A program made the translations under genes and the position numbers. Positions 1 through 64,000 of a stretch of DNA of 64,000 nt are shown here, in pieces. The DNA lies in assembly GCF_000832015.1 (NCBI RefSeq), contig NZ_JXCJ01000001.1:3453988-3517987 (forward strand), written 5' to 3'. Under the pieces are notes generated by a model. It did not search any database. It was not told where the DNA came from and worked only from the letters and a program-made list of their open reading frames with translations. This stretch comes from Gilvimarinus agarilyticus (lineage in GTDB: Bacteria > Pseudomonadota > Gammaproteobacteria > Pseudomonadales > Cellvibrionaceae). How positions within the stretch are numbered: the first letter of the stretch is position 1; every line of letters starts with the position of its first letter.

Positions 1-2
1 CC

Positions 3-134
3 TGGACAAAATTATACGGCAACGTGGCGCTGGCGTACCTTGCGCAACACGCAATATTAAGCGGTTCGCCCATTCGCAGGGTAGACACCTTGGTTTGGGC
101 GGTGTTACACGATACCATTTGGGCTGATCCTTAA
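3..134 (+). CDS. C-terminal fragment of an unidentified protein
   Basis: An open frame enters from the left edge of the window and closes with TAA at 132-134, giving 43 residues that end in WADP. The frame reads as ordinary protein (hydrophobic stretches such as NVALAYLAQHAIL) while the other two plus frames contain early stops or poor composition. The stop lies 14 bases before the thioesterase start, so the two genes are probably co-transcribed. The fragment is too short for me to assign a family. Confidence 0.5.
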   Translation, partial: WTKLYGNVALAYLAQHAILSGSPIRRVDTLVWAVLHDTIWADP

Positions 135-148
135 CTTAAGAGCAGACA

Positions 149-703
149 ATGTCCGAGTTTCGCACCGTAAAGTCTTCACAAATCGTTCTTAAAGAGCTGA
201 TGATTCCCTCTTATTCTAATTTTGGCGGCAAGGTGCATGGCGGGGTTATTTTATCGCTGATGGATAAAATTGCGTACACCACTGCGGCCAGCCACTCGCG
301 CAATTATTGTGTAACGGCCTCGGTCGACTCGGTTAACTTTGTCAGCCCGGTGGAGGTTGGTGAGCTGGTTACGCTAATGGCCTCGGTCAACTATGTTGGC
401 CGCTCCTCAATGGAGGTGGGCATTAAAGTTTACTCAGAAGACTTTAAGCTCGGCATTAATAAACACACCAACACCTCTTACTTTACGATGGTGGCCATCG
501 ATGAAGAAACGCGTAAGCCCGTGCCAGTACCGGGCTTAATACTAGAAGACGAAATTGAGGTACGCCGTTTTATTTGGGGTAAGTTTCGCAAACGCTTTAA
601 AGCCGAATACCGGCATCAATTCCAGGGTCTGCAAGAAGATCTGGACATTACCGCCGAAACTCAGAAACTGGTGGGCGAAAATTGCCAAATCGCGCTGCCG
701 TAA
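149..703 (+). CDS. Acyl-CoA thioesterase, hotdog fold (YciA-like)
   Basis: The 184-residue product is predicted to hydrolyse acyl-CoA thioesters to free acid and CoA in the cytoplasm. The hotdog core spans roughly residues 10-125: the helix motif GGKVHGGVILSLMD (about residues 26-39) contains the GG-x-hydrophobic-MD pattern of YciA/acyl-CoA hydrolases, with the Asp as the expected catalytic residue, followed by the beta-strand segment VTASVDSVNFVSPVEVG. A charged tail of about 60 residues follows the single hotdog domain and has no motif I recognise. The ATG start has an AAGAG-type ribosome site 7-8 bases upstream. The substrate chain length cannot be told from sequence. Confidence 0.85.
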   Translation: MSEFRTVKSSQIVLKELMIPSYSNFGGKVHGGVILSLMDKIAYTTAASHSRNYCVTASVDSVNFVSPVEVGELVTLMASVNYVGRSSMEVGIKVYSEDFKLGINKHTNTSYFTMVAIDEETRKPVPVPGLILEDEIEVRRFIWGKFRKRFKAEYRHQFQGLQEDLDITAETQKLVGENCQIALP

Positions 704-717
704 CAGCGCTGTCACCT

Positions 718-1140
718 TTAACTTGGCAGATGGTCTTTCAGCGCCTCGGAGAACGCCCGCGACAAGGCCGCTGTGGATACACCAATCATCAGCGCGCCAT
801 TAAGCGCCTCTAGCGGACCCAGCAACTTGTATTGGGCTGACATAACAATATCGCCATACCCCAGGGTGGCAAAGTTAACCGCCGAGTGATACACCGCCTG
901 AGAAAACTCCTCAAATTCGCCCAAGCCGTAAAACAAGGTTCCCCATGCGATCACCTGAGCTACATTGCCTGAGATTAGAATAAACATCATCACTGATGTT
1001 ACCCGCATCGACACCAAAAAGGCTGAGTGCAACTTGTGCTCGCGCCTAGCGTAAAAACGCAGCGCGGCCAAAACCAGCAGCCCTTGCAAAAACAGACAGA
1101 ACACCATCATCGACAGGCCCATCACAAAATTTAACAACAT
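718..1140 (-). CDS. Potassium-channel-like membrane protein with TLGYGD filter
   Basis: This 140-residue membrane protein has three hydrophobic segments (about residues 3-27, 45-68 and 108-130) and, between the last two, the potassium selectivity filter signature TLGYGD (about residues 92-97), as in the Ion_trans_2 pore family. It has no cytoplasmic RCK/TrkA-type gating domain, so if it conducts it is a minimal pore that would have to multimerise. It starts 4 bases after the stop of the DUF2955 membrane protein gene and has a GAGG site 8 bases before ATG, which places it as last gene of the minus-strand efflux operon. Its link with the efflux system is unexplained. Confidence 0.75.
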   Translation of the reverse strand: MLLNFVMGLSMMVFCLFLQGLLVLAALRFYARREHKLHSAFLVSMRVTSVMMFILISGNVAQVIAWGTLFYGLGEFEEFSQAVYHSAVNFATLGYGDIVMSAQYKLLGPLEALNGALMIGVSTAALSRAFSEALKDHLPS

Positions 1141-1144
1141 GGTG

Positions 1145-2194
1145 TTACCTCACTGTATTGCGGGTTAATTCAGCTTTATCTTGGCACCGCTGACGCCACC
1201 ACTCGAGGCCAGCCATGGCCATGGCCGCATAGATAGCCACAACCAAAAATAGCGCGGTGCGCACAAAGAAGGCCTGATAGACATCTTTGCCATTAGCGCT
1301 ATCCTGCACCGCCATGCCCAATAGAATAATCATAGTCGTAATAGTGCCAACCCAAAATGACGGCTTAAACCGACTGCGGATGACACCATAGGCGCCACAC
1401 GCCAACACCAGGCACATCAGCAGCATCCAGCCAAAATAAAACCACAAATTAACGGCCAAACTCAGCAAAAACCACACAACAATTGCGCAGAAACCGCCCA
1501 GCAGAGTGGAAACAATTAATTCTCGGTTAGCCTCGCGCAAATGCACCTGCGATGCCTCGCGCCCAAGCAGAATGCTTTTGATGGTTAACGGCAGGTACGC
1601 TGCCGGGTTGGTCAGTGTCAGTAAAAATGCCGGCAGCACGATCAAGGTAGCGCGCCAGGCCAACCAACCGGTCGCCACCGCGGAGGGCGCCAGCGGCGCA
1701 GCGACTGGGCCGTCATCTTCCGGGAAAAGGGGGTACACCAACCACTGCCCCACAACGGCGACAATGATACCGACAACTAACGTCGAAATGAGCATGGATC
1801 CAAGTGCCGGGCTGACACTGCTGGCTAGTGGAATCACGGTAAGGCCCATCGCCAGCAGGGTGCCAACCGCGGCTTTACCCGGCAACATCGCCACGCGATT
1901 GCTAAACAGTAAACCGACGGTAATAATTAATAGCGCAGGCACGGCAGCGGCCTGCAGAAGCGGCCCAAGTAATAATCCCACGCCTAAACTCACTACCACC
2001 GCAACAACCAACAATAGCAGTTGTTTAGGCCCTGGGGGCGACGAGGGTTTAGCCGAGAGTATCACCACAAATAAAGGCGCAATAAAGGGTAAACCTAGCC
2101 CGACGCCATAGGCTACAGCCAACACTAAGCTCGTCGTAAACGCTAAACGAAAACTGCGCCTTGCGGCCAATGGCAAACGCCGTGTAAATAGCAT
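1145..2194 (-). CDS. DUF2955/FUSC-like inner membrane protein
   Basis: About 349 residues rich in transmembrane helices arranged as two similar hydrophobic halves, as in the FUSC/aromatic-acid exporter and DUF2955 families (YeeA/AaeB-like). A hydrophilic loop near the middle follows the segment YPLFPEDDGP. It lies just downstream of an HlyD-type adaptor, the typical arrangement for DUF2955 proteins, so a role as the inner-membrane partner of a periplasmic adaptor/outer membrane factor pump is inferred. I chose the ATG at 2194 (MLFTRR) rather than an upstream TTG in the same frame; neither has a strong ribosome site. Substrate is unknown, with aromatic or amphipathic toxic compounds possible by family analogy. 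Confidence 0.75.
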   Translation of the reverse strand: MLFTRRLPLAARRSFRLAFTTSLVLAVAYGVGLGLPFIAPLFVVILSAKPSSPPGPKQLLLLVVAVVVSLGVGLLLGPLLQAAAVPALLIITVGLLFSNRVAMLPGKAAVGTLLAMGLTVIPLASSVSPALGSMLISTLVVGIIVAVVGQWLVYPLFPEDDGPVAAPLAPSAVATGWLAWRATLIVLPAFLLTLTNPAAYLPLTIKSILLGREASQVHLREANRELIVSTLLGGFCAIVVWFLLSLAVNLWFYFGWMLLMCLVLACGAYGVIRSRFKPSFWVGTITTMIILLGMAVQDSANGKDVYQAFFVRTALFLVVAIYAAMAMAGLEWWRQRCQDKAELTRNTVR

Positions 2195-2225
2195 CAACAA
2201 AACCAATTAGCGGCTAAAACCACCA

Positions 2226-3353
2226 TCAATAGGCATACGTTAACAGGCTGAGCAAGCGGATATAGAGCTTACCCAACAGCCCGAGAAACCCATGCCCATC
2301 GGTATAGGCAATCACCGACGCTTGCCCACCTATTCGCAACTGCTTTATGGCCTCGGGAGGCAATCGCTCACTAAACTCTACCTGCACCGGAAAGCGCTGC
2401 GCCTGACGCAACCAATCGCGATTGTTTTGCACCGTTGGCAACGCGCCGGCGTGGCTTGGCTGGCCGGCGCTAATGCCCACGCCGATGCCTTTAATTTTGC
2501 CTTGCAACACTTGCCCCGGCAGCGCATCCAACAGTATCTCTACTGGTGTACCTGGCGTTAAATGGCCTAAATTATTCTCGGTAAAGTCGGCGCTAACCCA
2601 AACGTTTTCGACGGCCACTAAGGTCATAACCGGACTACCTGTACCAGCAAACTGCCCTACCTCGGCACGCATGTCCGTGACCACCCCGGCGGATTGCGCG
2701 ACCACCGTGGTGTTGGACAAATCCAGCTCGGCTTTATCGACCGCCGACTGCGCCGTTCGTAAGAGCGTGTTCTCCTCGGCGGAGTCGCCACCTTTTTGCT
2801 CAATCGCCCGGGCGATATCGGCCTGGGCCACAGCCACTTGGGCCCGCGCCTGCTCCAGGCTTGCCGCGGACATTTCAAGCCGACGCTCGGAGATCGTGCC
2901 AGAGTCATCTTCGCGTAACCGCTTCAGGCGAGTGTAATCTTGCTGCGCTTTTAGCTCTCCGGCTTTAGCCGCGCGTAAACTGGCGCGGGCTTTTTCGACT
3001 CCGGCATCACCGGCCTCTACCTGCTTTTGGGTATTATCTAAATTCGACTGCGCCTGCTGCAAGGCAATTTGATACTGTGACTGATCGATGGCAAACAATT
3101 TTTGTCCAGCGCTTACACGCTCGTTATTGCTCACCCATACGTCCGTTAATACGCCAGCCACTTTGGGCGCGACACCCACCACATAGCCCTGTACACGAGC
3201 TTGTGAGGTGTAAGGCGTAAATCGATCACCCAGTAAGTGCCACACCAACGTAAGCACAATAATCACCAACACAATCGCCCCACCACGGGAGACGGCTTTG
3301 GCGCTAGCAGCGGGTTCTGACGGCGCTGACTCTGGTGTGGCCGGCTCGGTCAT
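2226..3353 (-). CDS. HlyD-family periplasmic adaptor (EmrA/AaeA-like)
   Basis: This 375-residue membrane-fusion protein is expected to bridge an inner membrane transporter to the outer membrane channel. One N-terminal transmembrane helix lies at about residues 26-44 after a proline/alanine-rich cytoplasmic lead. The first half of the biotinyl-lipoyl domain (VAPKVAGVLTDVWVSNNERVSAGQ) is followed by a long alpha-helical hairpin (about 95-215, rich in Gln/Ala/Lys), the second lipoyl half (VVAQSAGVVTDMRAEVGQFAG) and a beta-barrel domain. The start overlaps the NodT stop by 4 bases, indicating translational coupling. AAGGA lies about 8 bases before ATG. Confidence 0.9.
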   Translation of the reverse strand: MTEPATPESAPSEPAASAKAVSRGGAIVLVIIVLTLVWHLLGDRFTPYTSQARVQGYVVGVAPKVAGVLTDVWVSNNERVSAGQKLFAIDQSQYQIALQQAQSNLDNTQKQVEAGDAGVEKARASLRAAKAGELKAQQDYTRLKRLREDDSGTISERRLEMSAASLEQARAQVAVAQADIARAIEQKGGDSAEENTLLRTAQSAVDKAELDLSNTTVVAQSAGVVTDMRAEVGQFAGTGSPVMTLVAVENVWVSADFTENNLGHLTPGTPVEILLDALPGQVLQGKIKGIGVGISAGQPSHAGALPTVQNNRDWLRQAQRFPVQVEFSERLPPEAIKQLRIGGQASVIAYTDGHGFLGLLGKLYIRLLSLLTYAY

Positions 3354-4882
3354 GGTGAAGTTCCTTGTTCTGGTGGATTGCCTAAAGGCGCCTCAAGTAA
3401 GTCGCCCCAATCAGTTCGCTCGTCTAACGTGTCGCGCATGGTGTCGGGTATAATATTGTCAATGGTGGCCTGCTCCCAGCCACCACCCAGAGCCTGGTAT
3501 AGGCCTATAATCGCGGCAATATGATCACCGTGATTGGAAATCGCGCGATCAGATTGACGGAAGGTGCTCGCCTGAGCGTCCAGCACGCGTTGAAAATCTG
3601 AGTAACCCTCTCTATAACGACGGGTAGCAATAGCAAGCGAGCGCTCGGCTGCGGTAAGTGCATCATCGAGTATTTGTTGGCTCGCCTCAGTTTGCGCAAC
3701 ACGGTTGGCTGCATCGTCAATTTCTCGCGCCGCATTAAGCACGCTGGCCCGGTATCCTTCTAATGCCTGTTGCAAGCGAGCATCCTGAGCGCGAACATTA
3801 TTTTTTAAGCGTCCGTAGTTAAAAATATTCCAACTCAGTGATGGGCCTGCCGCAACGCTTAGCACGTCGTTAGTGGCGGCGAGGCTATCGCCAGACCAAC
3901 CGATCGTGCCAAACAGGGAGAGCGACGGGTACAGGTCGGCCTGCGCTATCCCCACTTGCGCAGACTGTGCTGCCGCCTGCCAGGCGGCGGTGCGCACATC
4001 GGGCCGGCGCAACAGTAATTGACTGGGAATATCTCTAATACTCAGCGCACGTAATTGCGGCAGCTTACTGTCTATACGCTCAAGCTCTGGTAGATCATTG
4101 GGAGCCCGTGCTAACAGCACCCCCAACGCATTGCGCTGCTGCTGCAAAATTAACCTGAGGCCGGGGATGCTCGCTTGAGTGGATAAATACTGAGATTTTG
4201 CCTGCTGTAAATCCAACTCAGAGTCTTGCCCGCGATCAAACAATTGCTCGGTAATTTCATAGCTGCGCTGTTGCAGTGCCAGGTTATTTTGCGCAATCTC
4301 AATGCGCTGCATTGTGGTTTTAATACCGTAGTATAAACTCGCCACCTGAGCGGCCAGCAGCACCTGAGCGTCATGTTGGGCGGTAACCGAGGCAAAGTAA
4401 GCAGCATCGGCCGACTCTACACCGCGACGAAAGCGGCCCCAAAAGTCCATCTCCCACCCCAAACTAAAGGCAGCCTCGCTGGAGGTAAAATCACGGTATT
4501 TGCCGCCGCCACGTTTTTGCCCCACATAGGCGCCACTGGCACTTAATTGCTGCACCTGTGGATACTGCAGGCCGGTCGCCACACCCAGCACAGCACGGCT
4601 TTCCAGAATACGCAGACCGGCAATTTTTAAGCTGGGGCTCTGCTCGCGCGCCGTGGCAATTAGCTGATTTAGCAGTGGATCATTAAACCGCAACCACCAA
4701 GCGCTTAGATCTAACGCATTGTCACTCTGCCCGGCCTGACCGTATAGCTCGGGCTGCCACTCGGCCACCCAATCCACTTGTGGCTCTTGATGATCTGGCC
4801 CCAACGGCGCACACGCGATCAGAGTAAAGGTGGCGGTGAGGACAGCACTGCGTGTTACGCTTCGCAATAACCGGTTAATCAC
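3350..4882 (-). CDS. NodT-family outer membrane efflux lipoprotein
   Basis: A TolC-like outer membrane factor of about 510 residues forming the outer exit duct of a tripartite pump. I chose the GTG at 4882: it gives a compact lipoprotein signal (basic RLLRS, hydrophobic core, lipobox LIAC at about residues 21-24), has a GAGG site about 12 bases upstream, and overlaps the preceding permease stop by only 8 bases. The upstream ATG at 4918 would give a 44-base overlap and a longer basic N-terminus. Two outer membrane efflux repeats follow; DFWGRFRRGVESADAAY and SWNIFNYGRLKNNVRAQDA are typical of the two halves. Substrate is not deducible. Confidence 0.9.
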   Translation of the reverse strand: MINRLLRSVTRSAVLTATFTLIACAPLGPDHQEPQVDWVAEWQPELYGQAGQSDNALDLSAWWLRFNDPLLNQLIATAREQSPSLKIAGLRILESRAVLGVATGLQYPQVQQLSASGAYVGQKRGGGKYRDFTSSEAAFSLGWEMDFWGRFRRGVESADAAYFASVTAQHDAQVLLAAQVASLYYGIKTTMQRIEIAQNNLALQQRSYEITEQLFDRGQDSELDLQQAKSQYLSTQASIPGLRLILQQQRNALGVLLARAPNDLPELERIDSKLPQLRALSIRDIPSQLLLRRPDVRTAAWQAAAQSAQVGIAQADLYPSLSLFGTIGWSGDSLAATNDVLSVAAGPSLSWNIFNYGRLKNNVRAQDARLQQALEGYRASVLNAAREIDDAANRVAQTEASQQILDDALTAAERSLAIATRRYREGYSDFQRVLDAQASTFRQSDRAISNHGDHIAAIIGLYQALGGGWEQATIDNIIPDTMRDTLDERTDWGDLLEAPLGNPPEQGTSP

Positions 4883-5960
4883 TGGTGGGGGCCACCTCTG
4901 GTGCCGGCGCTTCGGCATCGTTTACCCATGCCATAAACACTTGATAACCCACAGCAAGAATAACAGCGCCGACAAACAAGCCAATCAAGCCACCAACAAA
5001 CATCCCCCCTAAGGCGCCCAGCAAAATAACCGGCATGGGCACGGCCAGGCCGCGTCCCAACAGCATAGGTTTTAGCACGTTGTCGGCAAGGCCAGCGGCT
5101 ATTAGGTAAACCGTCAGCAATACGTTGACCAGAGTCGAACTATCACCCGCCATCCACAACCAGGCGACCACCGGAATGACAAAAATAGCGGCCGGCACCT
5201 GCATAATACCAAGGACTAATACTCCGACGGCCAGTACACCTGCGGCGGGAACACCGCCCAACATAAAGCCAACCCCCAGCAGCAGCGCCTGAATAAATGC
5301 GACACCCACAACACCAACGGCTACCGAGCGTACGGTAGCCACACTTAAGGCATGGAGGTCATCACCAACTTTAGGCCCACATATGCGACGATAAATACGG
5401 CTAGTCGTCTCGCCACCTGGTTTAGAATAAGCCAGCATGATACCGGCTACGATAAAGGCGGCCAGAAAGGCCAGTAACGTCGTGAGCACACCACCAAGGG
5501 CCGACATCGCTTTGCGAGCATAGACGCGTATTTGCTCCGCGTGCTCCACGAGGTAGCCGCGGGTATTTTCAGACGCGGCGCGCCAGGCGGCATCGACCTT
5601 TTCACCAATAACGGGCCACTCAGCCACACTGGCAGAAGGCTCCGGAACACGCAACGTGCCATCGACGGCCTGCTGATACCAGCCGAGCATATGATCGACA
5701 AAGGAGACAGTCAGCATGACCGTAGGTACACCCACCACAATCACGACACTGAGCGCCAATAGCGTCGCCGCCCGACCGTGCCCTCCGCCAAGTCTAGCGG
5801 CGATTTTTTCATGTAACGGATAGAGTGCTATGGCCAAAATCATGGCCCACAGCAGTAAACTGAGAAACGGGTGCAGTATCGCGACAGACAAATAGACCCA
5901 TAGGGCGATCAAGCCTAGACGAATTGAGGTGTCGATCAAGGGGGAGTTAGAGGGTTTCAT
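4875..5960 (-). CDS. AI-2E family transporter (PerM-like permease)
   Basis: A 361-residue polytopic inner membrane protein with about seven or eight hydrophobic segments and the AI-2E/PerM family layout: N-terminal helices, an amphipathic middle region (about 95-155) and a C-terminal block containing the glycine-rich segment GALGGMFVGGLIGLFVGAVILAVGYQVF. Members have been proposed to export autoinducer-2 or act in Na+/H+ antiport, but most are uncharacterised. It is the first gene of the five-gene minus-strand efflux operon; its stop overlaps the likely GTG start of nodT. Which activity applies cannot be decided from sequence. Confidence 0.85.
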   Translation of the reverse strand: MKPSNSPLIDTSIRLGLIALWVYLSVAILHPFLSLLLWAMILAIALYPLHEKIAARLGGGHGRAATLLALSVVIVVGVPTVMLTVSFVDHMLGWYQQAVDGTLRVPEPSASVAEWPVIGEKVDAAWRAASENTRGYLVEHAEQIRVYARKAMSALGGVLTTLLAFLAAFIVAGIMLAYSKPGGETTSRIYRRICGPKVGDDLHALSVATVRSVAVGVVGVAFIQALLLGVGFMLGGVPAAGVLAVGVLVLGIMQVPAAIFVIPVVAWLWMAGDSSTLVNVLLTVYLIAAGLADNVLKPMLLGRGLAVPMPVILLGALGGMFVGGLIGLFVGAVILAVGYQVFMAWVNDAEAPAPEVAPTSD

Positions 5961-6378
5961 TAGTTTTGATCATCCATAACAATAATTAGAGTTTCCCCGA
6001 GCGCTAGATAAAGCCCTCGCTGGCCCGACATGCAAGCCAGACGCCCGCGAGACGTCAAGCCGATAAAACACGAACACTCTGCAGAGACTTATTTTAAGTC
6101 CGGCAACTCACCCGCTGAGCGGTCAATCTGCAAAACGATAAGCATACGTCAAAAATGGCCCGTTTGGGTAATACGCAAAATGGTAGCATCTGCAACCTAT
6201 GCGCCAGACGATTAAACAGAGGCATTCTGAACGGCACATTATAACCACTATATGTAGCCGACATGACAACCACTTGCCAGTTTGTCTGTGCGCAGCCTTT
6301 TACCAGAGCCTGAAACATAAAAAAGGCCGCCTCAATGGGCGGCCTTTTGCGAGCGGCAGTGTCACGCCGTTAAGCCGT
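5961..6378. other. Intergenic region upstream of the efflux operon
   Basis: This 418-base gap lies between two minus-strand genes. It holds the terminator at 6321-6348 and must contain the promoter of the efflux operon near its left end, but I see no clear -35/-10 pair or operator. Small open frames inside it have no ribosome site or protein-like composition. Confidence 0.4.
6321..6348 (-). terminator. Rho-independent terminator of the lipoprotein gene
   Basis: Perfect 11-bp inverted repeat AAAAGGCCGCC / GGCGGCCTTTT separated by 6 bases. It lies 31 bases beyond the stop of the minus-strand lipoprotein gene. The A/T ends of the stem supply the U-run on either strand. Confidence 0.8.
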
Positions 6379-7071
6379 TTACTCAGCGGCCGGCATCACC
6401 TCTACCGCCACGGCCGTTTTAGTGGTAACAATCAGCGCATCGCCCACGTCGGCAAGTTTAAGGTTCTCCGGGTGGCGGGCGGTAAACTTGTGAACATCAC
6501 CGGCAGGATCGCGCAACTTAAAGGTGTTGTCATCAAGGTCGATCGCCTCAACCATAAATACTTTTACATCTTCAGCGGCGGCCATCATACCCGGTAACTC
6601 GCCTTGCTCCGCGCGTTCCGCCACTTCGGCAAAGGCTTCGCCCGCTTCCAGCCCCTCGCCATCTACCAGCTCCAGAGTTAGCTGGTTAAGGTACTCAGCC
6701 ACCACGGTATCGCCTACCTTAACCTGGCCAAGGTTCTGCACCTGTTCACCGACCACAACATTGATGTCGCCACCTTCGACCGCAAGGGTTACTTCGCGTG
6801 TCTCCTGGTTGATAGCGCGCACCTCAGCGGTGACCACATCCACTTCGGTCATAGCAATAAACGGCTTTTCATCGCTGGCTGAGGCCATTGCAGGCGGCGC
6901 CTCGGGCTCAGCCATCACCGACTCAGTGACGGGCTCTGGTGTTTTGGCGGCTTCGGCCGTAACAGCTGACGGCTCGGCAGGTAGCGTTTCCGGCTTATCG
7001 TTACACGCCGTATTTAACACACCCAATGCAATCAGGGTAGCAATACTGGCAGTCGTTCGTAATATGTTCAT
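6379..7071 (-). CDS. Predicted anionic lipoprotein of unknown function
   Basis: The 230-residue product starts with a lipoprotein signal (MNILRTTASIATLIALGVLNTAC; lipobox LNTAC with Cys23). A low-complexity Pro/Glu/Ala/Thr linker (about 25-70) follows. The rest is a beta-rich domain strongly enriched in Val, Glu and Asp, with two similar segments: TAEVRAINQETREVTLAVEGGD and VEAIDLDDNTFKLRDPAGDVHKF. These look like repeated small beta units of the kind that couple a 'mode of change' strand to a residue-pair turn. AGAGG lies 5 bases before ATG. It is monocistronic with its own terminator. I do not recognise a named family; an envelope location is all that can be inferred. Confidence 0.7.
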   Translation of the reverse strand: MNILRTTASIATLIALGVLNTACNDKPETLPAEPSAVTAEAAKTPEPVTESVMAEPEAPPAMASASDEKPFIAMTEVDVVTAEVRAINQETREVTLAVEGGDINVVVGEQVQNLGQVKVGDTVVAEYLNQLTLELVDGEGLEAGEAFAEVAERAEQGELPGMMAAAEDVKVFMVEAIDLDDNTFKLRDPAGDVHKFTARHPENLKLADVGDALIVTTKTAVAVEVMPAAE

Positions 7072-7189
7072 CTAATCCTCTCCGTTGGATTTCTCGCCCA
7101 GATCGGGCGCGCACAAGTGACTTACGAGTATAGGTGGGTTGACACCTAAAGAACAATAAAACTCTCACACCGCCTGTAAATTCAGAGTA

Positions 7190-8152
7190 TTAATGGTGCT
7201 GCCGAGAAAACTCGTCTACTTCGTTACTCGCACCAAGAATAACCGGGACTCGTTGATGCAAACTCTCGGGCTGAATATCAAGAATTTTTTGCGCCCCACT
7301 GATGGCCTTTCCACCGGCATGTGCAACCAGCATCGCCATAGGATTTGCCTCGTACAACAAGCGTAATTTGCCATTGTGTATTTTGCTTTGCGTATTGGCC
7401 GGGTACAGAAAGATCCCCCCGCGCATTAATACCCGGTGCACATCCCCCACCATGGCGCCGTTCCAGCGCATATTAAAATCTTTGCCGCGCGGGCCCTCGC
7501 TACCAGCCTGTAACGCCTGAATATATCCCTGAGTATCGGGGGCCCAATGGCGTTGATTGGACATATTAATGGAGTACTCTTGGCAATCCGGCGCGATGGC
7601 AAGCTCGGCTTCGGTCAGCACATACTGACCATCGGTATCAAGCGTATACAAGCGCGACGGGCCGCCGGTGGTTAGTGCTAGCTGGGTCGAAGGGCCGTAC
7701 AGCACATAACCGGCACACACTTGCGCACTGCCCGGCTGGGCGAATTGCTCGGGAGAGTCAGAGGCAACATCCTGCGCGCGATACACAGTAAAAATAGTGC
7801 CTATCTGACCATTGATATCAATGTTTGATGAACCATCGAGCGGGTCAAACGCCACCACATAGCCACCCTCGGCATTAGCCGCGACGACGTTATCCTCTTC
7901 TTCAGAGGCCAGCGCCCGCACCTGTGCTGAGGCCAACAGCGCCTGTTTAAGAATATCGTTGGCGATAACATCGAGTTTTTTTTGTGTTTCGCCCTGCACG
8001 TTTTGCTGCGCCGCCGAGCCCAACACACCGGCAAGAGCGCCACGGCGCACTTTATCGGCGATGGTTTTACTGGCGCTTAGAAGCGTTAGCACCAACTCAC
8101 GCAATTCTGGGCTGACCTGATCGCTTTGTAATTGCAACTCGACTGTCTGCAT
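7190..8152 (-). CDS. fbp: Fructose-1,6-bisphosphatase class I
   Basis: Hydrolyses fructose 1,6-bisphosphate to fructose 6-phosphate, the committed step of gluconeogenesis, in the cytoplasm. The metal-binding signature [10 protein letters not shown] (about residues 103-112) and [25 protein letters not shown] and the glycine-rich AHAGGKAI segment are class I FBPase hallmarks. The ATG at 8152 (MQTVELQLQ) is chosen over an upstream in-frame start because AAGGA lies 6 bases before it and family members start near this point; this gives 320 residues, normal for the family. It follows tpiA by 69 bases on the same strand, so a gluconeogenic tpiA-fbp operon is likely. Confidence 0.95.
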
Positions 8153-8221
8153 AAAAAGTCCTTGTAGGTGGGAGGGTACAGGCGGGGCCGCAGCGCCCGC
8201 CTCCGGCAAGTGAGGTAATCG

Positions 8222-8983
8222 CTAAGGCGCTACGTCGTTGGCAATGGTGCAAATTTGCGCAAAGTGCTCTGGATCCAGGCTCGCGCCACCCACCAACAAA
8301 CCGTCGACATTCGGCATTGCCAACAGCTCGGCCGCATTGTCTTTTTTAACACTACCGCCGTAGAGAATTTGCACGCCCTCGGCCAGCTCTTCACCTAAGA
8401 TGGAGCACAACTCCTGGTAAATATATTGATGCACTTCTTGCACCTGCTCGGCGCTGGCTGCCTTGCCCGTGCCGATAGCCCAAACGGGCTCGTAGGCAAT
8501 ACAGAGCCGTTTGCCCTGCAACTCTATATTCGGTAGTGCCTGATGCAGCTGACGGTACAAAATATCCTGTGTTAAACCCAGCTCGTGTTGCTGGTCATTT
8601 TCGCCGACACATAAAATAGGCATCAACCCCGCGCTCAGCGCGCGTTCAATTTTGGTGTGGCAAGACGCATCGTTTTCCAGAAACATTTGCCGCCGCTCCG
8701 AGTGCCCGATCAGGCAAAAGCCACAACCCACCTCTTTTAGCATTTGCGCCGAGGTCTCACCGGTGAAAGCGCCCGAGGCAAACTTGCTCACGTTTTGGCT
8801 TCCCACCAGGATGCTGGAGTTACGTAAGAAGCTCACCATGTCGCTGATGTATACATAGGGGGGCGCAATACCCACTTCTGCTTTAAAGCTTTTGTTTAAC
8901 ACTGAAGCGACCGAGGTGCAGATTAAATCGGTGCCCCCGTTTAACTTCCAGTTCGCTACCACGAGCGGAGCGCGTTTTTTCAT
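8222..8983 (-). CDS. tpiA: Triosephosphate isomerase
   Basis: Interconverts dihydroxyacetone phosphate and glyceraldehyde 3-phosphate in glycolysis and gluconeogenesis. All key motifs of the 253-residue TIM barrel are visible: NWKLNG with the catalytic Lys near residue 12, IGHSERR with the catalytic His, the loop AYEPVWAIGTGKAAS with the catalytic Glu, and the phosphate-binding YGGSVK. It precedes fbp on the minus strand. The ribosome site GAGGA is about 10 bases from ATG. Pairing with fbp rather than with secG, as in many gammaproteobacteria, suggests expression coordinated with gluconeogenic flux; that is inference. Confidence 0.97.
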   Translation of the reverse strand: MKKRAPLVVANWKLNGGTDLICTSVASVLNKSFKAEVGIAPPYVYISDMVSFLRNSSILVGSQNVSKFASGAFTGETSAQMLKEVGCGFCLIGHSERRQMFLENDASCHTKIERALSAGLMPILCVGENDQQHELGLTQDILYRQLHQALPNIELQGKRLCIAYEPVWAIGTGKAASAEQVQEVHQYIYQELCSILGEELAEGVQILYGGSVKKDNAAELLAMPNVDGLLVGGASLDPEHFAQICTIANDVAP

Positions 8984-9304
8984 CGACCAACATCCTCAAA
9001 CAGGCTTTTGCCTAACCAGTTAAAATTTATGACTTACCAATATTACCCCAATCGGCATTATTGGTCTAGCCAAATAGAATTTCTAATCTTTACCCATAAT
9101 AGGGGAAAATTGGTCGACAATCAGGGGGGTTACGCTCGAAAATGAAAATTTAGAGAAATATCAACCGACCTTTAATGTGACAATAACGCACCACCTGAAA
9201 CCGGTTACGATATTTGTCACACAATTTGGCCTTACCAACAAGCCGTGGCAACGCGCAAGAGTATCGCCTGTAGCTAAACAGCGGAGTGACAGGACGAGCG
9301 GACG
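8984..9304. other. Intergenic region upstream of tpiA
   Basis: This 321-base AT-rich gap lies between the end of the hybrid kinase gene and tpiA and should carry the tpiA promoter. It contains an inverted repeat with arms TGTGACAA (9176-9183) and TTGTCACA (9214-9221), and another with arms ACCAATA / TATTGGT near 9035-9065. I see no open frame worth calling. Confidence 0.4.
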
Positions 9305-12300
9305 TTAAGCGTGACTCACGATAGCATCAAGCGTTTTTTGCATCAGGCTAGCCAAAGGCTCTACATCCGGCGCCTGGCCCGCGCGCAATTGCGTTTCTGC
9401 CTGTTCCGCCATTGCGCTAAGCTCCATGAGCCCCATTGTCCCGGCTGTGCCTTTAATGGTGTGCAACAACGGCGCTAAATGCTCGCCCGAACTCTGCTGC
9501 GTACGCAGCTCGGCCGGCCAGTCCGGGTGATGCTTAGCAAAATTACCCAGCAAAGTCATGATCAAGGTTTCATTATTCTGAAAGCGGCGTCGCAACTCTG
9601 CGCCATCGGTACCCATCTGCTCAAACAGCAAAGCAAGGCGATCCTGATGCGGTTCGCCCGATAGAGGCACCACAGGCGTGGATGTGTTCGGCTCGCGTAA
9701 AGCAGAATCCGTACGATCAACATCGCCCCCCGCTGCCGAACACGTCGTCCAGTGAACTAAAACATCCAGCAACTCACTCAAATCAAACGGCTTACCTAGG
9801 TGGTCGTCCATTCCCGCCGCCTTTGCCTGGGCGATGTCTTCGCTCATCACGGCCGCCGAAAGCGCAATAATAGGCACTGTTTTGGTTTCGTCCATTTCAC
9901 GCAAGCGCCGTGTTGTGGCAAAACCGTCCATCTCGGGCATATGCAAGTCCATCAAAATGGCATCGTAGCTTTTGCTCCCGACCGCGGCCAAGGCCTCGAC
10001 ACCACTTATGCAGACTTCAACCCTAAGGCTCACTTGCGCCAATAGCGTAGTCGCCACCTCGATATTTAAGGCATTGTCTTCAACCAGCAAAATATTTTTA
10101 TCCGCTAACAGGCGGGCTTTTTCTGTGTCATTGTGCAGCGATTGGCTTGCAGTCCGAGCAGCCCCATGGGTCACGGCGCTGACATGTTCAGCTTTTACTA
10201 AATTATACAACGTAGAAGGTAGTACCGGTTTTGATATTACCGGCGTTGACTCTCGCCCCTCTTGTTTGAGCTTTTTTAACAAATCGTTCTTATCATAGGC
10301 GGTCACCATAATGATCTGGCCGACGCTTTTACCTTCAGCCTCTGTCGGGTTGGTAGCAGCCGAACCTTGTAGTGACGCGAGCGAACGCAATAGGTCGACG
10401 CCGTCCTCATCGCCCAGCTTCCAGTCGAGTAACACTAAATCATAGGGCTTGTCTTGCAGTGCTTTTTGATATTGCTCGAGCGCGTTCGCTACCGTGGTAA
10501 CAGCATCTGCTGCCACTCCCCACGCATCTAAATAAGCCGTTAGAATTTCGTTAGAGGTATGGCTGTCATCCACCAGTAGCACCCGGTTGATCGACGCTGG
10601 CGCAAGCTTTTGCTCTAGCTCGTCAGCCAACTGCAAGGGCAGCTGAAAATAAAATTCGCTGCCCTGTCCCGGTGTGCTGTTCACGCCGATACTGCCGCCC
10701 ATCAAATGCACCAGCTTTTGACAAATCGTTAAGCCTAAACCCGTACCACCGTATTCGCGGTCGGTAGCGTCATCCGCTTGGTTAAATTGTTTAAAAATAT
10801 GCTCGACTTTTTCGGCGGCGATACCCACCCCGGTGTCTTTAACCGAAAACCGCACCTGCGCTTCGGCCTCAGGGTGTGATTCGGCACTCACGGTAATAAG
10901 TACCTGCCCCTTGTGGGTAAATTTACTGGCATTGCCTACCAGGTTATTAAGAATCTGGGCCAGGCGATACGGATCCCCCAACAAACTTGCGGGCAATGTC
11001 GGATCCACCCAGGTATGCAGCTCTACCCCTTTTTTAGTTAACCCCAACTCAAACAAGCCCACTACCGAACTTATTAATTGCTCGGGCTGAAAAGGTGTGT
11101 TGATAATTTTTACATTGCCAGAGTCAAGTTTCGAGATATCTAAAATATCGTTCAAAATTGCCAGTAACGCGCGTGATGCCTGCCCTAGCTTGTCAACGTA
11201 CTCCTGCTGCTCGAGGGCCAGCCCCGTCCCCTTAAGGATATCAATCAATCCAATAATGCCGTTCATGGGAGTACGAATTTCATGGCTCATGTTTGCCAAG
11301 AACGCACTCTTAGCCGCCGCCGCGGCCTCGGCTTGGCGCGTGCGAACTTGCAACTGGCTATTGAGTGTCTCCACTTGCTCTTTAGCGCCGATCACTTCAG
11401 TCAAATCGGTCGCTATAGCAATAACACCAAGAACGTTGGAGGCCAGCCCGAGACTGGGGCCACGGGCGATGTCCGGCACCAGATGGACTTGCAAGTGCTG
11501 CATGCTATCGCCATCACCCAACCGGTGATTAAAAGTAACGCTTTTACCGCTTAAGCAACGCTCAAAATACCCCTGCCAAACATAATAATCAGAGGCTGAA
11601 AGAACATCGGCCAGATTCGTACTACCGGAGGACACTGCACCCATCCCGTAGCGTTGCTTAAAGCTACTATTGGCATAACTGCAATTTTCTTGCGGCGTCC
11701 AATAGCTGATCATATTGGGCAACGATTCTGTGACGGTATTAATAAAGTCGTTGCGCCTTTGTAAATCGACACTGCGTTGATGCTCTCGACGACGTAACTC
11801 AGAGGCATTACTAAACAAGCGATAGTAAAACCAGCAGCCCAGTAGCATAACCAGCAACACCGGCAACATAAACAACACCGCTCGCCAGTGAGCAGACCTA
11901 AAGCGCTGCTCTACTTCGAAGGCGGGAATATGAGTCAGCAGTAAAATAGGTGTAAAACCCGCCTGCGGTTGATCAGGCGCACTTTTTAGTTGTGGAGCAA
12001 CCTTGACCCAACTCCAATAGCCGCTCGCGCTTTCCAATACGGAAGAGGCCATAGTCGCCGAGGATATTGATTGCCATAGACTCTGTTCATCCGTCGCGAT
12101 TGAGTGCCCAGAACCCAGAATATGCCCCCACGTTTTATCGGGCTCTGGGTGGGTAAGCCAGTTGCCTTGTGCATCGGCGAGGTAAACGTCCGCCTCACTT
12201 TGAGAGCTTGAAAACACGCCAGATTTAACGTTAAACAACAAATTAAAGATGAGGTAACCGTGATCCAGGCCGTGGGCCGTAGGCAATCGTACCGCGTAGC

Positions 12301-12850
12301 GAATAGTCGGTGTAAGGGGTTTCTGCAGGCGGCCATTTTCAACATTCAGGTCAGGCTGCGAAACAAAGGTTTCGTAAGGCTGTAAATCAATTATTTTTTG
12401 GTGGTAGGGTCGCTGAGATTTATCTTGCAGGGCACTGGATTCGACCTCCCGGACCCCGTGACTATCGGATAAAATTTTAGCCATTTCCTGGCCGTCAGAC
12501 AGCACCCAGCGCACCTGAAAATACGTCCGGTTACGATAGGCAAGCGAATACAATGATTGCACGATCAAATCGTGCTTGGCGTCCAGGCTGAGCTCTTCCA
12601 ATGCCGATTGAATCAACGGCTCGTGGGCCATACCCGCCAAGTGACGCGCTGGTAACGACAACAGCTCTGTCAGTTGCGAGCGACTTTCGGCTTGCTGAAT
12701 CTCGATCTCGCGCTCCAGTGAGTGACGCGCATCAGTGACGAGAATTTTGTAAACTAGCAACGAAATAGCGGCAAAAAACACCACGACGGTGGCGATAACC
12801 CACGCAAATTGCCTGTACGACAAACGGTCCAACGAACTGCTAAATGCCAT
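9305..12850 (-). CDS. Hybrid sensor histidine kinase with two receivers and Hpt (BarA-type layout)
   Basis: An 1181-residue inner membrane phosphorelay kinase. Visible layout: transmembrane helix 1 (about 14-37), a periplasmic sensor region of about 290 residues, transmembrane helix 2 (about 330-350), a PAS-like domain (about 365-480), short coiled coil, HisKA with the phospho-acceptor His in FLANMSHEIRTPMNG (His near 523), HATPase with N and G boxes (NLVGNASKFTH, DTGVGIA, GGTGLGLTI), receiver 1 (LVLLDWKLGDEDG, Asp near 813), receiver 2 (AILMDLHMPEMDG, Asp near 968) and an Hpt domain (LLHTIKGTAG, His near 1128). No response regulator gene is adjacent, so it is an orphan whose partner must be elsewhere. 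The periplasmic ligand is unknown. Confidence 0.93.
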   Translation of the reverse strand: MAFSSSLDRLSYRQFAWVIATVVVFFAAISLLVYKILVTDARHSLEREIEIQQAESRSQLTELLSLPARHLAGMAHEPLIQSALEELSLDAKHDLIVQSLYSLAYRNRTYFQVRWVLSDGQEMAKILSDSHGVREVESSALQDKSQRPYHQKIIDLQPYETFVSQPDLNVENGRLQKPLTPTIRYAVRLPTAHGLDHGYLIFNLLFNVKSGVFSSSQSEADVYLADAQGNWLTHPEPDKTWGHILGSGHSIATDEQSLWQSISSATMASSVLESASGYWSWVKVAPQLKSAPDQPQAGFTPILLLTHIPAFEVEQRFRSAHWRAVLFMLPVLLVMLLGCWFYYRLFSNASELRRREHQRSVDLQRRNDFINTVTESLPNMISYWTPQENCSYANSSFKQRYGMGAVSSGSTNLADVLSASDYYVWQGYFERCLSGKSVTFNHRLGDGDSMQHLQVHLVPDIARGPSLGLASNVLGVIAIATDLTEVIGAKEQVETLNSQLQVRTRQAEAAAAAKSAFLANMSHEIRTPMNGIIGLIDILKGTGLALEQQEYVDKLGQASRALLAILNDILDISKLDSGNVKIINTPFQPEQLISSVVGLFELGLTKKGVELHTWVDPTLPASLLGDPYRLAQILNNLVGNASKFTHKGQVLITVSAESHPEAEAQVRFSVKDTGVGIAAEKVEHIFKQFNQADDATDREYGGTGLGLTICQKLVHLMGGSIGVNSTPGQGSEFYFQLPLQLADELEQKLAPASINRVLLVDDSHTSNEILTAYLDAWGVAADAVTTVANALEQYQKALQDKPYDLVLLDWKLGDEDGVDLLRSLASLQGSAATNPTEAEGKSVGQIIMVTAYDKNDLLKKLKQEGRESTPVISKPVLPSTLYNLVKAEHVSAVTHGAARTASQSLHNDTEKARLLADKNILLVEDNALNIEVATTLLAQVSLRVEVCISGVEALAAVGSKSYDAILMDLHMPEMDGFATTRRLREMDETKTVPIIALSAAVMSEDIAQAKAAGMDDHLGKPFDLSELLDVLVHWTTCSAAGGDVDRTDSALREPNTSTPVVPLSGEPHQDRLALLFEQMGTDGAELRRRFQNNETLIMTLLGNFAKHHPDWPAELRTQQSSGEHLAPLLHTIKGTAGTMGLMELSAMAEQAETQLRAGQAPDVEPLASLMQKTLDAIVSHA

Positions 12851-12880
12851 ACTGCCACCTGGTTTTTGGGTATTAACGTA

Positions 12881-13834
12881 TTAACGGCTTACCGTTTCAG
12901 CCCCGGAAGCGTCGGCAGACTGGCTCGCCAACATTTGCGCCGCTAATGTCTGGGCCTTTTCCTGCTCGTAGCGCGATGCCGATGCGGCCACCGAGCCTCC
13001 ATCGCCGGTACTTAACCAACGCCGGATACGCCCGGCATCCCCAAGCGGAGTGCGCTTGCCAAACGAGTCGAGCATCACCATAGCCGTCGGCTCACCGGCG
13101 ACATTCACCACCATCACCAAACAGCGGCCAGCACTGGTTAAATAACCCGTTTTGCTCAGCAATACATCCCAGCGCGAACTGCGCACCAAAGGGTTGGTAT
13201 TAGCGTAGTACAACGAGTAACCAGGGTGGGTAAACCACACATCGTGTTTGGCTGCGGTGGTTGCCTCGCGGACTTTTGGGTAAGCAAACGCCGCTTTTAA
13301 CATTTTACTTAAGTCGGCCGCAGTAGAGACATTATTCTCGGACAAACCACTCGGGTCGACAAAGTGAGTATGGTTCATGCCCAACGCTTTTGCTTTGGCA
13401 TTCATGGCCGCTATAAAGGCATCGTAGCCATCGGGGTGGTGGCGCGCCAACAAATAAGCCGCGTAGTTCTCAGACGACATTAGCGAGATCGCCAGCAAAT
13501 CGCCGCGCGTTGCCTTAGAGCCTGGACGAATCCGCGAATAGGCGTTTGCCGCCGCCGGAATATGACGTTTTTCTACGCTCAGTCGCTGCGACAGTGGCGC
13601 GCCCGAATCCAGCACCACTAGCGCGGTCATTACCTTGGTAACGGAGGCAATAGGCATCACCCAATCGGCGCGCTTACTATAGCTTGGTTTACTCGCCTTC
13701 AAGGGCGCGACATAGGCGCTCACCGAGGCGAGCTCTAGCTTATCGGGTGATGGCGCGGCCTGCACTGCAACACTCGCCACCAAGCCCCACCCCATAACGA
13801 TAAGCGGCCACCAGCCACGAACCCGATACCTCAT
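12881..13834 (-). CDS. pbpG: D-alanyl-D-alanine endopeptidase, PBP7-like
   Basis: A periplasmic penicillin-binding serine peptidase of peptidase family S11, expected to cut peptidoglycan cross-links or trim stem peptides. The three active-site motifs are present: SVTK (SxxK), SEN (SxN) and KTG. A signal peptide occupies roughly the first 27 residues (WWPLIVMGWGLVASVAVQA). The ATG at 13834 (MRYRVRG) is preferred over an in-frame TTG because GGGAGG lies 7 bases upstream of it and overlaps the TTG region; the product is then 317 residues. The symbol is by similarity in length and motifs; a PBP5-type C-terminal amphipathic anchor is absent, which favours PBP7. Confidence 0.85.
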   Translation of the reverse strand: MRYRVRGWWPLIVMGWGLVASVAVQAAPSPDKLELASVSAYVAPLKASKPSYSKRADWVMPIASVTKVMTALVVLDSGAPLSQRLSVEKRHIPAAANAYSRIRPGSKATRGDLLAISLMSSENYAAYLLARHHPDGYDAFIAAMNAKAKALGMNHTHFVDPSGLSENNVSTAADLSKMLKAAFAYPKVREATTAAKHDVWFTHPGYSLYYANTNPLVRSSRWDVLLSKTGYLTSAGRCLVMVVNVAGEPTAMVMLDSFGKRTPLGDAGRIRRWLSTGDGGSVAASASRYEQEKAQTLAAQMLASQSADASGAETVSR

Positions 13835-14056
13835 TACTTCGCCTCCCAAAGCGCTATTTTATCCGCCACAAGGTTAACATGGTTTGCGCCGTTACGACCC
13901 CGACCAATCGCCCCCATAGACAGCTTTTTTGCTCACAATGTGCGTAGTCAGACAATAAACCGCATTAATTAAGCAATGCCTGTGCTATAAACACAATATG
14001 TTTCGCGCTTGATGGGAGCCCGCCCTTCAAGCCTTTAGACGGCCAAGGAGATAACG

Positions 14057-14527
14057 ATGAAACAACTAATTGCAACACTCAGCTTGTGTGTACTGGCGCA
14101 GGCGAGCGTCGCCGAGACGCCCAAAACACTGGATTTAAACAGCCTAAGTGAAGCGGTCAATAGCACTCAAGCCGGGGCCAGCCAAGCTTCAGGACTGATG
14201 TCTAGCCTGACCGATCAATTAGGGATATCTCAGACTCAGGCCGCCGGTGGCACCTCGGCATTAATGGCCTTGGCCAGCAATGCGCTGTCGGACGACAATG
14301 CCGCTATGCTCAAAGATATTATCCCCAGCAGTGGCGGTGCCGCCGGTGGGCTCGCCTCATCACTAATGGGCTCCATTACCAGTATGGACGGCGTTGCCTC
14401 GGCCTTTAGCCAACTGGGCTTAGACCCGGCCATGATCGAGCAATTTACTCCGATCCTAATGGATTATGTAGGCAAAAACGGTGGCAGCGATCTGCTGGGT
14501 CAACTTAGCTCCATCTGGGGTGGCTAG
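14057..14527 (+). CDS. DUF2780 (VcgC/VcgE-like) exported protein
   Basis: A 156-residue exported protein with a clear signal peptide (cleavage likely after SVA, about residue 19). The mature part is rich in Ala, Gly, Ser and Leu with repeated small helical segments (LTDQLGISQTQAAGGTSALMALA, FSQLGLDPAMIEQFTPILMDYV, GSDLLGQLSSIWGG), matching the DUF2780 family. Function is unknown in the family. AAGGAG precedes ATG by about 7 bases, and a strong terminator follows, so it is monocistronic. Confidence 0.75.
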   Translation: MKQLIATLSLCVLAQASVAETPKTLDLNSLSEAVNSTQAGASQASGLMSSLTDQLGISQTQAAGGTSALMALASNALSDDNAAMLKDIIPSSGGAAGGLASSLMGSITSMDGVASAFSQLGLDPAMIEQFTPILMDYVGKNGGSDLLGQLSSIWGG

Positions 14528-14545
14528 GAGCTTAGTGAGCACAAC

Positions 14546-14578
14546 AAAAAACGGCGGGTGATCAGCCCGCCGTTTTTA
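14546..14578 (+). terminator. Rho-independent terminator after the DUF2780 gene
   Basis: Stem ACGGCGGG / CCCGCCGT extended by an A-run and a T-run, with a 7-base loop, beginning about 19 bases after the stop codon. It can act in both directions and may also end the minus-strand operon at 14629-16051. Confidence 0.85.
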
Positions 14579-14628
14579 TTCCCGGCGTTATGACCTTTCT
14601 ACAGTGCCTTTATCAATCTCGCGCACAC

Positions 14629-15006
14629 TTACCAATCTAAAAAAACATCACTGGGGTCAAACTCACAACTAACGGCCGAGCGCTGCTTGCGCTCGCGCGC
14701 AGCACGAATATCGCGCTGTGCGTTGAGACTCCAAATAGGCGAGTCAAGTGGCGCGAGCTGATAGCCGTTGGCCATAAGCTGTTGCACAATGCCGCGCCGC
14801 GCTCCCACCGCTTGCTCGGCGCGCTGAAACGGCCCTTGCGCAGTAGCGCGCTCGGGGGTGGTCGCCCGCCCAGCGTAGGCCAGTAAAGTGGCCATGCCGT
14901 TATCATCCTGGCGCAAGTGAATCTCAATCCGCCAATCGCCGTTCATTAATACAATGGGATCACGGGACGCTGGGATAGCGGCATTATTTATTGTCGGCCT
15001 CGTCAT
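14629..15006 (-). CDS. Hypothetical protein, 125 residues
   Basis: A small soluble protein without signal peptide. It has an apparent beta-hairpin (DWRIEIHLRQDDNGMATLLAYAGR) followed by a helical, Arg/Ala/Gln-rich middle and an acidic end (FDPSDVFLDW). It starts 10 bases after the esterase stop on the same strand with AAAGG before ATG, so the two are likely co-transcribed. I do not recognise a family and offer no function. Confidence 0.6.
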   Translation of the reverse strand: MTRPTINNAAIPASRDPIVLMNGDWRIEIHLRQDDNGMATLLAYAGRATTPERATAQGPFQRAEQAVGARRGIVQQLMANGYQLAPLDSPIWSLNAQRDIRAARERKQRSAVSCEFDPSDVFLDW

Positions 15007-15016
15007 GGTGCGCCTT

Positions 15017-16051
15017 TTACAGGTTGTTCTCTAAAAATACTAAAACGTCTTTGAGCACAGGCACAGCGTGCGTATCAAAACAGCTGCCCAGCGCTTCTAT
15101 ACACCCAGTATCCATATACGCGTGATTGTTGCCCTCGTAGACCGTTACGCGCGCCGGGTGCCCCGCCGCTTTAAGTTTATTGACATAGTCCTGAACAGCC
15201 TCGGGCGGGGTTGTGGTATCCAGGCTACCCACGTGATGCCACTGCGGCGGGAGCTGATACGCAGTCGCTTGCGGAATATTATAGATAGGCGACACCGCCC
15301 GGTAGTAGTCGGGCTGATTTTGTACGCTGACACCGGCGCCAAAAATGCCGCGCGGTTCAGCGCCGGCAAACTGCCAAAACATATTATCTTTTGTCTCAAA
15401 CCCGCCGCGGGCGGCCGCTAACAAATCAAACGCACCGTAACTAATGACGGCCGCCTGCACCGCTAAGCCATCTTCGGCGGCCACCTGCTCGGCGGTTTTG
15501 CCTGCGGGCAACCAGGTGGGGCTAAACCCTAAACTGTCACCACCAAAACCATCCGTCTCCAACGCCCGGCCGCGGGTTAACACCATAGAGGCCAAGTGGC
15601 CACCAGCGCTATCGCCCGTTACGGCGATGCGTGCCGGATCGCCCCCGTATTCGGCGATGTGGGCCTTCACCCAAAGTAGCCCACCAAATACATCCTCGAC
15701 GACTTCATTCATGGTGGTCGTGTTGTAATTGTCGGGCAGCAACCGGTAATTTATGTTGGCCACCACATAACCGCCCTGCCCGGCCAAATAAGCGCTCATG
15801 GAGTCCATCACGCTTTCATTATTAATCAGCCAGCCGCCACCGTGATAGATCACCACCACTGGCGCGTTACTGGCCGAGTTAGGCTGATAAATATCCACCG
15901 TAAGGGGGCGCCCAGAGGCCTCAGCCCAGACAATATCATCGTGTTTTGTCACCTCACCGGCCAATACCCCAAAAGAGGTTGTTAGCCCCCACAGCAACCA
16001 TAAGGTGCGCTTAGCGACTACAGACAGATAATGGGCTATCGAGTTATTCAT
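15017..16051 (-). CDS. Exported alpha/beta hydrolase (HSL/carboxylesterase type)
   Basis: A 344-residue esterase with an N-terminal hydrophobic segment (about residues 14-32, ending near VLAG) that looks like a signal peptide. Catalytic features of the hormone-sensitive-lipase-like family are visible: oxyanion motif YHGGGW, nucleophile elbow GDSAGG (Ser near residue 149), an acid in SLDTTTP and the His in EGNNHAYMDTG. It probably hydrolyses short-chain or carbohydrate-linked esters in the periplasm or outside; the substrate is not determined. AGAGGAG precedes ATG. It heads a two-gene operon with the 125-residue hypothetical gene. Confidence 0.85.
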   Translation of the reverse strand: MNNSIAHYLSVVAKRTLWLLWGLTTSFGVLAGEVTKHDDIVWAEASGRPLTVDIYQPNSASNAPVVVIYHGGGWLINNESVMDSMSAYLAGQGGYVVANINYRLLPDNYNTTTMNEVVEDVFGGLLWVKAHIAEYGGDPARIAVTGDSAGGHLASMVLTRGRALETDGFGGDSLGFSPTWLPAGKTAEQVAAEDGLAVQAAVISYGAFDLLAAARGGFETKDNMFWQFAGAEPRGIFGAGVSVQNQPDYYRAVSPIYNIPQATAYQLPPQWHHVGSLDTTTPPEAVQDYVNKLKAAGHPARVTVYEGNNHAYMDTGCIEALGSCFDTHAVPVLKDVLVFLENNL

Positions 16052-16151
16052 TGTTATTGGCTCCTCTTATTAAAAGTATCGTCTGACTTTAATGCAACCA
16101 GTAACAAGGCACCAGATAGAGCAACACTTATTGCCACAACTTTACCCCGCG

Positions 16152-17039
16152 CTACCAACTAACCTCAGAGGCTTGCTTAATAAATGCATCCAGGTACTCA
16201 GTCCCACTGTCGCTAGCCCGCACCCCGAGGTAAATATGCTTATGAATACCCAACTCACCCAAACTGAGGGCGCTAATGGGTAACCTGCCCGCGTACTCTT
16301 CCACCAGCCAGCGCGGCAGCGCGGCGACCCCACGCCCCACCGCAACCGTGTGCAACATAATATCGGTCGTCTCGATGGTTTTGTGACGGCGCGGCGCCAC
16401 CCCCGCCGGCTGCATAAATTGGCTGTAAACATCCAAACGCTCGACCGGCACCGGGTAGGAAATTAACGTTTCCGGTACCAACTGCTCAGGACGCACAAAT
16501 CTGGCCTGCGCTAGCGAATGAGTATTGGCCACCACCAAGACTTGCTCGTACTCAAATACCGGCGTAAACACCACTCCGGGCTTATGCAGCGGATCGGGAG
16601 TGACCAGCAAGTCAATATCGTGGCCAAACAGAGCCGCCATACCGCCAAACTGAAACTGCTGTTTAACGTCTACATCAACGCCGGACCAGGCCGTTAAGTA
16701 AGGGCCCACTATCTTCAACAGCCATTGATAACAGGGGTGGCACTCCATACCTATTCGCAACACACCCCGCTCACCCACTGCCATACGGGCTATCACATCT
16801 TCGGCGTGATCAAATTGAGGCAGCAGCCGCCCCGCCATACTCAGCAGATAGGCGCCAGCCTGAGTCGGCCTTAGTTGTCGCCCCTCGCGCTCCCACACAG
16901 GCGTACCCAGCTGTCGCTCTAGCTTCTTGATGGCATGGCTCAAAGCCGACTGCGTCAGGTGCAGCCGCTCGGCTGCCGCCGTCAGCGACCCCTCTTGCTC
17001 TACCGCCCGTAAAATCGCCAGATGGCTGCGCTCGATCAC
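16152..17039 (-). CDS. metR: LysR-type regulator MetR
   Basis: Activator of methionine biosynthesis, sensing homocysteine in characterised members. The winged HTH covers about residues 1-60 (SLTAAAERLHLTQSALSHAIKKLE), and the effector domain includes IGMECHPCYQWL, which matches the IAIECHSCIQWL region of E. coli MetR. I chose the GTG at 17039, giving a protein that begins MIERSHLAIL, because GGGG lies 8 bases upstream and the E. coli protein begins MIEVKHL; a TTG 21 bases further upstream is in frame. The product is 295 residues. It is divergent from metE, the classic metR-metE arrangement. Confidence 0.93.
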   Translation of the reverse strand: MIERSHLAILRAVEQEGSLTAAAERLHLTQSALSHAIKKLERQLGTPVWEREGRQLRPTQAGAYLLSMAGRLLPQFDHAEDVIARMAVGERGVLRIGMECHPCYQWLLKIVGPYLTAWSGVDVDVKQQFQFGGMAALFGHDIDLLVTPDPLHKPGVVFTPVFEYEQVLVVANTHSLAQARFVRPEQLVPETLISYPVPVERLDVYSQFMQPAGVAPRRHKTIETTDIMLHTVAVGRGVAALPRWLVEEYAGRLPISALSLGELGIHKHIYLGVRASDSGTEYLDAFIKQASEVSW

Positions 17040-17068
17040 TGTACTTTCCCCCGCTACCAATCAACTCA

Positions 17069-17081
17069 TGAATAAATCTCA
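17069..17081. promoter_or_regulatory. Candidate MetR operator
   Basis: The sequence TGAATAAATCTCA in the metR-metE intergenic region differs by one base from the TGAA-N5-TTCA pattern recalled for gammaproteobacterial MetR sites. It is about 80 bases upstream of metE and 30 bases from the metR start, a sensible position for control of both. Not proven by sequence alone. Confidence 0.4.
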
Positions 17082-17159
17082 TCATTTTATGAAATAATAC
17101 CATTTTTAATCATACAACAACCTGCCTACACTCGCCTCCTCAATGACTAGGAGGCCACT

Positions 17160-19436
17160 ATGGCAACAACACACAATCTGGGGTTTCCCCGTATCGGCGC
17201 CCAGCGCGAGCTTAAATTTGCCCAAGAGGGCTTTTGGAAGGGGCAGCTGCCCGAGCGCGAACTGCAACAAACCGGGCAGAGGCTGCGCGCGCAAAACTGG
17301 CAAGCGCAACAGAAACTCGACTTAGCACCGGTGGGAGACTTTTCGTTTTACGATCAGGTGCTCGACACCAGCTTTACCTTGGGCCACGTTCCGGCGCGCG
17401 TGAGTAACCTGGCCGGCTCGGAATTGGACAACTATTTTCGTATTGCGCGGGGCCGCTCTAACAACGACAGCGATTGCCAGTGCGTACACGCCGGCGAAAT
17501 GACCAAGTGGTTCGACACCAACTATCACTACATCGTCCCCGAGTTCAGCGCCGACGACACATTTACTCTTAACCCCGATCGCCTATTAGCGCAGCTGGCC
17601 GAAGCACGCCAACAAAATGTAAATACCAAGCCGGTGATCATCGGGCCGATCACCTACCTGTGGCTGGGTAAAAGTAAAGACAACTCCAACCGTTTAGCGC
17701 TGCTAAACAAATTACTGCCAGTCTACAGCGAGCTGCTACAGGTACTGGCCGAGCAAGGCGTGGAATGGGTACAAATAGACGAGCCGGCCCTGGTGACCGA
17801 GCTTGGCACCGATTGGCAACACGCGGTAAACCTCGCTTATCACACACTAAAAAGCGCACCGGTAAAGCTGTTGCTCGCCACCTACTTTGGGGAGCTAGCC
17901 GATAACCTAAAACTTACCTGCGAGCTGCCCGTAGCCGGCATTCATATCGACGCCATTAGCGCACCGGCGGAAGTCAATAAAGTGGTGGACTGGCTGCCCT
18001 CCCACAAAGTGTTATCGCTAGGCATTATTAACGGGCGCAATATATGGAAGACAGACCTTAACGCCACGCTTAACTGGCTAGCGCCCATTGCCGACAAACT
18101 ATCGGAGCGGCTGTGGTTAGCACCCTCGTGCTCGCTGCTGCACGTACCGGTAGACATCAATGCCGAAACCACACTCGACCCTGAAGTAAAAAGCTGGCTG
18201 GCTTTTGCACTGCAAAAGCTTGACGAATTGCAGGTTATTGCCAGCGCTATTAACCATGGCCGCCCCAGCGTTGCTAACGAACTTGCGGACAACGCCCGCG
18301 CCATTGCCGCTCGGCGCCAATCGCCCCGGGTACACAACAATGCCGTGCGCACAAAGGTAGCCGGTATTACCCGCGAACTTGGCGAGCGGCAAAGTGCCTA
18401 CAGTGTGCGGGCGCAAAAGCAACGGGCGCGTTTTAACTTGCCAACCTACCCGACCACCACCATCGGCTCTTTTCCGCAAACGCTGGATATTCGCAAAGCG
18501 CGTCGACAGTTTAAAAATGGCGAGCTAAAACAGGACGAGTACCTAACGCAAATGCAAGCCGAAATTAAGCGCTCGGTGCGCGAGCAAGAAACGTTAGGCT
18601 TAGATGTACTGGTTCATGGCGAGGCCGAGCGCAACGACATGGTGGAGTATTTTGGTGAACAGCTAGACGGTTACGTATTTAGCCGCTTTGGCTGGGTGCA
18701 ATCGTACGGTTCGCGCTGCGTTAAGCCGCCCATTTTATTCGGCGACATCAGCCGTCCCAATGCCATGACGGTAGAGTGGATCCAGTACGCACAGTCACTT
18801 ACCGATAAACCCCTAAAGGGGATGTTAACCGGGCCTGTGACGATTCTTAACTGGTCATTTGTGCGCGACGATCAGCCGCGCAGCGAAACCTGCCAACAAC
18901 TTGCGTTGGCCATACGCGATGAAGTGCAGGATCTGGAAAAAGCCGGCGTCGGTATTATTCAAATTGATGAGGCCGCCCTACGCGAGGGCTTGCCGCTGCG
19001 CAAAAGTCAGTGGAAAAACTATTTGGATTGGGCCGTGGAGTGTTTTCGCATCAGCGCCAATGGGGTGGCCGATGAAACACAAATCCATACCCATATGTGT
19101 TACTCGGAATTTAACGATATTATCGAGTCCATCGCACACATGGACGCCGACGTTATTACCATCGAGACATCGCGCTCGGATATGGAATTACTGGACGCTT
19201 TTGATGACTTTAACTACCCCAATGATATTGGCCCCGGAGTGTACGATATTCACTCGCCCAATATTCCCAGCCAAGAGCACATTATTCATTTAATGAGCAA
19301 GGCGCGCGAGCGAATTCCCGCCGAACGTTTATGGATAAACCCCGACTGCGGCCTAAAAACCCGTCAGTGGGAAGAGGTGTTACCGGCACTGCAAAATATG
19401 GTGAGTGCCGCTAAGCGGCTGCGCGCCAGCGCGTAA
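17160..19436 (+). CDS. metE: Cobalamin-independent methionine synthase
   Basis: Transfers the methyl group of 5-methyltetrahydropteroyltri-L-glutamate to homocysteine to make methionine, without cobalamin. The 758-residue product is full length, with the two-barrel architecture: the N-terminal half starts [21 protein letters not shown], and the C-terminal catalytic half carries [12 protein letters not shown], the zinc ligands in [10 protein letters not shown] (His and Cys), the Glu/Asp-rich substrate site and the final zinc Cys in [15 protein letters not shown] lies 6 bases before ATG. It is divergent from metR. No riboswitch is visible in the short leader; control is probably through MetR. 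Confidence 0.98.
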
Positions 19437-19449
19437 TTCATCGTAATGC

Positions 19450-19485
19450 AGCCAGCCCAAGGCGGTTAAACGCCTTAGGCTGGCT
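19450..19485 (+). terminator. Candidate terminator stem after metE
   Basis: A long stem, AGCCAGCC-c-AAGGCG against CGCCTT-a-GGCTGGCT with a 6-base loop, starts 14 bases after the metE stop. The T-run behind it is poor (ATCGTTTG), so termination efficiency is uncertain; it may mainly protect the 3' end. Confidence 0.6.
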
Positions 19486-19714
19486 ATCGTTTGTGCAACA
19501 ATTTTGCAACTGTTTCGGCCGTGATTGTTTCACCTACGCCACTCATGTTGCCCGCTGGGAAGCTCACTACACACATTGCTCCGGGAGCACAATGGGAAAA
19601 CCATACCGCTCCCCTGAGGCGCAATGTATTCTAATGTAAACCTTGGGCTTATCACTGAACTGCTCAAGTATTTTCACCTCAAAGTGCCCGACTACTATGA
19701 TTCAGGCAGGCGCT

Positions 19715-20452
19715 ATGAACAAACCACTTAATAACGTTCCATTTGCAGATCTGCAGCAACTTATTCTTGACAGTTTTCGCGTGGGAGTGAACGAGCTCAC
19801 AGGCTACAGAACCCGGCCGAATCTACCATCAAAGACACGCCAGACTCCTGCAGAGAAAACGCACTTACCCCCCAAGAACCACTACCAGGTGATTACCCAG
19901 CCAGGTGCCGGACCTTACTCATTAGCCAATATTTTTAGCAACGGCATTTATGTGCGGGGCACCATCCACGAAAACAAACCCGGCATACCACTCACCTTAA
20001 AATTTAAACTTATCGACCTGGACCACGACAACAGACCATTGGCCGCAGCGGCCATTTACCTATGGCATGGCGACAACAACGGCGTATATGCGAGCCACTC
20101 ATTGACCGATATCGAGTCTTCCAAGAGTACGTTTTGTAGGGGCTTACAGGATGTTAACCACCTCGGTGAAGTCACCTTTCACACAATTTACCCGGGTAAT
20201 GGCGTGGATAGTCGCGGGCATTTGAATGTTCAGGTATTTGTGTACGATGGCGCGGGACCGGCGACTTCCGCCACTTTAACAATAAATCTGTTAACCGAAA
20301 CCGGCACCTCGCAAATGAGGAGATCACGAAGCAGAGTCGATATAAATGGGTTAGGTGGCAAAAACGCCGGTCAGCCTAGCGCTCAAGTCAGCGGATCATT
20401 AGATGAGGGGTTTACCGCCACCCTAACCATTGGCGTGACGGTACAACGCTAA
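19715..20452 (+). CDS. Intradiol-dioxygenase-like protein with missing iron ligands
   Basis: About 245 residues from the ATG at 19715 (MNKPLNN; AGG 5 bases upstream; in-frame ATGs at 19643 and 19697 are alternatives). Residues from about 95 to 205 match the core of intradiol ring-cleavage dioxygenases: IYLWHGDNNGVYASHS (family W-H-x-D/N-x-x-G-x-Y), FCRGLQDVNHLGEVTFHTIYPG, then GHLNVQVFV where active enzymes have H-x-H. The first Tyr and one His are kept, but the PGWY tyrosine and the second His are replaced (PGNGVDS; Asn). It therefore may not bind catalytic iron. No signal peptide is seen. Function unknown; it may be a structural or binding relative of the family. Confidence 0.65.
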   Translation: MNKPLNNVPFADLQQLILDSFRVGVNELTGYRTRPNLPSKTRQTPAEKTHLPPKNHYQVITQPGAGPYSLANIFSNGIYVRGTIHENKPGIPLTLKFKLIDLDHDNRPLAAAAIYLWHGDNNGVYASHSLTDIESSKSTFCRGLQDVNHLGEVTFHTIYPGNGVDSRGHLNVQVFVYDGAGPATSATLTINLLTETGTSQMRRSRSRVDINGLGGKNAGQPSAQVSGSLDEGFTATLTIGVTVQR

Positions 20453-20467
20453 ATCTATTCACTAAAC

Positions 20468-20989
20468 CTAAGGCTTTTTCACGCTGCCGTATAACGCCAA
20501 GCCAAAGACAACCAGCAAAACGAAACTCACCATCACTAAGCAATGCGCCATCGACAAACCCAGTATAACCGGCGGCGTTGCCTGACACATGTCTTGCACC
20601 TGAAACATCCAGGGCATCCACTCATCCAGTGGAGCCCAGCTCGGAAAGCTCGCCCGAAACCCGCAAGAGCTACCGTGACCGATAGCGTATTCCACTTTGA
20701 TTAAGCTCCAGGTTTCGAGCGACAGCCCGATACTTAAACCCAAACCCGCTAAAACACTCACTACCCGCCCCACACGCCAACGCTTTAGCCACAACGCTAA
20801 CAGGCTGACAATAAAAATAGCCGCCACCCAGACACGCACATAAATGCACAGCTCACAGGGGTAGTAGTGCCACACATGCTGAAACAACAAAGCCCCTATT
20901 TCTAGCGCCAACATCAAACCAGCCACCGCCAACCAAAAATAGCGGCAATGCGCCGAATACAACAACCGATTTAAAAAACTTACCTTCAT
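20468..20989 (-). CDS. dsbB: Disulfide bond formation protein DsbB
   Basis: A 173-residue inner membrane protein with four transmembrane helices that would reoxidise periplasmic DsbA using quinone. The first active-site pair is visible as PCELC (about residues 44-48) and the second periplasmic pair as Cys in SSCGFRASFPSW and Cys in QDMCQATP; the Arg after CELC (YVR) is the conserved quinone-site residue. Length and topology are normal. It converges on the dioxygenase-like gene, 15 bases apart, with no obvious terminator between. Confidence 0.9.
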   Translation of the reverse strand: MKVSFLNRLLYSAHCRYFWLAVAGLMLALEIGALLFQHVWHYYPCELCIYVRVWVAAIFIVSLLALWLKRWRVGRVVSVLAGLGLSIGLSLETWSLIKVEYAIGHGSSCGFRASFPSWAPLDEWMPWMFQVQDMCQATPPVILGLSMAHCLVMVSFVLLVVFGLALYGSVKKP

Positions 20990-21254
20990 GTCATCGCCTC
21001 GTTATCGTTATCAATTTCTTTTTTGTAAAAGAGGCGTAGACGCCTCATCCCAAAAATTTTATGCCACGCCAAACCAATCGTTATGTCGGTCAAAAAAACA
21101 TCCTAATCAACTCGTCCTCCCTTAACGTTAACCTTATCGTCATACCAATAGAAACGCTACGCCACTAAAAACAAAACCCGTTCACTTTTTGGAAAGTTTT
21201 TATGGCAAGTATTGTTTTTACTTCTACGGTTAATGAGCCTCATGTTTATCAAAA

Positions 21255-21274
21255 ATACGTGAATTAACACGTAT
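21255..21274. promoter_or_regulatory. Inverted repeat, possible operator upstream of the GH9 gene
   Basis: Perfect 7-bp arms ATACGTG and CACGTAT around a 6-base AATTAA centre, followed by an AT-rich, T-rich stretch. The palindrome would suit a dimeric repressor or activator; with the following T-run it could also act as a weak terminator. Confidence 0.4.
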
Positions 21275-21319
21275 ATATTTTTTGATTTTCGTGACGTGCG
21301 CACAGCGCGAGACCGATGA

Positions 21320-21428
21320 CATTGCTCAGACTAGCCGAGCGATTTATCGGCTGCGCGCAGTAGTAGTGCAATGCCCTATCGCAGCGGTAACCTTGCCTGC
21401 AAAACCGCAGCAAGAATGCCCTTACCGC
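21320..21428 (+). promoter_or_regulatory. Structured leader of the GH9 cellulase gene (candidate cis-regulatory RNA)
   Basis: Nested complementary segments occur in order: CATTGC (21320-21325) with GCAATG (21368-21373) enclosing the hairpin AGCCGA/TCGGCT (21333-21352); then GCGGTAA (21384-21390) with TTACCGC (21422-21428) enclosing CTTGcCTGC/GCAGCAAG (21392-21414). This is a two-domain fold ending about 80 bases before the start codon. It does not match the c-di-GMP (GEMM), TPP, cobalamin or SAM consensus as I remember them. Confidence 0.4.
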
Positions 21429-21510
21429 TTAGGACTTAAAAACCAAAAAAAGTCGTCGCATTTTACCACCGACGGCCTGACTTGGTACGACAATAACTAG
21501 GAGAGTTATC

Positions 21511-24500
21511 TTGAACATTAAAAAGATTGCCGCCCATGTGGCTTGTTCTATATCCGTACTCAGCATCGCGCAAACGAATGCCCAAACTCAGAATTACGGC
21601 GAGGCGCTGCAAAAATCTATCTACTTTTACGAGGCGCAACAAGCCGGTCCGTTGCCTGAGTGGAACCGCGTCCCCTGGCGCGGCGACTCAACTCCTACCG
21701 ATGGCGATGACGTTGGCCTGGATTTGCGCGGCGGCTGGTTTGACGCCGGCGATCACGTAAAGTTCGGCTTCCCGATGGCCGCCACCACCACCTTATTGGC
21801 GTGGGGCGCGGTGGATTACCGCCAAGCGTATGAAGACTCGGGGCAACTCGAACACATCCTAAACAATCTGCGCTTCGTTAACGATTACTTTATTAACGCC
21901 CACCCATCTCCCAATGTGCTTTACGGCCAAGTTGGGGTAGGCTCGGCAGATCACACCTTTTGGGGGCCGGCCGAAGTCGTGCACCACAAGATCCCCGAGT
22001 CGCGTCAGGCCATGAAGATCGACTTGAGCTGCCCAGGCGTAGACCTGGCCGCCGAAACGGCCGCTGCGATGGCATCGTCGTCTATGGTATTCGCGCCAAA
22101 CGACGCGGCCTATGCCAGCACCCTGCTAACACACGCCGAGCAACTGTTTGCTTTCGCAGAGCAAACCACCGGCACCGATGGCACCGATAACGCGTACTCT
22201 AACTGTATTACTGACGCAAAAGCCTTTTACAACTCAACCTACGGCGTCTACTGGGACGAGCTCGCCTGGAGTGCCTTATGGTTGTGGCGCGCCACGGGTA
22301 ATGACGACTACCTAACCAAAGCGCTTGGGTACTACGATCAAATGGGTAACGAAACCCAGTCGGACACCCCCGTATACACCTGGTCACTGGGCTGGAACGA
22401 CAAAGCCTATGCCGTTTACGTGATGATGGCGAAGCTGTTGGGTGACGAGCGCTACCATACCGATGCTCAGCGCTATTTGGATCACTGGAGCATCGGCGCC
22501 GGCAAGCGCACCCCCGGTGGTGTCGTGGTGGTCGATGGGTCCGGCTGGGGCGTGAACCGCTATGCGGCCAACATCGCTTATTTATCGCTTTATTACGCCG
22601 ACGCGCTGGGCGAATCCGACCCACTGTACAGCCGTTATCAAGACTTTGGCGTAACCCAAATTGATTATATATTGGGAGAAAACCCCGCTAATCGCAGCTT
22701 CTTAATTGGCTACGGCAACAACTACCCCACCAATGTGCATCACCGTGGCTCACACGGCTCATGGGCAGACAGCCTGCAAGTGCCAGAGCAACAGCGCCAC
22801 ATTCTGTACGGTGCCGTGGTGGCCGGGCCTGATGCCGACACCAATTACACCGAAGATCGCGGCGACTACATCATGAACGAAGTGGCCGTGGACTATAACT
22901 CCGGTTTTACCAGTGCCGCCGCAGCGCTTTATAACGATTACGGTGGCGAGCCACTGCCCGAATCGCAATTTCCGCCTGAGGAGCCAGCTCATGAGGAGTT
23001 CCTGGTCGGTGCCACCATCAACAGCGAAGGGCCTCGCCACGTGGAAATTCGCGGCGTAATCCAAAATCGCAGCACCGCTCCGGCGCAAGGGCGCGACGAT
23101 TTGTCGTTCCGCTATTTTTATGATCTGAGCGAGGTGTACGACGCGGGCTACAGCGCCGCCGATGTCACCATCTCTACCGCGTACTCTCAGGCGAGCAATG
23201 TCACAGGCCCTCACCCATGGGGCGACCCGGCCGATCATATCTATTACGCCGAAGTAAGTTTTACCGGTGATACGATCTTCCCGGGCGGTCAATCGGCGCA
23301 TCGCCGTGAAGTACAGTTTCGCGCATCGCTGCCCACCAACACCGATGCCAGTGTGTGGGACAACACCAATGACCCTTCGTGGATGGCCGCCTACAACGAC
23401 CCTAGCGATCAGTACGGCTACCCTTCAGATACCATTCCGGTGTATGGCGATGACGGCTTGCTACAAGGCGAAGAGCCCGGTGGCGGCTGTGGTGGCAGCA
23501 GCGGGGTTAACTGTTTGCCAACCGCCAACGACCTAAGCGTGACTACCGCGTTTGAAACAGCGGTCGACATTCAGCTTGAGGGCTCAGACAGCGACGGCAG
23601 TGTGACGCAATACAATGTCACCTCAGCACCTACCAGCGGTACCTTAAGTGGCTCTGGCGCCAACTTAAGCTACACCCCCGACGATGGTTTTAGCGGCAGC
23701 GACAGCCTGACTTATACCGTCACGGACAACGCCGGTGGTGTATCAGAGCCGGCGGTGGTAGATATTAACGTCGAGGCCGAGTTGGTGCCTTCTGTCGCCA
23801 TTAGCTCTCCCGCTAACGGCACGGAAGTAGAGCTGGGCGCTGACTTCACTGTGCAGTTTAATCTCGCCAACGCTGACGGCGTGCGGGTAAGCGTCAACGA
23901 CATGGTGATCACCGATGTAACCAGTGGCAACAGCGTGGTACTGAGCGCACCTAGCTCGGTGGGCGAGTTTACCGTAACGGTTGTCGCGCTAGACGACTCC
24001 GGTGCCGAAGTGGGCTCCCCCGACACAATCAGCTTAAACGCTGTCAGCGAGCCGGTGAATACAGCGCCTGTGGCCTGTGTCGATCAAGCCAATATCACGG
24101 TGAATGTCGGTCAAACCGTTAACCTGGATGCCAGCTGTTCGGCCGACCCGGATGGCGACAATCTGAGCTTTGCCTGGGATCTGGGCAACGGCCAATCCGC
24201 CAGCGGTCAAACCGCCAGTGTTAGTTACGCCTCGGCGGGTAGCTACACCGTGACGTTAACGGCCAGCGACGGCACCGACACCGACACAGTCACCAGTAAC
24301 GTGACGGTAGAAGCCGCCAGTGGTGGCGGTCAGTGTGAGTACATTGTAACCAACGAGTGGAACAGCGGTTACACCGGGCTGATTCGTATCACCAACAGTG
24401 GCAACAGTGCTATCAATGGCTGGAACGTTAACTGGAGCTACAGCGATGGCTCCACGTTGGTCAACACCTGGAACGCCAATGTCACTGGCTCTAACCCGCA

Positions 24501-24630
24501 CTCTGCAAGCAACCTTAGCTGGAACAGTACAATCCAGCCGGGGCAGTCTGCCGAGTTTGGTTTTCAGGTTAACAAGGGCTCTGCCAACGCCGTAGTACCG
24601 GCGGTTAGCGGTAGCGTTTGTGATCAGTAA
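21511..24630 (+). CDS. Secreted GH9 endoglucanase with CBM3, Ig-like, PKD and CBM2 modules
   Basis: A 1039-residue secreted cellulase cutting beta-1,4-glucan. The start is TTG with AGGAGA 6 bases upstream. Domains in order: signal peptide (to about 25); GH9 catalytic domain (about 27-475), with [19 protein letters not shown] containing the catalytic-base aspartates, HHRGSHGSW, and [18 protein letters not shown] with the general-acid Glu; a CBM3-like domain (about 495-655, FRYFYDLSE and [11 protein letters not shown]); a Gly/Cys-rich linker; two Ig/cadherin-like domains; a PKD domain (about 850-940, [16 protein letters not shown]); and a C-terminal CBM2 (about 945-1039, [11 protein letters not shown] and terminal Cys pair). 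GH9 followed directly by CBM3c is the processive-endoglucanase arrangement. A strong terminator follows, so it is monocistronic. Confidence 0.96.
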
Positions 24631-24661
24631 CAACCCGTAAAGGCCTTAACGGGCCCACACC

Positions 24662-24694
24662 AGGGCCGGCATAGTGATATGCCGGCCCTTTTTT
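24662..24694 (+). terminator. Rho-independent terminator of the GH9 gene
   Basis: Perfect 12-bp stem AGGGCCGGCATA / TATGCCGGCCCT with loop GTGA, followed by a run of T. It begins 32 bases after the cellulase stop. Confidence 0.92.
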
Positions 24695-24703
24695 ATGGGC
24701 ACG

Positions 24704-25054
24704 TTAACTCGGGCGCGGCGCAAACATAATGATCGCCATCCCCAGTAGCGCTACCACCACCCCCACCAAATCCCATAACGTGGGCCGGATACCGTCCACC
24801 CACCAAAGCCACAATAACGCGACAAAAATATACACACCGCCATAGGCAGCATATACCCGCCCCGCCGCATTCGGGTGCAAGGTGAGCAGCCAGGCAAACA
24901 GCGCTAAACTCAAAGCAGCGGGCAACAATAACCATACGGTTTTGCCCTCCCGCAGCCACAAATAGGGCAAGTAACAGCCCACTATCTCGGCTACCGCCGT
25001 GGCCACAAACAGACCCAGCGTGCGCAACACCGTCACTGGCAAATCTGATTCCAA
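24704..25054 (-). CDS. YnfA/UPF0060 family small membrane protein
   Basis: A four-helix inner membrane protein of about 116 residues. It is very close to E. coli YnfA, including the segments [36 protein letters not shown] and [12 protein letters not shown]. The family belongs to the drug/metabolite transporter group and some members give efflux-type resistance. I chose the TTG at 25054 because GGAGG lies 7 bases upstream and the product then matches YnfA length; an ATG at 25090 and GTG codons at the YnfA-equivalent start are alternatives. Confidence 0.88.
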
Positions 25055-25268
25055 GTTATACCTCCGAATACAAATGCCCACTTTTAGCAACCACAGCGTG
25101 AGTCATGAGTGTAATAATTAGCGCGCAACCGCGTTATGCGGCGAGCTTAACCGCACACGCTTGATTGAGCGAGTCGTCTATTTCTACTATGATTCATCTT
25201 TACATTGCATAACAATCCCCTAAGCCAATGGCCTTAGGACAGATGAGCCGCAGCAAAAGATCCTATTT

Positions 25269-27059
25269 ATGGACAGAAGCCACTACCTGCCAAGGACACT
25301 CCCTGCAGCTTTATCAGCCCGATTACTTCGGCTGACAGCGGCCATGCTGCTGTGCTTTGTAGCGATTGTCACAAGTCATCATGGCATGGCGGTGTCACTC
25401 ACCGAGCTTGGCGACACAACCCAACCGCTGGGTAAACACGCCCATTATTGGCAAGAGTCTGGCGAGTCAACCCAGGCTGAGCTCGCCACTGTTATCGAGC
25501 ATTGGCAAGCGGGTAAGTTTATCCCCAGCCGCCATTCGGTCATGAGCTTTGGTATTAGCGCCCCCAGCACCTGGATCGTGCTGCCGGTGAGCAATCAAGG
25601 CAACCACATTAAAGAACGCCGCCTTTATATCGACACTCCCTGGCTCAATCGTATCGATGTGTACTTGCTGCACGGTAACAAATTAGCGCTTAAACGGCAG
25701 ATGGGCGATGCCTACCATTATGGTGAGCGCTCCGAGCAGCTTACCGGTTTTATCCTGCCGCTGGAATTTGCGCCCGGTGACAACCTATTAGTATTACGGC
25801 TACAAACGCCCGACCCCATGATGGTGCCTTTGCGCCTTATTACTCCCCAAGCACTAGAGAATTTTGCAACGAACAGTCTGTTTAGTTATGGCCTAAGCTA
25901 CGGCTTTTTACTCGCGCTAACGTTTTACAACGCCATGCTGTTTATTGGCCTGCGCGATCGACGCTACTTTCTATACACCTTTTATTTGCTGTGTTTTACC
26001 GCCTCAAATTTTTCTTATACGGGACACGCCTTTGCCTGGATTTGGCCCAACTCACCGCTGTGGCAACAGTGGGCTCAGCCAGTGTTAATGAACTTATGTG
26101 GCTCCAGTGGTTTGCTGTTTACTCTGGCATTTCTCGACGTGCGCCGGCGCTTTGTTTTTGGCTACCGTATCACGCTCGGTCTAATCGCTCTGGTGGCCGT
26201 GGCAATTGCCATCACCTACCTGCTAGGCCAACAGGGCGCCGCACTCTACGTGACCTTTTGTTTTATGGTTACCTTCCCGCTGTTGATGCTAGCACTGGGT
26301 ATCCACCAAATTTGCCATAAAAATCAAAGCGCCTATTACTTTGTGGCCGCCGTCTTGGCAGGGCTTACCGGTATTTTTATTACTGCTATCACCACCTGGG
26401 GCTGGATTGCCAGCAGTGAGTGGCGCTTTAGGGCTGCCGAAATCGGCATGCTGATCGAGGCCACCGCCCTGGCGCTGGCTCTGGCGTCACAGTTTAGGCG
26501 CACTCAAATTGAGCAGCAGCGCGCCGAACAAGACGCCAACACCGATGCCCTCACCGGGCTATCTAACCGGCGCGCTTTGTACCGCCAGCTAGAACAATTA
26601 TCCAGCGACGCCCAGCGCCACCACCGGCCGCTAAGCGTTATTATTATGGATATCGATCACTTCAAAAAGCTCAACGACACCTACGGCCACGCAGGCGGCG
26701 ATGTGGTACTGCGCCGTGCGGGGCAAGTCATTGCTCAAAGTGTTCGGCTGGAGGACATTGCCGCACGCTGGGGCGGCGAAGAGTTTATGATTGTGATGCC
26801 GCAAACCGCCGCCGATGCCGCGCTCGATTCGGCCGAGCGTTTGCGTACTCTGCTGGAGGCCCAGCACATACCTTACCTGGGGCACTCCTTACAACTAACA
26901 GCAAGCTTTGGTGTGGCACAGTTTTTACCGCAGCAAGAAACCATTGAGCTGCTGCTAATGCGCGCCGACAAAGCCCTGTACCACGCCAAAATAACCGGTC
27001 GTAATCGCTCCTGCCTATGGCAACCTGAGCTGGCGGACACGCCCGAGCCCACCCCCTAG
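25269..27059 (+). CDS. Membrane diguanylate cyclase with 7TMR-DISM sensor
   Basis: A 596-residue protein predicted to make c-di-GMP. The N-terminus has a signal-like helix, a periplasmic 7TMR-DISMED2 beta domain (about 50-200, with LYIDTPWLNRIDVYLL), seven transmembrane helices (about 205-400) and a C-terminal GGDEF domain (about 425-590). The active site reads RWGGEEFMIV (GGEEF near residue 503), with the substrate-binding DIDHFKKLNDTYGHAGGD, so it should be catalytically competent. No RxxD inhibitory site is obvious before GGEEF. The ligand sensed by the DISM domain is unknown. Confidence 0.92.
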   Translation: MDRSHYLPRTLPAALSARLLRLTAAMLLCFVAIVTSHHGMAVSLTELGDTTQPLGKHAHYWQESGESTQAELATVIEHWQAGKFIPSRHSVMSFGISAPSTWIVLPVSNQGNHIKERRLYIDTPWLNRIDVYLLHGNKLALKRQMGDAYHYGERSEQLTGFILPLEFAPGDNLLVLRLQTPDPMMVPLRLITPQALENFATNSLFSYGLSYGFLLALTFYNAMLFIGLRDRRYFLYTFYLLCFTASNFSYTGHAFAWIWPNSPLWQQWAQPVLMNLCGSSGLLFTLAFLDVRRRFVFGYRITLGLIALVAVAIAITYLLGQQGAALYVTFCFMVTFPLLMLALGIHQICHKNQSAYYFVAAVLAGLTGIFITAITTWGWIASSEWRFRAAEIGMLIEATALALALASQFRRTQIEQQRAEQDANTDALTGLSNRRALYRQLEQLSSDAQRHHRPLSVIIMDIDHFKKLNDTYGHAGGDVVLRRAGQVIAQSVRLEDIAARWGGEEFMIVMPQTAADAALDSAERLRTLLEAQHIPYLGHSLQLTASFGVAQFLPQQETIELLLMRADKALYHAKITGRNRSCLWQPELADTPEPTP

Positions 27060-27103
27060 CCGCACGGCCAATCAGATTTGACAGCTCGGCTGAATCGGAT
27101 TCG

Positions 27104-28048
27104 TTATAAAATCTCAATACAATCGCGGCCCGCTCGCTTAGCCCGATACAGGGCATCGTCAGCGCGCAACAAAACATCTTTAATGTTTTCATCGGTAGCT
27201 CTGAGCATCGTCATCCCACCACTGATCGAGCAGAAGATTTCATGGCCATCCGATTTAAACGGCTTACCGGTTATGGATTGACGAAGTCGGTGCGCCACTG
27301 TCTCGGTCGCAACCATATCGCTACGAGGCAACAAAATAGCAAACTCCTCGCCCCCTACCCGGCCCAATAAATCATCGCCTCGTAAAATCTTGCGCCAGCG
27401 CTGGCACGTGGCCTCCAGCACATAATCGCCAGCGGCATGGCCGTAGCAGTCGTTCACCTTTTTAAAGTGGTCTAGGTCGATCATCAAAATTGCCAGTGGA
27501 TACTGCTGCTCCCGCGCGCGGGTAAATTCGGCGGCGGCACACTCAAGAAAGTGGCGGCGATTCATTTCGCCGGTAAGCGTGTCCACACAGGCGATATGGC
27601 GTAAGCTCGACTCCAGTAATCGGTGAGAGGTAATATCCCGAAAAAACCACACGCGCCCCAGGTACTGGCCGTCATCGCTTTGCAGCCCGACACTGTGGCG
27701 CTCCAACACCCGGCCATCGGTCAACTCAATTTCACACAAATCTGCCTCTGTAGGGCTGGCGTAAAGCTGGGCAAGCCTAGCCAAAAAAGGCTCAGGCGAC
27801 TTTAAGAGGCTCTGGGCCGGGGCCAATAACGTTTCTTCTACTATGGTGCCATCGGCCCGCTGATGCTCTGCCACGTAATCATTTGCAATCTGCCATGTGT
27901 CTAAAAAGCGCTGATTAAATGACACCACCAAGCCTTGGCCATCGACCACCAATATGGCATCTGGCGAAGCCTCCTGTATCGCCTTTAACAGAGTTCGGTC
28001 AAACACAACCGATGGCGACGCAACCGCAGGATTAGCTTGAGTGTGCAT
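27104..28048 (-). CDS. PAS-GGDEF diguanylate cyclase
   Basis: A soluble 314-residue protein with a PAS domain (about 15-135, ASPDAILVVDGQGLVVSFNQRF) and a GGDEF domain (about 145-310) whose active site reads RVGGEEFAILL, indicating active c-di-GMP synthesis. I chose the ATG at 28048 (MHTQAN): GGATGAG lies just upstream, and the much longer upstream extension in the same frame is not protein-like and runs through palindromic promoter DNA. It converges on the other diguanylate cyclase gene (44-base gap) and diverges from the protease gene. Confidence 0.9.
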   Translation of the reverse strand: MHTQANPAVASPSVVFDRTLLKAIQEASPDAILVVDGQGLVVSFNQRFLDTWQIANDYVAEHQRADGTIVEETLLAPAQSLLKSPEPFLARLAQLYASPTEADLCEIELTDGRVLERHSVGLQSDDGQYLGRVWFFRDITSHRLLESSLRHIACVDTLTGEMNRRHFLECAAAEFTRAREQQYPLAILMIDLDHFKKVNDCYGHAAGDYVLEATCQRWRKILRGDDLLGRVGGEEFAILLPRSDMVATETVAHRLRQSITGKPFKSDGHEIFCSISGGMTMLRATDENIKDVLLRADDALYRAKRAGRDCIEIL

Positions 28049-28268
28049 AATCTCATCCAAATGGTTACCCGACACGGGGTAAGAATGTTGTTGTAGGGCC
28101 CTAAAACCCGCGTAAATAGCTGGCGCAAAACGTATAACACCTCTCACAAATACACGTCCATTACACGACATTACAGGCCACACTAATCCCGTAGGCACAC
28201 ACCCCGCTGAGCGATTGCACGGCCCTGCAAAACAATTCAGCGCTCGGCTAGCCCTCTTTATGTCAACG

Positions 28269-28285
28269 TTGTCACAGTTTGACAA
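28269..28285. promoter_or_regulatory. Operator-like palindrome TTGTCA-N5-TGACAA
   Basis: Perfect 6-bp arms separated by 5 bases, with a further TGTCAA half-site at 28261-28266 immediately to the left. This is the size and symmetry of a dimeric regulator site between the diguanylate cyclase and protease genes. Confidence 0.4.
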
Positions 28286-28294
28286 GTAATCGCC

Positions 28295-28325
28295 GTCACA
28301 CCTTGTGATTATTGCAAGGTGTGAC
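28295..28325. promoter_or_regulatory. Inverted repeat with 11-bp arms upstream of the protease gene
   Basis: Arms GTCACACCTTG (28295-28305) and CAAGGTGTGAC (28315-28325) are perfectly complementary around 9 bases. It begins about 150 bases before the protease start and is not followed by a T-run, so an operator or an RNA hairpin in the leader is more likely than a terminator. Confidence 0.45.
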
Positions 28326-28445
28326 GCCACAACTCCCACCGGTGCGTACAGTGATTGTGCGACTCTTTGCCTAGGGCATCGCACAAGGAGACGCCCCTAA
28401 GCCATCGCTTGGAGGCAAATACCAATAATCAACAGGGTCATCGCT

Positions 28446-29840
28446 ATGAATTTTTCACACACGCTGGGGGTGCTCAAACAGTACTGCACCATTGCTCTGA
28501 TTTTGGCTGCCGGCGCCGCTACAGCCAACGCCCGAGGGGCCACCGTCGACTTACTGGTTTTATACGATAACTACTCCGCCGGTTATTTTGGCGGAGACCC
28601 ACAAACGGCCATGAACAACTGGGTTAACCAAATGAATGCGGCCTACGCCGACAGTCAGGTGGACGTGCAATTGCGTTTAGTCGGTGTGCGTCACAACGAA
28701 CAAGGCGGCGCTAACCAAGGTGAAGTGCTCAATAATGTTCGCCTAAACAGCAATGTCGCCGCCCTGCGCAATCAGTTAGGCGCCGATTTTGTCTCGCAAA
28801 TGCACAGCACCGGGGCCTGTGGTGTGGGCTATGTCGCGGTCGATGCCAACTGGACGTTTAATGTGGTGCACCCAGGTTGCGGCCCCATGGTGATGCTGCA
28901 TGAGCTGGGCCATAACATGGGTATTAATCACTCGCGCAAACAAGGCGACACCCGAGGTGCGCGCTTTGGCTACGGGGTGGGTTACGGCGTACAAAACGTG
29001 TTTGTGGACGTGATGGCTTACGAAGGCGTGTTTAATACCTCCCGGGTTAATCGCTTCTCTAACCCCAACCTGATTTGTCGCGGCTACCCGTGCGGCTTAC
29101 CGGTGGGCCACCCACAAGAGGCTTACGCTGCGCTGGCGATTCACAATGTGCGCGACGAGATTGCCGGATTCCGTGCCACCGCCGGCACCAGCGGGCCGGT
29201 ACAGCTAGCCCAACACTGCAACTACGGCGGCTATAACGTCGGGCTCACGCCGGGTAATTACAATTTAGGGCAACTGATGGCCAAGGGCATTGTGAACGAC
29301 GATATTTCATCCGTGCGTGTGCAACAGGGCTACAAAGTCGAGCTGTTCCAGCACGATAACTTCACCGGCAATATGCTCACCCGAACCGCAGACGACAACT
29401 GCCTGAACAACGAGGGCTTTAACGATGATGTAAGCTCCTTGCGGGTATCAAGCGTGAGTGGCTTTAACCAAACCATTCAGGCTGAAAACTACGCCGCCAT
29501 GGCGGGTGTTCAGTTAGAGAACACCACCGATGCGGGCGGCGGCCAAAACGTCGGTTGGATCGAGAGTAACGACTGGATGGCCTACAACGGCATCACCATT
29601 CCAAGCTCGGGCAACTACACCATTGAGTACCGGGTTGCGAGCCCAAGCGGCGGCCGCTTGTCGTTGGATTTAAACGGCGGTGCCACCTTGTTAGGCGAGC
29701 GCGATATTCCAGCAACCGGCGGCTGGCAAAGCTGGACCACCGTGTCCCACACAGTTTACATCAACGCCGGCACCTACAATTTTGGGGTTTTCGCGCAAGC
29801 CGGTGGCTGGAACCTTAACTGGTTTCGTATTCGTCAGTAA
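28446..29840 (+). CDS. Secreted reprolysin-like zinc metalloprotease with crystallin-like and CBM6 modules
   Basis: A 464-residue secreted protease. A signal peptide (to about residue 30, ATANA) leads directly into the catalytic domain (about 33-240), which has the zincin motif HELGHNMGINH (three His ligands and catalytic Glu, near residues 155-165) and a Met-turn (VDVMAYEG), placing it in the M12/reprolysin-like metzincins. A beta/gamma-crystallin-like domain follows (about 255-335; repeated NDDISSVRV and NDDVSSLRV), then a C-terminal CBM6 (about 342-464; IQAENYAAMAGV, WNLNWFRI). No prodomain precedes the protease domain. The gene 59 bases downstream encodes a prodomain-like protein. Substrate may be glycoprotein or wall-associated protein, by inference from the CBM. 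Confidence 0.9.
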   Translation: MNFSHTLGVLKQYCTIALILAAGAATANARGATVDLLVLYDNYSAGYFGGDPQTAMNNWVNQMNAAYADSQVDVQLRLVGVRHNEQGGANQGEVLNNVRLNSNVAALRNQLGADFVSQMHSTGACGVGYVAVDANWTFNVVHPGCGPMVMLHELGHNMGINHSRKQGDTRGARFGYGVGYGVQNVFVDVMAYEGVFNTSRVNRFSNPNLICRGYPCGLPVGHPQEAYAALAIHNVRDEIAGFRATAGTSGPVQLAQHCNYGGYNVGLTPGNYNLGQLMAKGIVNDDISSVRVQQGYKVELFQHDNFTGNMLTRTADDNCLNNEGFNDDVSSLRVSSVSGFNQTIQAENYAAMAGVQLENTTDAGGGQNVGWIESNDWMAYNGITIPSSGNYTIEYRVASPSGGRLSLDLNGGATLLGERDIPATGGWQSWTTVSHTVYINAGTYNFGVFAQAGGWNLNWFRIRQ

Positions 29841-29899
29841 TCCGCACGAAACAACTCCGCGTCAATACTGGCGCGGAGCGCTATGTTTAAGGACACTAT

Positions 29900-30661
29900 A
29901 TGAATAAAACACTCATGGCACTATGCCTGCTTTCAGTTGCAGCGGCGGGCCTTTGGTTTGCGCTGGACTCCGCCCCCCATTCATCCGCTGCGGGGCAAAG
30001 CCGTGCGGCGCCCGACCAGCCCGCACCCATCGCCGCGGCTACGCGCAAGGTGGGCCACAACCCCGGCACCGTCGCTACCGTGTCAGCGGCACACGCTAAC
30101 AGCACACCCACTGCGAACAATAACGCCATCGACAACGCCCAGCCCTCGTTCGAAGAGCGGCTCGGTGTCATGCAACAGCGTCGCCCCAACCGCCATTACG
30201 ACGAAGCCGAAGTACGCGCCGCCGTACAGCGCGATAGCGCCTGGAGCAGCGAGACACCCGACAACCTAGACGAGCTGCCACTTGAAAGCGAAGCGCTCAA
30301 CGATGGCCGCCAAATTATTACCTTTGACCCACTGAAGCTCGAAACCTTAATGCCCGGCGATCAGGTGAAAGTCAGCATTGATGAAACCGGCGAGCAATAT
30401 ACCGTTAATATCAACCGCATAGAACAGCACGATTACCACAGTATCAGCTGGTACGGTGAAATTGATGGCAACGATGGGCAAACCTATCAGGTCAGCTTTA
30501 CGCAGGGTGACACCCTGACGGTGGGGGGGCTCAGCACCCCCGATGGCAACTACCAGTTACAAGCCCACGGGGACGCCGGTTGGATTGCCTCCAGCGCCTC
30601 GCTGTTTAAAGTGCAAGAAGGCCAAACCGACGCTATTGTGCCTGGCGAATTAAAGCACTGA
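29900..30661 (+). CDS. Exported protein resembling a metalloprotease prodomain
   Basis: A 253-residue exported protein with an N-terminal signal/anchor (about residues 3-20), a low-complexity Ala/Pro/Thr/Asn stretch (to about 85) and a beta-rich C-terminal domain (about 130-253). The C-terminal pattern SWYGEIDGNDGQTYQVSF...GGLSTPDGNYQLQAHGDAGWI resembles the beta-domain typical of N-terminal prodomains in bacterial reprolysin-like proteases (strand - G-x-G - 'G.I.T.DG.Y.L'). AAGGA lies 6 bases before ATG. Its position immediately after a protease gene lacking a prodomain suggests a trans-acting chaperone or inhibitor. That role is inference. Confidence 0.65.
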   Translation: MNKTLMALCLLSVAAAGLWFALDSAPHSSAAGQSRAAPDQPAPIAAATRKVGHNPGTVATVSAAHANSTPTANNNAIDNAQPSFEERLGVMQQRRPNRHYDEAEVRAAVQRDSAWSSETPDNLDELPLESEALNDGRQIITFDPLKLETLMPGDQVKVSIDETGEQYTVNINRIEQHDYHSISWYGEIDGNDGQTYQVSFTQGDTLTVGGLSTPDGNYQLQAHGDAGWIASSASLFKVQEGQTDAIVPGELKH

Positions 30662-30747
30662 ACCCAATGCGAAATTTCTCAGTTGAGTCGGTAGTGGCCA
30701 TATGCAGCTGGGTGTACCAATGGTCTCGCTCAAAACATCAATAAAAT

Positions 30748-30780
30748 GGCGGCTGACACGTTAATAAGTTCTCAGCCGCC
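30748..30780 (-). terminator. Candidate terminator downstream of recQ
   Basis: Perfect 9-bp arms GGCGGCTGA / TCAGCCGCC around 15 bases. On the minus strand it lies about 55 bases past the recQ stop and is followed by ATTTTATT, a modest U-tract. Confidence 0.55.
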
Positions 30781-30833
30781 TGGCAGAGGCTGCAAAAAAT
30801 GTTTTCGTCGACTATTGAACACGGCGACGCAAT

Positions 30834-32984
30834 TTACCCGCTCATCTCCCGCACCACACCCGCCCGGATACAGCGCAACACACCGTACTCGTAAACGCCT
30901 TCAAGCGCGTCAAACACCGGTTTCAACTTAAAAGGCTCGTCGTCGTGGGCGAGCATCACATCGACAATATTATCGTGCTCGCGTTGCGGCAACTCCACCA
31001 CTTCGGCAACCTCCAGTTGGCCCTGCTCAATCAAGCCCGCCAGATGAGTAAATACCGTGGTCTCCGTCAGCTCGCGCTGGCGCGCAATCGCAGGGATATC
31101 CATACCGGCTTTGAACAGGGCAAAGGTTTCGTGCTCGGTGGCGCGAACATTTTGTGGGCTACCGGCGTACTCGGCCAGGCTTTCCACATGGGTATTCACC
31201 GCCGCGACAAAGTCTTCGCCGTAGTGCTCCAGCTTACTGGTCCCGACGCCGGATATACGCCCCAAAGCCTCCAGTGATTGCGGCTGGTGACTAACCACCT
31301 CCATTAAGGTGGCGTCATGAAAAATCATATAGGGCGGAATATCTTGCTCAGAGGCCAAACGCTTGCGCAATTCGCGCAGCGACTCCCACAAGACTTTATC
31401 GGGGCCCATTAATGAGCCACCGGCATTGGCGCGGGATTTTTTGCCTGGCGCGGTGGTTTTAATGTCTTTTCGCAGCTCGATGCTGTCGTCGCCTTTTAAT
31501 AAAGCGCGGCATTTTTCAGTCAACAATAAGCCGCCATAGCCGGCCACGTCTACTTCTATAATGCCGCGCGCGGCCAACTGGCGAAACACTGAACGCCACT
31601 GGTTGGCGTCCAGCTCAGAGCCTATACCAAACGTGCTGAGTTTTTCATGGCCAAACTGCTCTACTTTGGGCGTGGCTTTGCCCAGCAGTACATCGATTAG
31701 ATGGTTCACCCCAAATCGCTGCCCGGTGCGATAACAACAACTCAGCGCCTTTTGCGCGACCACTGTGCCGTCAAATGTTTGTGGCGGGGTTAAGCACGTG
31801 TCGCAGTTGTTGCAGGGGGTATGATCGTGCTCGCCAAAATACGCCAACAGGGCCTGCCGCCGACAGGTGGTAATCTCGCACAGGCCGAGCATGGCATCGA
31901 GCTTGTGGTTTTCGGTACGCTTGTGATCGTCCGAGCCCTGGGATTGGCTCATCATCTGCTTTAATTTAAGTACATCTTGCACACCGTACGCCATCCAGGC
32001 CGTCGCATTTTGCCCATCGCGGCCCGCCCGGCCTGTCTCTTGGTAATACGCCTCAATACTTTTGGGCAAATCCAAATGGGCGACAAAGCGCACATCGGGT
32101 TTATCAATGCCCATACCAAACGCGATGGTGGCGACGATGATAACGCCCTCTTCGCGCAAGAAGCGCTCTTGATGGCGCTGCCGGGTAGGCCCGGGCAAGC
32201 CGGCGTGATAGGGCAAGGCGGTGAAACCTTGTTTGCTAAGCCACTCGGCGGTGTCATCGACTTTGCGGCGCGACAAACAATAAACGATACCGGCGTCGTC
32301 CGGATGCTCATTGTGCAGCAGGCGCAACAACTGCTGGCGCGCATCCTGCTTTTGCTCGATGCGGTATTGAATATTGGGCCGGTCAAAGCCGCTGACAAAT
32401 TGCGCGGCATCCTCCAGTTGCAGGCGCGTAATAATCTCGGCGCGGGTGCGATCATCAGCCGTGGCGGTTAAGGCCACCCGTGGCACATGGGGAAACTGTT
32501 GATGCAACAGGCTGAGCTGTAAATAGTCTGAGCGGAAGTCGTGCCCCCACTGAGACACGCAGTGGGCTTCATCGATGGCAAACAGCGACAGGGGTAATTC
32601 GTGCAGCATATCAAGTGTGCGCTGCTGAATCAGGCGCTCGGGCGCCACATACAAAATTTTAATCTCGCCCTGGCGCAGCCCTTGCTCGATCGCCCGCACC
32701 TCATCAAATGCGAGGCTCGAGTTGATGTAGGCGGCACTGATGCCAAGCTGCGCCAACGCGTCCACTTGATCTTGCATCAGGGCAATCAGGGGCGAGACGA
32801 TCACCCCCACCCCATCGCGCACCAGCGCGGGGATCTGATAGCACAGTGATTTACCGCCGCCGGTGGGCATCAACACCAGCGCGTCTCGCCCGGCAATAAC
32901 GGTATCGATAATGTCGGCTTGCGGGCCGCGAAAGGCCTGATAACCAAAGGTATTTTGCAGTGTCTGTAGGGCAGCTTGATTCAT
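30834..32984 (-). CDS. recQ: ATP-dependent DNA helicase RecQ
   Basis: A 3'-5' DNA helicase of about 716 residues acting in recombination and replication-fork repair. Visible in order: Walker A in LMPTGGGKSLCYQIPAL, Walker B in AIDEAHCVSQWGHDFR (DEAH), helicase motifs V-VI (VATIAFGMGIDKPDVRFV, QETGRAGRDG), the RecQ zinc-binding Cys set (CEITTCRRQALLAYFGE...CNNCDTC), winged helix, HRDC domain (about 525-600, LRELRKRLASEQDIPPYMIF) and an extra helical C-terminal domain (about 630-716) resembling the HTH_40 domain of longer RecQ proteins. The ATG at 32984 (MNQAALQTLQ) fits family starts; its ribosome site is weak. Confidence 0.96.
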   Translation of the reverse strand: MNQAALQTLQNTFGYQAFRGPQADIIDTVIAGRDALVLMPTGGGKSLCYQIPALVRDGVGVIVSPLIALMQDQVDALAQLGISAAYINSSLAFDEVRAIEQGLRQGEIKILYVAPERLIQQRTLDMLHELPLSLFAIDEAHCVSQWGHDFRSDYLQLSLLHQQFPHVPRVALTATADDRTRAEIITRLQLEDAAQFVSGFDRPNIQYRIEQKQDARQQLLRLLHNEHPDDAGIVYCLSRRKVDDTAEWLSKQGFTALPYHAGLPGPTRQRHQERFLREEGVIIVATIAFGMGIDKPDVRFVAHLDLPKSIEAYYQETGRAGRDGQNATAWMAYGVQDVLKLKQMMSQSQGSDDHKRTENHKLDAMLGLCEITTCRRQALLAYFGEHDHTPCNNCDTCLTPPQTFDGTVVAQKALSCCYRTGQRFGVNHLIDVLLGKATPKVEQFGHEKLSTFGIGSELDANQWRSVFRQLAARGIIEVDVAGYGGLLLTEKCRALLKGDDSIELRKDIKTTAPGKKSRANAGGSLMGPDKVLWESLRELRKRLASEQDIPPYMIFHDATLMEVVSHQPQSLEALGRISGVGTSKLEHYGEDFVAAVNTHVESLAEYAGSPQNVRATEHETFALFKAGMDIPAIARQRELTETTVFTHLAGLIEQGQLEVAEVVELPQREHDNIVDVMLAHDDEPFKLKPVFDALEGVYEYGVLRCIRAGVVREMSG

Positions 32985-33057
32985 GGAATGGAGTTTAGCA
33001 GTTTTCACCTGCCTCACCCACGAGACAACTGACGTAAAAACCCACCATAACACTATT

Positions 33058-33076
33058 GATAATTATTAGCGTTTGC
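33058..33076. promoter_or_regulatory. Possible Fur box upstream of flavodoxin gene
   Basis: GATAATTATTAGCGTTTGC lies 44 bases before the flavodoxin start. The first half matches the GATAAT repeat of the Fur consensus well and the second half poorly. Flavodoxins are commonly induced on iron limitation, which makes the site plausible. Confidence 0.4.
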
Positions 33077-33119
33077 ATTAATGTGCTAAAGAATTAGATG
33101 AAAACAGAGGATCTTCACG

Positions 33120-33668
33120 ATGACCGACCTAAGTAGCGCCAATGTCGGCCTGGTATTCGGTACAGACACCGGCAACACCGAAGAAGTCGGCGATAAAATC
33201 TCAACCGCTCTGGCCAGTCAGGGCGTGGTGGTTGAGATGCTTAACGTAACCGACGCCTCCCCGGAACAAATCGAAGCCTTTGATTTTATTATTATGGGGA
33301 TTCCCACCTGGGACTTTGGCGGCATTCAGGAAGACTGGGAAGATTTTGAAGAGCAGATTCTGGCCACCAAGCTCACGGGTAAAACCGTTGCTCTGTACGG
33401 ACTGGGCGACCAACTCGGTTACGGCTACTACTTTGTCGATGCGATGGGCTGGCTCAACGAGCGAGTCTTAAAAGCAGGCGCAACCGTGATCGGCCACTGG
33501 TCCACCAAGGGTTATACCTACGACGAATCTCTGGCCGTCAATGCCGAGAAAACCGAGTTTTGCGGTTTAGCCATCGATGATGACCAACAATTTGAGCTAA
33601 CCGATGAGCGTATTGAGCAATGGGTCGAGCAGATCGTGAAAGAGTACGAGCAAGCCAACGCCGCTTAA
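33120..33668 (+). CDS. fldA: Long-chain flavodoxin
   Basis: An FMN electron carrier of 182 residues that can replace ferredoxin. The FMN phosphate loop is GTDTGNTEEV near residues 12-21, and GIPTWDFG and LGDQLGYGYYFVDAMG are flavin-contacting loops; the inserted loop in the last strand marks it as long-chain. A possible Fur site lies upstream, suggesting iron-responsive expression. It is followed after 27 bases by a hypothetical gene on the same strand. Confidence 0.93.
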   Translation: MTDLSSANVGLVFGTDTGNTEEVGDKISTALASQGVVVEMLNVTDASPEQIEAFDFIIMGIPTWDFGGIQEDWEDFEEQILATKLTGKTVALYGLGDQLGYGYYFVDAMGWLNERVLKAGATVIGHWSTKGYTYDESLAVNAEKTEFCGLAIDDDQQFELTDERIEQWVEQIVKEYEQANAA

Positions 33669-33695
33669 CACAACGCCCACACACCGGAGAGCCCC

Positions 33696-34160
33696 ATGAA
33701 TAAGCACTCAGGCAACAAACAGTTTTTGTGCGATAAACACCGGGCGCTCGCCCTGCACAACCCCGAGCAAAGCAAACGTTTGTGTTGTAAGTTGCGCGCC
33801 ATGGCGCGAGATTACATCAGCCAGCAGCGCTGGGATGAGGCCGTACCCGTGTGCGGCACCGCTTTTGAGACGGCCGATATTCTGCTGCGCCAGGATAGCA
33901 ACAGCAAATATGCCACAGAGCGCTACCTGCGCAGCGCCATTGAGCTGAGCTACACACTGCGCAAAAGCCGCCATCAACCCGACTTAAGCGCAATGGTTGA
34001 TTTAGTGCAACAACGTTTAGCCCCCTTCCATGCTCCTGCGCCGCTGCAAACACTGCTCGCCCCACTGGTCGACATCGCATTTTCGGCACTTAGCGATGTG
34101 GACGACTGGATGGAGATGCTCCTCGCCATGGATGACGCTCACCGCCAAACCCGTCACTGA
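33696..34160 (+). CDS. Hypothetical helical protein in the flavodoxin operon
   Basis: A 154-residue, all-helical-looking soluble protein without signal peptide. A Cys-containing N-terminus (FLCDKHRALALHNPEQSKRLCCKLRAMARDY) is followed by a segment like one tetratricopeptide-type hairpin (RWDEAVPVCGTAFETADILL) and a Ser/Leu-rich C-terminal helix pair. GGAGAG lies 5 bases before ATG, and the gap to the flavodoxin gene is short, so it is probably co-transcribed. I do not recognise a family; four Cys residues close to a redox protein are worth noting but prove nothing. Confidence 0.7.
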   Translation: MNKHSGNKQFLCDKHRALALHNPEQSKRLCCKLRAMARDYISQQRWDEAVPVCGTAFETADILLRQDSNSKYATERYLRSAIELSYTLRKSRHQPDLSAMVDLVQQRLAPFHAPAPLQTLLAPLVDIAFSALSDVDDWMEMLLAMDDAHRQTRH

Positions 34161-34261
34161 GGCGTAACTACCTTATTGCCTGACAGCCCCAAAGCTCGCT
34201 ATAGTGCGGCGCAATAACCGGGTGCCATCGCACCCGCTGCACGGCTGAAGAGGTCAATACA

Positions 34262-34819
34262 GTGAACCCGACAACAACTACCGGCGTAATCGCGCAAACG
34301 AAACATTGGTTTGAGACGGTGGTGCTCGGGCTTAACTTGTGCCCCTTCGCCCACGCCCCCGCCAAGCACAACCGCATTCGCTTTGCGGTATTTGATGAGT
34401 CCCAAGGGTTGGGATTACTCGAAGTGCTGGCCGATGAGGTGACGCGGTTACAAAACGCCTCAATCGACGAAATGGAAACTACCCTGCTGATTTTACCCGA
34501 AGGGTTTGAGGATTTTTACTTTTATACCGTGACCGTGCAGCAAGCCGACAGCTGGCTCAATAAACAGCGGCTGCAAGGGGTGTATCAAATAGCGCACTTT
34601 CACCCCGACTATCAGTTTTCTGATACCGATTACGACGAGCGCAGCAACCTTACCAACCGCTCGCCCTACCCCATATTGCATCTGCTGCGCGAACAGAGCC
34701 TAAGCACCGCCATTGATAACGGCGCCGATACCGAGTCGATTCCGGCACGCAATATAGAGCGAATGGAGAGCTTAACCGAGCAAGAGGTTGCGCAGCTATT
34801 TGATTATTTAGCCCGCTGA
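34262..34819 (+). CDS. DUF1415 family protein
   Basis: A 185-residue cytoplasmic protein matching the DUF1415 family: it begins with an amphipathic helix and LGLNLCPFAHAPAKHNRIRF, with a central FYFYTVTVQQADSWL and the segment IAHFHPDYQFSDTDYDERSNLTNRSPYPILHLLRE, which is the most conserved part. The start is GTG with AGAGG 8 bases upstream. Family function is unknown; the Cys-Pro and the His/Asp/Asn-rich segment suggest a possible ligand or metal site. Confidence 0.85.
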   Translation: MNPTTTTGVIAQTKHWFETVVLGLNLCPFAHAPAKHNRIRFAVFDESQGLGLLEVLADEVTRLQNASIDEMETTLLILPEGFEDFYFYTVTVQQADSWLNKQRLQGVYQIAHFHPDYQFSDTDYDERSNLTNRSPYPILHLLREQSLSTAIDNGADTESIPARNIERMESLTEQEVAQLFDYLAR

Positions 34820-34848
34820 GCCTCGCCCCACAGGGTTAGCGTCACCTC

Positions 34849-36216
34849 TTAAAAACGCGCGTTAAAAAACTCCAGTGCATAACCCCAATTAGGGGCAGCG
34901 GTGTGACCTTGATCGTGCTGTCTAAACGCCATATTTCCCCGTTGCAATAAAGTCCCTACGGACGGGTATTGCGTGTCTTTAAGGCTGGCACCTCCGAGTA
35001 AGTGGTAGGCTTCGCTGGCCGCACGCAAGGCCAAATAGCTGCCCTTCGGGTCTACCCACTCATCGCCCGTGTAGCCCGCTCCAATAAAAATAGGGCGCGG
35101 TGCAGCCAGCGCTAATAATTGGTGAGAATCCAACGGTAAGTCGTTGACGGTTAACGGCCCGGCGTATTTTAAGAAATTGCCAGCCATCCAGTGATACTCA
35201 CCCGCAGCGGCGACATTACCAATTTGCTCGCCATAATTACGCCGCCATAAGCTCGCCCCAGCTTCACCCGATGAACTGATATAACCACCGGCAAAACGAT
35301 CGTCAAAAGCCAGGGCCACCAGCGCCGCCTTACCATAACGCGAGTGGCCAAACACAACCACCTGCTCGCCCTTTACACGTTTTTCCGTTTGTAAATAATC
35401 GAGCGCCCGGCTAGCGCCCCACCCCCAAGCTCGCAGCGCCCCCCAGTCTCTGGTACTGCGCGGCGCCCCGGAATTGGCCAACCCGATAATACCAGTCGTT
35501 AACCCGGCGCCAGTGTCGGCCTGCACACTGGTTGGCACATATTCGGCGTAGCCCCACCCCGCCTGCAGTACTTGTTTTTGCCAGTCGGTTATTGATTGAT
35601 AAAACTCGCGACGCTTATCCTGGCTCATCCGTGAGGCAAGATGTTCGACAATGTCTAAGTCCCACTGAAACGCCAACACCACCGGTACCGGGCCACTTAC
35701 CCCCGCCGGAGTCGTCAGTGTCATGTCAATGGCAACGGATGAGCGACTATCATCCGCAGAAATGACGCCACTGATGCGTTGATGCCGTACCGGCGTCGCT
35801 CCCACTAGACTAAAGGTGGGGAACGACTTCTGCCACTGTACCTCTGGCAACCGCTCGGGTACTTCACCGTAAAACTCCTGAGCAAATATAGAGCGTAAGC
35901 GTTGGCGCTCGGCACGCCACTCGGCGGGGCTCGCTATGACGTTTGCGGTTGGCGGTTGCAGTAGCGGGGGTAAAGAGCCCATTTGCGCGTTCGCTAGGGC
36001 TTCATCATAATTAACTGGATTAACAGCGGCACTGGGGTCGCCGTTTACGCCTGGGCGCACAGCGCTAATACCCAGTTCAGCTAAAGTACGCGCGTGGTCC
36101 TGCTCAGCGGTTAACCCGGCTTTTGCAGTGCTAGATGGCACAGGGGATACAAGGCTACAACCCGCCACTAACACCACCAGTATTACAACCAAAATACACC
36201 TTGTTAATGCGGGCAT
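34849..36216 (-). CDS. CE15-type glucuronoyl esterase lipoprotein
   Basis: A 455-residue lipoprotein predicted to cleave ester links between glucuronoxylan and lignin. The signal ends in lipobox VAGC (about residues 17-20). The alpha/beta-hydrolase nucleophile elbow is GHSRYGKAAL (Ser near residue 292), matching the GxSRxGK signature of carbohydrate esterase family 15; the conserved Glu-containing region SSSGEAGASLWRRNYGEQ and the catalytic His in RQHDQGHTAAPNWG are also present. It is full length. GGAGG lies 4 bases before ATG. It follows the multi-PAS gene by 27 bases, so may be the last gene of the nfeD-slipin-PAS run. It fits a wood- or grass-degrading lifestyle with the GH9 cellulase. 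Confidence 0.88.
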   Translation of the reverse strand: MPALTRCILVVILVVLVAGCSLVSPVPSSTAKAGLTAEQDHARTLAELGISAVRPGVNGDPSAAVNPVNYDEALANAQMGSLPPLLQPPTANVIASPAEWRAERQRLRSIFAQEFYGEVPERLPEVQWQKSFPTFSLVGATPVRHQRISGVISADDSRSSVAIDMTLTTPAGVSGPVPVVLAFQWDLDIVEHLASRMSQDKRREFYQSITDWQKQVLQAGWGYAEYVPTSVQADTGAGLTTGIIGLANSGAPRSTRDWGALRAWGWGASRALDYLQTEKRVKGEQVVVFGHSRYGKAALVALAFDDRFAGGYISSSGEAGASLWRRNYGEQIGNVAAAGEYHWMAGNFLKYAGPLTVNDLPLDSHQLLALAAPRPIFIGAGYTGDEWVDPKGSYLALRAASEAYHLLGGASLKDTQYPSVGTLLQRGNMAFRQHDQGHTAAPNWGYALEFFNARF

Positions 36217-36243
36217 AGCGCCTCCGTTAGTGCTTCGCGTTAA

Positions 36244-38301
36244 TTAAATCTCTTGATAATCGAGATCGCTAAGCGCTGGTTTTTTGTGCTTTTCATTGAT
36301 GCTACGCAGCTGTTCGGAGTAATGTTTGATTTGCGTGATATCAATAAAAGTACCCAACAACTGCTTCGGCCGTCCACGCTCATCCCGCTCATACACCGCG
36401 TCAAAGGCATAACACCAAATCCAATACCCATCTTTATGCCAAAAGCGATATTCCATCTCCAGAAAACTGGGGCCACTTAACGTCAACGCTTTTTCAACTT
36501 GCGCATTAATACTGTCAATTTCATCTGGGTGAAACAGCGAAGAAATATCATCGATCGCATTCAAATCGTCTTTGGTGTAGCCGGTTAATTTGGTGTACTG
36601 CTGATTCACAAAGGTATTGGTTTCACTCGACAGGTCGTAAATATACAAACCGCAAATCGCCAAATCGACAACGGTTTGCAAAAAACTCTCGCTCTCGGCA
36701 AGTTTGCTCTCGGCCGCTTTAAGATCGCTTACGTCGGCAGATGAGCCGATTATGCGGTAAATCTCGCCCAAATCATTCATCAATGGGTACAGCGAAGTCT
36801 TCCACCACGTCGGCTTGCCGTGAATGGGAAAGCTTTCGATATAAGACATAGGCCGGCCCGTTTGCCGGCAGCGTTGATAGCGTGACTCAACTTGCTCGGC
36901 AATCGCTACAGGCATTATATCGGGTGCCAACGCCAACACTGACTTACCCTCTAACTCGTCCGGCCGCACGCCTAACGCTTTCGCGATGGCGGGGTTAATT
37001 GATTTGTACAACACCTGCCCATCGCTGGTGCAGTCCAGAACACAAACACCGTAGCTGGTTCCGGTATAAATAGACTCCAGCAGTTGGTTTTTTTCCGACA
37101 GGCTAAGCTCCATGTCTTTGCGCTGCTGGATATCCTCTAAAGTGCCGCACATCAGTTGCGCACCACTGGTAGCGCACGTAACGCACTTGCCGTGCGCGCG
37201 AAACCAACGTAAATCCCGACTGACGGTTACCCCTAGAAACTCGATATCAAAGACGCCGCCGCTGGTAATATGACGCTCTAGCTCGGTAAAGAACATCGCC
37301 TGATGATCTGGCTCGATATGCGCTTCCCACAAGCTCATACTGATATCACTGGGCTCGCGCGGATAGCCCAACAACTGCCAAAAAGCCGGCGACCACCACA
37401 GCGAGCCTGACTCGACCTGCCACTCCCACAACCCTTCGTGGGTGGCCGAGCTAATACGCTCCAGCCGGCTATTGATCGCTTGCAGTTGCTGCTGCTGCGC
37501 CAAACGCTCGGAGATATCCGTCACCGAGGCGTACACCTGATTGCCCGCCGTATGCTCGCGCTTGACGAGCTTAAGCTCTACGGGAATTTTATTACCGCTG
37601 CGATGAATACCCTGTGCAACGCACTCGGGCAAGTGGGTGGGAACAGCAATGTCAGGCGAAAAAAATGTGACTAAAGCCTCACGAGTATCACTGGCCGCAT
37701 TGAAATCAATCACTGTATCAATCGTCTGCCCCACCAACTCGCGGGGACTGTAGCCAAACAAGTCACTCGACGCACTGTTAGCCATACTGATCCGGCCATG
37801 GCTGTCGATGACCATCAGGCCGATAGGCGATGCGTTCGCAGACTCGCGCAAGTTGTACTCGGCATCGTACCGGGCTTTTAATTCAAGCCGCTCCAACTTT
37901 TCGTTATTGGCCGCCTCCATCGCCTGGCGCAGCTGACGCATGCTGGGAATCTTCAGGGCTTTGGGCATAATCCACAGCAGCCCTATTGCGGTCGCGAATG
38001 CCACTAAGGCGGTTAACCCTGAAAGTATCGCGTGGGTCCCAAAGCTACCAATCCAAACCGTATAAACCCGATAACAATGGTTAAAGCCACAGAGTAAAAT
38101 AAAAACGGAAAATAACGTAATCAAGCGGGGGTAGCGCAAATCGGTGCGTTTACGGCGAAAAACCAACAAGCCAATCGCGATGATAAAAAAAGACAAACCC
38201 AGCAGAGTATCGGCAGCAACCTGAGTCCACACCAGAGCGGGCTGCCAATGGAGGTTATGACCCAAAGGGAGAAAATCCTGACGAAAAAAATCTAACCACA
38301 T
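36244..38301 (-). CDS. Ethylene-receptor-like membrane protein with four PAS domains and no output domain
   Basis: A 685-residue membrane protein. The N-terminal ~125 residues form three transmembrane helices resembling the ethylene-binding domain of ETR1-type receptors: an Asp in helix 1 (AADTLLGLSFFIIAIG), FILLCGFNHCYRVYTVW in helix 2 with Cys and His at the CxxxH spacing used for copper, and ATAIGLLWIMPKALKIP at the end of helix 3. A coiled linker (about 125-155) leads to four PAS domains (about 155-270, 285-395, 405-525, 535-665). The protein ends right after the last PAS, with no kinase, GGDEF, EAL or MCP domain and no remnant downstream. It probably signals through a protein partner. 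Function is inferred from fold only. Confidence 0.8.
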   Translation of the reverse strand: MWLDFFRQDFLPLGHNLHWQPALVWTQVAADTLLGLSFFIIAIGLLVFRRKRTDLRYPRLITLFSVFILLCGFNHCYRVYTVWIGSFGTHAILSGLTALVAFATAIGLLWIMPKALKIPSMRQLRQAMEAANNEKLERLELKARYDAEYNLRESANASPIGLMVIDSHGRISMANSASSDLFGYSPRELVGQTIDTVIDFNAASDTREALVTFFSPDIAVPTHLPECVAQGIHRSGNKIPVELKLVKREHTAGNQVYASVTDISERLAQQQQLQAINSRLERISSATHEGLWEWQVESGSLWWSPAFWQLLGYPREPSDISMSLWEAHIEPDHQAMFFTELERHITSGGVFDIEFLGVTVSRDLRWFRAHGKCVTCATSGAQLMCGTLEDIQQRKDMELSLSEKNQLLESIYTGTSYGVCVLDCTSDGQVLYKSINPAIAKALGVRPDELEGKSVLALAPDIMPVAIAEQVESRYQRCRQTGRPMSYIESFPIHGKPTWWKTSLYPLMNDLGEIYRIIGSSADVSDLKAAESKLAESESFLQTVVDLAICGLYIYDLSSETNTFVNQQYTKLTGYTKDDLNAIDDISSLFHPDEIDSINAQVEKALTLSGPSFLEMEYRFWHKDGYWIWCYAFDAVYERDERGRPKQLLGTFIDITQIKHYSEQLRSINEKHKKPALSDLDYQEI

Positions 38302-38340
38302 AATCGCCGCCTACCTCCGGGCCATTGGTTGCGCTAAACG

Positions 38341-39192
38341 CTATTGCCGGCCAAACATGCCTTTAAAGGCGTTGGCCAAATCAGCGGGATACACCACTGT
38401 TTTGGAGTTGTCCGACTGCGACAAGTCGCCAATCGACTCAATATACTTTTCACCCAACAAATACATAACGGGCAACTCATCGCCGCCGGCGACCGATTCG
38501 GTCACCACCTTAATAGCTCGGGCCGATGCGTCAGCCAATACAATTTTTGCTTCGGCGTCACGACGCGAGGCCTCCAGCCGGCCATCGGCTTCCAGGATAG
38601 CGGCTTGTTTTTCACCCTCAGCCTTGGTTACCGCCGCCCGGCGCTGGCGCTCGGCCGCCGCTTGCTCTTCCATAGCCTGCTGCATTGTGGGAGAGGGGTT
38701 AATATCCTGAATCTCAACCGTCTTTAAAATAATACCCCAATCGGAGATATCGTCCGAAATCGAATCTTTTAAACGGGTTTTAATCTGGTCCCGTGACGAC
38801 AGAGCCGAATCCAGCGCCATTTCACCGATGATCGAGCGCAGCGATGTTTGAATCAGGTTTTGAATCGCAATAATGTAATCTTCCACCCCATAGACCGACT
38901 TCTCGGGGCTGACGATATTGATGTAGGCCACAGCGTTGGCAATAATCACCGCGTTGTCTTGGGTAATCACGTCCTGCGAGGGGATATCTAGCACAATGTC
39001 TTTGGTGGTTACTTTATAAGCCACGGTATCAAAAAACGGAATAATAAGATTAAGACCAGGCGTTAAGGTTTGGTGATAACGCCCTAGGCGCTGCACCACA
39101 TCCTTGCGCCCCTGAGGCACGATACGCACCCCCCGGGTAATAACGATCAGTGCCACCGCGACAATAGCGGCGGCTGTAATTAATGCGTCCAT
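38341..39192 (-). CDS. Slipin/stomatin-like SPFH (band 7) protein
   Basis: A 283-residue membrane-scaffold protein with an N-terminal hydrophobic hairpin (about 3-20), the SPFH core (RIVPQGRKDVVQRLGRYHQTL...FFDTVAYKV) and a long Ala/Glu/Arg-rich coiled coil (about 175-225). Slipins oligomerise into membrane microdomain rings. The upstream neighbour is nfeD, the universal partner of bacterial slipins. AAGGAG lies 6 bases before ATG. The multi-PAS gene follows 39 bases after its stop. Confidence 0.93.
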   Translation of the reverse strand: MDALITAAAIVAVALIVITRGVRIVPQGRKDVVQRLGRYHQTLTPGLNLIIPFFDTVAYKVTTKDIVLDIPSQDVITQDNAVIIANAVAYINIVSPEKSVYGVEDYIIAIQNLIQTSLRSIIGEMALDSALSSRDQIKTRLKDSISDDISDWGIILKTVEIQDINPSPTMQQAMEEQAAAERQRRAAVTKAEGEKQAAILEADGRLEASRRDAEAKIVLADASARAIKVVTESVAGGDELPVMYLLGEKYIESIGDLSQSDNSKTVVYPADLANAFKGMFGRQ

Positions 39193-39211
39193 GAGTAACT
39201 CCTTGTTGATG

Positions 39212-39673
39212 TTATTGAAGCTTTACAATTAAGTCATTGCCCGAAAAATCCACGACCACCACCCGGTCACCCGGTGACAATGGCTGTTCACAGATAAATC
39301 GCCATTCATCCTCCCCCAATACCGGCGCCGAAAATCGCAGTTGCCCCCGGCTGGTGGCGGTTTGGTAATCCAACACAGTGGCGACTTTGCCAACCATCGA
39401 CTCGTGGGCCATTCCAGAACGGGTTTTATCTTTCATTTTAGGGGCGACAAACTTAAACCAGGCCGCCAAGCAGCACAGCGACAACACCGCCCACAACAAT
39501 AGCTGCCAGGCCAGCGCCATGGGTACAAACAAGCTCACTAAACCCACGGCGATAGCGCTAACCCCGAGCCATAGCATAAAAAAGCTGGGGAGAAGTATTT
39601 CGAGCGCTGCCAGCAAAAAGCCAATAACCACCCAGTGCCAAGCCAGCAAGCCCGACTCCAGCCATGTCTCCAT
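39212..39673 (-). CDS. NfeD-family membrane protein
   Basis: A 153-residue short-form NfeD (NfeD1b type): three closely spaced transmembrane helices (about 10-75) followed by a C-terminal OB-fold domain (about 90-153, VGKVATVLDYQTATSRGQLRFS and PGDRVVVVDFSGNDLIVK). I chose the ATG at 39673 because AGGAGG lies 6 bases upstream; the upstream extension in frame is not membrane-protein-like. It is 19 bases before the slipin gene and the two products are expected to interact. Confidence 0.92.
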   Translation of the reverse strand: METWLESGLLAWHWVVIGFLLAALEILLPSFFMLWLGVSAIAVGLVSLFVPMALAWQLLLWAVLSLCCLAAWFKFVAPKMKDKTRSGMAHESMVGKVATVLDYQTATSRGQLRFSAPVLGEDEWRFICEQPLSPGDRVVVVDFSGNDLIVKLQ

Positions 39674-39962
39674 ATCGCCCTCCTTGGGTGTTAATAACCC
39701 GATGTTAATATAATTAAAACGAGTATAACCCAATGCGTGATGATTACGCGCCAAACTTGGAGGGTAGCGGAGTTACTTTACCGCGTGAGGGGTACCAACG
39801 CTTAGTTGGCCAAGATGGGCATAAAAGCCCCTTGTACTGGGCTGATCAATTGGTAAGAGAGCGCCAAGCTCAGGTCGTTTTAGCGTAAAAGGCTCAAACT
39901 CGGTAAAGTGGTGACTCCCCTTAGGGCTCTATCCTGCCTTCGAATCCCCCCCGGGCCAAGCA

Positions 39963-41018
39963 TTAACGGTGCCGGCGACGCCACCACCAGATATAAACGC
40001 CAGAAATAAACAACCCCAGAGTGGCGCAGGAAGCCAGCGTCAACGCTCCCCAATACAGCGGGCCACCCACGGCCGCTGAGTGTAGCGGATACACTTTTTG
40101 CATCAATGCCGGCCCCAATCCCGCGTTACCAGCATCAACGGTCGCATAAGCTTCACCGGTATAGGGGTTAATATAGATAAAGCTGCGACCGTGCTGATGC
40201 CACTCGCCCGGCATACGCTTACGGGCGCTTAGTGCCTGGCCCTCTTCGAGGGGGAAGCTCACCGAACGCAACTGCCCTTCGGGTAACTGATTGGCAATCG
40301 ACGCGTATAACTCCGGCCAGCTCCGCCATGGGCCCTCTCCTTTCACAGTACGCTCAATACTAGGCACCTCGCCACCAAGGCCTGCCACTAACACCGAGCG
40401 CACCTCAGTGTAAAAAACCATCATTACCCCGGTAGCCACACCGACTATTAAGACGAGCGCACTTACCGCACCGAGCGTGCGATGCCAGCTATACAGTACT
40501 TTTACCGCACTGCCCCTAACCGCCAGGTGCAGTGCTTTACGCCAGCGCCTCGGCCACCAGGCGTATAAGCCGGTCACTAACAACACCAATACCGCGAGGT
40601 GCACGTACCCGCTGATACGCTCCCCTGTGTGCCCGGCGAGCCAGTGAGCATGTAGATCAAAAATAAAAGCCATTGGATCAAATTGCACCTCAGAGCGAAC
40701 CAACACCTCACCGTACGCACTTAACGTTTGCGAGCTTCCATCGCGGTAACTGACTGAATAAAACGGCCAGTCATCGGTGGGCATGCGCACTCGGCGTACA
40801 GCGGGGTTCCGCTCTTGTGCAAGCCGCGCCAGCAACGCCGTAATCGCCTCACCATTCGGTAAGTCGGCCTCTTGCTCGGCCGCAAGTACCGGGTAATACG
40901 CGAGCAACAGCGGCTGTTTGTAAATCAGCAACACGCCCGTCAGTGACGTAACGACAAAAAATAGGCCAGCCACCAGCCCAATATAGCGGTGGGCAGCCAA
41001 TAACAGAGGACTTTTCAT
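39963..41018 (-). CDS. PepSY-associated transmembrane protein (putative iron-siderophore reductase)
   Basis: About 351 residues with four transmembrane helices of the PepSY_TM family (AAHRYIGLVAGLFFVVTSLTGVLLIYK; HLAVLVLLVTGLYAWWPRRWR; LYSWHRTLGAVSALVLIVGVATGVMMVFY; the final helix before WWRRRHR). Family members such as FoxB/FiuB reduce siderophore-bound iron at the inner membrane, with helix His residues as likely haem ligands. The ATG at 41018 (MKSPLLLAAHRYIG) is chosen on family similarity; a TTG 48 bases upstream is in frame. It is divergent from a TonB receptor gene, sharing the Fur-like site. Confidence 0.85.
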   Translation of the reverse strand: MKSPLLLAAHRYIGLVAGLFFVVTSLTGVLLIYKQPLLLAYYPVLAAEQEADLPNGEAITALLARLAQERNPAVRRVRMPTDDWPFYSVSYRDGSSQTLSAYGEVLVRSEVQFDPMAFIFDLHAHWLAGHTGERISGYVHLAVLVLLVTGLYAWWPRRWRKALHLAVRGSAVKVLYSWHRTLGAVSALVLIVGVATGVMMVFYTEVRSVLVAGLGGEVPSIERTVKGEGPWRSWPELYASIANQLPEGQLRSVSFPLEEGQALSARKRMPGEWHQHGRSFIYINPYTGEAYATVDAGNAGLGPALMQKVYPLHSAAVGGPLYWGALTLASCATLGLFISGVYIWWWRRRHR

Positions 41019-41106
41019 GCTCGAGTATTGTGTACCGATATCCTGTTGTTTTAAGGCTAGGGCCAACTTTTTAACACTATGCCCATAACGTCGGGTTGTT
41101 AAAGTT

Positions 41107-41125
41107 AATGAGAAAGACTATCATC
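41107..41125. promoter_or_regulatory. Fur-box-like site between reductase and receptor genes
   Basis: AATGAGAAAGACTATCATC closely resembles the AATGA-GA-x-TNATC-type Fur box and lies 38 bases before the TonB receptor start, in the divergent intergenic region. Iron repression of both genes is the expected effect. Confidence 0.6.
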
Positions 41126-41162
41126 CGCACCATTATTTTAAACTACCCAATTGAGGTTCATG

Positions 41163-43271
41163 ATGATACACCCCCGCCGCCAACTCGTCCCGTTACTTAC
41201 GCTTGCCAGCCTAAGCACCTTCGCCTGTGCGCAACAAGCGTCAAGCGATACCCAGCTGGAAGAGATGGTCATCACCGCCTCGCGCACCGCCAAGCCGGTT
41301 AGCTCAATCCCAAACACTATAACGGTGATTGACAAAACCGAGCTCGATCAGCAGCTGGCCGTAAACTACGACTTATCGACTGCGCTTGGCAACTTAGTCC
41401 CGGGCTTTACCCCCAGCCGACAAAAAATGACCGGTTCAGGCGAGACCTTGCGCGGCCGTAGCCCCTTATACCTGATTGATGGCGTGCCGCAATCTAATCC
41501 GTTGCGCGATGGTTCGCGTGACGGCTTAACCCTGGATCCAGCCATGATCGAACGCATCGAGGTTATCCACGGCGCCAATGCGGTACACGGTATGGGGGCT
41601 TCGGGCGGGGTTATTAATTTGATTACGAAAAAGCCGGTAGAGAGCCGCGAGCAGTCGTTGCACGTCGATGTCAATGCACCCACCGATTACGATTCAGACG
41701 CCTTAAGTAGCGGAGTGGGTTACAGCTTTGCCGACGCCTTTGGCCGTTGGGATCTGGCCTTTAGCGCCAGCCTACGGGACACGGGAATCTTTACCGATGC
41801 CGACGGCGAAGTTATCGGTGTGGATACCACCCAAGGTGACACCATGGACAGCGAAAGTCGCGACTTCTTTTTAAAAACCGGCTACCGCGGCGACGGTCAA
41901 TCACTGCACTTAATGGTTAACAGTTTTAATATCGAAGGTAATGGAGGCTGGGTAACAGTACCCGGCGACGTAGCCAATGGTATCCCCACCTCATCCGAGC
42001 CCGGTACAGTGCCCGGTAAAGCCGCCACTAACGATGTCACCACCGTAAGCCTGGACTACCGCAAAGACGAACTCTGGGGCCACAGTGTGCACGCTCAGTT
42101 GTTTTATCAGGACTTTGCCGCGACCTTTGGCGGCGGTAATTTTGGCACATTCCAGGACCCGGTCTACGGAGATGACATTTACGATCAGTCCCAAAACGAG
42201 TCGGAGAAGCTTGGTTTTAAGTTAACCATGGTACGCGAACAACTGGCTGGTGCGCCGGTTAACCTGGTGTGGGGCTTTGATGCGCTGCAAGACGAGACCC
42301 AGCAAGTACTGGTGCAAACTGGCCGCGCCTGGGTGCCGCCAACCAGCTACGACAATATCGCGCCTTACGCTCAGCTAGAGTTTACCGGTGTCGAAAACCT
42401 GGTGGTCACCGGTGGCTTGCGCTACGAAAGCTCTAAACTCAATGTCGACGACTTCACCACGCTTTACAGCTATGGCAGCCAATTCGTTGAGGGTGGCTCT
42501 CCTTCTTTTAATGAGACCCTGTACAACATCGGCGCAACTTATGACATCACCGACGCACTGCGTGTGTTTGGTAACATCTCCGAGGGATCATCCATGCCCG
42601 ACGTGGGGCGCGTTCTGCGCGGCATCAATGAGCCAGGGCAGTCGGTCGAGTCGTTTCTAAACTTAGTCCCTATCGTGACTGACAACCGCGAAATTGGCAT
42701 TGAGTACGATGCCGGCGGCTTAAACCTAGAGCTCAGCTACTATCAATCTGACTCTGATTACGGCTCGCGGTTGGCCATGAACGCCGATGGCATTTTTGAC
42801 GTTAAACGCGAAAAAACGGAAATTGATGGTATTGAAGCCAGCGCCACATGGTTTTTTACCAGCGATTCGAGTATCGGGCTAGCTTACTCGAACCCGAACG
42901 GCGAGTACGACTCGAATGAGGACGGCTCGGTCGACACCGACCTGGATGCCAGTAATATTTCACCTGAGCGAATCAACCTTTTTTGGTCTCAACAGTGGAC
43001 ATCAGGCTTTGACACCCGTGTACAGGCGAGCAACATGCTCGATCGCGATTACCAAAACTCTGCTGGCGAAAGCTACGCCGACTTCGATGGCTACACCCTA
43101 ATCGACGCAACCGCCAACTGGATTATAGGGAATAGTCAGGTACAAGCCAGCGTGCAAAACCTAACCAATGAAGAGTACATCACCTACTACTCGCAGGGAC
43201 AAACAAACGACAGCCGTTACTTTGCTGGCCGCGGCCGCACCGTCAGCGTCGGTTATACCTACCGGTTTTAA
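41163..43271 (+). CDS. TonB-dependent siderophore receptor
   Basis: An outer membrane gated channel of about 702 residues. A signal peptide (ending near FACA) precedes the plug domain (about 35-165; LEEMVITASRTAKPVSSIPNTITVIDK is the TonB box region, and RIEVIHGANAVHGMGASGGVINLITKKP is the plug signature), followed by a 22-strand barrel ending in the aromatic FAGRGRTVSVGYTYRF. The ATG at 41163 has GAGG 6 bases upstream; ATG at 41160 and TTG at 41151 are in frame. The ligand is probably a ferric siderophore given the Fur-like site and the divergent PepSY reductase, but cannot be named. Confidence 0.92.
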   Translation: MIHPRRQLVPLLTLASLSTFACAQQASSDTQLEEMVITASRTAKPVSSIPNTITVIDKTELDQQLAVNYDLSTALGNLVPGFTPSRQKMTGSGETLRGRSPLYLIDGVPQSNPLRDGSRDGLTLDPAMIERIEVIHGANAVHGMGASGGVINLITKKPVESREQSLHVDVNAPTDYDSDALSSGVGYSFADAFGRWDLAFSASLRDTGIFTDADGEVIGVDTTQGDTMDSESRDFFLKTGYRGDGQSLHLMVNSFNIEGNGGWVTVPGDVANGIPTSSEPGTVPGKAATNDVTTVSLDYRKDELWGHSVHAQLFYQDFAATFGGGNFGTFQDPVYGDDIYDQSQNESEKLGFKLTMVREQLAGAPVNLVWGFDALQDETQQVLVQTGRAWVPPTSYDNIAPYAQLEFTGVENLVVTGGLRYESSKLNVDDFTTLYSYGSQFVEGGSPSFNETLYNIGATYDITDALRVFGNISEGSSMPDVGRVLRGINEPGQSVESFLNLVPIVTDNREIGIEYDAGGLNLELSYYQSDSDYGSRLAMNADGIFDVKREKTEIDGIEASATWFFTSDSSIGLAYSNPNGEYDSNEDGSVDTDLDASNISPERINLFWSQQWTSGFDTRVQASNMLDRDYQNSAGESYADFDGYTLIDATANWIIGNSQVQASVQNLTNEEYITYYSQGQTNDSRYFAGRGRTVSVGYTYRF

Positions 43272-43275
43272 CGTA

Positions 43276-43303
43276 AAAAGGCCTCCCACACGGGAGGCCT
43301 TTT
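43276..43303 (+). terminator. Rho-independent terminator after the TonB receptor gene
   Basis: Perfect 12-bp stem AAAAGGCCTCCC / GGGAGGCCTTTT with loop ACAC, five bases after the stop. It probably works in both directions and may also end the Tad operon transcript. Confidence 0.92.
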
Positions 43304-43418
43304 CTTAGGTGGTAACCATAATAAGCCAACCATTTTCATAAACACGCTAAAGTCAAGACGTCAGCGCCCTACGACACTCTTAAGTCAATTTCTTCTCTAA
43401 ATGGCGACGACGCCTGTA

Positions 43419-44324
43419 CTAAAGCGGTCTAACAACTACCTCTACTTTACGATTGCGCTCAGCCTTCTGGTTTAAGTCGCTCATTGCAGAACCAACACCA
43501 GCCACTTGTATGTGACTAGCGTCGACACCCTGGTCAATCAGTTTACGTTTGACCGCCTCGGCTCGACTGCGTGATAAGGTCACGTTGTGTTCATACGTTC
43601 CTGTACTGTCCGAATGACCCACAACGATCAAGCGCTCCGCATCGTGCTCTTGCAAAAGGTTACTCAGTGCCGCTAATACCGGCTCCATACGGGCAGGGAC
43701 CTCCGCACTATTGCGATCGAAATATATCTGCGAACCGTCTAAAACTTCGGATTGACGGTAAATGGGTACAACCTGCGCGTGCGAAAGATCGAGGGTTTGC
43801 TGCAAACCAGGATCGGAGAACACCACATCAAAGATGGCACGCGGACGACCGTCCAGGTTCGCCAGATGCACCGCAATGTATGTTCCATCCTCACCGCCAA
43901 GTGGGCTATGAGCGACCACATAGGACTGAGAATGCGAATCTCCGTCAAGTAAACGGGTGCTTAACAATTGCCAACCTAAGATGTCACCACAATCTAAGCC
44001 GGTACAGGAATAAATCGGGTTAAACCCTTGGCTTGCTACCCGCTCTTTTATCCGATCAAAAAGATAACCCGCCGTGTATCCTGAGTCATAGTCGAACACT
44101 TGACGAACATGATAGCCGCCGACGTTCAGAGTTTCGGTCGAATAGTAGCCCTCTGTATATCCATCTGAAGGGCTATCGCGGTAGGCAACGGGCCCAGTCG
44201 TCAACGCGTAACTTGCTCGATACCAGCCATTTCTTTCTACCGGCTCCGCCCCCCATTCGGCTGTCGCCGAGAGGGAAAAAAATAAGCCTAAAACGAATAG
44301 ACTTATACGAATACTATCCATCAT
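43419..44324 (-). CDS. OmpA-family protein with DUF4892-like N-terminal domain, last gene of the Tad operon
   Basis: A 301-residue exported protein. The ATG at 44324 (MMDSIRIS) has AGGA 7 bases upstream and gives a normal signal peptide ending in SATA. The N-terminal domain (about 22-175) has paired Cys in SCTGLDCGDILGW (Cx4CG), a pattern also seen twice in the OmpA protein at the other end of the locus. The C-terminal OmpA domain (about 190-301) binds peptidoglycan: IYFDRNSAEV, VVGHSDSTGTYEHNVTLSRSRAE, NRKVEVVV. It starts 11 bases after the TadE stop. A role in anchoring the pilus secretion machine to peptidoglycan is inferred. Confidence 0.85.
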   Translation of the reverse strand: MMDSIRISLFVLGLFFSLSATAEWGAEPVERNGWYRASYALTTGPVAYRDSPSDGYTEGYYSTETLNVGGYHVRQVFDYDSGYTAGYLFDRIKERVASQGFNPIYSCTGLDCGDILGWQLLSTRLLDGDSHSQSYVVAHSPLGGEDGTYIAVHLANLDGRPRAIFDVVFSDPGLQQTLDLSHAQVVPIYRQSEVLDGSQIYFDRNSAEVPARMEPVLAALSNLLQEHDAERLIVVGHSDSTGTYEHNVTLSRSRAEAVKRKLIDQGVDASHIQVAGVGSAMSDLNQKAERNRKVEVVVRPL

Positions 44325-44335
44325 GAAACAATCCT

Positions 44336-45091
44336 TTATTTTAAATTGTCGTTTTCCAATACAATATGACTTTGCATACGTACAGTAGACTGAGAGACCA
44401 GGGCGATATAATCGCCTCCCAAAAAGTAGTTTCCGGCATTGCATACTCTCTGTTCTGGGCTTGTATTTAATATTCCAAACAACCCAGAGACGACTTCTCG
44501 AACTAAGGTCTTGACAAACGGAACCTTCATCTTGTAGCACCAAAAGGTTCTAATTTTTAGCAAATTAGCATCTTGAATGTTTATATTAACCTGAGCATCA
44601 TCCTCGCCTATCGCACGGGTTTCGGACGACCTGAACAACAAGCTATCGTTAGGTATAATATCGCGCTCGACAAATTCGCTTTCATTCTGTAGGCGCACTC
44701 GACGATGAACCTTATAGTAATCAAAAATTGCTCTGGTCGGGCTGATGATTTCAACAACACTCATGTTTGGCGCCAACTCCATCGCCTCCGCTACGGCGCG
44801 AGATTTTCCGTAAGCGACAGTCATATTGCCCAGTGCACTTACAGAACTATCAACGTCGGCCGCATTCATATACAGCGGAACCATCCCCTTGGCGAGCGCC
44901 CGACGCATGGGGACCAGCCTGGCATGATTCAATGATCCTGCGCGTGCGGCCTCAAATGTCGCCGTATTAAGCGTAACTTTTGCGCGGTAAACATAGGCAA
45001 ACTCAAAAATGCCACCCAACAAAATCAGAAACAGCGGCATAACAATAATAAACTCAGTAACGGCCTGCCCGCTAAGGCGCTGCTTTTTCAT
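44336..45091 (-). CDS. tadE: TadE-like pseudopilin
   Basis: A 251-residue membrane protein with the TadE pattern: a short basic lead, SGQAVTEFIIVMPLFLILLGGIFEFAYVYRAK (prepilin-peptidase-type cleavage motif with Glu at +5 and the hydrophobic helix), then a periplasmic domain with cysteines late in the sequence (FWCYKM, RVCNAGNYF). TadE-like proteins are processed as pseudopilins for Flp pilus assembly. The start overlaps the TPR gene by 20 bases. Symbol is by family; TadE/TadF/TadG naming is not firm. Confidence 0.82.
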   Translation of the reverse strand: MKKQRLSGQAVTEFIIVMPLFLILLGGIFEFAYVYRAKVTLNTATFEAARAGSLNHARLVPMRRALAKGMVPLYMNAADVDSSVSALGNMTVAYGKSRAVAEAMELAPNMSVVEIISPTRAIFDYYKVHRRVRLQNESEFVERDIIPNDSLLFRSSETRAIGEDDAQVNINIQDANLLKIRTFWCYKMKVPFVKTLVREVVSGLFGILNTSPEQRVCNAGNYFLGGDYIALVSQSTVRMQSHIVLENDNLK

Positions 45092-45521
45092 CGCCGATTC
45101 CTGATGAAACTTCCAGCAAGTATTTTTGCAATCGAACTAATCGCTCATAGTAAGGAGACTCAACATCCACCTCTTGCTGAGCTTTATCGAGTGTTGCGTT
45201 TGCTTGCCGGAATCGTGTTAACGCCAAGTTGTACCAAGCTCTCGCTTCGTCGGGGTCGGACTCCAGTATCTCACTGTAGCTAGTAGCCGCTGCGTCGAGC
45301 CGGCCTTGACGGTTATAGATATTTCCAAGCTTCAGCTTGGCTTCAGTATAATCGTCATTACGCTCAAGAACATTGAGGTACAAGGTTTCTGCCTGACCCA
45401 ACCTTCCCGCTGCATACTCGGTATCGGCACTACGCATCAGCTCAACCATGGACGCACCTGGATCAGAAGGCTGTGAGGAACAGCCCACCAAAAAGCACAA
45501 AATAATAATAAGTCGCGTCAA
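45072..45521 (-). CDS. tadD: TPR lipoprotein of the Tad operon (TadD-like)
   Basis: A 149-residue lipoprotein (signal with lipobox LVGC near residue 14) containing about two or three tetratricopeptide repeats (ADTEYAAGRLGQAETLYLNVLERNDDY; AKLKLGNIYNRQGRLDAAATSYSEILESDPD; ARAWYNLALTRFRQA). TadD proteins are pilotin-like factors of the Tad secretin. It overlaps DUF192 gene by 4 bases and tadE by 20 bases. It is shorter than usual TadD. Confidence 0.82.
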   Translation of the reverse strand: MTRLIIILCFLVGCSSQPSDPGASMVELMRSADTEYAAGRLGQAETLYLNVLERNDDYTEAKLKLGNIYNRQGRLDAAATSYSEILESDPDEARAWYNLALTRFRQANATLDKAQQEVDVESPYYERLVRLQKYLLEVSSGIGDEKAAP

Positions 45522-45871
45522 AACTCCTCCAAAGTAAGCTGATGTCCCACCTTAATATTGTGAAAAAAAGAAGCGCCTGACCGACACTCCAGAGTATGCG
45601 ACGCGTCTGGGTCCCTATAAAATCGAAACGGCAACGCCTCAGAAACCACTGATGTAATAACAAAGTCTTTTCCTACAAACACTATATCGATAGAACGCGA
45701 CATAAAACACATATGCACCGAATTACACCTTTTAAATAACATTCCTTCCTGAAAATCGAGCTCGGCTCTAGCAATTAGGCCACGCGCACGAGCAAAAAAA
45801 CCTCTTGGCTCGTACACTCGACCAAGCAGAAGTGATGTGCACTCACCGTACACTTTAAACCTCGGGACCAT
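45518..45871 (-). CDS. DUF192 family protein in the Tad operon
   Basis: A 117-residue protein of the DUF192 family: ARARGLIARAELDFQEGMLFKRCNSVHMCFMSRSIDIVFVGKDF is the conserved 'R..GLM......MLF.....HMWM.....LDVVF' core. No signal peptide is present. It fits exactly between tadC and the TPR gene (adjacent stop/start and a 4-base overlap). Its function in pilus biogenesis is unknown, but DUF192 genes have been noted near Tad genes elsewhere, as far as I recall. Confidence 0.82.
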   Translation of the reverse strand: MVPRFKVYGECTSLLLGRVYEPRGFFARARGLIARAELDFQEGMLFKRCNSVHMCFMSRSIDIVFVGKDFVITSVVSEALPFRFYRDPDASHTLECRSGASFFHNIKVGHQLTLEEF

Positions 45872-46750
45872 CTACATCACGTCCATCAGCTGTGTAACAA
45901 TCGGGAAAAACAAAATGATAAATGTCGTAGGGAAAATAAATATAACAAGAGGAGCAATTAATTTAACAGGCGCTTGCATAGCGAGCTTTTCCGCTTTTTG
46001 AAATCGCTCAACACGTCGCTGATCAGCCTGAATTCTCAGCGTAGCTCCAACGCTAGCACCCGACTTTTCGGCATGGGACAAGGCCGAGACCAGATTGCCG
46101 ATTTCTCTGATCTGTAGTCTCTCCGCCATCGATCGAAGCGCATCAATTTTTCCTACCCCGGCCGTAATATCACGAAGAACCTTTTTAAACTCTAAATTAA
46201 GGGGGCCCTTCGGACCTTTTTGAACCGCTTGCATTAAGGCACCATTCAGGTTCATTCCGGACTCTACCGCCATCGTAATAAAGTCGAGATAAACCGGAAG
46301 AAGCCGAACAATGTCTTTTTCAATTTTCTTGCGCCGATCACTAAGATTAAGCTCGGGAAACATAAACCCCAACACTAAGAAGCTAATCGGAACAGCTACA
46401 CCAGGGCTTTCCAGCATCTTCATGCAAGCCCACGATATAAACATAAAAAGTAACGCGGATACGACTTTAAGACCAAAAAACTGCTCAGGGGTGATCAAGT
46501 ACCCAAGGCCAGATCGTTGCAATCGAATTTTTGTTTTCTCAATATACTCTACGCCAAGTCGCTCGCCAATATAGTACGAGAAAAAGCTAACCAGCGGCCA
46601 AAACAAGCGCATAGTAATTGGCAGCGGGTCTAGAAATTCTCTATCGTCTTGAGGAATTTCCTTACGAATCGCATGCACAGCATATACACCCAGAAACAGT
46701 GAGAATGCGCATGCCAGACCAATAAGGCTAATAATGAAATTCTCAGACAT
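45872..46750 (-). CDS. tadC: Tad pilus inner membrane platform protein TadC
   Basis: A 292-residue type II secretion F-domain protein with TM segments near residues 5-25, 95-130 and 265-290, and the T2SSF core (DIVRLLPVYLDFITMAVESGMNLNGALMQAV; LSHAEKSGASVGATLRIQADQRR). It pairs with TadB to form the pilus assembly platform. It overlaps tadB by 8 bases and abuts the DUF192 gene. Confidence 0.92.
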   Translation of the reverse strand: MSENFIISLIGLACAFSLFLGVYAVHAIRKEIPQDDREFLDPLPITMRLFWPLVSFFSYYIGERLGVEYIEKTKIRLQRSGLGYLITPEQFFGLKVVSALLFMFISWACMKMLESPGVAVPISFLVLGFMFPELNLSDRRKKIEKDIVRLLPVYLDFITMAVESGMNLNGALMQAVQKGPKGPLNLEFKKVLRDITAGVGKIDALRSMAERLQIREIGNLVSALSHAEKSGASVGATLRIQADQRRVERFQKAEKLAMQAPVKLIAPLVIFIFPTTFIILFFPIVTQLMDVM

Positions 46751-47597
46751 CGATATCTACAATTTTCTGAATAAATACGTAACCCAGTGTCTCTAATACA
46801 ACCACGATGGCAATCACCACCCAGCCATACCAGACCTCCCACAGAAGAGACATTTGCTCGGGCTCCATTTGATACAATACGATACCCAGCAAAATGGGCA
46901 GTCCGGTCATCACATACCCTTGTGCCCTCCCCTGTGAGGTGAGCGCATCAATTTTACCTTCCATTTCTAACTTCTTACGCAGCGTATCTGCCATTCTTTC
47001 AATAGTATCGGCTAGATTTCCACCGATCTCCCGGGATATCTTAATGCCCGATATCACTAAGTTTAAATCGATCAGGGGAATCCTCTCGTAAAGGTTGTCT
47101 AATGCGACATCAAAATCCACCCCAACACGAACTTCTCGCATAAACAGATCAAACTCCTGCCGAACCGGCCCGCTCATTTCGTAGACCACTGACTCCATGG
47201 ATTGATTGAGGCTGGAACCCGACTTCATCGCGGTAGATGTCGCCTGTAACATATCGGGTAGATCGATGAGAAATTGTTTTTGCCGCTTGCGTTTCATCAC
47301 CCTAAAGATAAACGGCGGGGAAACAGCTAGCGCGACACTAACTACCAACGCAACAATCCAACTCCCGACAATCAAGAACACCAAAAAGAACGCAGCAAAC
47401 AGAATCGCCATATTAATAATAAAAAGTTTTTCAGGTTCGACAAACAAAAACAGATCAGACAATTTAATTTTAGCGTCTTCAGTAAACTTAGAACGATATA
47501 ACACCGCAGCCCGTGAGAACATTACTGACACAATCCAGGAAAGAACTGCGGCCGAGATTGCAAAGCAACAGCCAACCAAAAGCGCTTCTATACTCAT
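46743..47597 (-). CDS. tadB: Tad pilus inner membrane platform protein TadB
   Basis: A 284-residue T2SSF-domain membrane protein. The core is LPDMLQATSTAMKSGSSLNQSMESVVYEM and LNLVISGIKISREIGGNLADTIERMADTLRKK, with paired C-terminal TM helices. It starts 3 bases after the tadA stop and overlaps tadC. Role: stationary part of the rotating or cycling pilus platform with TadC. Confidence 0.92.
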   Translation of the reverse strand: MSIEALLVGCCFAISAAVLSWIVSVMFSRAAVLYRSKFTEDAKIKLSDLFLFVEPEKLFIINMAILFAAFFLVFLIVGSWIVALVVSVALAVSPPFIFRVMKRKRQKQFLIDLPDMLQATSTAMKSGSSLNQSMESVVYEMSGPVRQEFDLFMREVRVGVDFDVALDNLYERIPLIDLNLVISGIKISREIGGNLADTIERMADTLRKKLEMEGKIDALTSQGRAQGYVMTGLPILLGIVLYQMEPEQMSLLWEVWYGWVVIAIVVVLETLGYVFIQKIVDIDV

Positions 47598-47600
47598 AAA

Positions 47601-49265
47601 CTATGACAGCTCCCGACCTTCAGAAAATATTTCTCTGTCAACATCTAGCCCGCGTTTTGCCAGGTCCTCGTAAAACTGAGGAACAATACCGGTTGTAACA
47701 AACTTGCCTTTAACTTTACCTTCGCTATCGAACCCTGTTTGCTGAAAGCGAAATATCTCACCAAGCTGAATACGATTACCCTCTACACCTGATACTTCGC
47801 AGATACTGATGACCTTTCGGGCTCCACAAGCAAATCGTGTTTGCTGTACGATAATATTAACCGCCGAGGATATCTGCTCGCGAATAGCCAGCACAGGCAG
47901 ATCCATTCCCGCCATCATTACCATCACTTCTAACCTCGAAATACAGTCTCGAGGACTGTTTGCGTGCGCAGTGGTTAATGATCCGTCGTGACCCGTATTC
48001 ATAGCCTGAAGCATATCCAGTGTTTCACCACCACGACACTCACCAACAACTATTCGATCGGGCCGCATCCGCAAGCAGTTTTTAACCAGCTCCCTAATCG
48101 AGACTGCACCTTTGCCTTCCTGGTTCGCCGGCCTAGCTTCTAGAGAAATCAAATTATCCTGATAAAGCTTTAGTTCGGCGGCATCTTCTACCGTAATAAT
48201 TCGTTCTGTCTCGGGGATAAAGTTCGACAGGACATTCAACAACGTGGTCTTCCCTGAGCCGGTGCCACCCGAAATAATAATATTCTGCTTGTGAACAACG
48301 GCCATCTCCAAAAACTTGACCATCTCGTCGTTGAAAGTTCCAAATTTGACAAGATCGGTGGCCCATAGACGATCCTTCATAAATTTACGAATCGTAATAC
48401 AAGGCCCCTTTAACGCAATGGGAGGGATTACTGCATTTACCCTTGATCCGTCTTTTAACCGTGCATCGACGGCAGGTGAGCTCTCATCGATGCGACGCCC
48501 CAGCGGGGTTACAATCCGCTCGATAGCGGATAATACGGCCCGATCATCGGTAAAACTTACAGATGATTTATAGGTTCTTCCCTTTTTTTCATAGAATATT
48601 TCATCGGCGGCATTGACCATGATCTCGCTGACATCGTCCATTGCCAGGAGTGACTCCAAAGGCCCTAGGCCTACCGCCTCATTCAGTACCTGATCACACA
48701 GTTCATCTCGGTCTATGGACTCTGGAATATCATCGAACTGTAAAAGGATTTTTTGAATCAAATCTTGAGTAAAAATACGTAAGTGGTCGTCCGACATGCT
48801 ATTGACATCAACTCGACGTAAATCCATCTGCTTGAGAAGTTCTTTATGAACTTTAACCCTGAACTCCTTCATGGGCCCTTCAGGGGGGAAGCTCTCCGTT
48901 AAAGACTCGTGGCTGCTTTCGTTGCGTGACTCTACCGAAGGTAAGGGCTCGCTTTCTTGCTTCTTAACCTCTACAGAGCCCTTCACTTTAATAATGTATG
49001 AGTTGATCTCAATGGAGTCTGAGTCACGCACCGGACCATAATCGTCAATCGCGCGCCCATTAACTTTAGTACCGCTTTTACCACCAAGGTCTTTAACGAA
49101 TATCCCTGCATCAGTACTGCGTAGCTCAGCATGGTGTTTTCCGACCATCCATCCATGTAGTTTAATCAAACAATCGTCATCTTTCCCTAGATAACAACTG
49201 GGTTCTCGGCATACGACGTCCGCGACTTTTGTTCCCTTTTGTGTTTTAACGCTGATATGAAGCAC
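47601..49265 (-). CDS. tadA: Tad/CpaF secretion ATPase with N-terminal FHA domain
   Basis: A 554-residue ATPase powering Flp pilus assembly. Start is GTG with AGGG 7 bases upstream. Residues about 1-100 form an FHA phosphothreonine-binding domain (YLGKDDDCLIKL, GKHHAEL, KSGTKVNG), then a Glu/Ser-rich linker. The CpaF ATPase occupies about 130-540: GPLESLLAMDDVSEIMVN, Walker A GGTGSGKTTLL (near residue 331), ITVEDAAEL, Walker B RMRPDRIVVGECRGGE and MNTGHDGSLTTAHAN. FHA domains are not standard in TadA. In the canonical order a tadZ gene lies before tadA; here the secretin gene comes directly before it. Confidence 0.93.
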   Translation of the reverse strand: MLHISVKTQKGTKVADVVCREPSCYLGKDDDCLIKLHGWMVGKHHAELRSTDAGIFVKDLGGKSGTKVNGRAIDDYGPVRDSDSIEINSYIIKVKGSVEVKKQESEPLPSVESRNESSHESLTESFPPEGPMKEFRVKVHKELLKQMDLRRVDVNSMSDDHLRIFTQDLIQKILLQFDDIPESIDRDELCDQVLNEAVGLGPLESLLAMDDVSEIMVNAADEIFYEKKGRTYKSSVSFTDDRAVLSAIERIVTPLGRRIDESSPAVDARLKDGSRVNAVIPPIALKGPCITIRKFMKDRLWATDLVKFGTFNDEMVKFLEMAVVHKQNIIISGGTGSGKTTLLNVLSNFIPETERIITVEDAAELKLYQDNLISLEARPANQEGKGAVSIRELVKNCLRMRPDRIVVGECRGGETLDMLQAMNTGHDGSLTTAHANSPRDCISRLEVMVMMAGMDLPVLAIREQISSAVNIIVQQTRFACGARKVISICEVSGVEGNRIQLGEIFRFQQTGFDSEGKVKGKFVTTGIVPQFYEDLAKRGLDVDREIFSEGRELS

Positions 49266-49274
49266 GCGGCGGCC

Positions 49275-50594
49275 CTAATCTAGAAGTTTATCGGTAATGG
49301 AGTTTTCGTTACGCAACTGTGTCAGCTCTGCTATATTTTTTTGCAGATTCTCTGGAATTTCATCCAGTGCACCATGAATCGTAGGCGTTACCAGAATAAC
49401 AAGCTCACTACGGCCTTCTACAAAACTTCGAGATTTAAACAACTCGCCGATAATAGGAATATCGCCTAAAAGCGGGACTTTATCGTAAATTTTACTATCT
49501 TCTGATTTCAGAAGGCCTGAGATTACCATTGTCTCGCCATGTTTCAGGTTCACCACCGATTCGGTATTTCTCGTTAAAATGCCTGGTATACCGTTAACGG
49601 AGTTCGAAAAGTCGATCGAACTCATCTCTGCTCTCACCCGAGAAATAATATTACCGTTATCGTCTGCAACCGGCTCGATGTCTAGCTGGATGCCATAGTC
49701 CTGCATCTCTACAACGGGCTGACCAAACTCATTTAGCACCGCAATAGGGTACTCACCACCCGATTGAAATGTAGCAACCTCACCACTGCGAGTACTTAAT
49801 GAAGGTTCAGCCAATATTCTGGCATAACCATCCTCCTGTAATAGCTGGATCATCGAGGTAATACCGGTTAACAACCCAGCATAAGGGTAAGAAGCAGTAG
49901 ATGTCAGACTAATTGGAGAGGGATTGCCTTCGAACAACGAAAGCAACGGGTTACTTTCACTGCCATAAACGTAAGCACCGTTAGTAACGAAGTTATGAAC
50001 ATAGCCTACGCTCGGCCCGGCAATAGAGTCCTGCCAATCTATTCCTATTTGCTTAGTAAAATTCTTGTTAACCTCAAGAACCTGAACCTTCATCTGAATC
50101 ATTTGCTTAAAGGCCACTTTTTCTGGCCGCACAAATGAGATTAGGTTGTCGAAATTCAGGTTTCCTGTTTGCGTTGCAAAAAGCTCTAGATCTTCCTCAG
50201 GAACGTTTCCCTCAGCAATAATATAGCCACCTTCATAGCGGAACGTCACGCCCGAGAAACTTCTAAAAATCGAGCGAACCCGGTCGATTTCATCTTTTAT
50301 ATCGCTACCCAGGATGTTGACAACGTAACTGTTTTTTCTCTCACCCCGGGTCCAAACATATAGCTCGGTTTTGCCCGCTTGCTTAGGAACTAGAACCACC
50401 TCTCCGTTATCAAGAACACTGGTTCCTAAAATCGAATCGTTCCCCACTGCTATGCGCACCACCTCCCCTACTTCAATAGTGGTAACTGAACCGACGTAGG
50501 CTTCGATTGTTTCAGCCTTGGCGTTAGCCGTTAGCGTAAAAGACAAAGCGATCGTTACGACAGTAATCCATGCCGAAAATCTCCATTTGTACAT
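49275..50594 (-). CDS. rcpA: Tad secretin RcpA/CpaC
   Basis: The outer membrane pilus channel, about 439 residues. The ATG at 50594 (MYKWRFSAW) gives a proper signal peptide and lies 2 bases from the RcpC stop, with GGGG 6 bases upstream; a longer frame to 50627 would overlap it. The pilus assembly N-domain (YVGSVTTIEVGEVVRIAVGN) is followed by a BON-like segment and the secretin domain with EVNKNFTKQIGIDW, LAEPSLSTRSGEVATFQSGGEYP and the C-terminal HGETMVISGLLKSEDSK. Confidence 0.92.
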   Translation of the reverse strand: MYKWRFSAWITVVTIALSFTLTANAKAETIEAYVGSVTTIEVGEVVRIAVGNDSILGTSVLDNGEVVLVPKQAGKTELYVWTRGERKNSYVVNILGSDIKDEIDRVRSIFRSFSGVTFRYEGGYIIAEGNVPEEDLELFATQTGNLNFDNLISFVRPEKVAFKQMIQMKVQVLEVNKNFTKQIGIDWQDSIAGPSVGYVHNFVTNGAYVYGSESNPLLSLFEGNPSPISLTSTASYPYAGLLTGITSMIQLLQEDGYARILAEPSLSTRSGEVATFQSGGEYPIAVLNEFGQPVVEMQDYGIQLDIEPVADDNGNIISRVRAEMSSIDFSNSVNGIPGILTRNTESVVNLKHGETMVISGLLKSEDSKIYDKVPLLGDIPIIGELFKSRSFVEGRSELVILVTPTIHGALDEIPENLQKNIAELTQLRNENSITDKLLD

Positions 50595-50595
50595 A

Positions 50596-51567
50596 CTAAT
50601 CCCCAACCTGCGTGACAACGTTTTCACTTACCACAACGTCTTTTTTCGATTCTTGAACCATCGCCACACTCAACCTAGCGGACCTACGATCACCACCTAG
50701 ATTCTGTATCGCCACGTTTTTGCTTTCTATTACCCCTTCCTTAGACATACTCCCACCGAGAAATTCGTACCCTCCAGACGCAGCCTTATTGTCAATGTAA
50801 TCCGTCATCGCGACTGATTCATTTAAGCGACCGGCTGTATCCGCTGAGTTTCTTAAAAAGACCGTCAAGTCGCCTTTTTTTCTCGCGAGTGTTAAAAGCC
50901 CTGCATTTTTATAGGTAACAGCTACTGTCACAGTGCCGTAGTCCAATACCGCGCTACTATTGTCATGGCGAAAAAAATCATCATCCCGACTTACAAGCGA
51001 TATCGCATCTACCGATAGAACTCTCACTTTATCCAGCAACGGAACCAATAATTGGTCATCCATCGCACTTTCTTCTACTTCTGAGTCCCTCGTGATCAAT
51101 GCAATATCAATGAAATCGCCCGGAAGAACCATCCCGGACACCGCGTTGATATTGTCTATCTCAAAGCTAACAGCGCGCTCGCCGGAGTTAAGAAGCTCAG
51201 AGAAACGACTAACACTGTCATCACCCAGATAATGCGTCAGTAATGGCTCGCCGGAGGCCATCGGAAAGCTAAGCACTTTACCGTCAACCAAAGAGAAGCG
51301 ATCAGGCGTAATCACCGCGGGCGAGAGAAACTCAGATGACACTTCGGCTACTGCCATATTCGTAGCTCCCAAAACATCCCCGGCGCGAAGTGGCGCGGAT
51401 GCAACGACCACTTTGACACTACTCCCTACCTGGCCTTGAATTTGCGAGCGAATAGCCGTTTCTTTATTCTGTAGATATCGAGTAGACAACCAAAATGCTA
51501 GAATCGCGACAACCACCGCAACAATCAATAAAACCCAGCTTTTCTTGTTTCCTGTTACTGATGACAC
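50596..51567 (-). CDS. rcpC: Flp pilus assembly protein CpaB/RcpC
   Basis: A 323-residue inner membrane/periplasmic protein with one N-terminal TM helix (about 12-30) and an SAF domain (about 48-120; VVASAPLRAGDVLGATNMAVAEV), followed by the RcpC/CpaB core (FEIDNINAVSGMVLPGDFIDI). It is thought to stabilise the secretin. The start is GTG with AGGAGA 8 bases upstream, 3 bases after the preceding stop. Confidence 0.9.
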   Translation of the reverse strand: MSSVTGNKKSWVLLIVAVVVAILAFWLSTRYLQNKETAIRSQIQGQVGSSVKVVVASAPLRAGDVLGATNMAVAEVSSEFLSPAVITPDRFSLVDGKVLSFPMASGEPLLTHYLGDDSVSRFSELLNSGERAVSFEIDNINAVSGMVLPGDFIDIALITRDSEVEESAMDDQLLVPLLDKVRVLSVDAISLVSRDDDFFRHDNSSAVLDYGTVTVAVTYKNAGLLTLARKKGDLTVFLRNSADTAGRLNESVAMTDYIDNKAASGGYEFLGGSMSKEGVIESKNVAIQNLGGDRRSARLSVAMVQESKKDVVVSENVVTQVGD

Positions 51568-51570
51568 AGA

Positions 51571-51828
51571 TTAGTTCTCCTCATAGGCCGACAAATTCGT
51601 CGATCTATTTCTATCGCCGTTTGCATTGGTGATCACCGTTTCGTCAATCTGCATATGACTAAGTGATTGCGCGTATATATAGCTGGTGTGATTGCTCTTT
51701 ATGCCATCCGTTAGAAGATCTACGACGTTATCGCCCTCCATACCGGGCAAAGGGGTCAATAGAGCCATGGAAAAAAACACCAAGCCGATAATATACTCAA
51801 CTGCGCCAAAACCACGATGCTTGTTCAT
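51571..51828 (-). CDS. Small pilin-like membrane protein of the Tad operon
   Basis: An 85-residue protein with a short basic lead and a pilin-like helix: HRGFGAVEYIIGLVFFSMALL. The GFGAVEYII stretch has Gly followed by Glu at +5-like spacing and Tyr, as in Flp-type prepilin cleavage sites. The C-terminal part is short and polar. It overlaps the upstream gene by 4 bases (ATGA). It may be a minor pilin; I do not recognise a named family. Confidence 0.7.
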   Translation of the reverse strand: MNKHRGFGAVEYIIGLVFFSMALLTPLPGMEGDNVVDLLTDGIKSNHTSYIYAQSLSHMQIDETVITNANGDRNRSTNLSAYEEN

Positions 51829-52502
51829 TTGTACTCCGTAACAATGGCGAGAACCTGAGTAAGTGAGCTCTTGCCAACAATCGATATGTTCAACATCTCG
51901 CCCGAACGTGATAACGCCAACCCGGCCTTTTTTTCTCTCAATAGGTTATCGGAATGAACGACACTCCAACCATCATTAGTGAATTCTCGCCGATAAAAGT
52001 TATAGTTTGTTGTCACTGATGACTTATTCGTTAACCAAAGCATTCTATTATTTCTACCTAGATCATTTGACTTCATGTCGTTGACGACTTTGGTATCCGA
52101 TAACATCGGAAACCCTTCGCCAAACCTCATATCTCTTTCACTTCGCATACCTGGTAGGTTTGATATTGCCAAAAAACCCTGTAGCTGAAGATGCTCATTC
52201 TTACTTTCGTTAAACTGTACGGTGTAGAGAAGACCATCATCAATATGAGACAAAACAACAAGCTTATCCATTCGACCTTTTCTAAACTCCTCCCCCCACT
52301 CTTTCCGGTAGTACAACTCCACTTCCTCTGCTGTTTTTGTCGTTGAAAAACCACTAACAGCCATGTTCATACCGTTGAACTCCATATCATCTGCAACGAC
52401 ATGGAGGTCAAAATAGTCAGGAACGGGAAAGCTAATATCATCACAAAACGCCAGTGGCGACGCGACGAGTAAAAATGTAAGTAATGCGACGTGGAATGAC
52501 AT
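51825..52502 (-). CDS. Exported hypothetical protein of the Tad operon
   Basis: A 225-residue protein with a signal peptide (about residues 1-20, ending PLAFC|DD). The mature part contains alternating beta/helical stretches, including KTAEEVELYYRKEWGEEFRKG and SVTTNYNFYRREFTNDGWSVVH; the two look like repeats of the same 'YxxxFxxxGW' helix-strand unit, as in small ferredoxin-like secretion proteins. No family is recognised. Its position between a TadE-like gene and the pilin-like gene implies a periplasmic role in Tad assembly. Confidence 0.7.
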   Translation of the reverse strand: MSFHVALLTFLLVASPLAFCDDISFPVPDYFDLHVVADDMEFNGMNMAVSGFSTTKTAEEVELYYRKEWGEEFRKGRMDKLVVLSHIDDGLLYTVQFNESKNEHLQLQGFLAISNLPGMRSERDMRFGEGFPMLSDTKVVNDMKSNDLGRNNRMLWLTNKSSVTTNYNFYRREFTNDGWSVVHSDNLLREKKAGLALSRSGEMLNISIVGKSSLTQVLAIVTEYK

Positions 52503-52552
52503 AGGATCCCTTTACAACGCTCGTTCCCATAGTGAATATACTTTATGGAATA

Positions 52553-53452
52553 CTACTGCTCGTATGAATAACCATAATCGTTTAATTGAGGCGTTAATCG
52601 ACGCAAACAGGACTGGGGCGTTCTTAATTGCCCACCGTTATAGCTCTCCCCCAACCTGGCGCAAGGCACCGCATCCACTTCGACCTTTCCTAGGTCCATC
52701 CAGCTAACCTCCTTAAACAAAGGAAGCCACCCTAATGCACCAAAAACAGTTTCTACGCCCAGGGTGTCGAAAAACGTTGTGATCGGAACCAATCCTTCTA
52801 TCGTAGATTCAGCCGCATGCGGACCACCGACGGACCACCCCTCAGCCAATAGAGCCCCTGTTCTTGACAACTCGATAACATCACTTGATAGCTCCGGAAA
52901 CCAGGCGATCGGCTTTAGTGACACTCTAACCTCAGATTGATATATCCCATTCTCGTTGGGATTAAATCCTGACGTCAGACTAAGAACGTCACCCAGCGCC
53001 CCCTGAACCGCTGCAAATCCATCAGGACTGTGCTCACTGGTAGTGACAGTAACGAACTTTTCGCCGCTGCTTTGGCTATCATCTAATTCGTAAATAGGTT
53101 CAAGCTCCCCATTTGACATGGTTTTGACCATCAACGTAGGGTTAATACTGTCTAGGCTGGTTTGCTGGGAGTGCTCAGAGGTAACCTTACTTTTAGAGTG
53201 CGAAAAAATTCTATTTTGGATTTCATTGCTAACGGCAACATCCGATTTCACAGGCGCGTTAGACACAGCGCCTCCTGGCTCGGAACGGAAGTAGGCGACT
53301 CTTTCCCATACTGCATAGCGTGCGGCTTGCTCAACCATCTGCCTATTTTCAATATATTTATAAAGCACAGGAACCAACATAATCATCGGGAGCACGACAA
53401 AACCTACGACAATAACGAATTCCGCTAGTACGCTCCCCTTCTGTTGATTCAT
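52553..53452 (-). CDS. TadE/TadF-like pseudopilin, long form
   Basis: A 299-residue protein starting with a short lead and QKGSVLAEFVIVVGFVVLPMIMLVPVLYKY, the TadE/G-type pseudopilin signature (Gly, then Glu at about +5, and a hydrophobic helix). The periplasmic remainder (about 45-299) has two Cys near the C-terminus (VPCARLGESYN and PQSCLRRL). The ATG is close to a GAAGAG sequence. It is one of three TadE/G-like proteins in this locus and would be a minor pilin or assembly initiator. Confidence 0.78.
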   Translation of the reverse strand: MNQQKGSVLAEFVIVVGFVVLPMIMLVPVLYKYIENRQMVEQAARYAVWERVAYFRSEPGGAVSNAPVKSDVAVSNEIQNRIFSHSKSKVTSEHSQQTSLDSINPTLMVKTMSNGELEPIYELDDSQSSGEKFVTVTTSEHSPDGFAAVQGALGDVLSLTSGFNPNENGIYQSEVRVSLKPIAWFPELSSDVIELSRTGALLAEGWSVGGPHAAESTIEGLVPITTFFDTLGVETVFGALGWLPLFKEVSWMDLGKVEVDAVPCARLGESYNGGQLRTPQSCLRRLTPQLNDYGYSYEQ

Positions 53453-53512
53453 CTCTTCACCAAACGTACCAAATAGAAATTAAGGTTTTTTACACGAGGC
53501 GCCCTTAAACAA

Positions 53513-54052
53513 TTAGCTCTGCAACCCGGAGAACTCTTTCTCGGGAATTGACATGCAGTAGTCCCACATCTCCTGCTGCACAACAATATTGTCGCTGTTT
53601 TTCACCTTTAAACTTTCATAGGACTCGTAGTAATTTTTTACGAGATCTAACTTTCTCATCTCTAACGTCTTAACCACACCGACTGATGATTCTTCAGGGT
53701 CCCAGGGCTCCAGTGTCTTTTTAGGTACAGGTGTATAACCATTGAGTTCGTAGAGGTTAGAAAGCCCAGACAGAAGTTCATCGACACTCTTCCCTTGATC
53801 AAAATGCTTTTCATACGTGCTTTGCGCAACGTTTCCAGCACTTAACGACGACCCCATACACGTAGCCAACTTTTCCTCAGAGAGCGGATCCAAAGCCATG
53901 ATGCTTCTGACATCCGCTCTTTTGGACCAATGGAATTTATCCATATAAGGGTTGACAACAGGAACGTCAAAATCCTTAGCGATGGAATTCCCGCTGATGA
54001 TCACAGAAGAGACCAAAGCGATGCGGATCGAAAGTGTTAAGGCTGATTTCAT
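53513..54052 (-). CDS. Small exported protein, paralogue of the protein at 59044-59559
   Basis: A 179-residue protein with a signal peptide (to about SIA, residue 25) and no transmembrane helix after it. Cys residues lie in LATCMGSSLS and WDYCMS. Its C-terminal motif VQQEMWDYCMS is nearly repeated as VQAEVWDFCIS in the exported protein encoded beyond the other end of the locus. AGGA precedes ATG by 5 bases. Function unknown. Confidence 0.7.
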   Translation of the reverse strand: MKSALTLSIRIALVSSVIISGNSIAKDFDVPVVNPYMDKFHWSKRADVRSIMALDPLSEEKLATCMGSSLSAGNVAQSTYEKHFDQGKSVDELLSGLSNLYELNGYTPVPKKTLEPWDPEESSVGVVKTLEMRKLDLVKNYYESYESLKVKNSDNIVVQQEMWDYCMSIPEKEFSGLQS

Positions 54053-54085
54053 TTTATTCCTCTAAAATCGTTTTACTCAGTAAAA

Positions 54086-55651
54086 TTATAAAGCGCCAGA
54101 CGCTACTAGAGCTGAAAGTATCGAGGATGACTCATCCACCAATCTCGTTTGCCAAAATGGGTTGTATAAGTTTCCATGCTCGTGCAAACCGTCGTTACGC
54201 CCCCACTCTATATTCCATGAGTGATCTCGAGTTCCATAAGTGGTTTCATCCGGCCTTGAAAAAAAGCTTTGCGCACTTGCAGACGCATATAGCTTATCGG
54301 TTGGAATTCCACCGGAGGATTCGACACTAAACCGATCGCTTCGATTGTAAGTGGCGCTCTGCTCATCCAGTATTTTCTGAGTCTTCATGTTCTGCTCGCC
54401 TTTACTCAAAAATAAGTTAAAGGCAGGCATGGAGTCTGTTTTCTCGTCTGATTTAAAATCGTGAAAGTCTCTTAACCCAGCCGTACTCCTAAGGTTATTA
54501 CCCTCATAAGAATCGCCGCTACCCAGAATCGATGGGTATCGAAGCATTCCCGCAGCATTACCATTCTCCCACGCGCCTCCCCACCAGCGATCACGATCGT
54601 TTGATTGATAACTGACCTTATCCCAATTTGACTCATCAAAGTTATCACGACGCTTGTTCCGGTGGTTTCTATAATAATAGTTGTTAGTTTCGTGATCTCT
54701 ATGCAGCGCATGCGCTGCGCCCCAACCAAGCGGAGTCTCAATGGTGAAGCTTGTAAACCATAAGTCAATCTTCTGATAAAACGAAAAAGTATCTGCGGCG
54801 GTCCAATTCCACTGTATACCCCCACCTCCGTTTATCGAAACCGGGACAAAATCTGAACCGCCATTTTTATCTGCCCAAAACGAGTATATTCCTGTGTTCA
54901 CTCTAGGAACTACACGGTAGGACCGATCCGCGGTAAAACGGTCTCGTGAGTCGTTAACAAGGTTGGCAAACTCAGTAAAACGTTGTGTCGTCCGCGAATC
55001 GCCGCCCCGGTTTCTTTCGGCCACATCGGAGCTATCAAATTCTTTGATCTCACTCCCCCAGGCCTCCATAAAACTTGCAACGTTTGCCCCTGAAACCAAC
55101 GCACTAGTACTAACATCAGGATCGTTCCGCTCAAGTATATCGCTATATACTGACTGCGACGCCCCTAAGGTAAACAGATGGTTAGCTTTCTGTAGCTCCG
55201 AGAGTGCTAATGTAATAGCGTCTTGTGCGGTAATGAAAACTTCACCCGACTCGATCACGCTCAACATGGTCGACGTCGCCTCAGCCAGAACCTCCGTTAT
55301 ACGCTCAATTAGTACTCCAACGTAAGGAACGAAGCGAATGAAATCACCTAGCGTTTCTAAGTTCTGAGAAAACTCATTAACCTCACTTGCCCAAGAAACC
55401 AACCCAACATACTGACCAATCGCTACCTGATTCGCGATCATCGCACGATTGGTAATTGCGATCATATTCAAATCACGGGTTTGCATATTCACGGTGCTAT
55501 ATGCAGTGTTGTCCGCAGTGTTTTGAAGCCTAATTCGCTCTGATGCGACCCAGCCAATGTCGTATAATGAAAAAACAGACAAGGCTATAGCGGCAAAAAA
55601 TATGACGATAAATACCGTGGCGTATCCCGATTGTTTTCGTATCACCTTCAT
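54086..55651 (-). CDS. TadG-like pilus assembly protein
   Basis: A 521-residue protein with an N-terminal TadG-type helix (SGYATVFIVIFFAAIALSVFSLYDIGWVASERIRLQNTADNTAYS), the pattern shared by Tad/TadG minor pilins. The large periplasmic region contains hydrophobic central helices (about 85-145) and a long Gly/Asn/Arg/Asp-rich part (about 190-500). It lacks an obvious von Willebrand A domain. It heads the tightly packed run of genes that continues to 43419. Confidence 0.75.
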   Translation of the reverse strand: MKVIRKQSGYATVFIVIFFAAIALSVFSLYDIGWVASERIRLQNTADNTAYSTVNMQTRDLNMIAITNRAMIANQVAIGQYVGLVSWASEVNEFSQNLETLGDFIRFVPYVGVLIERITEVLAEATSTMLSVIESGEVFITAQDAITLALSELQKANHLFTLGASQSVYSDILERNDPDVSTSALVSGANVASFMEAWGSEIKEFDSSDVAERNRGGDSRTTQRFTEFANLVNDSRDRFTADRSYRVVPRVNTGIYSFWADKNGGSDFVPVSINGGGGIQWNWTAADTFSFYQKIDLWFTSFTIETPLGWGAAHALHRDHETNNYYYRNHRNKRRDNFDESNWDKVSYQSNDRDRWWGGAWENGNAAGMLRYPSILGSGDSYEGNNLRSTAGLRDFHDFKSDEKTDSMPAFNLFLSKGEQNMKTQKILDEQSATYNRSDRFSVESSGGIPTDKLYASASAQSFFSRPDETTYGTRDHSWNIEWGRNDGLHEHGNLYNPFWQTRLVDESSSILSALVASGAL

Positions 55652-56101
55652 TCACCCGAGTCTTGGCTTAATTCTGAGAAAATCGGCCAAAGTCGCTGCC
55701 AAGGAACGTCTTAAATTCTGACACACAAAAATCCCAGGCCTGGCTCTTCGCTTAACCTGGGAGCTGATCACCATGCCTTTTCCTAAACATCCTTTTCTAT
55801 TGTCGAGTACGGCTAAGATCGATCAACGTCGACTCGCAACACTTTCTATAGCCGCATCAGGAACATGAAACACTGCACAGCATCAGAAAGATATGTAACT
55901 TTATCGTAAAGAGCGACAAACACTTCTTCACCTGACGACTATAAACCCATCACCTTCTCTTCGGTGTAGGCCTTTCGGACTGACCACTGTCACGCAAACA
56001 GAGACTCTTCTTCGATAAAACGAAAAACCTGGGGTACGCAGCCTTTCTAGAATAAAAAAAACGCCTCGATTCACTCTCTTGAACCGAGACGTTCTGGGCG
56101 A
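55652..56101. other. Intergenic region between tadG-like and flp genes
   Basis: This 450-base gap holds the flp terminator at its right end and a smaller inverted repeat (TCCCAGG / CCTGGGA, about 55731-55762) near the left. A separate promoter for the assembly genes would have to lie here; I cannot point to one with confidence. No open frame is convincing. Confidence 0.45.
56052..56093 (-). terminator. Strong terminator directly after flp
   Basis: On the minus strand a stem formed by AACGTCTCGGTTC and GAATCGAGGCGTT (two mismatches/wobbles) is followed by a run of eight T. It starts 9 bases after the Flp stop. Partial read-through would give abundant pilin mRNA and lower levels of assembly genes. 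Confidence 0.85.
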
Positions 56102-56383
56102 CTAGTTGCCGCTAGTTCCACCAGCCGTGGCAGTTTCGTCATAATTACTTAGGTTCACCTCTGTCTCAGCGTTGGTTACTGCATCCTGACCCGCTTGGTT
56201 TGCAGTATTGATCGCATCAGTTGCCGACTCACCACCAAGCTCAGATGCCATAGCGGCCACCTGATTTCGAGCCGTTTTACCAAACAGCGTGAACGCCCCA
56301 ATAGCTGCAATAGCAATCAAAGCGACGATAATAATATACTCCGTCATGCCCTGACCTTTGATACGTTTACTCATATTACGCAT
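56102..56383 (-). CDS. flp: Flp-family type IVb pilin
   Basis: The major pilin, 93 residues. The ATG at 56383 has AAGGAG 7 bases upstream. The prepilin cleavage site is in KGQGMTEYIIIVALIAIAAIGAFTLFG: Gly then MTEY with the +5-type Glu and the adjacent Tyr that mark Flp pilins. After the ~22-residue helix, an unusually long hydrophilic tail (about 45-93, ending in TATAGGTSGN, rich in Asn/Ala/Thr) follows; most Flp pilins are shorter. It is preceded by its own leader and followed by its own terminator. Confidence 0.92.
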   Translation of the reverse strand: MRNMSKRIKGQGMTEYIIIVALIAIAAIGAFTLFGKTARNQVAAMASELGGESATDAINTANQAGQDAVTNAETEVNLSNYDETATAGGTSGN

Positions 56384-56543
56384 GGTGTAACTCCTTTTGA
56401 TTAAATGTAGCGTGAGTGATAAAAAATAATGCGACGTCATTGTAAAGATTACTGTGCTGTAGATTAACCGCCCAATTGAATCAATTTAATCTCTATTTTT
56501 TTGCGAATAGTACTCCAGCTTGAGTAGTCGAAAACGAATCACA

Positions 56544-57161
56544 CTAACCCATAAACGCAGCGCTTAACTGCGTTCTATTCTTCACTCCACTCTTCCTCAT
56601 TATTTTTTGCATGTGAGTTTTGACGGTAAAGGGAGATATATTCAAGCTTTCTGCGATCTCCTTATTACCCAACCCCTGGCAACTTAGCTGCGCTACCCGG
56701 CGTTCGCGTGCCGTGAGCGCAGTACGATCAAAAAATATACTTGAAACAGAACGTCGAGCGGCCAGCTGGTCCATAATATGAATCTCTAGCGCGGAGCGGC
56801 TATACCATAAACCTCCGCGAGCTAGCGTATTAACAGCCTTTACGATCGACTCAATCTCGAGAGTCAACGGTATAACACCCAAAAAGCCACTGTTCAGTGC
56901 GTAGGATTCAGAGTTTTTACAGGTTGTATTTAGCGCAAGAGAAACCGGGGTGCCATAAAGCTCTGAGGCAATTGACTCCCACATAGATTTTGTCGAATCG
57001 ATGCTCTGGCAAACCATTATCACTAGATCCGCATCATCAAGGCATTCAAAAACTTCTTTTTCAAAAGAAGTGCACTGATAACAGACCGACAGCAATTCCA
57101 GACACGAACATATCGTTCGACAGTCGATATCTTTTTCCTTAAGAATTACAACCTTTTTCAC
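56544..57161 (-). CDS. LuxR-family regulator, CsgD-like
   Basis: A 205-residue transcription regulator. The N-terminal receiver-like domain (about 1-115) lacks the expected phospho-Asp site (ADLVIMVCQS), so phosphorylation is unlikely. The C-terminal LuxR HTH is LTARERRVAQLSCQGLGNKEIAESLNISPFTVKTHMQKIMRK. Start is GTG with AAGGAA 7 bases upstream. Sitting between flp and the divergent OmpA gene, it is the likely local regulator of the pilus locus, analogous to CsgD for curli. Confidence 0.85.
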   Translation of the reverse strand: MKKVVILKEKDIDCRTICSCLELLSVCYQCTSFEKEVFECLDDADLVIMVCQSIDSTKSMWESIASELYGTPVSLALNTTCKNSESYALNSGFLGVIPLTLEIESIVKAVNTLARGGLWYSRSALEIHIMDQLAARRSVSSIFFDRTALTARERRVAQLSCQGLGNKEIAESLNISPFTVKTHMQKIMRKSGVKNRTQLSAAFMG

Positions 57162-57344
57162 AGAAAAGTTCCTTGGCGCTCTTAAATAAAGCTATAACCA
57201 CATGGAAGGGCATCGCCAAATTCAACAATTTGTGCATTATCGATTACTTATATTTGATCATGCTACCATTAGTTTTTTACAACGTGACAGGATGAGAACG
57301 GCATCACAAAGATTATTAATAAATTTATACGTAAGGAATACACC

Positions 57345-58859
57345 ATGAAGTTTTTCCCGGTCGCACTGACTACGTTGTCAGCTACCCTGCTGTTGAGTTC
57401 GGCTCAGGCTGAAGAAGCGGATCATCCATTGGTTTCGGCATACAGTAATGCGGAGATACGAACACAGATTAATGCTCATTACACGGAGTCATATATTGCA
57501 TTATCAAAGCTCAATGAAGACGGCAACATTGAAAAAAAGAGTGTTATCGGTAAACAAACAGCTCATATTTATGAGTTAAAAGGCGGAAGATCTCCGCTCG
57601 AGGTGGCAGAAAACTACCTTCAGGCAATTGACAACCTTGATGGTGAAGTACTTCTCCACTGCTATACAGATGATCCGTGCGGCCAGAAATTTTCATACCG
57701 GGTTACCGACCCTACTTGGGTGGATGGAGCCTTTGTTAACCTTAGAACATTTAGCCAGGGCAGTAATAACTATCATTTTATCGCTGCTCAGGCGGGACCA
57801 AAGTCTAACCCCACGTACTTACAGTGGATTATCGTGGAAAAACATTCTGGTAGAGTGTCAATTGGACAGTTAATCACTGAGCCAGAAACCCTTTTGCTTG
57901 ATCAAGTTACGGTAAAAAAAGACTCTATTCGAGAGTTTAGTGAACCTAGCGTTGCCTCCCAACATTACAGAGAAGATGCTGACGGACAGGATCACCCGCT
58001 GATCTCTCGATATCAAGGCGCCAGAATCACTAAATACTCCGAAACGGATTTCTCTGAGGTGCTTCTAGCCACAGGTATTGCCGATGAAAATGGCGATGTA
58101 CCGCACTTAGCGCTAGAGGGTAAATCAACATTTATCGCTTACGAAACACTAAAAGATCAATCTACGCTCCAGGTGTTCTCTAACTACCAGCATGCTCTTA
58201 AAAAATCTGGCTTTGACATATTGTTTGAGTGTGAGAGAGCTGAATGCGGCGACGAACAGATAGAGAACTTGTGGCGCGGTTCCGCTGAGCGAGGCCGATT
58301 TACCTCGGTAATCGACACCGATGCAAGAAAGGATGACGATTATCGAATGTTAACTGCGAAGAAAAAAAGCGGAAATGGCGAGGTATTTCTATCCGTAATG
58401 ATATCTAAAGAAAGTGTCTACAAGGGGGTTGAAATCGTGCATGATATTGTAGAATCAGCCCAAATGACCACCGACCGCGTTAGCATTAATACTACATATT
58501 TGACCGACTCCCTCGCACGCGAAGGTAAAGTGGTCCTACACGGGTTGAACTTTGCCAGCGGCAAGGCAGATATTCTACCTAGCTCACAGCCAGCTCTCGA
58601 CGTCATTTTGAGCTACTTACAATCGGCCCCTGAGCAACAATTTTACGTAGTGGGTCACACCGACACCACGGGTGAGCATACGTTTAATATGCAATTATCG
58701 AAGGATCGGGCTGAGAGCATTCGCGCTACGTTAGTAGAGCAAGGCGTGGCAGAGACCCGCTTGCTTGCCGCTGGGGTAGGCGCCATGACCCCGATTAGCA
58801 CTAATGCATCAGAAAACGGCCGCGCGTATAATCGGCGGGTAGAGCTGGTATTAAGATAG
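57345..58859 (+). CDS. OmpA-family protein with two DUF4892-like repeats
   Basis: A 504-residue exported protein with a signal peptide ending SAQA. Two homologous N-terminal modules are visible: about 25-185 (DHPLVSAYSNAEI...LLHCYTDDPCG) and about 215-385 (DHPLISRYQGARI...LFECERAECGD), each with paired Cys (Cx4-5CG). The C-terminal OmpA domain (about 395-504) carries LNFASGKADIL, YVVGHTDTTGEHTFNMQLSKDRAESI and NRRVELVL. The sister protein 43419-44324 has a single module. Divergent from the LuxR-type regulator gene and followed by a strong terminator. Confidence 0.87.
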   Translation: MKFFPVALTTLSATLLLSSAQAEEADHPLVSAYSNAEIRTQINAHYTESYIALSKLNEDGNIEKKSVIGKQTAHIYELKGGRSPLEVAENYLQAIDNLDGEVLLHCYTDDPCGQKFSYRVTDPTWVDGAFVNLRTFSQGSNNYHFIAAQAGPKSNPTYLQWIIVEKHSGRVSIGQLITEPETLLLDQVTVKKDSIREFSEPSVASQHYREDADGQDHPLISRYQGARITKYSETDFSEVLLATGIADENGDVPHLALEGKSTFIAYETLKDQSTLQVFSNYQHALKKSGFDILFECERAECGDEQIENLWRGSAERGRFTSVIDTDARKDDDYRMLTAKKKSGNGEVFLSVMISKESVYKGVEIVHDIVESAQMTTDRVSINTTYLTDSLAREGKVVLHGLNFASGKADILPSSQPALDVILSYLQSAPEQQFYVVGHTDTTGEHTFNMQLSKDRAESIRATLVEQGVAETRLLAAGVGAMTPISTNASENGRAYNRRVELVLR

Positions 58860-58960
58860 CCAACTAAAACGTCAATGCATAGCAAGCGAGTGCAATCAAG
58901 CTATACTAGCTAGCGCGCTAAACTATTTCATATGTTCTGCACCACTACGATGTAACGCAA

Positions 58961-58984
58961 AAGGCCTTCCAACTGGAAGGCCTT
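58961..58984 (+). terminator. Terminator after the second OmpA gene
   Basis: Perfect 10-bp stem AAGGCCTTCC / GGAAGGCCTT with loop AACT, about 100 bases after the stop, followed by CTGTTAG. The T-run is short; the A-rich left flank gives a good U-run on the opposite strand, so it probably also ends the small minus-strand gene at 59044. Confidence 0.8.
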
Positions 58985-59043
58985 CTGTTAGGGCTGCATA
59001 GCCTGTAATACAAAAGAGGCCGGCTGGCCTTAGCCACAGACCG

Positions 59044-59559
59044 CTAATTTTTATAATCACTCAACAGAGCTTCACCACGAGATATACAGAAATCCCACAC
59101 TTCTGCCTGGACCGAGTCGGGAAATTCGTCACCAAAGCTCAAGCCCTTGTAATCGGCTTTATAGTTAAGCGCTGTCAAGGTCGTATGCCGACGCACGGTA
59201 TCAGAAAATTCGTTTTTAACATCATCAGGAATATCACTTCCCGAAACCGCCCCATCTAAATACTCACTATCGTTATAGAGCTTGAATTCCGCTTTATCTC
59301 CATTGGGATCGATGCTAACTATATTGTCATCCGATTTAAGATCCCCGACATTCAGGCTTTGAACCTTAATCAGGTTATCCATCGCGGCGGACAGGTACTT
59401 TGCGTAGCTGGCCTCATCGGAGCACGAGGACTCTAAACTGCCCTTTTCGTAGCGAAAGCCTCCCTTATCTGCACTAAACGAATTCTTCCACGGGTTTTCG
59501 CTCGCCATGGCAGCACCCGCCGAACAGGCCACTAACCACGAAATGACAACTCTTTTCAT
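59044..59559 (-). CDS. Small exported protein, paralogue of 53513-54052
   Basis: A 171-residue protein with a signal peptide (ending in MAS, about residue 20). Cys residues occur in SSCSDEAS and WDFCIS. The C-terminal motif VQAEVWDFCIS matches VQQEMWDYCMS of the Tad-operon protein, as do a preceding Tyr/Lys-rich helix and similar length, suggesting duplication. Function unknown; it marks the likely right edge of the AT-rich locus. Confidence 0.72.
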   Translation of the reverse strand: MKRVVISWLVACSAGAAMASENPWKNSFSADKGGFRYEKGSLESSCSDEASYAKYLSAAMDNLIKVQSLNVGDLKSDDNIVSIDPNGDKAEFKLYNDSEYLDGAVSGSDIPDDVKNEFSDTVRRHTTLTALNYKADYKGLSFGDEFPDSVQAEVWDFCISRGEALLSDYKN

Positions 59560-60160
59560 AGACTTCCCTCCAGATAAAAATTCGATCGAGCCAGTCGCCG
59601 CTCTACGATATGATGCTGACCACGGTAAGGCGTTCTCCCTCTGTGTGTAACAGCCAATCTATACAGCCCCATCTAGAGACGGACCAATATAGGTTCACAG
59701 CAACCTGCTACATCAGGGCGAGAACCGTTAAAGACGAGGCCAAACGAGCTGGCTTAGCATGTGAAACAACATATCTTACAAGCATCCCTTTTTATTCGAT
59801 GCTTTCATTCTTAAAAGTGGCCAAGGCTCACCGGAGAACGATTATCAACGGCTTACAGCATATCGCGCCAGCCTTGACGCTTTACACTTCTCCAACATGA
59901 GATAAATATCACACAATTTTCAGGTAAGCGAAGAGCAGCGATCGCGTTGCTTACTGGAATATTACCCTGGCTAAAGTGGCATCCCAGCTCCCGTTTAACA
60001 CCTTGTGACATTTTCGTGACAAGAACTGGCAGAGCTTTCAATCGACCCATGGGCACCGTACTATAGCGCTCTGCTTTATTGATTTTAGGCTTCAACCCGC
60101 CACCAGCAGGCTCCACGGGCACCCAGGCCTAAGCAAAACATTACCCACCGGGAGCCCGGC
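59560..60160. other. Intergenic region upstream of the kinase/ATP-grasp cassette
   Basis: This 601-base region should hold promoters for the small exported protein and for the four-gene cassette. An inverted repeat CTTGT / ACAAG (60002-60023) encloses GTGACA-like direct repeats. The open frames here have no good ribosome site or recognisable product, so I call none. Confidence 0.45.
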
Positions 60161-61792
60161 ATGGTTCTAACCCCAGCCATCACCGACAGCCTTTACTTTC
60201 TGATCAGTGAAGTGAAAACTCACATCGGCCACCTACAAAGCTTTTTCTCACACGGCACTGTAGCTCACGCCCACCGCCTATTGGAGCGCAGTGGTCACGC
60301 CTATAATTTAAACTTGCGGGTACAAAATGCCTGCATGAAGCATATTGCGCTCCAGAGCAACCAGCACTCAATGAGTTACCGTGCAATTAGCCGAATTGCC
60401 AGTGAGCTGGAGCGAATTGCCGAACTATCGCGTGAGTGCCTACAGCAAATGAACTTTTTACACAGTGGTGCTCGGCTGGATTTGACTGTTTTTTTACCAC
60501 TGTTAGACAAGGTCGATAAGAGCATTGATTTGATATCCCGCGCCCTTAAAGACCGTGACACACAACTGGCACTAAAGCTTGGTAGAACCGAGCGTAAACT
60601 CGAGAAGTCCTATAAAAAGTTGGTAGGTCATTACACTCTTCAGCTTAAGAAAAAGAAGCACACAGAAGATCTCGTTAGCGGCCTGTTTATAGCCCACGCC
60701 ATCGAACAAATGGGCGATGCCTTGTTAAATATCAGCGATTCGATTATCTCCGGTCACATGGGGCAACCACTCGATTTGCAACGCTACAACTCGCTGCGCA
60801 ACACTATTAACAGCTGGCTTGACGAAGGTATGGCCGCACAGCTACAGGTGACGCCATTAGCCGAGACCCGCTCGGGCAGTGGCATCAGTGCGATTGACAA
60901 CCCGAGCGACGAGCAGTGGCAACGCCTAGTCTACAAAGACGGCACTAAGCGAAAGTTGAAAGAAGAGCTAGAAGGCGTCAATCGCTGGCACGACATATAC
61001 CCGGGCGTGGCGCCTCATATACATACCTTCCAAAAAGAGGGAGACAACGCCGCGCTGTTGATTGAGCACCTAAACGGCGAAACCTTTGAGCAGCTGGTAA
61101 TTAACTCGCCGCAAAAGCACCGCAAAAAAGCCATGACATGCCTTAAAAAAACACTCAATAGCATCTGGCAGGAAACCTACACCAAAGAGCCTCACCCGGC
61201 CCACTTTATGGCGCAAACCCTTAAGCGCTTACCCGATGTCTACAACGTTCATCCGGATTTTAAGCACGAGCGCCAACGCGTGGGTGGGCATAGTATCGAA
61301 AGCTTTGATGCTCTGGTTAAAAAAGCGGCTAAAAAAGAGCAGCGCTTAGCCCCACCTTTTAGTGTGTTTATTCATGGCGATTTTAATGTCGACAACATTA
61401 TCTACGATTCCGACCTCGGTAAGATCAATTTTATTGACCTGCACCGCTCCTGTTATATGGACTATGTACAAGACGCGTCAGTATTTATGGTCTCCAACTA
61501 CCGTTTGCAAATGCTAGAAGAGCCCGTTCGACGGCGTATACGTGAGCAAGTGTGCTGGTTTTATAACATTGTTCGCGCCTTTGCCGAAAAACACGATGAC
61601 AAAACCTTTGAGATCAGATTAGCCTTAGGTCTGGCGCGCTCGTTTGTCACCTCGACACGATTTATTCTGGATCACACCATGGCCATGCGGATGTACCTAA
61701 AAGCCCGCTATTTACTGGAGCAAATAAACCAGCTGCCTAGCCATAAAATACGCGACTATCGCGTACCTCTCAAGGAGCTTTTTAGTGAGTAA
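60161..61792 (+). CDS. PhoU-like domain fused to an APH-type kinase
   Basis: A 543-residue cytoplasmic fusion. Residues about 1-225 are all-helical with the PhoU-like repeat pattern (SRIASELERIAELSRECLQQM and FIAHAIEQMGDALLNISDSI, each a 'hExxxRIGDxaxNI'-like helix). Residues about 250-530 are an aminoglycoside phosphotransferase/choline-kinase-type domain with the Brenner motif FIHGDFNVDNIIYD (near residue 403), then metal-binding INFIDLHRS and a Lys/Glu-rich nucleotide lobe. GGGAG lies 6 bases before ATG. It overlaps the ATP-grasp gene by 8 bases. The small-molecule or protein substrate is unknown. Confidence 0.85.
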   Translation: MVLTPAITDSLYFLISEVKTHIGHLQSFFSHGTVAHAHRLLERSGHAYNLNLRVQNACMKHIALQSNQHSMSYRAISRIASELERIAELSRECLQQMNFLHSGARLDLTVFLPLLDKVDKSIDLISRALKDRDTQLALKLGRTERKLEKSYKKLVGHYTLQLKKKKHTEDLVSGLFIAHAIEQMGDALLNISDSIISGHMGQPLDLQRYNSLRNTINSWLDEGMAAQLQVTPLAETRSGSGISAIDNPSDEQWQRLVYKDGTKRKLKEELEGVNRWHDIYPGVAPHIHTFQKEGDNAALLIEHLNGETFEQLVINSPQKHRKKAMTCLKKTLNSIWQETYTKEPHPAHFMAQTLKRLPDVYNVHPDFKHERQRVGGHSIESFDALVKKAAKKEQRLAPPFSVFIHGDFNVDNIIYDSDLGKINFIDLHRSCYMDYVQDASVFMVSNYRLQMLEEPVRRRIREQVCWFYNIVRAFAEKHDDKTFEIRLALGLARSFVTSTRFILDHTMAMRMYLKARYLLEQINQLPSHKIRDYRVPLKELFSE

Positions 61793-62678
61793 AACCGCCG
61801 ATGTAAAGATTGCCGTTGTCGGGCTACCCGGCAAGTGGTCCACCGAGACTCTCGCCGATGCTATTGAAGCACGCACCGGGTTTCGTATGGTGGTCGATAT
61901 GCAACAGGTTACTCTCAATCTTGCCCACGGCCAGCTGTGGTATGACGACACGAACCTGTGTCAGCTCGACGGCATTATCGTTAAAAAAATCAGCAGCGAG
62001 TACAGCCCCAACACCCTTGATCGACTCGAGTTACTGCGAGTTGCCGAGGCCGCGGGGGTTAAAGTATTCAGTAAGGCCGAGCACATCCTACGGCTTATCG
62101 ACCGCCTTAGCTGTACCGTGACGCTGCGCAATCACGATATCCCTATGCCGGCGACAATCATCACCGAATGCCCCGAGCAAGCCTTGAAAGCGGTGGAGAC
62201 CTTTGGAGAGGCGGTGTTCAAACCCCTATACTCGACCAAAGCCCGGGGCATGGAACTTATTACCCACGCCCAGCCCGACAAACAAACCGCCATCGCTCGC
62301 TTTGCCGCGCAACACCCTATGATGTACATTCAACAAAAGCTTAATTTAAGCGGGCGGGATTTGGGGATGGTATTTCTCGGCGGCCAGTACCTTGGCAGCT
62401 ACGCCCGACAAGGCGCTGGCAATAGCTGGAACACCACCATACACAGCGGCGGAAAATACACCAAAGCCGAGCCCGAACAAACCCTCATCGATTTAGCTAA
62501 ACGTGCCCAAGCGCCCTTTGCCATGGATTTCACCACCGTCGACGTTGCCGAGACCGACAGCGGCCCAATAGTTTTTGAAGTGTCGGCATTTGGTGGCTTT
62601 CGCGGCGCCCTCGACGGCATCGGCATAAACGCCGCCGCCCTCTACACCGATTACGTGATAGGAAAGATCAATGGCTGA
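61785..62678 (+). CDS. RimK-like ATP-grasp enzyme of a GAK-type cassette
   Basis: A 297-residue ATP-grasp enzyme, which would join an amine or thiol to an acyl-phosphate intermediate with ATP. Start is GTG, overlapping the kinase stop by 8 bases. The N-terminal pre-ATP-grasp segment (IAVVGLPGKWSTETLADAIEAR) is followed by RLIDRLSCTVTLRNHDIPMPATI, the central lysine strand GEAVFKPLYSTKARGMELI and the C-terminal metal site IVFEVSAFGGFRG, where the usual Asn of the E-x-N motif is Ser. It resembles enzymes labelled 'GAK system ATP-grasp' in family collections, from memory. Substrate unknown. Confidence 0.83.
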   Translation: MSKTADVKIAVVGLPGKWSTETLADAIEARTGFRMVVDMQQVTLNLAHGQLWYDDTNLCQLDGIIVKKISSEYSPNTLDRLELLRVAEAAGVKVFSKAEHILRLIDRLSCTVTLRNHDIPMPATIITECPEQALKAVETFGEAVFKPLYSTKARGMELITHAQPDKQTAIARFAAQHPMMYIQQKLNLSGRDLGMVFLGGQYLGSYARQGAGNSWNTTIHSGGKYTKAEPEQTLIDLAKRAQAPFAMDFTTVDVAETDSGPIVFEVSAFGGFRGALDGIGINAAALYTDYVIGKING

Positions 62679-63807
62679 AGCCAAGCACCAACCCGACACA
62701 GCAGCACACGATACCGTCGGCTGGCTAGAACAAATCGCCGCTACCGCCCGGCACGGCCTAACACTGGCATTACCTGGCGCCACTATCGCGATTGAGTGCT
62801 CCCAGATCAGTACCGCCAACGCGTTAAGCGAGTACTTTTCGCCCTGGATCTGCGTCCGCCCGGACGACATCGATATTACCGTTAGCGTTATAGAGCACGA
62901 TGCCATTGGCGAACACCTACCTTGGCAAGACTGGACTCGGGAGCCCGGAAAAAGCGGGCGAAAAGACACCTATATTGATGTAGCCGATGCCCGTTTGATT
63001 CGTAAATACCGCACCGGTATGGTGTTTTTACAAAGCCGTGCGCAGTGCATTGCTATAGGTCCCTGCAACGCCAATCTCAATCAGATTGTGAACTTTATAA
63101 ACAACCAGGCCATGAACGCTCTGCAACAAAGCGGGTGGCTTATCGGTCATGCCGCCGCTGCCTGCTATCAACAGCAAGCAATTGCCATTGCCGGCTTTTC
63201 CGGCGGTGGTAAATCCACGAGTATGCTACGGTTGCTCGAGCACCCCGAGGTCAACTTTATCTCCAACGACCGGGTGTTTATCAAGGATCAAAACGGCCAG
63301 CTCATGCTTAGTGGCGTGGCTAAAATGCCGCGGGTTAATCCCGGCACACTACTTAACAACGCCCGCCTACTGCCTTTGCTCAGTGCGAGCCAACGCCAAC
63401 ATTACTTAACCCTGGCTCCCGACGCACTCTGGGAGCTGGAAGAAAAGTACGACGTTATGATTCCGCCCCTGTACGGCAACGACAAGAATAACCGAATTGA
63501 CAATAGCGCGCGGCTAAGCGCCGTTATGTTGCTTAACTGGGATCGCCACAGCGAAAGCAAAACCAGCCTCGAGCAGGTCGATATCACTCAGCGGCAAGAT
63601 TTACTGCCTGCCCTCATGAAAACCTCGGGGCCTTTTTATCAGGACAAAAACGGTCAGTTCCAACCTGATACGCAACCACCGCAGCCACCAGCCTACAATC
63701 GATTACTAAGCAAAACACGGGTATTTGAAGTGAGCGGTGGTGTGGACTTCAACGCGCTGCAAGATTTTTGCTGGAAACTGTGGGCGCTGCCCGAGGCACA
63801 CAACTGA
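62671..63807 (+). CDS. HprK-related kinase (GAK-type kinase B-like)
   Basis: A 378-residue protein whose middle holds a P-loop AGFSGGGKSTSML (near residues 174-186) followed by FISNDRVFI, the pattern of HPr kinase and the related small P-loop kinases. There is no HPr-type N-terminal domain, and the ~170 N-terminal residues (with two beta/alpha units such as VTVSVIEHDAIGE) are of unknown kind. It overlaps the ATP-grasp gene by 8 bases and shares one base with the next start codon. It probably phosphorylates a Ser/Thr or small-molecule target made or carried by the cassette. The real target is unknown. Confidence 0.83.
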   Translation: MAEAKHQPDTAAHDTVGWLEQIAATARHGLTLALPGATIAIECSQISTANALSEYFSPWICVRPDDIDITVSVIEHDAIGEHLPWQDWTREPGKSGRKDTYIDVADARLIRKYRTGMVFLQSRAQCIAIGPCNANLNQIVNFINNQAMNALQQSGWLIGHAAAACYQQQAIAIAGFSGGGKSTSMLRLLEHPEVNFISNDRVFIKDQNGQLMLSGVAKMPRVNPGTLLNNARLLPLLSASQRQHYLTLAPDALWELEEKYDVMIPPLYGNDKNNRIDNSARLSAVMLLNWDRHSESKTSLEQVDITQRQDLLPALMKTSGPFYQDKNGQFQPDTQPPQPPAYNRLLSKTRVFEVSGGVDFNALQDFCWKLWALPEAHN

Positions 63808-64000
63808 TGCGTGCTTTTGCCCTAATTCGCCACGGCGACTACCAACAAAAACCTGACACGCCGAGCGCGCATCAGCCCTACCCCCTTACCGAGAACGGCG
63901 AGCAGCAAGCTCGCCACTGCGCGGCACAGCTTGTAAGTTTTGCGGCCGAGCTCGGCTTAGCTCTGGCACCGACCACACACAGCTCGAGCTTACAACGGGC
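63807..64000 (+). CDS. Histidine-phosphatase-superfamily protein (partial, runs off the end)
   Basis: The ATG shares one base with the previous stop (TGATG), so the gene is translationally coupled. The visible 64 residues start MRAFALIRHGDYQ, with the catalytic RHG motif of the histidine phosphatase (phosphoglycerate mutase-like) superfamily, then YPLTENGEQQARHCAAQL and SSLQRA, the usual second motif region. It could reverse a phosphorylation made by one of the two upstream kinases, which would complete a kinase/phosphatase pair. The C-terminal half, including the second catalytic His, is outside the window. Confidence 0.82.
   Translation, partial: MRAFALIRHGDYQQKPDTPSAHQPYPLTENGEQQARHCAAQLVSFAAELGLALAPTTHSSSLQR

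Follow-up and report, generated by a model that had tools for sequence, protein, structure and literature searches.

The window, a stretch of 64,000 nucleotides from Gilvimarinus agarilyticus, ends inside a cassette of six open, tightly packed, co-oriented genes that is complete beyond the window edge, with a strand change after the last gene. Positions past 64000 are window equivalents (L002 coordinate plus 54000). The cassette and its upstream features are as follows.

60005..60022, minus strand: Pho-box-like direct repeat (TTGTCACGAAAATGTCAC on this strand), TGACA twice 11 bp apart, matching 11 of 14 consensus positions
60036..60064, plus strand: putative promoter (TTTCAA, 17 bp, TACTAT), read by eye, with similar blocks in two other genomes of the genus in a three-genome upstream alignment
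60161..61792, plus strand: PhoU-APH fusion, 543 amino acids, with an N-terminal PhoU helical bundle and a C-terminal aminoglycoside-phosphotransferase-like kinase, from Pfam matches
61785..62678, plus strand: GAK system ATP-grasp enzyme, RimK/LysX-like, 297 amino acids, GTG start, from TIGR04356 and solved-structure matches to RimK and LysX
62671..63807, plus strand: HprK-related kinase B (HprK-B), PEPCK/HprK fold, 378 amino acids, from TIGR04355, predicted structure, and fold matches
63807..64502 (window equivalent, past the window end at 64000), plus strand: histidine phosphatase, 231 amino acids from the ATG, PF00300
64499..65836 (window equivalent; L002:10499-11836), plus strand: metallophosphatase, TTG start, downstream of the histidine phosphatase
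65842..66129 (window equivalent; L002:11842-12129), plus strand: amphi-Trp protein, TIGR04354, the sixth gene

Overlaps of 8, 8, and 1 bases link the first four genes, the single base arising because the ATG of the fourth begins at 63807, the final base of the third gene's stop codon. An earlier note on this DNA had described four overlapping genes with these domains and a cassette running past 64000; both descriptions hold, with the metallophosphatase and amphi-Trp genes following.

Judged by its sequence matches, the locus is a complete, CofD-less cassette of the in silico-defined GAK system. The ATP-grasp enzyme matches TIGR04356 (grasp_GAK) with 452.2 bits (cutoff, 300), the directly adjoining kinase matches TIGR04355 (HprK_rel_B) with 322.9 bits (cutoff, 200), and amphi-Trp matches TIGR04354 with 60.3 bits (cutoff, 31). 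The filing under GAK, proposed earlier from the ATP-grasp/HprK pair, is thus firmer, with two NCBIfam models far over their cutoffs and a third met downstream. TIGR04354 to TIGR04358 are five models of one GAK system. Our search of an open library of 5.39 million papers found none describing the GAK system or testing its function, the name being known from annotation pipelines.

The first gene meets both the PhoU domain model (PF01895; 51.9 bits; cutoff, 23.5) and the APH model (PF01636; 36.8 bits; cutoff, 23.2). The APH catalytic HGDFN-x-DN motif and D426 are kept in 88 of 90 aligned sequences, the other two rows being gaps. The E(D)xxxD metal motifs of PhoU are partly kept, with Asp at the motif 1 position in 5 of 90 sequences and D186 of motif 2 in 52 of 90; we count this partial retention against the reading as a phosphate switch set out below. 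At the junction with the ATP-grasp gene, 88 of the 89 loci having both genes in order show a gap of at most 20 bp (median, −8, from longest-frame starts that bias gaps toward overlap), and this tight joining argues that the four-gene arrangement is not due to chance.

The ATP-grasp enzyme meets the Pfam RimK domain (47.1 bits; cutoff, 21). Its second-best NCBIfam match is MptN, the tetrahydromethanopterin:glutamate ligase (140.3 bits, below the cutoff of 350), and it scores 100.8 bits against the RimK-family model TIGR00768, below the cutoff of 143.4. D253 is invariant and E265 and S267 occur in 94/94 aligned sequences, the Ser replacing the last metal-site Asn of RimK-like enzymes in all 94. 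Kinship with inositol pyrophosphate enzymes, suggested by the part list, is not supported: a profile search of solved structures at E 0.01 gave 11 matches, to RimK, LysX, and additional ATP-grasp structures.

The structure of HprK-B was predicted with a pLDDT of 93.4. PEP carboxykinase aligns with the model from end to end (Z, 16.2; rmsd, 4.5; 308 residues aligned), HprK/P with its C-terminal part only (Z, 14.6; rmsd, 2.7; 137 residues aligned). H160, K181 and S182 of the P-loop, and N199-D200-R201 are present in 87/87 aligned sequences; H160, K181, S182, and D200 correspond to HprK active-site residues. By sequence, HprK was not recovered: it is not among the 38 profile matches in solved structures at E 1, the best of which are P-loops of ABC transporters. 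On the strength of the model, HprK-B and HPr kinase share the PEPCK/HprK P-loop fold, and the fold alone is no proof of HPr phosphorylation. The earlier label "HprK-like" is apt at the level of the fold, but it is PEP carboxykinase that matches the protein throughout.

The histidine phosphatase matches His_Phos_1 (PF00300) with 83.8 bits (cutoff, 21.7), and the metallophosphatase is of the PPP type by its motifs. Amphi-Trp is a small, basic protein of about 91 residues, conserved along its whole length (mean column identity, 37% in a 54-sequence alignment, where 14 columns reach at least 90%). GAK-type amphi-Trp carries an FxHxSLQ motif, with F8 in 72/72 sequences, H10 in 71/72, S12 in 70/72, and Q14 in 68/72. 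FxHxS is absent from all eight amphi-Trp proteins drawn one each from eight genomes in which the limits used gave neither ATP-grasp nor HprK-B (a ninth, weak match in G180, at 21.6 bits under the cutoff, was left out), and it is present in L174, a genome in which a contig end truncates HprK-B. That amphi-Trp proteins also exist without GAK was counted against the switch; at eight such loci no common neighbor was seen by eye. The best of five structure models has a pLDDT of 83.6 with a confidently predicted core, the lowest 60.2, and no known fold was found (Foldseek best E, 1.8; VIA best Z, 2.2), which does not imply a novel one. Alignments passed to other tools held 54 of 72 rows found for amphi-Trp, 38 of 88 for HprK-B, 38 of 91 for PhoU-APH, and 22 of 77 for the metallophosphatase.

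PhoU-APH, ATP-grasp, HprK-B, and amphi-Trp each occur in 58/58 GAK loci having at least 5 kb of left and 7.5 kb of right flank, the metallophosphatase in 54, the histidine phosphatase in 52, and all six in 52. These counts, made with profiles built from the same loci and after L061 and L119 were dropped as copies of L047 and L056, lean toward near relatives, since the 80 named loci were those closest to the present one among at least 493. The phylum sample is free of that lean: of its 398 genomes, 13 have the ATP-grasp gene; HprK-B is in 13/13 of those versus 2 of 385 others (both at contig ends), and amphi-Trp is in 11/13 versus 9/385. The earlier note had staked its proposal on conserved co-occurrence, and co-occurrence is what both samples show. 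The gene set is thereby close to uniform among genomes that are not related to one another, PhoU-APH varying no more than the parts that bear a GAK name. Both phosphatases are absent from 4 of the 58 loci and are thus not essential everywhere. Divergence is correlated across all 15 gene pairs (Spearman, 0.46 to 0.76), as it would be for any co-inherited genes. All three Rhodobacterales plasmids examined, from two marine species and a third from saline soil, carry the six genes in the same order amid differing flanking genes; their records label PhoU-APH "phosphotransferase" or "aminoglycoside phosphotransferase family protein" and name neither it nor the two phosphatases as GAK parts. Within the genus, each of two flanking genes was matched in only one of seven relatives, so no empty insertion site could be read.

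Other GAK loci carry extra genes, namely, SixA-NUDIX (36/58), NUDIX (34/58), CofD-like (27/58), CHAD (9/58), and Na/Pi-transporter (7/58) genes. SixA-NUDIX was not found in the eight genus genomes searched, and no NUDIX match lies beside the genus's three cassettes. The CofD-like gene is an optional accessory of GAK: the other 31 loci show no copy in the fetched flank, and TIGR04357 matches were found in 4 of 16 GAK genomes, not in the other 12, which include the present one (no match at E 1e-20). One copy scanned scores 490 bits (cutoff, 340). The gene lies away from the cassette in two GAK genomes (G240 and G256) and is found in none of the eight without GAK. The GAK-associated XXXCH-domain protein (TIGR04358) has no match over its cutoff in any of 24 genomes, 16 with GAK, and so is not a general member. 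Neither the XXXCH nor the CofD-like gene expected beyond 64000 was found there or in the rest of this genome at the limits used.

The CHAD, NUDIX, and Na/Pi-transporter neighbors, the PhoU domain, and the Pho-box-like repeats together hint at phosphate control. CHAD and Na/Pi-transporter genes adjoin a minority of GAK loci and are absent here, and their counts are raw frequencies; one Na/Pi cotransporter scanned carries a PhoU domain too. Scored over the 14 positions of the Pho-box consensus, repeats with at least 11 matches lie upstream of 15 of 84 loci and in 23 of the 394 upstream regions used as controls (Fisher P = 0.0012), controls that include operon-internal genes and are thus not like for like with GAK upstreams. 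Raising the threshold to 12 matches weakens the contrast (6/84 versus 7/394; P = 0.015). A shuffle comparison (0.23 loci expected at 12 or more) overstates, and the 394 real upstreams were relied on. No site with at least 11 matches precedes the other 69 loci, and sites occur in both orientations. The repeat is present in all three GAK-carrying genomes of the genus, where the copies align. CHAD domains are described as binding polyphosphate (PMC6537752, in excerpt), and a ppk-CHAD-NUDIX operon is described as being under Pho control, the genes commonest after ppk being said to encode PPX/GppA, NUDIX/MutT, and histidine phosphatase (PMC8003754, in excerpt). GAK as a substitute for polyphosphate kinase was rejected, as ppk1 is present in 23 of 24 genomes (15/16 with GAK and 8/8 without); in all 15 GAK genomes having it, ppk1 is separated from the cassette by over 140 kb or sits on a different contig. 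The earlier note had not stressed phosphate.

We tentatively propose, at somewhat less than an even chance, that the cassette acts as a single phosphate-linked switch, with amphi-Trp or its ligand as the reversibly modified target. Through its PhoU domain, the APH-like kinase would be coupled to phosphate supply. A common target, either amphi-Trp itself, most likely at FxHxSLQ, or a ligand that it holds, would be phosphorylated by the HprK/PEPCK-fold kinase and joined to an amino acid, probably glutamate, by the RimK-like ATP-grasp enzyme. The metallophosphatase and histidine phosphatase (elsewhere also SixA-NUDIX and NUDIX enzymes) would remove phosphate or split diphosphates and so reset the system, whose output may tune phosphate uptake or storage. 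The logic suggested earlier, of ligase, kinase, and phosphatase with switchable phosphorylation, fits the cassette's content as read from its genes. S12 could merely cap the following helix, and the whole-length PEPCK-like match could also fit a small-molecule kinase.

That match to the model, together with MptN as the second-best match of the ATP-grasp enzyme (140 bits; cutoff, 350) and the distribution of CofD-like genes (beside 27/58 loci, distant in G240 and G256, in 0/8 non-GAK genomes), would suit a pathway that assembles and recycles a cofactor-like compound, phosphorylated and glutamylated, comparable to F420 or tetrahydromethanopterin tails, with amphi-Trp binding or carrying it. We think this unlikely, though worth serious weight: the lack of CofD-like matches in 12/16 GAK genomes speaks against it, and two to four phosphohydrolases with two kinases resemble a reversible cycle rather than one-way synthesis. 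Less probable again is a soluble messenger, a polyphosphorylated signal made and broken by the ATP-grasp, kinase, histidine phosphatase, and NUDIX set, like eukaryotic inositol pyrophosphate metabolism without belonging to it. The part lists are similar, PPIP5K coupling a kinase with a phosphatase domain (PMC11836120, in excerpt) and NUDIX hydrolases targeting inositol pyrophosphates (PMC12678693, in excerpt), and the neighbors are phosphate linked; but no inositol phosphate kinase is named among the 11 structure matches, the genus lacks SixA-NUDIX and cassette-adjacent NUDIX matches in the searches above, and a messenger would make superfluous a small protein found in 58/58 loci.

Quite improbable, in our estimate, is a protein-borne phosphate relay or store, in which HprK-B would load Ser12 (perhaps with more than one phosphate) or His10 of amphi-Trp, the ATP-grasp enzyme would add amino acids, the metallophosphatase, histidine phosphatase, SixA-NUDIX, and NUDIX enzymes would unload it, and the PhoU-controlled kinase would govern the whole. 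Multiple loading would resemble some lasso-peptide HprK homologues: HprK homologues are described as phosphorylating peptide serine, some more than once, and HprK-like kinases as tailoring lasso peptides (PMC8498205, in excerpt). If true, it would mean bacterial phosphate homeostasis separate from Pst/PhoR and polyphosphate kinase. The same lasso-peptide tailoring, and two weak NCBIfam matches of the ATP-grasp enzyme to peptide maturases, could suggest a RiPP-like cluster with amphi-Trp as the precursor of a modified secreted peptide, which we regard as very improbable because amphi-Trp is conserved throughout with a confident core in its best model, no peptidase was seen by eye among neighbor families in at least six loci, and ABC-type ATPases, present in 18 loci, are scattered across both flanks. 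The earlier idea of a modified peptide is not supported, no precursor being seen and the small partner being this conserved protein. A loose neighborhood of ordinary enzymes can be practically dismissed: each fold is common, but the almost constant set and order, tight junctions, plasmid copies, and co-occurrence contradict it, alongside the correlated divergence expected of any co-inherited genes.

What had been a set of protein names is resolved here into a defined unit of six genes built on a core of four, with a candidate phospho-acceptor motif, a testable phosphate link, and a minimal natural plasmid copy in the cultivable marine bacterium Tritonibacter mobilis F1926. If the phosphate switch is right, it would be an additional layer of bacterial phosphate control.

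Compared with the GAK system as defined in silico, the locus has ATP-grasp, HprK-B, and amphi-Trp over curated cutoffs within one operon, whereas the CofD-like and XXXCH genes were not found in this genome. With the glutamate ligases RimK, LysX, and MptN, the ATP-grasp enzyme shares the fold, a nearly full-length profile match to RimK, and invariant D253 and E265, but the family's E-x-N is E-x-S (94/94), and the RimK-family, LysX, and MptN curated cutoffs are not reached. HprK-B has the P-loop kinase core of HPr kinase/phosphorylase and the lasso-peptide HprK homologues, with the His ahead of the P-loop and the (N/D)D motif behind it; in contrast to HPr kinase/phosphorylase, it has an extra N-terminal part aligning with PEPCK, and the cassette is without HPr. 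The Streptomyces ppk-CHAD-NUDIX phosphate operons differ in their polyphosphate kinase, which the GAK cassette lacks, ppk1 lying elsewhere and being equally present without GAK, whereas NUDIX, histidine phosphatase, and, in some loci, CHAD genes recur around GAK as they do in those operons.

The cassette at the end of the window (G000:C1:3453988-3517987) continues past position 64000, as the earlier note had stated; two further genes lie there on the same strand. The claimed overlaps of 8, 8, and 1 bases between the first four genes were confirmed, and all six reading frames are open. The features are as follows (L002 is the stretch of the same genome that runs past the window end):

60161-61792, + strand, PhoU-APH protein, overlapping the next ORF by 8 bases
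61785-62678, + strand, GAK ATP-grasp, overlapping the next ORF by 8 bases
62671-63807, + strand, HprK-related kinase B (HprK-B), overlapping the next ORF by 1 base
from 63807, + strand, histidine phosphatase, running on into L002
in L002, same strand, metallophosphatase of 445 aa with a TTG start and a 4-base overlap with the histidine phosphatase gene
in L002, same strand, amphi-Trp protein of 95 aa, 5 bases past the metallophosphatase gene

The strand switches after amphi-Trp, the next genes in L002 being read in the opposite direction. About 4.4 kb downstream of the cassette, a putative ECF-sigma-like gene precedes small genes that resemble YCII and glyoxalase (L002:16565-19619, by eye). 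Just upstream, a 171-aa protein with a signal-like N terminus (59044-59559, − strand) had no Pfam or NCBIfam match over the cut-off.

The resemblance of the ATP-grasp/HprK pair to the GAK system was borne out by matches to TIGR04356 (452 bits) and TIGR04355 (323 bits), and the sixth protein matches the amphi-Trp model TIGR04354 (60 bits). Domain profile searches found PhoU and APH domains in the first protein, His_Phos_1 in the fourth, and Metallophos in the fifth, which appears PPP-like by eye, with GD-x2-DKG and GNHD motifs that we take to be marks of PPP enzymes. Profile searches against solved structures gave matches to RimK and LysX for the ATP-grasp (best E, 1.6e-18), to PhoU for the first part of PhoU-APH (1.1e-10) and to APH(3') kinases for its second part (4.9e-5), and, weakly, to diadenosine tetraphosphatase for the metallophosphatase (7.5e-4). 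HprK was absent among the HprK-B sequence matches in this search. The predicted HprK-B structure (pLDDT, 93.4) matches PEP carboxykinase (PEPCK) over residues 8 to 377 (Z, 16.2; rmsd, 4.5; 308 residues); its match to HprK spans residues 155 to 378 (Z, 14.6; rmsd, 2.7; 137 residues). By this model, therefore, the designation HprK-related is fair for the catalytic half, whereas the whole chain is arranged like PEPCK.

Loci were collected from named genomes (80), phylum-sample genomes besides the window's (12), and the family sample (3 more); removal of two duplicates left 94 loci, including the window's, which were scored with profiles derived from these loci themselves. Sufficient flank was available at 58 of them: PhoU-APH, ATP-grasp, HprK-B, and amphi-Trp were each found at 58/58, the metallophosphatase at 54/58, the histidine phosphatase at 52/58, and all six genes together at 52/58. 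Both phosphatases are missing from L070, L080, L091, and L092, and the histidine phosphatase is missing from L049 and L048; the core of the system therefore looks like the four invariant genes. L048 (genome G078, of the window's own family) retains the four core genes and only ~100 metallophosphatase residues, and its phosphatase half, ~2.0 to 3.5 kb past the ATP-grasp start, appears to be decaying. The SixA-NUDIX match there is interrupted by a stop codon. HprK-B lies downstream of the phosphatases in the rearranged loci L105, L112, and L123, as does PhoU-APH in L123. Accessory families, of which one representative each was domain scanned, include a SixA-NUDIX fusion (36/58), an upstream NUDIX (34/58), CofD-like (27/58), and, as raw counts, CHAD (9/58) and Na/Pi cotransporter (7/58) genes.

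Among 398 genomes sampled across the phylum, ATP-grasp (E of 1e-60 or better) was found in 13, 12 of them over the cut-off. Co-occurrence, assessed by Fisher tests, is conserved: HprK-B occurs in 13/13 of these genomes and in 2/385 others, at a contig end in both (two short matches of 45 bits in further genomes were left out of the count), and amphi-Trp occurs in 11/13 versus 9/385, one of the 9 with HprK-B. At the same limits, ATP-grasp and HprK-B were found in 0/14 well-known control genomes, among which Haloferax volcanii has amphi-Trp. ATP-grasp over the cut-off was present in 4/100 genomes of the window's family and 3/8 of its genus; the distribution there is therefore patchy. In a collection of 72,556 plasmid records, ATP-grasp with adjacent PhoU-APH was found on five, all from Rhodobacterales. 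Three were examined for gene order and carry the six genes in order with differing flanking genes; two of the three have a CofD-like gene, one of these also NUDIX. Two planctomycete ATP-grasp copies share 69 to 72% identity with their nearest alphaproteobacterial relatives, which fits acquisition by transfer. The ATP-grasp of L063, from a MAG labelled "Halobacteria archaeon," shares 80% identity with the copy on an Ectothiorhodospiraceae contig; misbinning of a bacterial contig is the probable explanation for L063, not a GAK system in an archaeon.

The XXXCH or CofD-like gene that the earlier note proposed to look for past 64000 was not found: profile searches of the window's genome at the limits used found neither, nor a SixA-NUDIX gene. 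CofD-like genes were found in 4/16 GAK genomes, in 2 of the 4 away from the operon, and in 0/8 genomes without GAK. In one GAK genome (G256:C1 3340670-3360911), an unlinked CofD-like gene lies ~17 kb from ppk1.

Most GAK-type amphi-Trp proteins are basic (median pI, 9.2; range, 5.1 to 10.7), and F8 (72/72), H10 (71/72), S12 (70/72), Q14 (68/72), G33 (72/72), and W73 (70/72) are conserved across the GAK-type sequences. The FxHxS motif was absent from eight amphi-Trp proteins, one each from eight genomes without ATP-grasp or HprK-B, and present in that of L174, whose contig holds only the HprK-B end. Judged from these alignments, FxHxS is the obvious candidate for a modification site; S12 could alternatively be a helix cap, the modelled helix starting at residue 16. 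A short subfamily that opens with an RDIEK- or RDVDK-like stretch followed by KLRRLAD (L166 to L168, L172, and L173) is solitary in genomes without GAK, and L169 to L171 represent a second non-GAK type.

Pointers to phosphate come from the PhoU domain, as well as from CHAD and Na/Pi neighbors. The accessory genes are meaningful because PMC6537752 describes polyphosphate binding by CHAD domains and PMC8003754 a Streptomyces ppk-CHAD-NUDIX operon under Pho control; in the latter, the commonest genes after ppk are reportedly PPX/GppA, NUDIX/MutT, and histidine phosphatase. TGTCA-type repeats spaced by 11 bp were found at 15/84 loci versus 23/394 control upstreams at ≥11/14 positions (P = 0.0012) and at 6/84 versus 7/394 at ≥12/14 (P = 0.015), the controls being upstreams from the same loci. 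Weighing against this evidence, the controls take in operon-internal genes, the repeat (≥11/14) was missing upstream of 69/84 loci, and its orientation is inconsistent among loci. In the window's genus, 3/3 GAK-carrying genomes have the repeat, together with a promoter-like block, at aligned positions upstream of the cassette.

We tentatively favor a phosphate-linked switch acting on amphi-Trp, a candidate target, or on its ligand, in which the two kinases and the ligase would modify and the two phosphatases would reset. A pair of kinases, a ligase, and a pair of phosphatases beside one small conserved protein fit a modification-and-reset cycle better than one-way synthesis. Action of the enzymes on a cofactor-like metabolite is less likely, and handling of a soluble phosphate messenger is improbable. 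No paper naming the GAK system, amphi-Trp, or an HprK-related kinase was found in the open literature searched, which takes in few subscription journals and no bioRxiv preprints.

HprK-B has H160, G178, G180, K181, S182, and N-D-R at 87/87 loci and S177 at 86/87. The kinase motif HGDFN-x-DN and following Asp of PhoU-APH are present in 88/90 rows, with two gaps, and its PhoU metal motifs are kept in part only. ATP-grasp D253 and E265 are found at 94/94 aligned loci. In contrast to RimK and LysX, which have Asn, presumably a metal ligand, at the aligned position, the GAK ATP-grasp has Ser at 94/94 loci.
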